Positions 1 through 38,189 of a stretch of 38,189 nucleotides of DNA are shown here, piece after piece; position 1 is the first letter of the stretch; each line of letters opens with the position of its first letter. The stretch lies in contig JADLHM010000023.1 of the NCBI GenBank assembly GCA_020848745.1, positions 1-38,189 on the forward strand, given 5' to 3'. A program made the position numbers and the translations under genes. This DNA is from Deltaproteobacteria bacterium (GTDB lineage: Bacteria > Desulfobacterota > Binatia > UTPRO1). A model generated the notes under the pieces. It worked only from the letters and a program-made list of their open reading frames with translations. It had not been told where the DNA came from and made no database searches.

Positions 1-17
1 CGGGATTCCCGTCAGGC

Positions 18-63
18 TGTTACCTCGGTGTTACCTTGGAGAGTCGAATCGCTCGAGGTAACA
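18..63. repeat. Three 11-bp repeats beside tRNA-Arg
   Basis: The motif TGTTACCTYGG occurs twice in tandem (18-28 and 29-39, one mismatch between them) and once inverted at 53-63 (10 of 11 bases matching). The outer pair also forms an 8-bp inverted repeat, TGTTACCT at 29-36 and AGGTAACA at 56-63. The cluster lies 22 bp beyond the 3' end of tRNA-Arg. Repeated short sites next to a tRNA 3' end resemble integrase arm-type or excisionase sites of an attachment region, but no integrase gene is visible in the window. A regulator binding site is an alternative. Confidence 0.45.
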
Positions 64-85
64 TCGCAACTGGCTGGAATGACAG

Positions 86-159
86 CGCGCCCGGGGTGAA
101 TCGAACACCCAACCTACAGATTCGAAGTCTGCCGCTCTATCCAATTGAGCTACGGGCGC
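86..159 (-). tRNA. tRNA-Arg (anticodon TCG)
   Basis: Read on the minus strand, a full cloverleaf folds. The 7-bp acceptor stem is GCGCCCG with CGGGCGC. The D-arm holds AGCTCAATTGGATAGAGC. The anticodon loop is CTTCGAA with anticodon TCG at 125-123. The T-arm is GGGTG-TTCGATT-CACCC. It reads CGA arginine codons. CCA is not encoded: the bases after the discriminator are CTG. The tRNA is 74 nt without CCA. Confidence 0.95.
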
Positions 160-214
160 AGGCGTTGCAGGTGGAGTACTTAGCGCGAGTCCGAGTCCTG
201 TGCCAACATGCAGG

Positions 215-604
215 TCACCACACGCAAGCATCGACGTGCCGAGTGATCGCGTCGTCGCAGGTGACGAGCCTGGCTTCGAGCCGGCGGGCCTGCACGATCA
301 GCATCCGGTCGAACGGATCGTCGTGGGGCAGGCTCAGGGATCCCGCCGCGACGGCGTCGTCCGCCTCGATGGCGACGGTCATGAAACCCCACTTCTTATG
401 GAGCTCTTGGTGGCGGGCAAGGTAGCTGTCGACTCCGCTCAGTCGACCGCGCCGGCGCTTGATCGCGATCTCCCACAAGGATGCCGCCGAAACCGCCGTC
501 GTATTCCGCGGACTCTCGATCACCCGTCGCGCGGCCCTGCCGAGCTCGGGCGCATCAGCCATCCACCAAAGGAGCGCGCAGGTATCGAGGAGGTACGCGC
601 TCAT
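215..604 (-). CDS. VapC-like PIN-domain toxin
   Basis: This 129-aa protein is a type II toxin-antitoxin ribonuclease of the PIN (VapC) family, which cleaves RNA using a Mg-binding acidic cluster. The acidic residues are visible in order: Asp in LLDTCALLWW near residue 7, Glu in SLWEIAIK near 46, Asp in DDPFDRMLIVQA near 97 and Asp in VTCDDAI near 114. Length is normal for the family. Its start overlaps the stop of the upstream antitoxin by 4 bp (ATGA at 601-604), so the pair is translationally coupled. It lies beside tRNA-Arg, a common landing place for accessory modules. Family call is firm; the RNA target is unknown. Confidence 0.9.
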   Translation of the reverse strand: MSAYLLDTCALLWWMADAPELGRAARRVIESPRNTTAVSAASLWEIAIKRRRGRLSGVDSYLARHQELHKKWGFMTVAIEADDAVAAGSLSLPHDDPFDRMLIVQARRLEARLVTCDDAITRHVDACVW

Positions 605-822
605 CCCCAGTCCGTATCGTCCGAGCCGACAGGTCCGAGCACGTCACCCGAGATCTGCCCGCGGAACGCACCAGCTTTCCGCTCGACGGGTTCGACGATC
701 GGGACGAGCCGCGCGTAGGGTTTCCCGGCTTTGGCGATGATGACCTCCTCCCCCTTGTGCGCACGCTCCAGCAACTCCGAGAACCGCGTCTTCGCTTCAT
801 GGATGTTCGCCCGTACGGCCAT
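601..822 (-). CDS. Phd/YefM-type antitoxin
   Basis: A 73-aa protein with the Phd/YefM pattern: MAVRANIHEAKTRFSELLER gives the short beta strand and helix of the DNA-binding fold, followed by the GEEVIIAKAGKPYARLVPI strand-turn core. The acidic C-terminus (SDDTDWG) fits the segment that wraps the toxin. It would bind the PIN toxin encoded immediately downstream and repress its own promoter. The ATG at 822 is 10 bp from a pair of direct repeats that could be its operator. Confidence 0.88.
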   Translation of the reverse strand: MAVRANIHEAKTRFSELLERAHKGEEVIIAKAGKPYARLVPIVEPVERKAGAFRGQISGDVLGPVGSDDTDWG

Positions 823-831
823 GCTCAGACA

Positions 832-859
832 CTTAGTCCACCGAGCGGGCTAAGTCCAC
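832..859 (-). promoter_or_regulatory. Candidate operator of the toxin-antitoxin pair
   Basis: Two direct copies of CTWAGTCCAC (832-841 and 850-859; one mismatch) sit just upstream of the antitoxin start on the minus strand, 18 bp apart from start to start, close to two helical turns. Phd/YefM antitoxins typically bind short repeats over their own promoter, so this is a plausible autoregulatory site. The core promoter hexamers are poor (TGGACT, 17 bp, TAAGTG). Confidence 0.4.
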
Positions 860-1207
860 GCAGCTTCGGCGAGCTCGCCGACGGCCGCAAGGGGTTGCGC
901 CTCGAGTGCGGCCTGGAATGCTCGTCGTTCCGGGATCCCGAGCACCCTCACGAGATCCGACGCGCGCGGGAGCGCGCGAGAGCTCTTCGTACCGGGGCGC
1001 GGGCAGCGGCACGATCTTCACCGGATCGGTCTGCACGGCGGGCAGGAGGAGGCCGCTCAGGACCGCGATGATGCCCTGCTCGTCGCTGTCCGGCTGATAG
1101 CCGTCGAACACCTTCACGTGCGGCCCGGCGCCGGCGCCGGTGATGATCTGCGAAGGATTCGCTTGGTCCGGGTCACACGCGAACGCCGTGCGAGATGCCG
1201 CGACGCC
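850..1207 (-). pseudogene. Frameshifted C-terminal remnant with an FG-GAP/VCBS-like motif
   Basis: On the minus strand an open frame without a clear start reads PSQIITGAGAGPHVKVFDGY near 1120-1160. This resembles the IITGAGxGxxPHVKVFDG signature of FG-GAP/VCBS repeat proteins. The frame continues through LLLPAVQTDPVKIVPLPAPR to about 985. The plausible protein then continues in the +1 frame (ASDLVRVLGIPERR, ending ELAEAAWT and TAG at 850), implying a 1-base indel near 965-985. In the original frame the rest is arginine-rich and low in information. No ATG or RBS starts the frame, and TGA closes it upstream near 1207. I interpret it as the decayed tail of a larger secreted protein. A genuine 94-aa gene starting at GTG 1117 is the alternative. 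Confidence 0.4.
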
Positions 1208-1220
1208 GCCAGCCGCCGCC

Positions 1221-1619
1221 CTACTTCATCGCGGTCGCTTCGATCTCGACCATGAGAGCCGGGTGGAAGAGCCGGGCGACGCCGAGGAGCGTCGACGCGG
1301 GCCGGCAGCTCGCCTCGGCGAGGCGCATGAGCCCGCCGGCGGCGGCACCCTGCATGAAAGCGTCGATGTCGGTCGTGTAGTAGTTCAGGCGCACGACATC
1401 GGTGAGGTCGAAGCCGCCCGCGACGAGCACCGTCTCGAGGTTCGCGACGGCCTGCCGGAGCTGGGCGGCCATGTCGCCGGCGTGCAGCGGGGCGCCGTTG
1501 GCGTCCACCGAGGTTTGTCCCGAGCAGACGAGCGTGCGCTTCGCGGGGCCGAGCTCCATGGCCTGCACGAAACCCATCGCGTCCTGCCACGTCCACGGAT
1601 TGATGATGCGTCGTTCCAT
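1221..1619 (-). CDS. RidA (YjgF/UK114) family protein
   Basis: This 132-aa protein is of usual length for the RidA family, trimeric proteins that hydrolyse reactive enamine/imine intermediates or act as related deaminases. Visible motifs include TLVCSGQTSVDANG in the first half, AVANLETVLVAGGFDLTDVV in the central helix, and RPASTLLGVARLFHPALMVE with the terminal IEATA strand. Archetypal RidA has PARSCV with a catalytic arginine at the third position. Here the segment is RPASTL, so it probably belongs to one of the other Rid subfamilies and may lack classic imine deaminase activity. The ATG at 1619 gives the canonical N-terminus; the frame remains open upstream but that part is arginine-rich shadow. 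Confidence 0.88.
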   Translation of the reverse strand: MERRIINPWTWQDAMGFVQAMELGPAKRTLVCSGQTSVDANGAPLHAGDMAAQLRQAVANLETVLVAGGFDLTDVVRLNYYTTDIDAFMQGAAAGGLMRLAEASCRPASTLLGVARLFHPALMVEIEATAMK

Positions 1620-1746
1620 GGGCGGGGAAACTAGGCGATCCGACGGGGCAAAGCCAGGCGGACCACGCGTTTTCCATGGCGCTCGCGCGCGCCGCGATCG
1701 GACCCGTCCGCCTCCGACGCCACCCTGCGTCATGGGACTGCCTCTC

Positions 1747-1776
1747 TTGACACCGTCATCCCTACCGGCGATTTTC
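1747..1776 (+). promoter_or_regulatory. Possible sigma-70 type promoter
   Basis: A perfect TTGACA lies at 1747-1752. The best -10 match, ATTTTC, follows after 18 bp at 1771-1776, about 40 bp before the ATG of the small secreted protein. The -35 is striking in this GC-rich background, but the -10 is weak. Confidence 0.3.
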
Positions 1777-1815
1777 CGCCCTCGTTCCGACACTCCCCCA
1801 CACGAGGTTCGATCG

Positions 1816-2214
1816 ATGCGCACTCTCCGATTGCTCGGCATGCTCACCCTTCTCACCGCGCTCGCTCCCGCGCCGGCACGCGCGGAGTTCGACTTCACCG
1901 TCGAGGTGCTTCCGTCGTCGTCGAAAGCCATCCGGATGGAGCGCACGGGCCCGGCTCGGGACTTCGTCCAGCGCGCGGCGGTCTACCTGCGCTACGTGCC
2001 GCTGAAGTCCGGGCAGCGCGTCTTTCCGGCCTTCATCAACACCCACAACTACCTCACGTGCGCCGACAAGCCCGAGAAGAAATGGTACCTCGAGAACGTG
2101 AGCCGCGTGGACTACGACAAGGGGACGGGAATCGCGGTCTACGGATTCTTCTTCAGCCGGCCGGAGTGCGACGGGCCGGTCTTCCATATGGAGGCGGTCA
2201 CCACCGAATCCTGA
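1816..2214 (+). CDS. Small secreted protein of unknown function
   Basis: A 132-aa protein starting MRTLRLLGMLTLLTALAPAPARA, a clear Sec signal peptide with an AxA cleavage site near residue 23. The mature domain of about 109 aa is beta-rich, with aromatic patches (KKWYLENVSRVDY, GIAVYGFFFSRPEC) and two cysteines (LTCAD and RPECDG) that could form a disulfide in the periplasm. The ATG at 1816 is chosen over the longer open frame because it starts exactly at the signal peptide. I do not recognise the family. It stands alone, convergent with cysS. Confidence 0.75.
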   Translation: MRTLRLLGMLTLLTALAPAPARAEFDFTVEVLPSSSKAIRMERTGPARDFVQRAAVYLRYVPLKSGQRVFPAFINTHNYLTCADKPEKKWYLENVSRVDYDKGTGIAVYGFFFSRPECDGPVFHMEAVTTES

Positions 2215-2244
2215 CGCCGAGCCGCCGCGCGGAGCGTCGTACCC

Positions 2245-3708
<1,464 letters not shown>

Positions 3709-3721
3709 TCGAGCCGTCGCG

Positions 3722-5674
<1,953 letters not shown>

Positions 5675-5748
5675 GCAACGCCTCCGGAGGTGGGGTGCGA
5701 GCAGACTTCTCTGCCGCAAGCGCCGCTGTCAACCCTCGTTGCGCGCGC

Positions 5749-5933
5749 GGTAGTGGGTCAGTTCGATGGGGGGCGACGCGGGACGAAGCCGATCCGTCTT
5801 CGTCGCCGGCCCGGCGCGCCCGAACTCGCTCGCTCCGCTCGCTCAAACAGCGGGCGCGCTGATCGGGCCGGCTCCTCGCCGGATGCCTCGGCTCTCGTCC
5901 CGACGTCGCCCCCCATCGAACTGACCCACTACC
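5749..5933. mobile_element. Palindromic MITE-like element, copy 1 (185 bp)
   Basis: The ends are inverted repeats of 38 and 39 nt starting GGTAGTGGGTCAGTTCGATG (5749-5786 and 5895-5933). They pair perfectly except for a one-base bulge. The element is flanked by 8-bp direct repeats GCGCGCGC (5741-5748 and 5934-5941), consistent with a target-site duplication. The centre is 73 bp longer than in copy 2 (extra segment 5810-5882, bounded by CGCCGG repeats). That extra segment builds a nested stem: GCCGGCCCG/CGGGCCGGC (5805-5813 and 5864-5872), then GCGCGCCCG/CGGGCGCGC (5814-5822 and 5851-5859). There is no transposase. It could be mobilised in trans by an IS that makes 8-bp duplications. The open frame through it is not a gene. 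Confidence 0.8.
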
Positions 5934-6024
5934 GCGCGCGCCGACGGGGCGGACGACGCGGCTCACGCCATGGCGTCGGCGCACGTTGGTTGCCCTCGCC
6001 TACCACCATTGTTATGCGAGCCGC

Positions 6025-6873
6025 GTGGCGGCAGCGCGCGCGCGGCGACTCCTCGTCATCGTGGCGACGACGCTCGTGGTCGCGGCCGTCACGGCGGACG
6101 CGGCCGACGACGCGCCGATCGAGCCGGGCGCGGCCGCGCGCGCCGACCCGGCTCTGCCGCCGGCGTCCGACGCGCGGCCGCGCTCGGTGAACCTCTGGCC
6201 GCTCTTCCAGTACGAGTCCGATCCCGCCGCCCGCACGCGCCGCGTCCGGATCTTCGGCCCGCTCATCGAATACCGCTCCGACGCCGAGCGGCAGGCGTTC
6301 GCGGTGCGGCCGTTCGTCTCGATCGACCAGGCGCGCGTCGGCCACGACGACCACGTGAGCTTCCTCGGTCCGGTCCTGCGCTCGCACTGGGGGCAGACGG
6401 AGCAGGTCACGAGCGGCCTCGGCGGCCTCTTCACCTACCGCACCCGCACGAGCGCCGACGGGCTCACGCTCGAAGCGCAGGACGTGCGCCTCCGGCCGGT
6501 CTACTTCTACAGCTGGAAGAGCTCCGAGCCCGCCGGACGGATCGTCGGACGGATCTCGGTGATCCCGCTCTACGCGGACATCGACGACTTCCTCGGCTAC
6601 GAGCGGGTCGAGATGGTCGCCTTCCCCGCGTACCTGCACGTGCAGCGGCCGTCGCTCGACCGTTACTACTATCCGTACCCGATCATCAGCCGCGACGGCC
6701 CCGAGGGGAGCGGCTACCGTCTCTGGCCGTTCCCGCTCCGCGACCGCCGGGGCCGCCGCGTCGAGCGCGGCGCGGCCGCGAATGCCGCCGACGCCGAGCG
6801 CGAGACCTACTTCCCCGTCATGCGCGACGAGCTCGAGGCGACCGCCCCGCCACCCGCGGCGGAGCCGTCCTAG
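6025..6873 (+). CDS. Secreted beta-rich protein of unknown function
   Basis: A 282-aa protein with a Sec-type leader (VAAARARRLLVIVATTLVVAAVTADA) and a mature region rich in aromatic-arginine strands: NLWPLFQYESD, RIFGPLIEYRSD, VRPFVSID, VYFYSWKSSE, DRYYYPYPIISRD, YRLWPFPLRDRR. Recurrent W/Y-P-F/L patches at fairly even spacing look like repeated beta strands of an envelope protein, possibly a beta-propeller or surface lipoprotein-like fold. No cysteine for lipidation is seen. GTG at 6025 gives the best signal peptide; a TTG at 5986 is an alternative. The gene starts about 90 bp after MITE copy 1. I cannot assign a function. Confidence 0.7.
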   Translation: MAAARARRLLVIVATTLVVAAVTADAADDAPIEPGAAARADPALPPASDARPRSVNLWPLFQYESDPAARTRRVRIFGPLIEYRSDAERQAFAVRPFVSIDQARVGHDDHVSFLGPVLRSHWGQTEQVTSGLGGLFTYRTRTSADGLTLEAQDVRLRPVYFYSWKSSEPAGRIVGRISVIPLYADIDDFLGYERVEMVAFPAYLHVQRPSLDRYYYPYPIISRDGPEGSGYRLWPFPLRDRRGRRVERGAAANAADAERETYFPVMRDELEATAPPPAAEPS

Positions 6874-6912
6874 CGCCGGCGCGACGCTCCGGAGCGGACG
6901 GCCCGCAGCGAC

Positions 6913-8112
6913 TCAGCGCGGGATCACGCCGGCCGCGCGGAGCGCCGCGAGCGCGGCGTCGTCGATGCCCGCCTCGCGCAGCACCGCCTCGGTGTCCCCG
7001 CCGAGCGCGGGCGCCGGACGACGCGGGGCGCGCGGCGCGCCGCCGAAGCCGACCGGGCTCGCGACCGCGCGCTGCGTCCCGCCGTCACGGGTCGGCACGT
7101 CGACGAAGGCACCGGCGGCGAGCATCTGCGGATCGGCGGCCACCTCGTCGAGCGACTGCACCGGCGCCCACCAGACGCCCTCGCGATCGAAGCGCTCGGC
7201 CCACTCGGCGAGCGGCCGCGTCGCGAAGGTCCGATCGAGCTCCGCGATGAGCGCGCGGCATTCCCGCCGCCGCTCACGCGCGCTCGCGAAGCGCGGGTCG
7301 GCGAGCAGATCCTCACGCCCGACGCTCCGGGCGACGCCCGGGAAGTGGCGATCGGCCTCGAGCCCGATCAGCCAGAACCACCGGCCGCAGCCGGCGCGAT
7401 AGGAGTTCACGAGCGGCGTCTCGACCTCGGTGCGAGGCACGGGCGCCTTGATCTTCCCGAATGCGAGCTGGATGCCGAGATCCCACCCGAGGCAGTAGGC
7501 GCCCGTGCGCAGGAGCGAGGTCTCGACGACCCGCCCGCGTCCCGACCGCACCCGCTCCAGGAGCGCCGCGAGGATGCCCGCGACGGTCGCGAGCGCGGTC
7601 ACGTGGTCGCCGAAGCCGCCGCGGATCTGCGGCGGAGGCGCCCCATCCGGCGCCGGGGTCCGCGCGACGCCCGAGCGCGCCCAGAACGCGCCGACGTCGT
7701 AGCCGGGCCGGTCGCGCTCGGGACCGGTCTGGCCGTAGCCGGTGATGCCGGCGTACACGAGACGCGGGAAGCGCGCGGCGAGCGTCTCCGCGTCGAAGCC
7801 GAGGCGCGCGAGCGCGTCGGGCCGGAAGTTCGTCACGAAGACGTCCGCGGCGGCGAGGAGCCGGTACGCCGCGTCGCGGCCCGCGGTGTCGCGTACGTCG
7901 AGCACGACGCTCCGCTTACCGCGGTTGTCGAGATCGAAGGGCGGATTGCGGTCGACCTTGCTGCCGGTCGCGAGCCGGAAGAAGGCGCGCATCGGGTCGC
8001 CGGCGGGCGGCTCGATCTTCACGACGTCCGCGCCCCAGTCGGCGAGAATGCCGGCCGCGGCCGGCCCAGCGACCCACAGACCCATTTCGATGACGCGCGT
8101 TCCGTCGAGCAT
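6913..8112 (-). CDS. Family III CoA-transferase (CaiB/BaiF)
   Basis: A 399-aa member of the CaiB/BaiF (formyl-CoA transferase) family, enzymes that move CoA between carboxylic acids through an aspartyl-CoA anhydride. N-terminal LDGTRVIEMG...AGILADWGADVVKIEPP is diagnostic. The RPGYDVGAFWARSG segment near residue 135 carries the expected catalytic aspartate, and LVYAGITGYGQTG precedes it. Length is normal. ATG at 8112 has GGAGG 6 bp upstream (minus strand). The substrate is unknown. It is convergent with the secreted protein gene, and MITE copy 2 begins 64 bp beyond its start codon. Confidence 0.92.
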   Translation of the reverse strand: MLDGTRVIEMGLWVAGPAAAGILADWGADVVKIEPPAGDPMRAFFRLATGSKVDRNPPFDLDNRGKRSVVLDVRDTAGRDAAYRLLAAADVFVTNFRPDALARLGFDAETLAARFPRLVYAGITGYGQTGPERDRPGYDVGAFWARSGVARTPAPDGAPPPQIRGGFGDHVTALATVAGILAALLERVRSGRGRVVETSLLRTGAYCLGWDLGIQLAFGKIKAPVPRTEVETPLVNSYRAGCGRWFWLIGLEADRHFPGVARSVGREDLLADPRFASARERRRECRALIAELDRTFATRPLAEWAERFDREGVWWAPVQSLDEVAADPQMLAAGAFVDVPTRDGGTQRAVASPVGFGGAPRAPRRPAPALGGDTEAVLREAGIDDAALAALRAAGVIPR

Positions 8113-8175
8113 GGTGGCCTCCGCGCGTGGACCCGACACCGATCGCGAGGGCGCGTCAAGCAGCACCGGCGGCGG

Positions 8176-8287
8176 GGTAGTGGGTCAGTTCGATGGGAGG
8201 CGACGCGGGACGAAGCCGATCCGTCTTCGTCGCCGGATGCCTCGGCTCTCGTCCCGACGTCGCCTCCCATCGAACTGACCCACTACC
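8176..8287. mobile_element. Palindromic MITE-like element, copy 2 (112 bp)
   Basis: Same terminal inverted repeats as copy 1 (left arm from GGTAGTGGGTCAGTTCGATG, right arm ending CTGACCCACTACC), in the same orientation. It is flanked by 8-bp direct repeats GGCGGCGG (8168-8175 and 8288-8295), a different target sequence from copy 1. The core AGCCGATCCG...CCTCGGCT is also partly self-complementary, so the whole element folds into one hairpin. It differs from copy 1 by lacking the 73-bp centre and by a matched change in both arms (GGGAGG with CCTCCC instead of GGGGGG with CCCCCC). It sits between the CoA-transferase start and the downstream side of the cysteine-rich gene. Confidence 0.82.
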
Positions 8288-8357
8288 GGCGGCGGAGGGG
8301 CGCTACGCGCGCACGCGCAGGGTTGGCCGTATCCGACACCCGGGCCCGAAATGCGAC

Positions 8358-8389
8358 GGGCCGGCCGCGTCTTTCAACGAGGCCGGCCC
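8358..8389 (-). terminator. Hairpin terminator of the cysteine-rich gene
   Basis: A perfect 9-bp stem GGGCCGGCC/GGCCGGCCC (8358-8366 and 8381-8389) with a 14-nt loop lies 37 bp past the stop of the minus-strand cysteine-rich gene. No long T-run follows on the minus strand (GTCGCATTTC), so it is a strong GC hairpin rather than a textbook intrinsic terminator. Confidence 0.5.
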
Positions 8390-8426
8390 GTTCGTTACCG
8401 ACTACCTGGGGCTCTACGCGACGGGC

Positions 8427-9833
8427 TCAGTCGCGTTCGCAGTCCCGCATGCAGTGGCGGAAGAGCCGCTGCGCCTTCCTGTTCGCCCGCTCGGTCTTGG
8501 CGCCGCGCTCGAGCATGGCGCGGTACTTCGCGTTCACCGTGACCTCGCACTGCTCGCCGCAGGTCGGCGCGGGGGCGATGCCGCAGCCGTCGAGGCACGT
8601 ATCGAGGGCGGCCGTCGCCTCGGCGTCGCAGGTCGCCTCGTCGGTCCCGGCGGCGATGCACTGCGTCCGCTGCGCGGCGGCCGCGGCCTCGCAGTCGTTG
8701 GCGCACGTGTCCGGCGGGGGCGGCACGCAGCGCCTGGCGACGCACTCCTCGAGCACGCCGGCCCGCTTCTCGGCGCAGGCATCGGCGCCGCCGTCCTTCT
8801 TCAGACAACGCCGCTCGGCGCGCGCCGCCTTCTTGTCGCAGCGCTCCTCGCACGGAGGCGGCACGTCGCAGTGCATGGCGACGCAGCGCTCGAACACCTC
8901 GCGCGCGGCCGCCTTGCAGTCTTCCTCGGTGCCGCCCGCTTCGAGGCAGCGGCCGAGCGCGTCGCTCGCGTGGTCTTCGCAGCGCTCCTCGCACGACGGT
9001 TTCGGCGGCTCGCTGCCCTCGCAGTGCTCTTCGATGCAGTGGCGCGCCTTCTCCTCGACGCGCGCCTTGCACATCTCCTCGCTGCAGCCGTCCTCGATGC
9101 AGTCGTCGAGCTTCTCGCGCGCTTGGGCGGCGCACCGCTCGGGGCAGGTCGGCTCGGTCTCGGTGCACTGCTCGGCGATGCACGCCGCGCGCGCGACCTC
9201 GGCCGCCGCCACGCAGTCCTCCTGGGTGCCGCCGCCCGCAAGACACTCCTCGATCTGCGCCTCGGCGTTCGCCTGGCAGGTTTCCTCGCAGCTCGGCGCC
9301 GGCGCCGTGCAGCGCTCGTCGATGCACATCTGCAGCGCCTCGGCACGGAGCTGGCCGCAGAGGTCGGCGCTGTAGCCCTCCTCCAGGCAATGCGCCCGCG
9401 CCTCGTCGGCGCGGTGCTCGCACCGGTCCTCGCACGTGGGCTCGGGCTCCGGCTCGGGATCGTCGCACTCCTCCGCGATGCAGCGCGCGAGCTTCTCCTG
9501 CCGGAGCGCCGCGCAGTCCTCCTCGCCGCCGCCGTTCTCGAGGCACTGGTCGCGGTGGGCGTTGGCCGCGAGCTCGCACTGGTCGGGACACGACGGCTCG
9601 GGGGCCTCGCAGTGCTCGTCGATGCACGCGGCGACCGCCGCGACGGCGACCTCGACGCAGTCGGCCTCGCCGCCGCCTTCCTCGCGGCACGCCGCGAAGA
9701 CGGAGGCGCCGTGGCTCTCGCACTCGGCGACGCATGCGGGATCTTGATCGCCGCCGAAGGTCGCGCGGGCGGGCGATGCCGCCGCGACCATTCCGAGAGC
9801 GAGCGATGCGATGAAGAGTGCCATGGAGCGCAT
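8427..9833 (-). CDS. Secreted cysteine-repeat protein (nine repeats)
   Basis: A 468-aa protein with a signal peptide (residues 1-24, ending SPARA). The rest is nine tandem units of about 46-52 aa from residue 34 onward. Eight units share C-x3-C-x10-C-x9-C-x10-C-x4-C, with a GGGxxxD-type turn in the x9 segment and Pro/Glu/Asp-rich linkers (EAPEPS, DDPEPEPEPT, TAPAPS) between units. Unit 5 has one extra Cys, unit 8 has x3 at the end, and unit 9 has lost the third and fourth Cys and becomes basic (RANRKAQRLFRHC). Each unit is probably a helical hairpin held by three disulfides, giving a beads-on-a-string extracellular protein. The ATG at 9833 has a GAGGAGG 8 bp upstream. I do not recognise the family; adhesion, metal binding or matrix roles are possible. 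Confidence 0.9.
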   Translation of the reverse strand: MRSMALFIASLALGMVAAASPARATFGGDQDPACVAECESHGASVFAACREEGGGEADCVEVAVAAVAACIDEHCEAPEPSCPDQCELAANAHRDQCLENGGGEEDCAALRQEKLARCIAEECDDPEPEPEPTCEDRCEHRADEARAHCLEEGYSADLCGQLRAEALQMCIDERCTAPAPSCEETCQANAEAQIEECLAGGGTQEDCVAAAEVARAACIAEQCTETEPTCPERCAAQAREKLDDCIEDGCSEEMCKARVEEKARHCIEEHCEGSEPPKPSCEERCEDHASDALGRCLEAGGTEEDCKAAAREVFERCVAMHCDVPPPCEERCDKKAARAERRCLKKDGGADACAEKRAGVLEECVARRCVPPPPDTCANDCEAAAAAQRTQCIAAGTDEATCDAEATAALDTCLDGCGIAPAPTCGEQCEVTVNAKYRAMLERGAKTERANRKAQRLFRHCMRDCERD

Positions 9834-9992
9834 GGGGGATCCTCCTCGAGAGCTCGGCCGAAGCCGTGAATTCGCGATCGACCGAAGGAGCAAGGGGCGT
9901 GCCCCCCGCGAACGGCCGGCGGCGCCGCGATTTGCCGACGCTCGCCGCCCGGGGGGTCGGGGCCGACCACGCAGACGCGCGTCGACCGCGTG

Positions 9993-10037
9993 ACGCATCG
10001 CGAGCGCGATACGGCTCCGTCCACATGCGCGATGCGT
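9993..10037. promoter_or_regulatory. 10-bp inverted repeat in a divergent intergenic region
   Basis: ACGCATCGCG (9993-10002) and CGCGATGCGT (10028-10037) form a perfect 10-bp inverted repeat with a 25-bp spacer that contains a further CGCGAT half-site. It lies in the 300-bp gap (9834-10133) between the minus-strand cysteine-repeat gene and the plus-strand acylase, where both promoters must be. It could be an operator for a dimeric regulator, with the spacing allowing a loop. I see no other gene or structure in this gap apart from a TTGACG at 10064-10069 without a convincing -10. Confidence 0.35.
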
Positions 10038-10133
10038 TGCGCGACACGTGACGCTCCTCTACCTTGACGCCAACTCGCATGGCGCGTTCGTCGGATCACA
10101 CGACCCACGGCACGAGCCGCTGACACCGGGCGC

Positions 10134-12332
10134 ATGCAACGGGTCTTCGGAGCTCGCAGCGCGTGGACCCTGGCCGGCGAGCGCCAGGTGCCGATCAGGC
10201 GCGACCAACATGGCGTGCCGCACGTCTACGCGCAGGCCGAGGCCGACCTCTATCGCGGCATCGGCAACTGCCACGGCACCGACCGCGCCCTGCAGATGCT
10301 GCTCCTGCGCATCGTCGGCCAGGGGCGCGCCGCGGAGGTCCTCGACGGCAGCGACGACATGCTGCGCCTCGACCGCTTCTTCCGCCGGCTGAACCTCGCC
10401 GCGGGCGCCGACGAGGAGCTCGCGAAAGCGTCGCCCGAGCACCGCGCGCTCGCCCTCGCGTACTGCGAGGGCGTGAACGAGGCGCTCGCGGAGCGTACGC
10501 CATGGGAGCTCCGGCTCGTCGGCCACCGGCCGCTCCCATGGACGATGGCCGACCTCGTCCTGACCTCGCGCGTCGTCGGCTTCATCGGGCTCGCGCAGTC
10601 GCAAGGCGACATGGAGCACCTGCTCGTGGAGATGGTGCAGGCGGGGATCCCGCGCGCGCATCTCGACGAGCTCTTCCCGGGCCAGCTCGCCGGCCTCGAC
10701 CTCGACCTGATCGCCCGTGTCACGCTCGGCGAACGGCTCGTCCCCGAGACGCTGCGCTGGGCGAACGTGCTGCCGCGCGCGGTCGCGTCCAACAACTGGG
10801 TGCTCGCGCCGAAGAAGACCAGGAGCGGCCGGGCGCTCCTCGCCAACGACCCGCACCTCGAGGTGAACCGCCTGCCGAACGTCTGGTACGAGATCGTCGT
10901 CGAGCTCGGCGAGCGCTTCTGCGTCGCCGCCACCATGCCGGGCCTGCCGTCGCTGCTGCTCGGGCGCACCAACGACCTCGCGTGGGGTGCGACCTACACC
11001 TTCCTCGACGGCATCGACTCGTGGATCGAGGACTGCCGCGACGGCCGCTACCGACGCGCCAGGAAGGGGCGCGACCGCTGGGTGCCCTTCCGCACCCGCG
11101 CCGAGACGATCCGCCGCAAGGGTAAGCCCGCGGTGACCATCACGTTCCACGAGAACGACCACGGCGTGCTCGACGGGGACCCGAGCGTACCGGGCCTCTA
11201 CCTCGCGACGCGCTGGGCCTCGGGAAGCGGCACCGGCGCCGCGTCGCTGGCCGCGTCGTTCGCGATGCTGACGGCGCCCGACGTCGCCGCCGGCATGGAG
11301 CAGCTCGGCCGGCTCGAGCCGTCCTTCAACTGGGTGCTCGCCGACCGCCACGGCAACATCGGCTACCAGATGTCGGGCCGCATGCCGGTGCGGCGCGCGG
11401 GCTGGAGCGGGCTCGGTCCCGTCCCCGGCTGGGATCCCGAGAACGACTGGCAGGGCTTCGTCGCGCCGGAGGACCTGCCGCGCGCCTACAACCCGGAAGC
11501 GGGCTTCATCGCGACCGCGAACGACGACTTGAACCACCTCGGCAAGGCCCGCCCGATCAACCTGCCGATGGGGCCGTACCGCGCCGAGCGGATCGCCGCG
11601 CTCCTCGCGGCGCGCGACGACTGGACGCCCGCGGACGTCGCCGCGATGCAGATGGACGTGCTCTCGCCGCACGCCGAGCGCTTCCTGGCGATCCTCCGCC
11701 CGCTCCTGCCCGTCACGCCCGCCGCCGACGTCCTGCGCTCCTGGGACTGCCGCTACGACCCGGCGTCGGTCGGCGCGACGCTGTTCGAGCGCTTCTACCG
11801 CGGACTCGTGCGCGAGGTGTTCGGCGCCGTCTGCGGCGCCGAGGTCATGCGACACCTCGCCGGCGAGACCGCGATCCTCGCCGATTTCTACTACAACCTC
11901 GACCGCGTGCTCCTCGCGGAGACGAGCGTCTGGTTCGGCGGGGAGACCCGCGACGCGATCTACGCGCGGGTGATCGCGCGCTCGCTCGACGGACCGCTCA
12001 CGACCTGGGGCAGCGAACAGCAGGTGATGATGAAGCACCTCGCGCTCGGCGGCCGGCTGCCGGTCTGGGCCGGGTTCGACCGCGGCCCGATCCCGCTCCG
12101 CGGCAACCGCGCCACGATCCACCAGGGGCAGGTCTACCGCTCGGGCGGTCGGGTCACGAGCTTCGCGCCGTCCTACCGGATGGTGACCGACTTCGCCGAG
12201 ACCTGCACGCACACGAGCCTCGCCGGCGGTCCGTCGGACCGCCGCTTCTCGCCGTGGTACACGTCGGAGGTGGACGATTGGCTCGCGGGGCACTTCAAGA
12301 CGCTGCGCCCGGGCCCGGCGCTCCCCCGATGA
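10134..12332 (+). CDS. Penicillin acylase family N-terminal-nucleophile hydrolase
   Basis: A 732-aa member of the penicillin G acylase/quorum-lactone acylase family, which hydrolyses amide bonds after autocatalytic cleavage to alpha and beta chains. The N-terminal region has VPIRRDQHGVPHVYAQAEAD and GNCHGTDRALQM, typical of the alpha chain. The predicted nucleophile is Ser219 in AVASNNWVLAPKKTRSG, followed by LLANDPHLEV of the beta chain. FNWVLADRHGNIGYQMSGR is a further family signature. Length fits. No convincing signal peptide is seen at the chosen ATG, unusual for this normally periplasmic family. The gene overlaps the next by 4 bp (ATGA at 12329-12332). Substrate unknown: an acyl-homoserine lactone, N-acyl amino acid or other amide. 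Confidence 0.92.
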   Translation: MQRVFGARSAWTLAGERQVPIRRDQHGVPHVYAQAEADLYRGIGNCHGTDRALQMLLLRIVGQGRAAEVLDGSDDMLRLDRFFRRLNLAAGADEELAKASPEHRALALAYCEGVNEALAERTPWELRLVGHRPLPWTMADLVLTSRVVGFIGLAQSQGDMEHLLVEMVQAGIPRAHLDELFPGQLAGLDLDLIARVTLGERLVPETLRWANVLPRAVASNNWVLAPKKTRSGRALLANDPHLEVNRLPNVWYEIVVELGERFCVAATMPGLPSLLLGRTNDLAWGATYTFLDGIDSWIEDCRDGRYRRARKGRDRWVPFRTRAETIRRKGKPAVTITFHENDHGVLDGDPSVPGLYLATRWASGSGTGAASLAASFAMLTAPDVAAGMEQLGRLEPSFNWVLADRHGNIGYQMSGRMPVRRAGWSGLGPVPGWDPENDWQGFVAPEDLPRAYNPEAGFIATANDDLNHLGKARPINLPMGPYRAERIAALLAARDDWTPADVAAMQMDVLSPHAERFLAILRPLLPVTPAADVLRSWDCRYDPASVGATLFERFYRGLVREVFGAVCGAEVMRHLAGETAILADFYYNLDRVLLAETSVWFGGETRDAIYARVIARSLDGPLTTWGSEQQVMMKHLALGGRLPVWAGFDRGPIPLRGNRATIHQGQVYRSGGRVTSFAPSYRMVTDFAETCTHTSLAGGPSDRRFSPWYTSEVDDWLAGHFKTLRPGPALPR

Positions 12333-13048
12333 TGGCCGAACCCGGAGCCTCCGAGGCCGCGCGCGACCCGGCGCCGGCGTCCGCGCTGCCGGTCCCCGTC
12401 GCCGCGTCGACGGCGCCCTCGGCGACGCGCACGGACCTCCAGCTCGGACGCCGCCTCGTGCACTGCGCGAACGGCTGCGCGATCGCGACCGCCTACGCGC
12501 TCATTTTCACCCACCAGCAGATCGTCCACACCTTCGGCTCGATCGCCTGCCTCGTGTACGTGCTCGACCGCGTCCGCATCCACTATCCGGAGCTCGTCGC
12601 ACGCGCGCCCTGGATCAACCGCCTCCTCTTCCGGGCGGAGGAGGAGTTCAAGGAATCGGCGATGACGCCCTACGCGATCGCCATCCTGCTCACGCTCCTC
12701 ACCTTCCCGAAGACCGTCGCGCTCGTCGCGATCTACACGCTCGCGATCGCCGACCCGCTGTCGGCGCTCGTCGGCATCACCTGGGGGCGGCACCGGGTCG
12801 TCGCGGGCAAGAGCCTCGAGGGATCGGGAGCCTTCTTCGCGGCGACCGCGCTGATCGCCGGCGCGGCGCTACACGTGGTACTCGCGCCGGCGGCCTGGAC
12901 GCTCGTCGGCGCGGCGTTCGCGATCGGGCTCGCGGGCGCCCTCTTCGAGATGCTGCCCCTCCGCCTCGACGACAACCTGACGATCCCGCTCTTCGTCGGC
13001 TTCGCGACGTGGGGCGTGTGCGCGCTCTTCGGAATCGCGCCAGCGTAG
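12329..13048 (+). CDS. Dolichol/phytol kinase-like membrane protein (SEC59/VTE5 family)
   Basis: A 239-aa integral membrane protein. After an Ala/Pro-rich N-terminus it has about six hydrophobic segments. The C-terminal half carries the family pattern: IADPLSALVGITWGRHR, then VAGKSLEGSGAFFAAT, then LFEMLPLRLDDNLTIPLFVG. The KSLEGS and DDNLTxPL blocks are characteristic of CTP-dependent lipid kinases (dolichol kinase, phytol kinase, DGK1) and related cytidylyltransferases. It probably phosphorylates a polyprenol, phytol or diacylglycerol in the membrane. Translationally coupled to the upstream acylase by ATGA overlap. The exact substrate cannot be read from sequence. Confidence 0.8.
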   Translation: MMAEPGASEAARDPAPASALPVPVAASTAPSATRTDLQLGRRLVHCANGCAIATAYALIFTHQQIVHTFGSIACLVYVLDRVRIHYPELVARAPWINRLLFRAEEEFKESAMTPYAIAILLTLLTFPKTVALVAIYTLAIADPLSALVGITWGRHRVVAGKSLEGSGAFFAATALIAGAALHVVLAPAAWTLVGAAFAIGLAGALFEMLPLRLDDNLTIPLFVGFATWGVCALFGIAPA

Positions 13049-13054
13049 CGGCGG

Positions 13055-13321
13055 ATGCACGTCGTCTACATCCTCCGCTGCAACGACGGCACACTCTACA
13101 CCGGCGCCGCCAAGGACCTCACGCGCCGCCTCGCGCAGCACGCCGCCGGCCGCGCGTCGCGCTACACGCGCGCCCGCCTGCCCGTCGAGCTCCTGTGGTC
13201 ACGGCGTGTCCGCACCTGGGGCGACGCGCTCTCGACCGAGCACTGGATCAAGACCCTCACGCGCGAAGAGAAGCACGCCCTGGTCGCGGGCGCGCGCCTG
13301 CGCCGACCCCGCGGCGCATGA
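13055..13321 (+). CDS. GIY-YIG domain protein (UPF0213/YhbQ-like)
   Basis: An 88-aa single-domain GIY-YIG nuclease-family protein. The motif appears as VVYILRCNDGTLYTGAAKDL (YIL and YTG in place of GIY and YIG). It is followed by the conserved Arg in LTRRLAQHAAGRASRYTRAR and by the VELLWSRRV strand and STEHWIKTLTREEKHALV helix, with the Glu expected in the metal site. Length is normal for UPF0213. The family has uncertain function in DNA repair or RNA processing. It starts 6 bp after the kinase-like gene and overlaps the next gene by 4 bp. Confidence 0.88.
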   Translation: MHVVYILRCNDGTLYTGAAKDLTRRLAQHAAGRASRYTRARLPVELLWSRRVRTWGDALSTEHWIKTLTREEKHALVAGARLRRPRGA

Positions 13322-15126
13322 GCGGACCCGTCATCCTGTCGGTCCAGGGGATCGCCAAGGCCTACGGCGCGGCTCCCCTCTTCAGCGGTCTCTCGCTCGC
13401 GATCGCGGAAGGCGACCGCGTCGGCGTCGTCGGACCGAACGGCAGCGGCAAGTCGACGCTGCTCCGCATCCTCGCCGGGCTCGAGACGCCCGACGCGGGC
13501 ACGCGCGCGCTCCGCCGGCTCGCGCGCGTCGGCTTCGTCGCCCAGGACCCGGGCTTCCCGGCCGGCGCGACCGTCGAGCAGGTCGTCGCCGAGGCGATCG
13601 CCGACGACGGCCCCGAGGACCACGGCGACGCCGCGCTCCGCGTCGCGAAGGCGGTGAGCCGCGCCGGCTTCGCGGACCCGACCGCGCCCGCCGACACCCT
13701 CTCGGGCGGGTGGCGGAAGCGCCTCGCGATCGTCCGCGCGCTCGCCCGCGAGCCCGACGTGCTCCTCCTCGACGAGCCGACGAACCACCTGGACGTCGAG
13801 GGCATCGTGTGGCTCGAGGCGCTGCTCCGCGCCGAGCCGCGGGCCTGTCTCCTCGTGAGCCACGACCGCTGGTTCCTCGAGAACGTCGCCGAGCGCATGA
13901 TCGAGATCGACCGCATCCACCCGAGCGGGATCTTCGCGACGAGCGGCCGCTACAGCGACTTCCTCGAGCGCCGCGACGCCGCGCTCCGCGAGCAGGCGGC
14001 CTACCGCGACACGCTCGCGAACCGCGTGCGCGGCGAGATCGCCTGGCTGCGCCAGGGGGCCAAGGCGCGCACGACGAAGCAGCAGGCGCGCATCGCCGAG
14101 GCCGCGCGCCTGATCGGCGAGCTCGCGGCGGCCGACGACCGCGCCCGCGCCGCCAGACCCGGGATCGCGTTCACGGCGTCCGGACGGCAGACCCGCCGAC
14201 TCGTCGTCGCGAGCCGCCTCGGCAAAGACCTCGGCGGCCGCACGATCGTCGGGAAGCTCGACCTCGTGCTCGGGCCGGGCGTGCGCCTCGGCCTCCTCGG
14301 CGCCAACGGCAGCGGCAAGTCGACACTCCTCGGCCTCCTCGCGAAGGCCATCGCACCCGACCGCGGCGCCGTCACCCACGCCGACGACCTCCGGGTCGTC
14401 CACTTCACGCAGGAACGCGCCGGGCTCGATCCCACCTGGCTGCTCCGGCGCGTGCTCGCGGGCGAAGCCGACACCGTGATCTACCGCGACCGCCCGGTGC
14501 ACGTCGCGTCCTGGGCCAAGCGCTTCCTCTTCCAGACCGAGCAGCTCGGGCAACCGGTCGGCCGCCTCTCGGGGGGCGAACGGGCGCGCGTCCATATCGC
14601 CCGTCTCATGCTGCAGCCGGCCGACGTCCTTCTCCTCGACGAGCCCACCAACGACCTCGACATCCCGACGCTCGAGATCCTGGAGGAGAGCCTCCTCGAG
14701 TTTCCCGGCGCCATCGTGCTGGTGACGCACGACCGCTTCCTCCTCGACCGCGTCTCCTCCTCGCTCCTGGCGCTCGACGGCGCGGGCGGCGTCCAACCCT
14801 ACGCCGACCTCGCGCAATGGCAGTCGGCGGTCGCCCGCACCGCCGCGGCCGCGAAGGCCGCCCGGCCGCGGCCGGCCACGCCGGCGCGCGCCCCCGCCGC
14901 GGCCAGGCGCCTCGGCTACCACGAGCAGCGCGAGTGGGAGGCGATGGAAGCGACGATCCTCGCCGCCGAGGCGGAGCTCGAGGCCCGCCGCGCCGCGCTC
15001 ACCGACCCGGCGATCGCCGCCGACGCCGGCGAGCTCGCGCGCCGCCTGGCGGCGGCCGAGGCGGCGAGCACCGAGGTCGACCGGCTCTACGCGCGCTGGT
15101 CGGAGCTCGAGGCCAAGCGGGCCTGA
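13318..15126 (+). CDS. uup: ABC-F family ATPase (Uup-like)
   Basis: A 602-aa soluble protein with two ABC ATPase domains and no membrane segment, typical of ABC-F ribosome-associated factors. Domain 1: Walker A GPNGSGKST near residue 40, signature LSGGWRKR, Walker B LLLDEPTNHLD. Linker at about 190-290 with the charged arm. Domain 2: Walker A GANGSGKST, signature LSGGERARVHIARLM, Walker B LLLDEPTNDLD, H-loop VTHDRF. After about residue 520 comes an Ala/Pro linker and a C-terminal coiled coil (AAEAELEARRAAL...LARRLAAAEAAS), a hallmark of Uup, which binds branched DNA and ribosomes. Overlaps the GIY-YIG gene (ATGA at 13318-13321). Last gene of a four-gene run. Confidence 0.92.
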   Translation: MSGPVILSVQGIAKAYGAAPLFSGLSLAIAEGDRVGVVGPNGSGKSTLLRILAGLETPDAGTRALRRLARVGFVAQDPGFPAGATVEQVVAEAIADDGPEDHGDAALRVAKAVSRAGFADPTAPADTLSGGWRKRLAIVRALAREPDVLLLDEPTNHLDVEGIVWLEALLRAEPRACLLVSHDRWFLENVAERMIEIDRIHPSGIFATSGRYSDFLERRDAALREQAAYRDTLANRVRGEIAWLRQGAKARTTKQQARIAEAARLIGELAAADDRARAARPGIAFTASGRQTRRLVVASRLGKDLGGRTIVGKLDLVLGPGVRLGLLGANGSGKSTLLGLLAKAIAPDRGAVTHADDLRVVHFTQERAGLDPTWLLRRVLAGEADTVIYRDRPVHVASWAKRFLFQTEQLGQPVGRLSGGERARVHIARLMLQPADVLLLDEPTNDLDIPTLEILEESLLEFPGAIVLVTHDRFLLDRVSSSLLALDGAGGVQPYADLAQWQSAVARTAAAAKAARPRPATPARAPAAARRLGYHEQREWEAMEATILAAEAELEARRAALTDPAIAADAGELARRLAAAEAASTEVDRLYARWSELEAKRA

Positions 15127-15127
15127 G

Positions 15128-15152
15128 CGAACCCCGGCCGGCCGCCGGTTCG
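15128..15152. terminator. Possible bidirectional terminator hairpin
   Basis: CGAACC (15128-15133) pairs with GGTTCG (15147-15152) around a GC-rich, self-complementary loop, immediately after the ABC-F stop and 68 bp before the stop of the convergent minus-strand gene. It is short and lacks a T-run, so this is tentative. Confidence 0.25.
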
Positions 15153-15219
15153 GGCCGGAGGCTCGGCTCCGCCGGGGCGGTGGGATCGCCTCCCCCGCTC
15201 GGGCCGGTGGGGCTCCGGG

Positions 15220-15657
15220 TCAGCGGCCGTGCAGCAGGACGCGGGGGCCGTCGGGGAAGGCAACGTCGATCTTCACGCTGTCGCGCTCGGCGACCACGAC
15301 CCCGAGCCCGAAGGACGAGTGCTTGATGAGCTCGCCCGGAGCGAAGCGCTCGGTCGTGGCGTAGGCGCGGGCCTTGTCGCCCGTCCGCCCGCGCAACAAC
15401 GTCTCGTATTCGCTACGGATTGGTGCGGAATCGACGGACTTCCTGGGGGCGCTCCGGCGCCCTCCGCCGGCCTTGGCCGGCTTGGCCGTGGCGCCCGGCG
15501 CGTCGGGGCGGTAGGCATGCTGGCCGCCGCAGGTGTTGCAGTGCACGCGGGTGATCTTGGTTCCCACCATCGCTTCGACGGTGTGCGCCAGGACGAGCTT
15601 GCACTTGGTGCACCAACTGTCGACGGTCGAGCCGGCCTTGATCTTCGGGCTTGGCAT
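15220..15657 (-). CDS. Zinc-ribbon protein with a Tudor/CarD-like C-terminal segment
   Basis: A 145-aa protein starting MPSPKIKAGSTVDSWCTKCK. Cysteines form a CxxC pair (WCTKCK) and a CxxC in RVHCNTCGGQH, a four-cysteine zinc ribbon in the first 50 residues. An Ala/Pro/Lys-rich linker follows. The C-terminus reads FAPGELIKHSSFGLGVVVAE with a following DVAFPDG strand, the FGxGxV pattern of small beta-barrels found at the end of UvrD-type helicases and in CarD-like proteins. Such proteins likely contact RNA polymerase or nucleic acid; the role here is unknown. The ATG at 15657 is chosen because the frame upstream is arginine-rich shadow. Confidence 0.8.
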   Translation of the reverse strand: MPSPKIKAGSTVDSWCTKCKLVLAHTVEAMVGTKITRVHCNTCGGQHAYRPDAPGATAKPAKAGGGRRSAPRKSVDSAPIRSEYETLLRGRTGDKARAYATTERFAPGELIKHSSFGLGVVVAERDSVKIDVAFPDGPRVLLHGR

Positions 15658-15756
15658 GTGGATCCGGCCGATAGCACGTCCGGGCCGGAAGATCGACCGC
15701 ACCGGCCCGCCCCCCGCCGCTACGCGAATTCCCCCGGTTTCTGCTAGCACCCGCCC

Positions 15757-17250
15757 GTGCGCGCGCGGGGGTCGCTCCTGGTCGTGTGGTCGGCGGCGCT
15801 GGCGCTCGCCGGCGCGGCGCTCGCGCGGCTCGTCCCGGTCGTCCGCGACCAGCTGCGGGCGCCTTTCGACCTCATCTCCGAGGGCCCGCACATGTGCACC
15901 GTGAAGGCCCTGTGGGCGGGCTTCGACATCTACGCGCGCGGCTCGTTCCTCGACCTGCCCTTCTTCATGACGCCGTACACGCCCCTCTACCACGCGCTCG
16001 TCGCGGTGCTGCCGCAGGACCCCGCGAATCCATTCTTCACGGGCCGGCTCGTCGCGGCGGGCGCCATGGGGATCGCGGCGGCGGCGCTCCCGGCCATCGC
16101 GGCGCGCGGGCATCGCGCGACCGCCGTACTCGCGCTCGGCGTCTTCTTCCTGATCCACGCGGTCACCGGCAACACGGCCTACCTGCGCTCGGACGCGATG
16201 GCGCTCGCGTTTTCGGTCTGGGCCGTCGTGGCGGCGGCGCGCGCCCGCACGCGGGTCGGGGTCATCGCCTCGGCGGTGCTGGCCGCGCTCGGCGTCGCCG
16301 CGAAGCAGTCGTTCCTCGCCGCCGGGGTCGCGTGCTTCATCCACGTCGCCCGCCACCGGCCGCGCGATCTCGGCGCGTTCCTCGGCGCCGGGCTCGCCGT
16401 CGGGGCGGTGCTCGGCGCCGCGGCGACCGCGTGGTTCGGTACCGACTTCTGGTTTGCGGTCACGCTCCCCTTGAGCGACTACCCGCGCGACATCGAGAGC
16501 TACTGGGTGCACTGGGACATGATGCTCGCGCAGCCGCTCGTGCGCTTCGTGCTCGGCGCGGGCGCGGGCGCGACGATCGTCGCCCTCGTCCGCGACGGCC
16601 GGCGCGCCTGTGCGACGCCGTACCTCCCCTACGCCGGCGCCGCCTGGATCCTCCAGAACGGCGTCATGACCGGCATCGGCGCCGAGAACCACAACCTGAT
16701 CGAGCCGATGCTGGCGACGCTCGTCTGGATCGTCGTCGTCGCGCAGGGCGACGGCACCCCCCTGCGCCTCGGCTGGGCGCGCGCCGCCGGCCTCACCGTG
16801 CTCGCCTGGTGCGTCGTGCTCGAACTCGGCAACCCGAACACGCGACTCTGGTCACATACCGACCCGGCGCACACCGCCCGCTACGTCCGCGAGCGCGCCT
16901 CGGCGCGTGACGCGCTCCGCGCGCTCGACGCCGAGCACGGCCGCCTCCTCAACCTCAAGAACTCGCAGATCCCGCACGACTTCGAGGGCGGCGAGATGAA
17001 TCTGAATGACCTCTGGATGTACATCACGGTGCTCTGGAACAGCCGGCCGGAGACGGTCGGTCGCCTGCTGGCCGCGATCGAGGCGGAGCGCTTCGATGCC
17101 GTGATCGTGAGTCCGGGCGTCGTCAGGGTCGACCCCAACCCGGGCGACGCGCCCTGGCCGCGCATCTCGCGGGCGCTCTTCGAGCGCTACCGGGTCGCGT
17201 ACCACGGTGGCGAGGTGAACCTCCTCACGCGGCGCAACGCGCGCGAGTAG
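15757..17250 (+). CDS. Membrane glycosyltransferase-like protein (GT-C type)
   Basis: A 497-aa polytopic protein with about nine to ten hydrophobic segments in the first 350 residues (SLLVVWSAALALAGAALA, TAVLALGVFFLIHAV, FLGAGLAVGAVLGAA, ATLVWIVVVAQ). The first periplasmic loop contains acidic and aromatic residues (DLISEGPHM, FDIYARG, PYTPLYHALVA), resembling the EGP/TPYTPLY loop of dolichyl-phosphate-mannose type GT-C enzymes. A soluble C-terminal domain of about 130 aa follows. It likely transfers a sugar from a polyprenyl-phosphate donor on the outer face of the membrane. GTG start at 15757. Single gene, divergent from the zinc-ribbon gene. The sugar and acceptor are unknown. Confidence 0.75.
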   Translation: MRARGSLLVVWSAALALAGAALARLVPVVRDQLRAPFDLISEGPHMCTVKALWAGFDIYARGSFLDLPFFMTPYTPLYHALVAVLPQDPANPFFTGRLVAAGAMGIAAAALPAIAARGHRATAVLALGVFFLIHAVTGNTAYLRSDAMALAFSVWAVVAAARARTRVGVIASAVLAALGVAAKQSFLAAGVACFIHVARHRPRDLGAFLGAGLAVGAVLGAAATAWFGTDFWFAVTLPLSDYPRDIESYWVHWDMMLAQPLVRFVLGAGAGATIVALVRDGRRACATPYLPYAGAAWILQNGVMTGIGAENHNLIEPMLATLVWIVVVAQGDGTPLRLGWARAAGLTVLAWCVVLELGNPNTRLWSHTDPAHTARYVRERASARDALRALDAEHGRLLNLKNSQIPHDFEGGEMNLNDLWMYITVLWNSRPETVGRLLAAIEAERFDAVIVSPGVVRVDPNPGDAPWPRISRALFERYRVAYHGGEVNLLTRRNARE

Positions 17251-17277
17251 CCGCCGGGGACGCCGGCCCCGCGCGCA

Positions 17278-17946
17278 TCAGCGCTTCACGAACGCCCGGT
17301 TCCCGTACCGATCGAGCGACACGACGTCTTCCACCGGCTTCCGCATCGTCGGGCCGTAACGGCCCGTCGGCCAGCCCATCGGCACGACCGCAACCGGCGT
17401 CACCGTCCACGGGAGGCCGAGCGCCCAGCGCGCAAGCGTGCGGCTCCAGAGCGGCAGCGTGATGAGCGCAGCGCCGAGCCCGGCGGCGCGCGCCGCGAGC
17501 AGCAGGTTCTGCACCGACGGATAGATCGAGCCGTAGAAGCTGCTCACCGCGATCGACGGTAGGGGCGGCACCCAGGTGTTGAGGCACGCGACGACGACGA
17601 CTGGGACGTCCTCGAAGTGATCGGCCTGCCACTGCACGGCGTCGATGATGCGCATCGTCTCGTCGTCGCCCTGGCGCCGGGCGAGGAAGCGCCCGATGCC
17701 GCCGTAGGCCGCCCACGCCGTGCGGTTCAGGCGTGCGAGCTTCGCCTTCACCTGGCGATCCTTCACGACCACGAACTCCCAGTTCTGGGCGTTCGAGCCG
17801 GTCGGCGCCTTCAACGCGAGCTCGATGCACTTGAGAATCAGCGCGTCGTCGACCGGGTCGGGCTTGAGGCGGCGGATCGCGCGCTGCGTCCGCATCGCGT
17901 CCTCGAGGGACATCGCAAAGGACGGTTCGGGCTGGGGTATCGCCAT
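17278..17946 (-). CDS. Nitroreductase family protein
   Basis: A 222-aa FMN-dependent oxidoreductase of the nitroreductase fold. Motifs: MRTQRAIRRLKPDPV (FMN phosphate-binding arginines), ALKAPTGSNAQNWEFVVVKD (usual S/TGxNxQxWxF block), and GSIYPSVQNLLLAARAAGLGA with the central helix. C-terminal VPMGWPTGRYGPTMRKPVED is typical. It starts 8 bp after the stop of the luciferase-like gene, so the two oxidoreductases are one operon and could share a cofactor or act on the same compound. ATG at 17946. Confidence 0.9.
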   Translation of the reverse strand: MAIPQPEPSFAMSLEDAMRTQRAIRRLKPDPVDDALILKCIELALKAPTGSNAQNWEFVVVKDRQVKAKLARLNRTAWAAYGGIGRFLARRQGDDETMRIIDAVQWQADHFEDVPVVVVACLNTWVPPLPSIAVSSFYGSIYPSVQNLLLAARAAGLGAALITLPLWSRTLARWALGLPWTVTPVAVVPMGWPTGRYGPTMRKPVEDVVSLDRYGNRAFVKR

Positions 17947-17954
17947 CACCAGGC

Positions 17955-18935
17955 TCAATTCTTCAACAACGGCTTCACTTCCTTCATGAAGCGCTCGGCC
18001 ATCGACGTCCCGCTGCCGACGTCGGCGAGATCCTGGAACCAGAGGATGACGAGCTCGGCGCCGCGCTCGATGTAGTGGTTCAGCTCCTTCGCGATCGTCT
18101 CCGGCGTACCCGTGCACGACTCGTCGAGGAAGGTCTTGATGCGCTCCGGGCTGACGCCCGGCCAGCAGCGCGCGATGTGGGCCTGGCGCTCCTCGTCGTC
18201 GTTGAAGATGGCGCACGTGCGCTCGACCGAGATCCGCATGGTCTTCGGGTCGCGGCCGATGTCCTTGCAGTGCTGCATGAGGATCGGGAGCTTCTCGTCG
18301 AAGGCCGCCTGGCCGCGGTTGTGGTTCCAGCCCTCCGCGAGCTCGGCCACCATGCGGAGGCCCACCTTCGGACCCTGCGAGCCGATCCAGAGCGGCGGGT
18401 GCGGTCTCTGGAGCGGCTTCGGCTCGTTCACCGCGTTCTTGATCTGGAGGTACTTCCCCTGGACCGTCGCCTTCTCCTCGGTCCACATCGCCTTCAGGAT
18501 GCGCGCCGTATCGGCCATGCGGTCGAGCCGCTCGCGGATCCGCGGGAAGGGATAGTCGTAGGCGTCGAACTCGTCCTGCTTCCAGCCGGCGCCGAGCCCG
18601 ACGTCGACGCGCCCGCCGCTGATCACGTCGACGCACGCGCTCACCTTCGCGAGATAGCCGGGGTTGCGGTAGAGCGCGCAGGTCACGAGCTGGCCGAGGC
18701 GGATCGTCGAGGTCGCCTCCGCGAGCGCCGCCATGGTGGTCCAGCACTCGAAGGTCGGCTGGATCTCGGTCCGCGGCACGGTGTGGAAGTGATCGTAGAG
18801 CCAGAGCGAGTCGTAGCCGATCCCTTCCAGCGTCCGCGCGACGCTCTTCAGGCGCTGCCACTGCGCCGCGCCGCCCGCGATGCCGCGCATCTCGAGCCGC
18901 CATCCCTGGGGTGCGAACGTGCCGAACTGGACCAT
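17955..18935 (-). CDS. Luciferase-like (LLM) flavin/F420-dependent oxidoreductase
   Basis: A 326-aa protein of the bacterial luciferase-like monooxygenase superfamily (TIM barrel using reduced FMN or F420). Motifs: GYDSLWLYDHFHTVPR near residue 40, ATSTIRLGQLVTCALYRNPG, VISGGRVDVGLGAGWKQDEF near 105, and RPHPPLWIGSQGPK. The DHFHTV histidine and the GGRVDVGLGAGW loop are typical of F420-using members of actinobacteria and proteobacteria. The ATG at 18935 has GGAGG 9 bp upstream on the minus strand; the open frame upstream is not protein-like. First gene of the pair with the nitroreductase. Confidence 0.9.
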   Translation of the reverse strand: MVQFGTFAPQGWRLEMRGIAGGAAQWQRLKSVARTLEGIGYDSLWLYDHFHTVPRTEIQPTFECWTTMAALAEATSTIRLGQLVTCALYRNPGYLAKVSACVDVISGGRVDVGLGAGWKQDEFDAYDYPFPRIRERLDRMADTARILKAMWTEEKATVQGKYLQIKNAVNEPKPLQRPHPPLWIGSQGPKVGLRMVAELAEGWNHNRGQAAFDEKLPILMQHCKDIGRDPKTMRISVERTCAIFNDDEERQAHIARCWPGVSPERIKTFLDESCTGTPETIAKELNHYIERGAELVILWFQDLADVGSGTSMAERFMKEVKPLLKN

Positions 18936-19001
18936 CGCGACGACCTCCGAGCGTGTGGTGGGTGCCCGGTGAAAGTGCGGGACGGCGACGCGAGAAGCAA
19001 G

Positions 19002-19031
19002 CGCAATGCGACCACTACTCGTAGCGTTGCG
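19002..19031. promoter_or_regulatory. Inverted repeat upstream of the second toxin-antitoxin pair
   Basis: CGCAATGC (19002-19009) and GCGTTGCG (19024-19031) are complementary with one T-G wobble, enclosing a CTAC..GTAG inner pair. It lies between the divergent luciferase-like gene and the antitoxin start, where an antitoxin operator would be expected. A TTGACG at 19062-19067 could be a -35, but no good -10 follows. Confidence 0.28.
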
Positions 19032-19067
19032 GAAGCCCGCAAAAGCGTGAACGATCGCGACTTGACG

Positions 19068-19367
19068 ATGACGACAAGAGCACTCTACTCCCGAGGGGTG
19101 GCGCGCAGTTACCCGGTCGACGAGGCCAAGGCCAAGCTTGGCGAGATCCTCCGGCAGGTAAAGCGCGGCAGGAGCGTGGTGCTCTCCGAGCGCGGTCGCG
19201 ACGTTGCTCGGATCGTCCCGATCGAGCCGCGCGGGGGTCTCGACGCCCGTTTGGCCGCGATGGAACGCGTCGGCGTGATCGTGCCCGCAACGAGCCCCCC
19301 GACGAGCATCCGCCCGATCGCTCGTCGGCGCGGTGCCCTCCGTCGGTTCCTGCGATCGCGCTCGTGA
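19068..19367 (+). CDS. Phd/YefM-type antitoxin (second pair)
   Basis: A 99-aa protein with the Phd/YefM core SYPVDEAKAKLGEILRQVKR then RSVVLSERGRDVARIVPIEP, followed by a basic, Arg-rich tail that would contact the toxin. It represses its own promoter and neutralises the PIN toxin encoded next. The start is uncertain: ATG at 19068 gives ten extra residues, while GTG at 19098 gives MARSYPV, the more usual N-terminus of this family. Neither has a good Shine-Dalgarno. Its stop overlaps the toxin start by 4 bp (GTGA at 19364-19367). Confidence 0.85.
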   Translation: MTTRALYSRGVARSYPVDEAKAKLGEILRQVKRGRSVVLSERGRDVARIVPIEPRGGLDARLAAMERVGVIVPATSPPTSIRPIARRRGALRRFLRSRS

Positions 19368-19756
19368 CGACCGCATACGTCGACAGCTCCTTTTTTCTCG
19401 GTATCGCCTTCGACGAGGCACGCGGCTCCCACCTTCGTGATGTCCTCGCGCGCTACGAGCGGCTGGTCAGCTGTGACCTCCTCATCGCGGAGTGCCTATC
19501 CGCGGCACTGCGCGAATCGGTAGACGATGACGTCATCTTGGAGGCGTTACGTGGGATCGCGCTCGTACTGCCTTTTCGGTCACTTGCCAGTGAAATGCGG
19601 TCGACTTTGGAAAAAGGCCACCTGCGCGGCGCCGACCTTTGGCACCTCGCCTGCGCCCTCTTCGTGGCCGAGGACGAAACCGACCGCGTGGCCTTTCTCA
19701 CCCGCGATGTTTCGCAGCGCCGCATCGCCCGGCGCCTCGGCTTCCCGACCCCGTAA
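19364..19756 (+). CDS. PIN-domain toxin (VapC-like, second pair)
   Basis: A 130-aa PIN-domain ribonuclease. Acidic residues in order: Asp in TAYVDSSFFLG near 7, Glu in LLIAECLSAAL near 44, Asp in RGADLWHLACAL near 92 and Asp in AFLTRDVSQ near 115. It begins with GTG overlapping the antitoxin stop. It is not closely similar to the first PIN toxin of this window (the first has LLDTCALLWW), so the two pairs were acquired separately rather than duplicated here. Local GC is lower near its start (CTCCTTTTTTCTCGG), consistent with transfer. Confidence 0.9.
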   Translation: MTTAYVDSSFFLGIAFDEARGSHLRDVLARYERLVSCDLLIAECLSAALRESVDDDVILEALRGIALVLPFRSLASEMRSTLEKGHLRGADLWHLACALFVAEDETDRVAFLTRDVSQRRIARRLGFPTP

Positions 19757-19758
19757 CG

Positions 19759-19980
19759 ATGCCCACGCTCCACGTCGACGTCGCGTGCAAGAAGTGCGGC
19801 GGCCGGAAGCGTCTCGCGGTCGGCGATCCCGGCGCGAAGCCGCTCGAGGAGTTCGTGCACTACGTGGTGGAACGACTCTCCCACAAGCCGAGCTTCGAGT
19901 GCTTCGGCGGCCACCTCGAGCTCCGGCCGCCGCTCCCGGAGTTCTGGGAGATCGACTGGGGGACGCTCGGGCCGGCCTGA
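19759..19980 (+). CDS. Small CxxC protein of unknown function
   Basis: A 73-aa protein, MPTLHVDVACKKCGGRKRLA at the start, with one CxxC pair, and a later Cys and His in SFECFGGHLELRPP. The four residues could form one zinc site. The C-terminus is acidic and aromatic (PEFWEIDWGTLG). It starts 2 bp after the toxin stop, so it may be transcribed with the toxin-antitoxin pair, although nothing in it suggests a role there. The family is not recognised. Confidence 0.65.
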   Translation: MPTLHVDVACKKCGGRKRLAVGDPGAKPLEEFVHYVVERLSHKPSFECFGGHLELRPPLPEFWEIDWGTLGPA

Positions 19981-20048
19981 GCGCCCCGCACGTCCTCGCC
20001 ACGGCGCGCCCGCACGCACCCGCATCCACCGCCGGCGCGGCCGCGGCC

Positions 20049-20816
20049 CTACCCCGCCATCGTCAAGCCGCCGCTCACCGAGAGCACCTGCCCCGTGATG
20101 AACCCCGCCGCCGGCGACGCGAAGAACGCGACGGCCTCGGCGATTTCCTCGGGCGTGCCGAGCCGGCGGAACGGGATCGCGTTCGTCATGCCGGCGACGA
20201 TCTTCGCGCCGAGCGCGCTCGCGCCGACGTCCTGCAAGAGCGCGGTGTCGGTCGGGCCCGGGCAGATCACGTTCACCGGCACGCGCTCGCGCGCGAGCTC
20301 GCGCGCGAGCGACTTCGAGAAGGCGATGATGGCCCCCTTGCAGCCGGCGTAGACGGACTCGCCGAAGCTCCCGACACGCGCCGCGTCCGAGCCGATGCTG
20401 ATGATGCGGCCCGCGTTGCCGGCGGCCGCGACGTCGGCGAGCGCGGCGTGCGTGCAGTGCAGCATGCCGAGGTAGTTGACGCCGATGATCTTCGCCCACG
20501 TCTCGGCGTCGCTCTCGGCGAACGGGCCGAAGACGTCCCACCCGACGTTGTTCACGAGCACGCGGGTCGGCCCGAGGCGCGCCTTCAGGTCCGCGAAGGC
20601 GCGGACGACCTGCGACTGGTCGGTCACGTCCGCCGTCACGGCCGAGGCGCGTCCGCCGGCCGCGGCGACGGCGTCGACCGTCGCGTCGGCGCCGGCACGG
20701 TCGCGGTCGAGGACGCCGATCGCGAAGCCGTCGCGCGCGAGCCGGAGCGCGAGCGCGCGCCCGATGCCGCCACCGCCGCCGGTGACGACGGCCACCGCCG
20801 GATCTTGGTTCGCCAT
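20049..20816 (-). CDS. SDR-family dehydrogenase, BadH-like
   Basis: A 255-aa short-chain dehydrogenase/reductase. NAD(P)-binding TGGGGGIGRALAL at residues 11-24, NNVGWDVFGPF (the NNAG region), catalytic Ser in SIGSDAARVGSFGE and YAGCK (YxxxK). From memory, 2-hydroxycyclohexanecarboxyl-CoA dehydrogenase (BadH) has very similar blocks: GWDIFKPF, SDAARVGSSGE, GPTDTALL and a terminal SGGLTMNG, against GWDVFGPF, SDAARVGSFGE, GPTDTALL and SGGLTMAG here. It therefore probably oxidises a hydroxyacyl-CoA with NAD, possibly a cyclic one. It is divergent from an acyl-CoA ligase with 63 bp between starts, which supports a CoA-thioester pathway. No other bad genes are present. Confidence 0.88.
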   Translation of the reverse strand: MANQDPAVAVVTGGGGGIGRALALRLARDGFAIGVLDRDRAGADATVDAVAAAGGRASAVTADVTDQSQVVRAFADLKARLGPTRVLVNNVGWDVFGPFAESDAETWAKIIGVNYLGMLHCTHAALADVAAAGNAGRIISIGSDAARVGSFGESVYAGCKGAIIAFSKSLARELARERVPVNVICPGPTDTALLQDVGASALGAKIVAGMTNAIPFRRLGTPEEIAEAVAFFASPAAGFITGQVLSVSGGLTMAG

Positions 20817-20879
20817 ACGGCGTGCGTGTCGCGCGTGCGGGGTTGCGAGTCAAGGCGGCCGTTGGCTACACCCGCGCCC

Positions 20880-22502
20880 ATGCGCTCGACGATGCAGGAT
20901 CACCCGCTCACCATCACCGATCTCTTCACCTACGGCCGCACCGTCCACGCGGACAGCACGGTCGCGACCCGCGACGAGCGGGGCACGCGCCGCGCGACCT
21001 TCGCCGCCGTCGCGGCGCGGGCCGAGCGGCTCGCGGCGGCGCTCGCGCGCCTCGGCGTCCGGCCCGGCGACCGCGTCGCGACCTTCGCCTGGAACTCGCA
21101 GGAGCACCTCGAAGCCTACTTCGCGATCCCGGCGATGGGCGCCGTGCTGCACACCCTCAACATCCGCCTCTTTCCCGAACAGCTCGTCTACGTCGCGAAC
21201 CACGCCGAGGACCGCGTGGTCATCGTCGACGACTCGCTCGTACCGCTGCTCGCCAAGGTGCGGCCGCTCCTCGAGACCGTCGAGCACGTGATCGTCGTCG
21301 GCGACGGCGACGCGAGCGCGCTCGCCGCCGACGCGTTGCGCTACGAAGACCTGCTCGCGGCCGAGCGGCCGGGCTACGCCTGGCCGGAGATCGACGAGCG
21401 CCGCGCCGCCGCCATGTGCTACACGAGCGGCACGACGGGGAACCCGAAGGGCGTCGTCTACAGCCACCGCTCGACCTGGCTGCATTCGCTCGCGCTCACG
21501 AGCGGCGCCGCCTACGCACTCAACGACCGCGACCGCGCGCTCCTCGTCGTCCCGATGTTCCACGCCAACGCCTGGGGCCTCCCCTACGCGGCGTGGCAAG
21601 TGGGCGCCGACCTCGTGATGCCGGGCCGCCATCTCCAGGCCGCGCCGCTCGCGCGCCTGGTCACCGAGGAGCGGCCGACCGTCGCCGCCGCCGTGCCGAC
21701 GATCTGGAACGACCTCCTGCGCCATGCCGAGGAGCACCCGGTCGACTTCTCGTCGCTGCGCGTCGTCATGTGCGGCGGCTCGGCGGTCCCGCGCGTGCTC
21801 ATGGAGAAGTTCGAGGAGCGCCACGGCGTGCGCATCATCCAGGCCTGGGGCATGACCGAAACGAGCCCGCTGGCGGCGATCGCGGTGCCGCCGAAGGGCG
21901 TCCCGGCCGCCGAGGAGATGCCGTGGCGCGCCAAGACCGGCCGCGTCTGCCCGGGCGTCGCCCTCCGCATCGTCGACGACGCCGGCCAGCCGCTCCCGTG
22001 GGACGGCGCGACGGCGGGCGAGATCGAGGTGCGCGGCCCGTGGATCACCGGCGCCTACTACCGGGACCACGCGCCCGAGAAGTTCCACGACGGCTGGCTC
22101 CGCACCGGCGACGTCGGCACGGTCGACGCCAAGGGCTTCGTGCAGATCACCGATCGTGCGAAGGACGTCATCAAGTCGGGCGGCGAGTGGATCTCGTCGG
22201 TCGAGCTCGAGAACGAGATCATGGCGCATCCCGACGTGGTCGAGGCCGCGGTCATCGGCATCCCCGACGACCGCTGGCAGGAGCGGCCCCTCGCGTGCGT
22301 CGTCCTGCGCCCCGGCCGGGCGACCGCCGCCGCCGACCTGCACGCGTTCCTCGCCGGGCGCGTCGCCCGCTGGTGGCTCCCGGAGCGCTTCGCCTTCATC
22401 GCGGAGGTGCCCAAGACGAGCGTCGGCAAGTTCGACAAGAAGGTGCTACGCGCGCGCCACGCCGCGGGCGGGCTCGACGTCGTCGAGGTGGGACGGAGCT
22501 GA
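20880..22502 (+). CDS. AMP-forming fatty acyl-CoA synthetase family protein
   Basis: A 540-aa adenylate-forming ligase that makes acyl-CoA from a carboxylic acid, ATP and CoA. Motifs: AMP-binding MCYTSGTTGNPKGVVYSH (about residue 180), IIQAWGMTETSPLAA, GWLRTGDVGTVDAKGF and the C-terminal catalytic lysine in PKTSVGKFDKKVLR. The N-terminus (DHPLTITDLFTYGRTVH) is typical of medium/long-chain ligases of the FadD3/DMSP-lyase-like group. The start is ATG at 20880; ATG at 20892 is an alternative. Divergent from the SDR gene and followed after 7 bp by the beta-propeller gene. Confidence 0.93.
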   Translation: MRSTMQDHPLTITDLFTYGRTVHADSTVATRDERGTRRATFAAVAARAERLAAALARLGVRPGDRVATFAWNSQEHLEAYFAIPAMGAVLHTLNIRLFPEQLVYVANHAEDRVVIVDDSLVPLLAKVRPLLETVEHVIVVGDGDASALAADALRYEDLLAAERPGYAWPEIDERRAAAMCYTSGTTGNPKGVVYSHRSTWLHSLALTSGAAYALNDRDRALLVVPMFHANAWGLPYAAWQVGADLVMPGRHLQAAPLARLVTEERPTVAAAVPTIWNDLLRHAEEHPVDFSSLRVVMCGGSAVPRVLMEKFEERHGVRIIQAWGMTETSPLAAIAVPPKGVPAAEEMPWRAKTGRVCPGVALRIVDDAGQPLPWDGATAGEIEVRGPWITGAYYRDHAPEKFHDGWLRTGDVGTVDAKGFVQITDRAKDVIKSGGEWISSVELENEIMAHPDVVEAAVIGIPDDRWQERPLACVVLRPGRATAAADLHAFLAGRVARWWLPERFAFIAEVPKTSVGKFDKKVLRARHAAGGLDVVEVGRS

Positions 22503-22509
22503 GGCGACG

Positions 22510-23469
22510 ATGACGGTCGACGAGTTCACCCGGCTCGTGTGGCGCGGCGTCGACGACGCCCCGCCGGTGCTGACGCCGCCGCTCGGCTCGCCGCTGATCG
22601 CCGACCCGACCTTCCTCCTGCCCCACGAGACGCCCGACGGCCGCTGGCACCTCTTCGCGCACTCGATCTTCGGCGTGCACGGCTTCACGTCCGACGACGG
22701 CGTGCGCTGGTCGCGGCCGCGGCTCGCGGTGCGGCACGCGATGCGGCCCTACCTGCTGCGCGCCGAGGGCCTCTACCATCTCTTCTACGAGCGCTATCCG
22801 GTCTTCCGCCTACCGCTCGCGGCGATCCCGGGCATGCGCTGGCGGTCGTGGATCGAGCACCGCTCGTCGGCGGACCTTCGCCACTGGAGCCGGCCGGCCG
22901 TGGCGCTCGCGCCGAGCCTCGGATGGCACCGCGCGCAGGGGCGCGGCGCATCCGTCGGCAACCCGACGGTCGTCCGCGGCGAGCGCGGCTGGCGTCTGCA
23001 CTACAGCGCCGGGCTCGTCCGCGTCCCCGATTGCGGTTTCGACGAGCCCCTGCACCTCGGGATCGCGCACGGCGAGACGATCGCCGGCCCGTACCTCTCC
23101 GAGCCGCGCCCGGTGCTGTCGCCGTCGCGCGCGGATCCGCGCGCCAACCTCGGCGCCGGCGCGATGCGGGTGCTGCGGCTCGCCGACGGATTCGTCGGCC
23201 TCCAGAACGGGATCGCCTGGGATGCGAGCGCGCGCCGCAGCTCGTCGGCGATCTCGGTCCGGCGCTCCGCCGATGGCCGCCGGTGGGAGTACGCGCATCC
23301 CGAGCCGATCGTCGCCCCCACGACCGGGTGGCGCGCGCGCTTCGTCTACGCCTGCGACGCGCGGCGCGCGGCGAACGGCCGCTGGCACCTCTACTTCAAC
23401 GGACGCGACCGGGCGCCGCTCCTCGCCGGCCGCGAGGCGATCGGCTTCGTCGTCGCCGACCCCACCTGA
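22510..23469 (+). CDS. Glycosyl hydrolase 43-like beta-propeller protein
   Basis: A 319-aa cytoplasmic protein with no signal peptide. It has repeating propeller-type blocks: PLIADPTFLLPHETPDGRWH, LRAEGLYHLFYERYPVF, WIEHRSSADLRHWSRP, GNPTVVRGERGWRLHYSAG, VFRRSADG-like SVRRSADGRRWEYAHP, and YACDARRAANGRWHLYFNGR. The alternation of DP, W-H-L and FxSxD is the five-bladed propeller signature of GH43/GH32/GH68-related proteins. Catalytic acids cannot be confirmed, and it may be a non-enzymatic or nucleotide-sugar related member. GAGG at 22501-22504 overlaps the ligase stop; the genes are 7 bp apart and likely cotranscribed. Confidence 0.7.
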   Translation: MTVDEFTRLVWRGVDDAPPVLTPPLGSPLIADPTFLLPHETPDGRWHLFAHSIFGVHGFTSDDGVRWSRPRLAVRHAMRPYLLRAEGLYHLFYERYPVFRLPLAAIPGMRWRSWIEHRSSADLRHWSRPAVALAPSLGWHRAQGRGASVGNPTVVRGERGWRLHYSAGLVRVPDCGFDEPLHLGIAHGETIAGPYLSEPRPVLSPSRADPRANLGAGAMRVLRLADGFVGLQNGIAWDASARRSSSAISVRRSADGRRWEYAHPEPIVAPTTGWRARFVYACDARRAANGRWHLYFNGRDRAPLLAGREAIGFVVADPT

Positions 23470-23487
23470 CCCGGACGCGCGCGCCGT

Positions 23488-24387
23488 TCAGCCCCGCGCG
23501 AGCGCGCTCCGGCCGCGCTCCATCCACGCCGCGCAGTCGGGCGGCAGCGTCTCGGCTACGCGGCGCGCGTACTCCGCGAGCTCCTCGGCGGTCAGCACGT
23601 CGCGCCAGCGGCCGTTCGTCCCCTTGAAGACGAAGCTCTTGAGGCCGCCCTTGAACACCATGTCGACGGCGCCCATCCGGGCCTCGCCTTCGCGCATGCG
23701 CTCGAACGTGCAGCGATCGACGACCTCCGGCCAGCTCGCCTCCGGTACGTCGGCGCCGATGAAAGCGGCGATGCGGCGCATCTCGCCCGCGAGGTCGGCC
23801 TTCAGGTCGTTGTAGTGCACGAGCAGGAGGTTCGGACGGTGGCGCTCCGCCCAGTACGTCGCCAGGTGCCGGAAGAAGAAGTCGTCGAGCTCGACCCAGC
23901 GCGCGAAGAAGCGGTGGACGTCGCCGTCCCAGGCGGGAAACTCGGGCAGGCCTTCGGCGGTGGCGTCGGCGTTCAGCGAGTCGCGCAGATGGTCCTGGAA
24001 CTTCTCGACGTGGTTGCAGAGCGACATGAAGGCGTCGCGCCCGTCGCGCGCGACGAACACGTATCGCGCCTCGTCGAACCATGGGATCCCGTCGGCCGGG
24101 GTGTGCGTCTTCATGAAGCGCCGGTGCGTCTGCGCCGCGAGCATGGCGTGGAGCTCGGCCACGGGTATCACGCCCTTCATCTCGATCCACGGGCTGATCG
24201 CGAGCACGGGTCCGGGCGCGTCGTCCGTCGGCCAGAGGAGGCTCGCAACGATCGACTGCATCCAGGTGGTGCCGCACTTGGCGGGCGTACACACGAAGAC
24301 GTCCCCGGCGCGGGGCACGAACCCGTCCCAGCGGGCGTTGTCGTCGACCACGGAAACGTAGCGTCGGCGCGCCATCGGCGTTGCCAT
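23488..24387 (-). CDS. Sulfotransferase family protein
   Basis: A 299-aa PAPS-dependent sulfotransferase of the cytosolic type (SULT-like). The 5'-phosphosulfate loop is VFVCTPAKCGTTWMQSI near residue 30 (usual TYPKSGTTW), the 3'-phosphate motif is YVFVARDGRDAFMSLCNH near 108, and the catalytic His is likely in RFMKTHTP. The C-terminal PAPS region FVFKGTNGRWRDVLT matches the RKGxxGDWK block with substitutions. It would sulfonate a hydroxyl or amine on a small molecule or lipid. ATG at 24387. Divergent from the GST gene (78 bp gap), convergent with the propeller gene. Substrate unknown. Confidence 0.9.
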   Translation of the reverse strand: MATPMARRRYVSVVDDNARWDGFVPRAGDVFVCTPAKCGTTWMQSIVASLLWPTDDAPGPVLAISPWIEMKGVIPVAELHAMLAAQTHRRFMKTHTPADGIPWFDEARYVFVARDGRDAFMSLCNHVEKFQDHLRDSLNADATAEGLPEFPAWDGDVHRFFARWVELDDFFFRHLATYWAERHRPNLLLVHYNDLKADLAGEMRRIAAFIGADVPEASWPEVVDRCTFERMREGEARMGAVDMVFKGGLKSFVFKGTNGRWRDVLTAEELAEYARRVAETLPPDCAAWMERGRSALARG

Positions 24388-24465
24388 CGCGCGCCGCCAC
24401 CGCTCTGTCAACCCGGTGTGGTGTCGGGTCGGCGCCTCGGCCATCGTGGCCTCCGGAGGTGCGCC

Positions 24466-25224
24466 ATGCTCACGCTCTTCGACAACGCCTTCAGCCCGTT
24501 CGCCCGCAAGGTCCGCATGGTACTCGAGCACAAGCGGATTCCGTTCGAGACCGTGGACGGCCTCGCGCCGGAGGGGCACGCGCGGCTCGCCGCCGTGAAC
24601 CCGCGCGTCGAAGTCCCCGTGATCGTGGACGGCGACCTCGCCGTCGCAAACTCGCCGCACATCGTCGCGCATCTCGAGCACCGGCACCCGGCGCGGCCGG
24701 TCTATCCGGCCGACCCCGCGCTGCGCGCCACGGCGCTCGCCTGGGAGCGGATCGCCGACACCCTGGTCGATGCGATCGTCCACGACGTCTCGAACGGCGG
24801 CTTCGGCTTCACGCCCGGCACGCGCCCGCCGGGGCTCCTCGAAGCGGCGCGCGAGGACCTGGCGCCGATCTATGCCGACCTCGAACGCGCCCTCGCGGAC
24901 CGCGACTTCCTCTGCGGCGACCTCTCGATCGCCGACCTCGCGCTCTTCCCGCACCTGACCGCGGTCCGCTTCCTCGACGTCGCCTTCGACGGCGAGACGC
25001 ACCCGCGGCTCCTTGCCTGGTACAAGCGCCTGCGTCAGCTCGACGTCGGCCGCGCCGACCTCGACCGCACCCAAGCCTTCCTCCGCGACCTCGGACCGGA
25101 CCTGCAGCGGCCGGCGCGGATCATGTGGCGCGGCGACCGCATCGAGTGGCTCCTCGCGCGAGGCTTCCACGCCTGGTTCTTCGCCGAGATCGAGGCCGGG
25201 CGCGTGGCGTGGCCGCGGCGCTGA
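24466..25224 (+). CDS. Glutathione S-transferase family protein
   Basis: A 252-aa protein with an N-terminal thioredoxin-fold GST domain (LTLFDNAFSPFARKVRMVLE, then VNPRVEVPVIVDGDLAVANS, where VPVI and the xxS block bind glutathione) and an all-helical C-terminal domain (ADRDFLCGDLSIADLALFPH is the usual N-capping/hydrophobic staple region). The SPFARKV motif has Ser near residue 9 in the catalytic position. GGAGG lies 7 bp before ATG 24466. A C-terminal extension of about 40 aa (RIMWRGDRIEWLLARGFHAW) is unusual. Role probably detoxification or isomerisation. Confidence 0.9.
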   Translation: MLTLFDNAFSPFARKVRMVLEHKRIPFETVDGLAPEGHARLAAVNPRVEVPVIVDGDLAVANSPHIVAHLEHRHPARPVYPADPALRATALAWERIADTLVDAIVHDVSNGGFGFTPGTRPPGLLEAAREDLAPIYADLERALADRDFLCGDLSIADLALFPHLTAVRFLDVAFDGETHPRLLAWYKRLRQLDVGRADLDRTQAFLRDLGPDLQRPARIMWRGDRIEWLLARGFHAWFFAEIEAGRVAWPRR

Positions 25225-25620
25225 GCGAACGCGGCGGGCCACGGCGCTTCGTCGCCGCGACCCGACGATCCCCACCCCACCGCGTGCGCTGTTGACTTGG
25301 CTCTGCACGGAGCATCTATGAGCCCCGTGCAGACGACCCAGCCGCTGTCTTCGGTCGAAGCGTTCGCTCTGGCGCTGACGGAAGCGAGTTCGCGACTGCC
25401 GCCGAGCGCCGACGCCAGCATCGCCGTCGCGCCGCCCGCGCCGCCCGCCGACGACCTCGCCGCGGCCGACTGACGCCGACAGCGATCCTGCCGGGCGCCA
25501 TGTGGACCGCGGGCGCGGACGACGCGGCGCTCGTCGGCGTCGCCGGGTGGGCGAGCTTCGCGGCGGCGCGCCGGATCGCGGAGTGGGTCGCGCTCCCGCG
25601 CCAGGCGCCGGCCGCGCGCC
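25225..25620. other. Sparse intergenic stretch with two doubtful small ORFs
   Basis: The 396 bp between the GST stop and the stop of the zinc-ribbon gene hold no recognisable gene. A TTGACT at 25292-25297 has TCTATG 17 bp downstream and leads directly to an ATG at 25318. Two short plus-strand ORFs (51 and 42 codons) follow in different frames. I see no RNA gene or long repeat here. Confidence 0.4.
25318..25473 (+). CDS. Doubtful small protein (51 aa)
   Basis: ATG at 25318 opens a 51-codon frame reading MSPVQTTQPLSSVEAFALAL, then a Ser/Ala segment and a Pro/Ala/Asp-rich acidic tail ending TGA at 25473. The N-terminal 20 residues look like a real amphipathic helix; the tail is low-complexity. 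There is a possible -35 TTGACT upstream but no Shine-Dalgarno. No family recognised. It may be a small acidic peptide or chance. Confidence 0.3.
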   Translation: MSPVQTTQPLSSVEAFALALTEASSRLPPSADASIAVAPPAPPADDLAAAD

Positions 25621-25628
25621 TCAGTTGA
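25500..25628 (+). CDS. Doubtful small protein (42 aa)
   Basis: ATG at 25500, 26 bp after the previous small ORF, encodes 42 residues (MWTAGADDAALVGVAGWASF, then a short amphipathic helix and AARLS). Its stop overlaps the last 8 bp of the convergent zinc-ribbon gene. The frame is also open upstream of the ATG across the preceding ORF's tail, so a frameshifted fusion is conceivable. No homology recognised. Confidence 0.2.
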   Translation: MWTAGADDAALVGVAGWASFAAARRIAEWVALPRQAPAARLS

Positions 25629-25923
25629 GTAGGGTCTCGCGCAACCGGAAGTAGATCGCGCGGGCGATCCCGCAGCTCGTGCACGTCACGCGTGCGACCC
25701 GCAAGCGCGCGCCGTCGATCGTCTCCGCCGCGTGCTCGACGAGCCGGAAGCCCGCGCCGCAGAGCGGACAGCGCATCGCCTCCGCCATCACGTCGACGAG
25801 GGGCGGCGTGTCGACCTCGAGCGGCCGATCCGGCGCTCCTCCCGGCGCGCGCCGCGCGAGCCGCTCCAGGTCGCGGACGTGCTCACGCTGCGCGAGGCGC
25901 CGTGCCCGCTCCCGCTTGCCCAT
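25621..25923 (-). CDS. Small zinc-ribbon protein
   Basis: A 100-aa protein. The first 25 residues are basic and helical (GKRERARRLAQREHVRDLER). The second half has two CxxC knuckles, MRCPLCGAGFRLVEH and ARVTCTSCGIARAIYF, forming one zinc ribbon of about 40 residues. It probably binds nucleic acid or acts as a structural adaptor; no specific family is recognised. It reads away from the 172-bp palindrome, which lies just upstream of its ATG. Confidence 0.75.
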   Translation of the reverse strand: MGKRERARRLAQREHVRDLERLARRAPGGAPDRPLEVDTPPLVDVMAEAMRCPLCGAGFRLVEHAAETIDGARLRVARVTCTSCGIARAIYFRLRETLLN

Positions 25924-25938
25924 CGCGCTCGACTAGCG

Positions 25939-26110
25939 CGCATTTCTCATCAGGTCCACGTCGCGAGAGCGTCAAGCGTGCGCCAGATCGGGCCGCACGG
26001 AGCGCCGAGCGACGCAGGCGGACTCGACAGTCCGTCGAGGAGCGAGGCGCGAGTACGGCCCGGGATGGCGTGCGATTGACGCTCGCAGCAGGGACCTGGT
26101 GAGAAGTGCG
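25939..26110. repeat. 172-bp imperfect inverted repeat (long hairpin)
   Basis: The outer arms 25939-25957 and 26092-26110 pair over 19 positions (CGCATTTCTCATCAGGTCC with GGACCTGGTGAGAAGTGCG), with only two non-Watson-Crick positions, both T-G wobbles. Inside, GAGCGTCAA pairs with TTGACGCTC, TGCGCCA with TGGCGTGC in part, CGGGCCG with CGGCCCG, GCGCC with GGCGC, and the apex CTCGAC with GTCGAG. The structure fills most of the 290-bp gap between the divergent zinc-ribbon gene and the phosphotransferase gene. No flanking direct repeat is obvious, so a foldback transposon relic, an RNA hairpin or a paired operator are all possible. It is not related to the two MITE copies. Confidence 0.6.
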
Positions 26111-26213
26111 GGCCAGCGCGCCGCCGCGGCGCACGCCACCACGCACGCCCTGCGCGGTCGCGCCGGCTCGCCTTGAGTAGCCGCGCCCGGTTTGACATCT
26201 TTCCGCGCGGTCC

Positions 26214-27278
26214 ATGGATACCGAACACGAGCGCGAGCTCCGCGAGCGGCTCGAGCGCTTCCTCGCGCGCGAGCTCGGCGCCGACGGCGTGCGGATCGTC
26301 GCGCTGTCGCGCTCGACCGAAGGGTTCTCGCAGGAGACGTTCCGCTTCGACGCCGAGGTCGCGTGCGGCGGCGCGCGCCGCGTCGAGCGCTGGGTCGCGA
26401 AGCGCGCGCCGGTCGCCGGCCTCCTCGAGCCGTACGACCTCGAGCCCGAGTTCCGCGTCCTGCACGCGCTTTCCGACGACCCCTTCCCGTCGCCGCCGAC
26501 GCCGTGGTTCACGCGCGATCCCGCCGTGCTCGAGCGGCCCTTCTACGTGATGCGCTGCCTCGCGGGCGAGGTGCCGATCCCGGCGCCTACCGCCGATGGG
26601 TGCGGTCCCTTCGACGATGACGAGCGCCGCGCCCTCGGTCCCGAGGTCGCACGCACGCTCGCGGCGCTGCACGCCGTCGACTGGCGGGCGCACGGCCTCG
26701 GCTTCCTCGGCGACCCGGGTTCCGGCCGCACCGCCGCGGCGCGCGAGCTCGCCCGGTGGGAAGCGCGCATCCGCGCGAGCGGCCTGCCCGCCGATCCCGC
26801 GCTCACCGCCGCGCTCGTCTGGCTGCGGGCGCACGTACCGTCGTGCGACGAGACCACGCTCGTGCACGGCGACTACCGGCTCGGCAACTTCCTCGTCGAG
26901 CGCGACGGCGCGCGCTCGCGGCTCACGGGCGTCCTCGACTGGGAGATGGTGCACCTCGGCGATCCGCTGGAGGATCTCGCGTGGTGCATGTCGCCGCTCT
27001 GGCGCGCCGGCACGGAATGGGCGTCGGCCCTGGTGCCGCCCGACGAGATGGCAGCGGCGTACGCCGCCGCGTCCGGCCGCGTCGTCGATCCGGAGCGCCT
27101 CCGCTTCTACGACGTGCTGACGCTCGTGAAGATGATCGCGATCATGCAGACCGGCATCCGCGCCTTCAACGACGGCCGCACCCGCGACCTCCGCATGGCG
27201 CTCTTCGACCATCAGCTGCCGTTTCTCCTGATCATCCTCGCCGTGACGCTCGACTTCTTCGGAGGAGGTGCCGACTGA
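26214..27278 (+). CDS. Phosphotransferase family protein (APH/ACAD10-like kinase)
   Basis: A 354-aa kinase-like protein of the aminoglycoside phosphotransferase/choline kinase fold. The N-lobe contains STEGFSQETFRFDAEV and the lysine in RWVAKRAP. The C-lobe has the Brenner motif LVHGDYRLGNFLV (catalytic Asp) and the metal-binding DWEMVHLGDPLEDLAW. This subgroup is common in actinobacteria and proteobacteria next to acyl-CoA dehydrogenases and is thought to phosphorylate hydroxyacyl compounds. Here it is the first of three tightly packed genes: its TGA shares one base with the next ATG. Confidence 0.92.
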   Translation: MDTEHERELRERLERFLARELGADGVRIVALSRSTEGFSQETFRFDAEVACGGARRVERWVAKRAPVAGLLEPYDLEPEFRVLHALSDDPFPSPPTPWFTRDPAVLERPFYVMRCLAGEVPIPAPTADGCGPFDDDERRALGPEVARTLAALHAVDWRAHGLGFLGDPGSGRTAAARELARWEARIRASGLPADPALTAALVWLRAHVPSCDETTLVHGDYRLGNFLVERDGARSRLTGVLDWEMVHLGDPLEDLAWCMSPLWRAGTEWASALVPPDEMAAAYAAASGRVVDPERLRFYDVLTLVKMIAIMQTGIRAFNDGRTRDLRMALFDHQLPFLLIILAVTLDFFGGGAD

Positions 27279-27742
27279 TGCGGATCGCCGCGGAACAGCT
27301 GATCGACGGCGTCGTGCAGACGCTCATCGACGCCGTGCTGCCGGACGTCGCGTCGCCGTTCGCGCGCGGCCAGCTCTACGCCGCGGTCGACGTGCTGCGG
27401 AACCTGCGCGACCGGGTCGAGCCGCGCGCCGATCAGGCCGAGGAGGAGAGCGCGTCGGCCGTCGCCGCGCTCGACCGCGCGCTCGCCGCGCTCGCCGACG
27501 CCGCGCCCGCGCTCGCCGACCGGCTCCGGGCGGCGCTCGCGGCGGCGCCCGCCGCGCCGCCGCCCGCGCGCGTCGCGGCCGTGCGCGCCGTGCTCGCCGA
27601 CGCGCTCGAGGCGATCGCGACGCTCCCCGCCGACGTCGCGCGCGCCGCGCGCCGGCCGCTCGCCGAGCACCTCGGCGCGCAGGTGATGCGGGACGTCGCG
27701 CCGCTCAAGCCCTCCATGCTCGGCGAGATCTCGAGAGGATGA
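27278..27742 (+). CDS. Small Ala-rich helical protein
   Basis: A 154-aa acidic, alanine-rich all-helical protein (MRIAAEQLIDGVVQTLIDAV, then VAALDRALAALADAAPALAD) ending in KPSMLGEISRG. GGAGGAGG lies 11 bp upstream of ATG 27278. No domain recognised. Similar short genes sit between the phosphotransferase and the approximately 360-aa protein in other genomes as I recall, so it probably acts with them, perhaps as a scaffolding or regulatory subunit. Confidence 0.75.
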   Translation: MRIAAEQLIDGVVQTLIDAVLPDVASPFARGQLYAAVDVLRNLRDRVEPRADQAEEESASAVAALDRALAALADAAPALADRLRAALAAAPAAPPPARVAAVRAVLADALEAIATLPADVARAARRPLAEHLGAQVMRDVAPLKPSMLGEISRG

Positions 27743-27746
27743 CCCG

Positions 27747-28847
27747 ATGCTGACCCGCCTCGACGACTATCCCCTGCACCAGACCGCCGAGCCGATCGCG
27801 CAGCCGGCGACCGGCGATCGCAATTTCTACGACCGCTACTTCTTCAACGGCTATACGCGCGCCGGCGACCTCTTCTTCGCGGCCGCGCTCGGGGTCTACC
27901 CGAACCGCCGCGTGATGGACGCGGCGTTCAGCGTCGTGAAGGACGGGCGGCAGTGGGTGGTGCGCGCGTCGCGCCTGGCGCCGTGCGAGCGCACCGAGAC
28001 GGCGGTCGGTCCGATCACGGTCGAAGTCGTCGAGCCGCTGCGCGCGCTGCGCGTGCGGGTCGCCGAGAACCCGTACGGCATCGCCGCCGAGCTCACCTTC
28101 CGCGCCCGCACCGCGCCGATCGAGGAGCCGCGCTTCACCCACCGGGTCGCGGGGCGGCTGGTCATGGACTCGACCCGCCTCACGCAGTTCGGCGCGTGGG
28201 AAGGCACGCTCGCGGTCGACGGCACGCGCCGTCCGATCGGACCGACCGACGTGCTCGGCTGCCGCGACCGCTCGTGGGGCGTCCGCATCGTCGGCGAGCC
28301 CGAGGGCGGAGCGCCCGGCATGCCGCCGCAGTTCTACTGGCTCTGGGCGCCCATCCATTTCGACGACGTGTGCGTGCACTTCGACGTCAACGAGGACGGC
28401 GACGGCCGGCGCTGGCACGCGAACGGCAACCTCGCGCGCGTCGGCGACTTCGCGGCCGAGAGCGGCGTCGAGTACCTGACGGCGGTCGAGCAGCGGGTGC
28501 GCTGGCGTGCGGGCACGCGGCGCGCGGAGCGCGCGTCGATCGTGCTGACGCCGCACGGACGGCCGCCGGTCACGATCGAGCTCGATCCGCTCCTCACCTT
28601 CCAGATGCGCGGGCTCGGCTACCTCGATCCGGAATGGGGCCACGGCATGTGGAAGGGCGAGGAGGCCGTCGGCGGCGATGCCTGGACCCTCGCCGACCTC
28701 GACCCGCTCGCGCCGTGGCATCTCCACGTCCAGCAGGTGTGTCGCGCCCGCATGGGCGGCCGCGAAGGGATCGGCGTGCTCGAGCAGCTGGTGATCGGCC
28801 CACACGCGCCGTCCGGTTTCCGCTCCATCGTCGACGGCGCGCCGTGA
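27747..28847 (+). CDS. AttH/CrtC-like beta-rich protein of unknown function
   Basis: A 366-aa protein, NFYDRYFFNGYTRAGDLFF near residue 25, FYWLWAPIHFDDVCVHFDVN near 193 and GMWKGEEAV near 296. The arrangement of strand-rich N- and C-terminal halves joined by CRDRSWGVRIVG resembles the double-lipocalin fold of AttH/carotenoid hydratase-like (CrtC) proteins. From memory, proteins with this arrangement often follow a phosphotransferase gene. It starts 4 bp after the helical protein and carries no signal peptide. I infer it handles a hydrophobic small molecule. The substrate is unknown. Confidence 0.7.
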   Translation: MLTRLDDYPLHQTAEPIAQPATGDRNFYDRYFFNGYTRAGDLFFAAALGVYPNRRVMDAAFSVVKDGRQWVVRASRLAPCERTETAVGPITVEVVEPLRALRVRVAENPYGIAAELTFRARTAPIEEPRFTHRVAGRLVMDSTRLTQFGAWEGTLAVDGTRRPIGPTDVLGCRDRSWGVRIVGEPEGGAPGMPPQFYWLWAPIHFDDVCVHFDVNEDGDGRRWHANGNLARVGDFAAESGVEYLTAVEQRVRWRAGTRRAERASIVLTPHGRPPVTIELDPLLTFQMRGLGYLDPEWGHGMWKGEEAVGGDAWTLADLDPLAPWHLHVQQVCRARMGGREGIGVLEQLVIGPHAPSGFRSIVDGAP

Positions 28848-29001
28848 AGCAGGCCCACGTCGTCCGGCCTCTTTCCGTACACCGCCGACGGCGGCGCGAC
28901 CCGGGAGGTTGCCGATCGATCGGCGGGCATCGCTTTCGTGAACGAGCTCGAGGTCGCTCCGTAAGCATCGGGCGCGCGCCTTCCCGGCCCGCCATCCGGG
29001 C

Positions 29002-29037
29002 GCGCTGCGTTAGCCAAACGCGGCGCAGCGGTATAAG
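29002..29037 (+). promoter_or_regulatory. Hairpin and TATAAG box before the S1-domain gene
   Basis: A 10-bp stem (GCGCTGCGTT at 29002-29011 with AACGCGGCGC at 29017-29026, one T-G pair, AGCCA loop) is followed by TATAAG at 29032-29037, 16 bp before the ATG. It could be a -10 box with a very short leader, the stem then overlapping the -35 zone, or an mRNA hairpin if transcription starts upstream. The rest of the 205-bp gap after the previous gene shows nothing else. Confidence 0.35.
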
Positions 29038-29052
29038 CCCGAGCGGACGATC

Positions 29053-30273
29053 ATGAGTGCCCACGAAGAGGAAGATTTCGCGACGCTGTTCGCGGCGAGC
29101 GAAGCCCAGGCCGCCAAGACCGAGCGACGCGCCCGTACCGGCGACACCGTGCGCGGCCGCGTGATCGCCGTCGGCGCCGACACCGCGTTCGTCGCGATCG
29201 GCGCCAAGTCGGAGGCGGCGATCAACCTCGCCGAGTTCCGCGACCCCGAGAGCGGCGAGGTCCGGATCGCGGTCGGCGACCAGATCGAAGCGACCGTCAC
29301 CGACGACGGCAGCCGCTCCGGATCGATCGTGCTCAAGAAGACGCTCGGCCGCGGCGGCCACGTACCCGGCGAGCTCGAGCAGGCGCTCGCGCACGGCATC
29401 GCCGTCGAAGGCACCGTCACCGGCGTGAACAAGGGCGGGTTCGACGTGCAGATCGTCGGCCAGCGCGCGTTCTGTCCCGCGTCGCAGATCGATCTCCGCC
29501 GCCGCGAGCCTGCCGAGTACGTCGGCCAGCGCCTGCAGTTCCGCCTCACCAAGATCGAGGGTGGCGGCCGCAACATCGTCGTCTCGCGCCGCCAGCTCCT
29601 CGAGGCGGAAGCCGCGAAGCTCGCCGAGACGACGTGGGAGCGCCTGCACGTCGGCGCGACCGTGCAGGGCACCGTGACGTCGCTCCGCGACTTCGGCGCC
29701 TTCGTCGATCTCGGCGGCGTCGAGGGGCTCGTCCACGTGAGCGAGCTCGGCTACGGCCGCGCCCGGCACCCGTCGGAGGTCCTGAAGGTCGGCGATACGG
29801 TCGAGGCCAAGGTGGTGAAGATCGAGCCGGACGCGAAGACGGGCCAGAAGCGCGTCGGTCTCTCGATCCGCGCGCTCGCCGTCGATCCGTGGACGACCGC
29901 CGCCGAGAAGTTCCCGGCCGGGGCGACGGTGCGCGGCACGGTGCGGAAGCTCGAGGCGTTCGGCGCGTTCGTCGAGCTCGCGCCCGGTGTCGACGGCCTC
30001 GCGCACGTCTCGCGGATCGTCGCCGATCGACGCATCTCGCACCCCAAGCAGGCGCTCGAGGTCGGGGCCGAGGTCGAGGTGACGGTGCTCTCGGTCGAGC
30101 CCGAGCAGCGCCGCATGTCGCTCTCGATGGTCGAAGGCGTGCGGCGCGCGCAGGAGGCGGCCGAGCACGCCGAGCGGCAGGAAGAGACGGCGGCGCTCGC
30201 GAAGGTGAACCAATCGCGGGGGCTCGGCACCTTCGGCGAGCTCCTGAAGCGCTCGCTCGACAAGCAGCGCTGA
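29053..30273 (+). CDS. Four-S1-domain RNA-binding protein (ribosomal S1-like)
   Basis: A 406-aa protein with four S1/OB repeats: about residues 28-95 (GDTVRGRVIAVGADTAFVAI), 112-180 (AVEGTVTGVNKGGFDVQIVG), 200-275 (GATVQGTVTSLRDFGAFVDL with VEGLVHVSEL) and 292-365 (GATVRGTVRKLEAFGAFVEL with VDGLAHVSRI). The last two are the most conserved. An acidic Glu/Ala N-terminus and a helical C-terminal tail (AEHAERQEETAALAKVNQ) flank them. Fewer S1 domains than the six of full ribosomal protein S1, as in many non-enteric bacteria; it may be the cell's S1 or a second S1-like regulator of translation. Single gene with its own upstream hairpin. Confidence 0.92.
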   Translation: MSAHEEEDFATLFAASEAQAAKTERRARTGDTVRGRVIAVGADTAFVAIGAKSEAAINLAEFRDPESGEVRIAVGDQIEATVTDDGSRSGSIVLKKTLGRGGHVPGELEQALAHGIAVEGTVTGVNKGGFDVQIVGQRAFCPASQIDLRRREPAEYVGQRLQFRLTKIEGGGRNIVVSRRQLLEAEAAKLAETTWERLHVGATVQGTVTSLRDFGAFVDLGGVEGLVHVSELGYGRARHPSEVLKVGDTVEAKVVKIEPDAKTGQKRVGLSIRALAVDPWTTAAEKFPAGATVRGTVRKLEAFGAFVELAPGVDGLAHVSRIVADRRISHPKQALEVGAEVEVTVLSVEPEQRRMSLSMVEGVRRAQEAAEHAERQEETAALAKVNQSRGLGTFGELLKRSLDKQR

Positions 30274-30318
30274 GGCGCGCTCAGCGGCCGCGGCGCCGCG
30301 GGCGCACCCGGCGACGCC

Positions 30319-30732
30319 TCACTCGAGCGCGGCGCGCGCCGCCTTCGGGTCGACGAACGGCGCGGCGCGGCCGGCCGCGACCTCGGCGGCCGTGAAGCGG
30401 GTATCCGCGTCGTTGCCGAAGTTCACGAAGATCCAATCGAGGAGCGCCGCGAGGCGGGCGTCGGAGAGCGGCGCGTTGGTGACCCCCGGGACGCGCAGCA
30501 CGTAGGCCCGGCCGCCCGGCCTCGCGAGCAGGCGATCGATGCCGCGGAGCGAGGGCACGCGCGTCGAGCCCGAGCCGTCGAGCTCATGGCACCCGCCGCA
30601 GCTCAAGAGGTAGTCGTGCACCGCGACCGCGTCGGCGGCCGTCGCGGCGCGCGGAGCACCCGTGAACGTCGCCGCCAGCACCACGACGGCGAGCGCGGCT
30701 CGCCGCGTCGACCTCCGGGGCCGCCGTCTCAC
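30319..30732 (-). CDS. Periplasmic mono-haem cytochrome c of the amine dehydrogenase operon
   Basis: A 137-aa protein with a signal peptide (VRRRPRRSTRRAALAVVVLA... ending ATAA) and one haem c motif, LLSCGGCHELDGSG. Downstream PSLRGIDRLLARPGGRAYVL and VTNAPLSDARLAALLDWIFVNFG are typical of small class I cytochromes, with an axial Met not obvious. It overlaps the light-chain gene by 4 bp (GTGA at 30729-30732) and is last in the operon. It likely accepts electrons from the dehydrogenase, in the place an amicyanin gene (mauC) would occupy in classic methylamine clusters. It is mono-haem and far too short to be MauG. Confidence 0.85.
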   Translation of the reverse strand: MRRRPRRSTRRAALAVVVLAATFTGAPRAATAADAVAVHDYLLSCGGCHELDGSGSTRVPSLRGIDRLLARPGGRAYVLRVPGVTNAPLSDARLAALLDWIFVNFGNDADTRFTAAEVAAGRAAPFVDPKAARAALE

Positions 30733-31277
30733 TTCTCCGGCTGACCTTCCTCGGCGAGGCCGATCACCAGCGCGGTCGAGCAATGGTAGACCTGCGTCGA
30801 CGCGCCGGAGCACCAATTGATGTCGTTGCTGCGATACGGATGATAGACGGGCCGGTCGCCCTCGTTGCGGTTGCAGAAGCAGCGGCCGCAGAACCCGCGC
30901 CCGCAACAGTCGTTGTACCAGATCGCGTAGTCCTTCCCGTCGGCGGGATTGCGGCACGTGCCGATCCAGGTGATCGGCGCCATCTCGGTGCCGGGCGGAC
31001 ACGACGTCTGCGAGCCGCCGCAGCAGCTGCAGAGGAAGCCGTCGATCGCGCAGTGCCGCCAGTATTCGCAGCGGGTCGGGTCGCCTTCGGGACCGTCGAC
31101 CTCGGCCGGGTGCGCCTGCCCTTCGGGAGCGGCCGCAAGCCCGCGCGCGATCGGGAGGAGCGGCAGCGCGACGCCGCCGACGACGACGGCGCCGAGCTTC
31201 GCGAGGAAACCGCGACGGTCGCTCCGGCGTGCGAGGCGCCGAGCGTAGCGTTCGAGGAGCGCGTCGAGTCCCGTCAT
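30729..31277 (-). CDS. mauA: TTQ amine dehydrogenase light chain (MauA/AauA family)
   Basis: A 182-aa catalytic small subunit carrying the tryptophan tryptophylquinone cofactor. A twin-arginine leader (DRRGFLAKLGAVVVGGVALP) precedes a cysteine-dense mature domain. The two cofactor tryptophans are present: PITWIGTC and SNDINWC. The catalytic Asp is in YNDCCG, the second acidic residue in CAIDG, and the disulfide cysteines are in CEYWRHC, CSCCGG, CCGRGFCGRCFC and YHC. From memory, the aromatic amine dehydrogenase subunit shares CAVDGFLCSCCGG, WIGTC, DGKDY and CGRC, whereas methylamine dehydrogenase has CSIDGNICDCSGG and lacks the latter, so this chain is closer to the aromatic type. EGDRPVY is more methylamine-like. 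The ATG overlaps the mauD stop by 4 bp. Confidence 0.95.
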   Translation of the reverse strand: MTGLDALLERYARRLARRSDRRGFLAKLGAVVVGGVALPLLPIARGLAAAPEGQAHPAEVDGPEGDPTRCEYWRHCAIDGFLCSCCGGSQTSCPPGTEMAPITWIGTCRNPADGKDYAIWYNDCCGRGFCGRCFCNRNEGDRPVYHPYRSNDINWCSGASTQVYHCSTALVIGLAEEGQPEK

Positions 31278-31885
31278 GCCGTTCTCCGGACGTCGTGCTC
31301 TTGCAACCATTCCTGCATCGACGCAACCCCGAGCCGCGCCGCCTCGAAGAGGCTCTCGACGTGCTCGCGCGTGTTCACGAGCCCCTTGGCGAGGAGCACC
31401 CCGTCGCCGCCGATCAGGACCGCGTAGGGCAGCTTGCCGACCTGGTAGGCGAGCCCGAGGTCGGCCGAGACCACGTACGGGTGGTCGCCGAGCCCGGCGC
31501 GCGCGACGAAGGCCCGCTGCGCGTCGACGTCGCCGTCGCTCGCAAAGACGAGCCGGGTCGGCGGCGCGGCGCTCGCGGCGAGCGACCGCACGATCGGCAG
31601 CAGGGTCTTGCAGACCGGACACGTCGGCGAGACGAAGAAGAGGAGCGTGCGTCGCCCGGTCGGATCGGCGCCGCCGATCGCGACGGCGCGGCCGGCGAGG
31701 TCGGTCGCGGCGCGCGCCGGCGCGGCCTCACCGACCTTCGGACCGCCCGGCATGACGAGCGCACCGACCGGGAAGACGCGCTCGTGGAGCACGCCGATCT
31801 GCCGCACGAGCGCCGCGATCACCGCCGCGAGCGCCGCCACCGCGATCCAGAGGAGCACGTTCGAGACGAGAAGCGCCTCGGTCAT
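31274..31885 (-). CDS. mauD: MauD-type thiol-disulfide protein for light-chain maturation
   Basis: A 203-aa membrane-anchored thioredoxin-like protein. An N-terminal helix (LLVSNVLLWIAVAALAAVIA) is followed by a thioredoxin domain with CPVC in LLFFVSPTCPVCKTLLPIVR and cis-Pro in VGKLPYAVLIGG. MauD is required to form the six disulfides of the light chain in the periplasm. Length is close to known MauD. It overlaps both neighbours by 4 bp (ATGA). Nothing looks damaged. Confidence 0.94.
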   Translation of the reverse strand: MTEALLVSNVLLWIAVAALAAVIAALVRQIGVLHERVFPVGALVMPGGPKVGEAAPARAATDLAGRAVAIGGADPTGRRTLLFFVSPTCPVCKTLLPIVRSLAASAAPPTRLVFASDGDVDAQRAFVARAGLGDHPYVVSADLGLAYQVGKLPYAVLIGGDGVLLAKGLVNTREHVESLFEAARLGVASMQEWLQEHDVRRTA

Positions 31886-32445
31886 CGCGGCGCCTCGGCC
31901 TGCGCGGCGCGCCGCGCGTCGACGGTCCGGACGCGCGCGGCGGCGGCCGCGAGCCCGTGCGCCGCCGTCCAGGCGCACGCCGCGACGACGACGACCCCGG
32001 CGACCGTCGGCGCGTCGAGCCAGCCGAGCGCGCGCGGCGCCGTCGGCCGGAGGGTCGCGAGCGCGGCGGCCGCCAGCAGCACGTTTCGCGCGACGAGCCC
32101 CTCCCCGATCGGTTGCGCCGCGCCGCCGACCCCGCACCCGCAGTCGATCGCCCGCCGTCCGCGCGCCAGGTTCACGCCGATCGCGAGCGCGTAGACGGCG
32201 AGGAGCGCGACGGTCGCGAGCGCCGCGCCGCGGGCGGCGCCGGGCACGAGCCAGGCACCCGCGGTCGCGAGCTCGAGCGCCGCGAGCGCGGCGCCCGCCG
32301 CCGGCACGACCCGCTCCGGCAGCACGCGATATCCCGCCAGCACCGCCGCGAAGCCCGAGCGATCGCGGAGCTTGTGCCAGGCGGCGCCCGCGAAGAGCAG
32401 CGCGAAGGCGGCGCGCGCGGCGAGCGTCACGGCCGGGTCGAGCAT
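31882..32445 (-). CDS. mauE: MauE-type membrane protein
   Basis: A 187-aa membrane protein with four hydrophobic segments (ALLFAGAAWHKL, AALAALELATAGAWLVPG, LLAVYALAIGVNL, VAGVVVVAACAWTAAHGL). The conserved CGCG pair occurs in AIDCGCGVGGAAQPIGEGLVARNVLL. MauE/DoxX-related proteins are needed with MauD for production of active light chain, probably passing reducing or oxidising equivalents across the membrane. ATG at 32445. Its start lies 5 bp before the stop of the heavy chain gene in transcript order. Confidence 0.92.
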   Translation of the reverse strand: MLDPAVTLAARAAFALLFAGAAWHKLRDRSGFAAVLAGYRVLPERVVPAAGAALAALELATAGAWLVPGAARGAALATVALLAVYALAIGVNLARGRRAIDCGCGVGGAAQPIGEGLVARNVLLAAAALATLRPTAPRALGWLDAPTVAGVVVVAACAWTAAHGLAAAAARVRTVDARRAAQAEAPR

Positions 32446-32449
32446 CGCG

Positions 32450-33700
32450 TCACGGGCCCGGAGGCACGACGAGCGTCGGGCCGGAGAAGCCGATCTCGTC
32501 GATCTCGCGCAGCAGGCGCCCCGAGAGTGCGTCGACGACGCCAAGCGCGCCGACCTCGTCGTGGCGCACGAAGAGCAGCGGGTGCGCGTCCTGCGTCACC
32601 GCGATCGAGTGGGCGCCCGGGTTCGGCGACACCTGGCGCAGCAGCCAGTCGCCCCAGCCGCCGCGCTCGAGCTCGAGGATCGGACGCGCGAAGGCCGGGA
32701 GCAGACCCGGCACCGCGATCTCCTGCACCCGCTTCCTCTGCTCGGAGTCGTAGACCCAGATGGCCGAGCCCGGGTCCTTGTGCGAGCCCGGGCCGCCCTG
32801 GTGCACGAGCGAATAGAGCCGGTGCGTCGCGCGGTGCAGCGCCAGGTGCTGAATGCCGCCGATCCGCCACCGCGCGCCGCGCTCGGCGTCGGTGAAGAGC
32901 GACCAGGGCGGCGCCGCGACGGGTTGCTCGCCGGAGAAGTCGACGGCGTGCAGCCGGCCCTCGAAGGACGCGAAGAGCCAGCGCGCACCGTCGCGCACAC
33001 CCTTCTCGGTCAGCGGGTCCTGCACGGTGTCGAAGAACCTCTCGCTGCGCGTCGCGCGCTGCTTGTGGCCGCTCGCGTCGAGCTCGACCTCGATCGCGGT
33101 GCCGTTGCCGCAGAGGGTGCCGAACTGCCTCTCGCCGGTCGGGTAGACGAGCGCGCAGCCGCCGACCACGATCTCCTCGACGAACTGGCGCGCCTCGAGA
33201 TCCACGACCGACACCGAGTTCGCCGGGTCCTGGTTGAACGCGACCAGGAAGCGCTCGTCGTCGAGCACGGCGGCGAGCTGATAGCCGTGGCCGATGCTCG
33301 CCGAGCGCGGCGGGATCTCGACCTCGCCGCGCACGGCCAGCGTCGCCGCGTCGTAGATCACGACGTAGTCCTTGCGCTCGCCGCGGTGGCCGCGGGCGTA
33401 GACCGGGTCGATCACGTAGATCTCGCCGCGCTTCGGCGAGAAGAGCGGCGCCGGACCGCTCAGGTTGATCGTGCCGTCGAGCGCTCCGAGCATCGTGGCC
33501 GTATCGCCGTCGAAGAGAACCGCGTGGCGCAGCAGGCGGTCGGGCACCCACACCCAGTGCGGGCTCGCCTGGGCGGGGAGCACGGCGACCCGGCCGTGCT
33601 CGTCGGGCTCCACGTCCGCGAACGCGACGGCGGCGCGGACGAGCACCGCCGCCAGCAGCGCGATTGCGATCCTGGAACGCCGTGCCGGCAACGCGCGCAT
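32450..33700 (-). CDS. mauB: TTQ amine dehydrogenase heavy chain (MauB/AauB family)
   Basis: A 416-aa periplasmic seven-bladed beta-propeller that binds two light chains. A Sec-type leader (RALPARRSRIAIALLAAVLVR..AFA) leads to propeller blades with recurring segments HGRVAVLPA, GEIYVIDPVYARG, RKDYVVIYDAATLAVRGEVE, FLVAFNQDPANSVSVVDLEA, HLALHRATHRLYSLVHQGG and WVYDSEQRKRVQEI. HQGGPGSHKDPGSAIWVYDS is a family signature block. First gene of the operon mauB-mauE-mauD-mauA-cytochrome c. The start at 33700 gives a proper leader; ATG at 33781 would add 27 residues. It oxidises primary amines together with the light chain. Confidence 0.93.
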   Translation of the reverse strand: MRALPARRSRIAIALLAAVLVRAAVAFADVEPDEHGRVAVLPAQASPHWVWVPDRLLRHAVLFDGDTATMLGALDGTINLSGPAPLFSPKRGEIYVIDPVYARGHRGERKDYVVIYDAATLAVRGEVEIPPRSASIGHGYQLAAVLDDERFLVAFNQDPANSVSVVDLEARQFVEEIVVGGCALVYPTGERQFGTLCGNGTAIEVELDASGHKQRATRSERFFDTVQDPLTEKGVRDGARWLFASFEGRLHAVDFSGEQPVAAPPWSLFTDAERGARWRIGGIQHLALHRATHRLYSLVHQGGPGSHKDPGSAIWVYDSEQRKRVQEIAVPGLLPAFARPILELERGGWGDWLLRQVSPNPGAHSIAVTQDAHPLLFVRHDEVGALGVVDALSGRLLREIDEIGFSGPTLVVPPGP

Positions 33701-33834
33701 CCTCGGGCGGCGGCTCGCTCGACCGCGCCCGGTCACGTCGACCGGCGGCGCGGCGAAGTCCTGGAAGCCTGGCACGCGCATCTCATCGCACCGCGACGGC
33801 GCAGAGGCAACCGACGCCGGCCGCTCGCCAACGG

Positions 33835-34305
33835 TCAGTATGCGACCTTGTCCGCGGTCACCCGCCAGCGCTCCAGCACCTCGCGGCCCGGAGCGACCAG
33901 CAGGCGTGCCGTCGGGATCCTGCGCGCGTCGAGATCGGCGGCGATCTCACGATAGATGAAGCGGTCGTCGAAGCCGGCGCGCTCGGCGTCGGCGCGGTCG
34001 GCGGCGAACCAGAGCCGGTCGAGGCGCGCCCAGTAGACGGCGCCGAGGCACATCGGGCACGGCTCGCAGCTCGCATAGACCTCGCAGCCGGCCAGCCGGA
34101 AGTCGCCGAGCGCGCGGCAGGCGTTCCGGATGGCGACGACCTCGGCGTGCGCCGTCGGATCGTTGCTCGTCGTCACCGCGTTCGCGCCTTCGCCGAGGAT
34201 CACCCCGTCGCGCGCGACCACGGCGCCGAACGGCCCGCCCCGGCCGCTGCGCACGTTCTCGTCGGCGAGGGCGATCGCCCGCCGCATCAGCGCGGCGGGC
34301 GTCAC
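33835..34305 (-). CDS. guaD: Guanine deaminase-type nucleoside deaminase (GuaD)
   Basis: A 156-aa zinc-dependent deaminase of the cytidine deaminase fold. The zinc site is HAEVVAIRNA and SCEPCPMCLGAVYWAR (HAE and PCxxC). The C-terminal segment AGFDDRFIYREI resembles Bacillus GuaD, which is also 156 aa, where this region swaps between monomers. It converts guanine to xanthine. The GTG at 34305 is used; ATG at 34287 is an alternative. It starts 16 bp after the stop of the large secreted protein gene and could be cotranscribed with it, but the functions are unrelated. Confidence 0.9.
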   Translation of the reverse strand: MTPAALMRRAIALADENVRSGRGGPFGAVVARDGVILGEGANAVTTSNDPTAHAEVVAIRNACRALGDFRLAGCEVYASCEPCPMCLGAVYWARLDRLWFAADRADAERAGFDDRFIYREIAADLDARRIPTARLLVAPGREVLERWRVTADKVAY

Positions 34306-34321
34306 GTCCGCATTCCGCGCT

Positions 34322-37300
34322 TCACGGCGCGATCCCGCCGAAGTCGAGGAGCTCGCGGCCCCGCGGCGTCTCGGCGTCGAGCAGCTGGCCGACCCGGCAG
34401 GCGTGGTGGCGGAGCAGGCACTCGCCGACGTCGCCGGCGGTCGCGAGCGGCGACACGCCGACGGCGCTGCAGTAGGTCGCGAGCGCCGTCTGCCCGAGAC
34501 CGTCGGTGGCGAGAAGCTCCGTCTCGACGCCGTTGCAGGCCTTGGCGATCGCGGCGCGCGCCTTGGTGCCGGCGCCCTTCGGACCGTCGCCGATCTTGGC
34601 GGCGATGCCAGCGCACTTGCGGCGCGCGCCGGCGAGGCAGCCGGCGTCGCCCGGCTTCAGCTGCGCGCACTTGGTCATCGCCGCGACGCACTTCTGCAGG
34701 CCGCCGAGCCGGCTCGCCGCGAACTTCGCCGCGGCCTTCTGGACGGCGGACGCGCACTTCACGAGGAGCTTCGCGCGCGCCGGGTCGCCAACGCCCTGTC
34801 CGCCGCCGTTCGCGCCGGGATTCAGAAGGCAGCCGAAGCCGAAGAGCGAGACGCCCGCCGCCTGCAGCAGCTCGCGCGCCCGCGGGTTCTCGATCGAGAC
34901 CATCTGCTCGGCCTGGCACTGATGCCGGCTGTGCACGCAGCGCGCCACGCCGTTCGCGTCGCGCGCCGTGATGAACGACGCCGCGCACGTGGCGCGCTCG
35001 TCGCCGTACCCGAGGCCGGCGGCGCTCTGGAGGTCGGCTTCGAGCATCGGCGGCTCCCCGCACGCCTTCTCGATCTTGTCCTCGAGCTTGCCCTCGAGGG
35101 CGGCGATCGTCGTGGAGACCTTCTGGCAGCCCGCGCTCGCCTTGCCGACGCAGCCCTGATCGCCGGGCTTGAGCTCGACGCAGGCGAGCATCTTCTGCAG
35201 ACAGCCCTGGAGGAGCTTCCGCTCCTTCGCGACCAGCGCCTGGCCGCCCTTCGCGATCGCGCCCTGGCACTTGGCGGCGACCTTCGCCCGCGCCCGCGTC
35301 GCGACCCCGGCGCCCAACCCGTTGGCCCACGGGCGCTTGCAGTCGGGGTCGGCGCGGTCGACGATCGTGTCGCCGTCGTCGTCGCGGCAGTTGTCGCAGA
35401 TCTCGACGCCAGGGACGTTGGTCGGCGCGACCGTCGGCGTCGCGCCGGGTCCGGGCGTCTTCTCGACGGTCGCCGTCGCGGCGGGCGTCGGCGTCGCCGA
35501 CGCGGCCGGCGCCGGTCCGCCGCTCGCGGTCACGCAATTCGAGAACTCCGAGGTGTTGCCGAGCGAGTCGGTGGCGGTCGCGGTGACGACGTAGCCGTTC
35601 GGGATCGGCACCGGCAGGTTCACGGCGATCGCGCTGCCGTCGGCCGAACGGTCGGCCGCGCCGAGGAAGAACGCGCCTTCGCCGTTGCCGCCCACCGTGT
35701 CGCAGGCCGGGCTCGCGAAGAACTCCAGGCGATAGGGCTGCGCGCTCGCCGGGCCCTGCGTGAGCGCCTGCGCGTTCACGGTCGAGGTCATGGCGTCCGA
35801 CGTCGCGCTCGTGAGCACCGGCCAGTTCAACAGGTCGTTGGCGCCGGAGTCGGCGTCGGTCGCGTCGTTCATCGTCACGCCGTCGCCGAAGGACGAGCTT
35901 CCGAGGTCGATGCCGCGGCCGCTGTTGGCGAAGATGCGGTTCGCCGAAATGCGGTTCTGGTTCGCGCGCAGCGTGCCGGTCGTGCACCCGGCGCACGTCG
36001 GCACGAAGTTCACGAGCACGCCCGGACCCGTGTTGTTCGCGACGAGATTCGGCGCGCCGTTCGCCGTGCCCCCGATGGTCGCGTCGAACACGTTGTCGAG
36101 GCGGAGGCCGGGGCCGCCGTTGCCGAGCGGCCGACCGACGGCGTCGACGCCGATCTGGTTCCCCTGCACCACGTGGCCGCCCGTCGACCGGTGCGCGGCG
36201 AAGTGGATCAGGATCCCGTAGTCGTTGCCCGCGATCAGGTTGCCGTTGCCGGGCGAGCCGACCACCGCGGCGTCGGCGTCGGAGATCGACACGCCGTAGC
36301 CGAAGCCCTCGTCGAACGCGCCGAGGCCCGCCGCGTCCGTTCCGACGAGGTTGCGGAGGATCGAGTTACCGTCGGCCGAGGCGCTGACCTCGAAGACGGT
36401 CACCTGGTTTCCGACGTTGCCCGCCACGACGTTGCCCGCACCCGGATCGGTACCGCCGACGGTGTTGTTCGCGCTGTTCAGGATGATGCCCTCGCGGTTC
36501 GGCAGCGCGTGGAAGCCCGCGGCGTCGATGCCCACGTAGTTGCCGGCGATCGTGTTGTTGGCGGCGGCCGAGCTGATGAAGGTGGCGATGCCTACGTCGA
36601 AGAAGAATTGCTCGCGGTTCCCGGAGACGACGTTCCGCGCCTGGGCCGTCGTGCCGCCGATCAGGTTGTTCGATCCGCTGATGATCGCGATGCCGTTCTG
36701 CCCGTTCGGCTTCGCCTGGAGGCCGGTCGCGTCGGTGCCGACGTAGTTCCCCTCGACGATCGAGTTGCTGGCGCCGGAAAGCATGATGCCGCACCCGCAG
36801 AAGCTTTCGCCGTTCTCGCGCAGCGCCGGCCACGCGCTGACGATCAGGCCGCGGACGACGTTGTTCGGCGCGGACAGGATCAGCGCGGTGCGGCCGTCGG
36901 AGAACGCCTCGCCGCTCAGCTCGACGACCGGCACGTCGACGAACCCCGGCTGCGTGCGGCCGTCGAGCGTGACGGGCGCCGTGATCACCGGGTACTCGCT
37001 GCCTTGCGGCGTGATCAGCCAGCTACCCGTCCCCGGCCGGAAGCCCGGATCGCTCGCCGGGATCGCGAACTCGATCGTGTCGAGGTCGGGCGTGGCGTTG
37101 GCGGCGACGATCGCTTCGCGGAGCGAGCACGACGCGTCGCACGCGCCGTTCTCGTCCGCGGTGGTCGTGACCACGAAGGTCGCGGCCGCGCGCGACAGCA
37201 GGACCTCCGGCGCCGGCAGGCCGGGCCGCAGCACCACCAGATCCGGCACCGCGTCGCGATTGAGGCGCATCGGCAGGACGGCGGCGGCGTCCGCCGGAGC

Positions 37301-37957
37301 GGTGAGCGCGAGCGGCGGCGCGGGACGCGCGAGCGCGCGCCGCACCTCCTGGCGCGTCCGGAATCCGCCGACGCCGCCGTCGGCGCTCGCCACCGCGAAC
37401 GCCTCTGGAACGGCCGCCAGCGGCACCGACGCCGCGGGCGTCAGATGCGACGGCGCCAACGCCACCGCGCGCGCCCGCGCCGCCCCGACCGCCGCGGCGT
37501 CGAGGACGTCGGCTTCGACCACCGTCCCGTCGCCGATGCCGACCAGGAGCGCCGCCGTCCCGAGCGCGCGCTCGGCGACGATGTCCTTGAGGCCGTCGGC
37601 GTCGACGTCGACCGCCGTCAGGGCCGACACGCGCCCGTCCATCGAGGCCAGCACGCGCGGCGTCCCGAACGGCGATCCGGCGAGCGCGCGCGGCGCGCCC
37701 GGCGTCGGGTACACCGCCTCCGCGTCGCCCGGGTACGCGACGAGCGTCGTCGCGCCGCCCTCCGCGTAGGCGACGATCAGGTCCGGCATGCCGTCGGCGT
37801 CGAGGTCGGCCGACGCGAGCGCGGTCGGTGCGCCGGCGGCCGCGACGGCGAGCGGCACGACGTCGGGCGCGAGCGGCGCGGCGCTCGACGGTCTCGGGGC
37901 GACGAGAGCGGACAGTACGGCGAGGACGAACGATGGGAAGCGAAGAACGCGGGCCAC
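34322..37957 (-). CDS. Large secreted modular protein (FG-GAP, CSLREA, beta-helix, duplicated Cys domain)
   Basis: A 1211-aa extracellular protein. Signal peptide VARVLRFPSFVLAVLSALVA...SSA. FG-GAP/VCBS-like repeats to about residue 230 (DLDADGMPDLIVAY, VDVDADGLKDIVAE). The CSLREA block ENGACDASCSLREAIVAAN lies near 270. A long right-handed beta-helix follows at about 290-790 (NYVGTDATGL, NNLIGGTTAQARNVVSGN, repeated many times), then a short domain ending SEFSNCVTASGG, a Pro/Thr/Ala stalk, and CDNCRDDDGDTIVDRADPDC with calcium-type Asp spacing near 855. The last 320 residues are two copies of a nine-cysteine domain (about 890-1035 and 1060-1207). GTG at 37957 has GAGGAG upstream. Probably a surface or adhesive protein. 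Confidence 0.88.
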   Translation of the reverse strand: MARVLRFPSFVLAVLSALVAPRPSSAAPLAPDVVPLAVAAAGAPTALASADLDADGMPDLIVAYAEGGATTLVAYPGDAEAVYPTPGAPRALAGSPFGTPRVLASMDGRVSALTAVDVDADGLKDIVAERALGTAALLVGIGDGTVVEADVLDAAAVGAARARAVALAPSHLTPAASVPLAAVPEAFAVASADGGVGGFRTRQEVRRALARPAPPLALTAPADAAAVLPMRLNRDAVPDLVVLRPGLPAPEVLLSRAAATFVVTTTADENGACDASCSLREAIVAANATPDLDTIEFAIPASDPGFRPGTGSWLITPQGSEYPVITAPVTLDGRTQPGFVDVPVVELSGEAFSDGRTALILSAPNNVVRGLIVSAWPALRENGESFCGCGIMLSGASNSIVEGNYVGTDATGLQAKPNGQNGIAIISGSNNLIGGTTAQARNVVSGNREQFFFDVGIATFISSAAANNTIAGNYVGIDAAGFHALPNREGIILNSANNTVGGTDPGAGNVVAGNVGNQVTVFEVSASADGNSILRNLVGTDAAGLGAFDEGFGYGVSISDADAAVVGSPGNGNLIAGNDYGILIHFAAHRSTGGHVVQGNQIGVDAVGRPLGNGGPGLRLDNVFDATIGGTANGAPNLVANNTGPGVLVNFVPTCAGCTTGTLRANQNRISANRIFANSGRGIDLGSSSFGDGVTMNDATDADSGANDLLNWPVLTSATSDAMTSTVNAQALTQGPASAQPYRLEFFASPACDTVGGNGEGAFFLGAADRSADGSAIAVNLPVPIPNGYVVTATATDSLGNTSEFSNCVTASGGPAPAASATPTPAATATVEKTPGPGATPTVAPTNVPGVEICDNCRDDDGDTIVDRADPDCKRPWANGLGAGVATRARAKVAAKCQGAIAKGGQALVAKERKLLQGCLQKMLACVELKPGDQGCVGKASAGCQKVSTTIAALEGKLEDKIEKACGEPPMLEADLQSAAGLGYGDERATCAASFITARDANGVARCVHSRHQCQAEQMVSIENPRARELLQAAGVSLFGFGCLLNPGANGGGQGVGDPARAKLLVKCASAVQKAAAKFAASRLGGLQKCVAAMTKCAQLKPGDAGCLAGARRKCAGIAAKIGDGPKGAGTKARAAIAKACNGVETELLATDGLGQTALATYCSAVGVSPLATAGDVGECLLRHHACRVGQLLDAETPRGRELLDFGGIAP

Positions 37958-38104
37958 GGCAGCTCCTCGGACGGCGAAAGTACGTCGTCCATAGGCGAAA
38001 ACGCGGTGCCGCTTCAATCGCGCGCATGCTCTAGTGCAATGCCTAGGAGTCTGCGCCACGGATCGGTTTCGAGCGAGAACCGTGAGCCGCCGCGAGCGCA
38101 AGGA

Positions 38105-38148
38105 GCGCGACCCGACCGCGTATCTGTGCGATACGCCGAGGGTCGCGC
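38105..38148. repeat. Two-tier hairpin near the window end
   Basis: GCGCGACCC (38105-38113) pairs perfectly with GGGTCGCGC (38140-38148), and inside it GCGTATC (38118-38124) pairs with GATACGC (38130-38136) around TGTGC. It lies about 150 bp upstream of the large secreted protein's start, in a 232-bp region where no gene is seen. It could be a terminator of a gene beyond the window, an operator or a REP-like element. Confidence 0.45.
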
Positions 38149-38189
38149 GACGCCGTCGATCGCGGATGGATCGCGATTCGCAGCCGAAA

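What the first reader, a model, noticed from the sequence alone, without database searches (positions are those of the whole stretch)
8427..9833. A secreted protein built from nine C-x3-C-x10-C-x9-C-x10-C-x4-C repeats
Cysteine spacing is nearly invariant over eight units while other residues vary, with Pro/Glu linkers between. The last unit has lost its central cysteines and turned basic. I know no named family with this spacing. It could be a disulfide-rich rod, a metal scavenger or an adhesive coat protein.
Basis: partly seen in the sequence, partly recalled or inferred. Interest (0 to 1): 0.7.

Follow-up and report, generated by a model that had tools for sequence, protein, structure and literature searches.

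The report
Secreted string of disulfide-stapled helical hairpins
An uncultured soil and groundwater bacterium encodes a secreted protein made of eight small helix-turn-helix beads, each probably held by three disulfide bonds, plus a basic end bead; it belongs to no family in the libraries searched, and a stable multi-bead scaffold outside the cytoplasm is its most likely role.

Summary
The minus-strand gene 8427-9833 encodes 468 aa: a signal peptide, eight units C-x3-C-x10-C-x9-C-x10-C-x3/4-C, and a basic ninth unit lacking C3 and C4. None of 100,000 shuffles gave more than one unit. The gene is real (GC3 0.94, ribosome-binding site, dN/dS 0.13-0.24, all 53 mature cysteines kept in the sister species). 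Pfam, NCBIfam and PDB sequence searches give no significant hit for protein or unit. Orthologues with 8-10 units and the same cap occur only in some genomes of one class of 'Deltaproteobacteria' MAGs (unit profile in 13 of 148; none outside the class in a 395-genome phylum sample). No cysteine is lost singly in about 100 units; C3 and C4 vanish together in all caps; one unit gained a symmetric extra pair. AlphaFold2 gives one helical hairpin per unit (pLDDT 94.5 for two units). With an Ala/Cys interface stripe and a VKOR-DsbA system in the genome, nested C1-C6, C2-C5, C3-C4 disulfides fit best; a metal scavenger is unlikely. Units keep position-specific identity; neighbours are not conserved. 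Best reading: a secreted beads-on-a-string scaffold, built like plant modular alpha-hairpinin precursors but not a member. Structure is fairly secure; function is inferred.

The parts
9841..9847 (-). ribosome-binding site GAGGAGG
   Evidence: sequence
9762..9833 (-). signal peptide (residues 1-24, ARA|T; no lipobox)
   Evidence: sequence; all 11 relatives also start with a hydrophobic N-terminus
9609..9734 (-). hairpin unit 1 (residues 34-75)
9465..9590 (-). hairpin unit 2 (residues 82-123)
9309..9434 (-). hairpin unit 3 (residues 134-175)
9165..9290 (-). hairpin unit 4 (residues 182-223)
9021..9146 (-). hairpin unit 5 (residues 230-271), with a seventh, unpaired Cys in the loop
   Evidence: also in the sister species L026
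8868..8993 (-). hairpin unit 6 (residues 281-322)
   Evidence: AlphaFold2 model
8727..8852 (-). hairpin unit 7 (residues 328-369)
   Evidence: AlphaFold2 model
8583..8705 (-). hairpin unit 8 (residues 377-417), ends C-x3-C
8430..8561 (-). C-terminal cap: divergent four-Cys unit with a basic second helix (residues 425-468)

Best explanation
A Sec-exported protein that, once outside the cytoplasm, is oxidised (probably by the VKOR/DsbA system) so that each 42-residue unit becomes an antiparallel helical hairpin stapled by three nested disulfides (C1-C6 and C2-C5 at the base, C3-C4 near the tip). Eight hairpins are strung on short Pro/acidic linkers as beads on a string and end in a two-disulfide basic cap. 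The array most likely acts as a very stable extracytoplasmic multivalent scaffold or spacer: each hairpin shows its own conserved surface, and the cap may anchor the chain or make it assemble. Shown by sequence: repeats, signal sequence, paired loss of C3 and C4, position-specific conservation, purifying selection. Predicted: hairpin fold (about 0.85 likely). Inferred: disulfide pairing (about 0.8), location, scaffold role and cap role (about 0.4-0.5).
For: Units and spacing. AlphaFold2: pLDDT 82.9 for the full protein without an alignment and 94.5 for units 6-7 with 32 rows; helices run C1..C3 and C4..C6. Unit 6 cysteines 281/322, 285/317, 296/306 sum to 603, 602, 602, i.e. symmetric about the turn; C2-x10-C3 and C4-x10-C5 are constant in every unit, even where the turn grows to x13. 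C3 and C4 are lost together in all caps while C1, C2, C5, C6 stay. Unit 2 of L031 gained one Cys on each side of the turn at matching positions. Helix face C1, C2, Ala/Gly/Ser (97%), hydrophobic, C3 faces C4, small (79%), Ala/Val, C5. Mature proteins of most relatives have an even Cys count. VKOR and DsbA domains sit in one 427-aa frame, with several more DsbA-like genes. Unit-to-unit identity by position 0.295 against 0.206 (sd 0.006) when shuffled, 0 of 2000. dN 0.05-0.06, dS 0.24-0.39.
Against: No experiment; model coordinates were not readable, so Cys-Cys distances were not measured. The window protein and its sister have an odd count of mature cysteines (53), and the G060 relative has 55, so at least one thiol is unpaired or makes an intermolecular bond. 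Nothing in the neighbourhood names a partner: synteny is lost outside the genus. The relative in G060 lacks the cap, so the cap is not needed in all. The inter-bead arrangement is not confidently predicted.
Confidence: 0.55

Rival explanations
1. Polyprotein precursor: the linkers are cut outside the cell and each hairpin is released as a separate stable peptide (toxin, inhibitor or signal), as in plant modular alpha-hairpinin precursors.
For: Same layout as the second type of plant precursor: signal peptide, 5-12 hairpin modules, short C-terminal domain (PMC7191063; PMC11591084). Units have diverged from each other but keep position-specific identity, as a set of different peptides would.
Against: Strongly acidic (net -53), unlike cationic antimicrobial peptides. 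No adjacent immunity gene, transporter or dedicated protease is conserved. Linkers such as EPEPEPT hold no dibasic or other obvious uniform cleavage site.
Confidence: 0.15
2. Surface coat or adhesin: the chain polymerises or sheathes the cell, with the basic cap binding acidic surface polymers and the odd loop cysteine of unit 5 cross-linking chains.
For: Conserved basic cap; odd seventh Cys kept in both species of the genus; cysteine-bearing helical repeats are found in the filament-sheathing CagY protein of Helicobacter (PMC2581425).
Against: No anchor, lipobox, transmembrane segment or sorting signal was seen; the cap profile is found only in this family and one fusion, not as a general surface tag; the odd Cys is absent from the other families' relatives apart from a different one in G060.
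Confidence: 0.2
3. Metal scavenger: cysteines bind Cu(I) or Zn as thiolates, as in copper storage proteins.
For: About 12% Cys; C1, C2, C5 and C6 cluster at the hairpin base and survive in the cap.
Against: Exported in a genome with an oxidation pathway; pairwise loss and gain of cysteines; no Pfam hit; few Met and His; no conserved metal-handling neighbour.
Confidence: 0.08

Closest known systems
Plant modular alpha-hairpinin precursors (MBP-1, EcAMP, MiAMP2, Tk-AMP-X)
   Same: Signal peptide, up to 12 Cys-stapled helix-loop-helix modules in tandem, short C-terminal domain; variable module number
   Different: Plant Cys motif is C-x3-C-xn-C-x3-C (or the six-Cys C-x3-C-x3-C-xn-C-x3-C-x3-C); here 3,10,9,10,4 with longer helices; bacterial; acidic
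Mitochondrial CHCH / twin CX9C proteins (best, non-significant PDB profile hit, NDUA8)
   Same: Disulfide-stapled antiparallel helical hairpin
   Different: Twin CX9C with two disulfides against CX10C/CX10C plus base cysteines; not tandem arrays of eight; E 0.36 only
Helicobacter CagY repeat region and Hcp (Sel1-like) proteins
   Same: Secreted bacterial tandem helical repeats with regularly placed cysteines
   Different: CagY A motif 38-39 aa and Hcp 36-aa alpha/alpha repeat; different Cys layout; no Pfam match
Saposin-like domains (from memory)
   Same: Six cysteines with nested 1-6, 2-5, 3-4 disulfides
   Different: About 80 aa and 4-5 helices against 42 aa and 2 helices

Membership tests
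alpha-hairpinin | Cys motif C-x3-C-xn-C-x3-C, or C-x3-C-x3-C-xn-C-x3-C-x3-C | tested here: not met
   The six-Cys units have 3,10,9-13,10,3-5; only the cap, C-x3-C-x31-C-x3-C, formally fits the 4C form
alpha-hairpinin | helix-loop-helix module | tested here: met
   AlphaFold2, pLDDT 94.5; prediction only
alpha-hairpinin | disulfides C1-C4 and C2-C3 (nested) | not testable with these tools
   nesting inferred from symmetry and paired loss, no chemistry
alpha-hairpinin | cationic antimicrobial or inhibitor activity | tested here: inconclusive
   net charge -53 speaks against; activity untested
CHCH / twin CX9C | two CX9C motifs, one per helix | tested here: not met
   each helix carries CX10C in every unit; no CHCH Pfam hit
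CHCH / twin CX9C | fold | tested here: inconclusive
   Foldseek and VIA list only generic hairpins
CagY repeat | sequence match to the family's Pfam model | tested here: not met
   no Pfam-A family at E<=10 for the window protein
Sel1-like / Hcp | 36-residue disulfide-bridged alpha/alpha repeat, Sel1 profile | tested here: not met
   42-residue unit plus linker; no Pfam hit
Copper storage protein (Csp, four-helix bundle) | profile match | tested here: not met
   no Pfam hit
Copper storage protein (Csp, four-helix bundle) | binds many Cu(I) through free thiols | not testable with these tools
   needs protein
Saposin-like | about 80 aa, 4-5 helices | tested here: not met
   two helices in 42 aa

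The most novel reading that the evidence does not exclude
A bacterial counterpart of the plant alpha-hairpinin cassette: an undescribed class of three-disulfide helical-hairpin modules that arose independently in one lineage of uncultured bacteria, serving either as a set of secreted peptides or as a multivalent scaffold.
Probability: 0.4. Interest if true: 0.6.

Novelty: new variant of a known kind. Interest (0 to 1): 0.5.

Why it matters
It adds an unlisted small disulfide-rich module, possibly one of the simplest (two helices, three staples), in tandem arrays of 8-10. It would be a ready test case for disulfide formation by VKOR-DsbA fusions with more than 20 disulfides in one chain, for convergence with plant hairpin precursors, and a stable scaffold for protein engineering.

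Tried and rejected
Known-family assignment: Pfam, NCBIfam, PDB sequence searches by protein, full-length profile and unit profile: nothing significant. Fold search with the full and two-unit models: generic helical hairpins only (best Z 6.7, rmsd 1.8 over 43 residues). Viral origin: no relative in IMG/VR. Operon partner: no conserved neighbours beyond the genus. Cap as a general C-terminal sorting tag: found only in this family and one fusion. Recent repeat expansion: rejected, units keep position-specific identity and the DNA shows no tandem array of unit length. Weak unit hits in G035 and G063 lie inside unrelated ~760-800-aa proteins and were taken as chance. The name of the bacterial class could not be established; I suspect Binatia or a related lineage but did not test it.

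Full report
OBSERVATION. The minus-strand ORF 8427-9833 encodes 468 residues: a signal peptide ending ARA|T, eight units with cysteine spacing 3,10,9,10,4 (unit 8: last spacing 3; unit 5: one extra Cys in the turn), and a ninth, basic unit with four cysteines. A GAGGAGG site precedes the ATG. Shuffling the mature protein 100,000 times gave one unit 154 times and never two. The frame has GC3 0.94, and against the sister-species orthologue (89% identity) dN is 0.05-0.06 and dS 0.24-0.39, with 53 of 53 mature cysteines kept.

FAMILY AND DISTRIBUTION. The gene is single copy in its genome. Among 98 relatives searched, orthologues were found in the same family (G001, G003 with two copies, G004, G005), in a second family (G017, G024, G031, G044, G051) and a distant one in a third (G060). 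Weak hits in G063 and G095 were not confirmed as members. A profile of 61 diverse units finds the module in 13 of 148 genomes of the class, two of them (G035, G063) by single weak hits inside unrelated proteins; in a sample of 395 phylum genomes only the already known G000 and G003 match. A scan of 84,980 species found seven loci, all in records titled 'Deltaproteobacteria' MAG, though that scan rests on two short peptide patterns and missed known relatives. Complete copies have 8, 9 or 10 full units followed by the cap; G060 has nine and no cap. The G017 copy is split between two frames.

STRUCTURE. All six cysteines are invariant in 61 aligned units. C2-x10-C3 and C4-x10-C5 never vary; only the turn (x9-x13) and the last spacing (x3-x5) do. 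AlphaFold2 models every unit as one helical hairpin, full length pLDDT 82.9 from the single sequence and pTM 0.29, and units 6-7 with 32 rows pLDDT 94.5 and pTM 0.54. Within a hairpin the cysteines lie at mirror positions (unit 6: 281/322, 285/317, 296/306). The faces that would touch carry Cys, Cys, small residue (97% A/G/S), hydrophobic, Cys on helix 1 and Cys, small (79%), Ala/Val, Cys on helix 2. C3 and C4 are missing together in every cap, and L031 unit 2 gained two cysteines at mirrored places beside the turn. These facts point to nested disulfides; they do not prove them. The genome encodes a VKOR domain and a DsbA domain in one 427-aa frame plus several further DsbA-like genes, so oxidative folding outside the cytoplasm is available.

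EVOLUTION AND CONTEXT. Units at the same place counted from the C-terminus are more alike between proteins of different genomes (0.295 over helix positions without Cys) than shuffled units (0.206, sd 0.006; 0 of 2000). The array is therefore old, and each bead is under its own constraint. Neighbours in the window (a CoA-transferase family III gene 6916-8184 and a penicillin-amidase family gene 10068-12329) are kept only within the genus; no adjacent gene is shared with relatives of other genera in the compared 7-20 kb, apart from a distant gene shared by the two g3 genomes. One genome, G005, has a second protein in which a signal peptide, one hairpin unit, a Cys-rich linker and a cap-like unit precede a ~370-aa domain without Pfam match, which suggests that hairpin plus cap can serve as an N-terminal module of another protein.

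MECHANISM. The best-supported reading is a secreted beads-on-a-string scaffold of disulfide-stapled hairpins with a basic cap that may anchor or assemble it. The closest rival in architecture is a precursor cut into peptides, as plant alpha-hairpinin precursors are (signal peptide, 5-12 modules, short C-terminal domain; PMC7191063; PMC11591084). The acidity of the chain and the lack of immunity or protease neighbours lower, but do not exclude, this. A coat or adhesin role and a metal-thiolate role are less supported.

KNOWN KINDS. It works like a disulfide-stapled hairpin repeat (alpha-hairpinins, CHCH proteins, and in a looser sense CagY and Hcp repeats; PMC2581425). It fails the defining Cys spacing of alpha-hairpinins and of twin CX9C proteins, and no profile places it in any family. 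Fold searches are inconclusive because a single hairpin is generic. I therefore call it a new variant of a known kind, undescribed in the libraries at hand.

Noticed in passing
window 8172-8288 and 5745-5937: Palindromic repeat element (perfect 30-nt arms GGTAGTGGGTCAGTTCGATGGGAGGCGACG 52 nt apart at 8176-8287); copies or parts at about six places on five contigs of the genome. Looks like a MITE- or REP-like element; one copy lies just 3' of the repeat gene.
   Followed up: partly
L082 5806-7374 (-) (G005:C99): 523-aa secreted protein: one hairpin unit, Cys-rich linker, cap-like basic unit, then a ~370-aa domain with no Pfam match at E<=1; by eye its Cys/His/Asp motifs recall transglutaminase-like enzymes, not tested.
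   Followed up: partly
L033 1564-4753 (G017:C277): Orthologue split between two reading frames (781-aa and 554-aa frames): frameshift or assembly error.
   Followed up: no
L035 8882-9934 (G051:C129): Next gene downstream of the orthologue is another secreted Cys-rich protein with a different Cys pattern.
   Followed up: no
L084 44-739 (G051:C236): Secreted Cys-rich protein with one weak unit-like stretch (E 2.4e-4) after a Thr/Ser-rich linker; possible distant relative.
   Followed up: no
L027 and L028 (G003): One genome holds two paralogues, one very acidic (net -80, 10 units) and one nearly neutral (net -6, 9 units).
   Followed up: no
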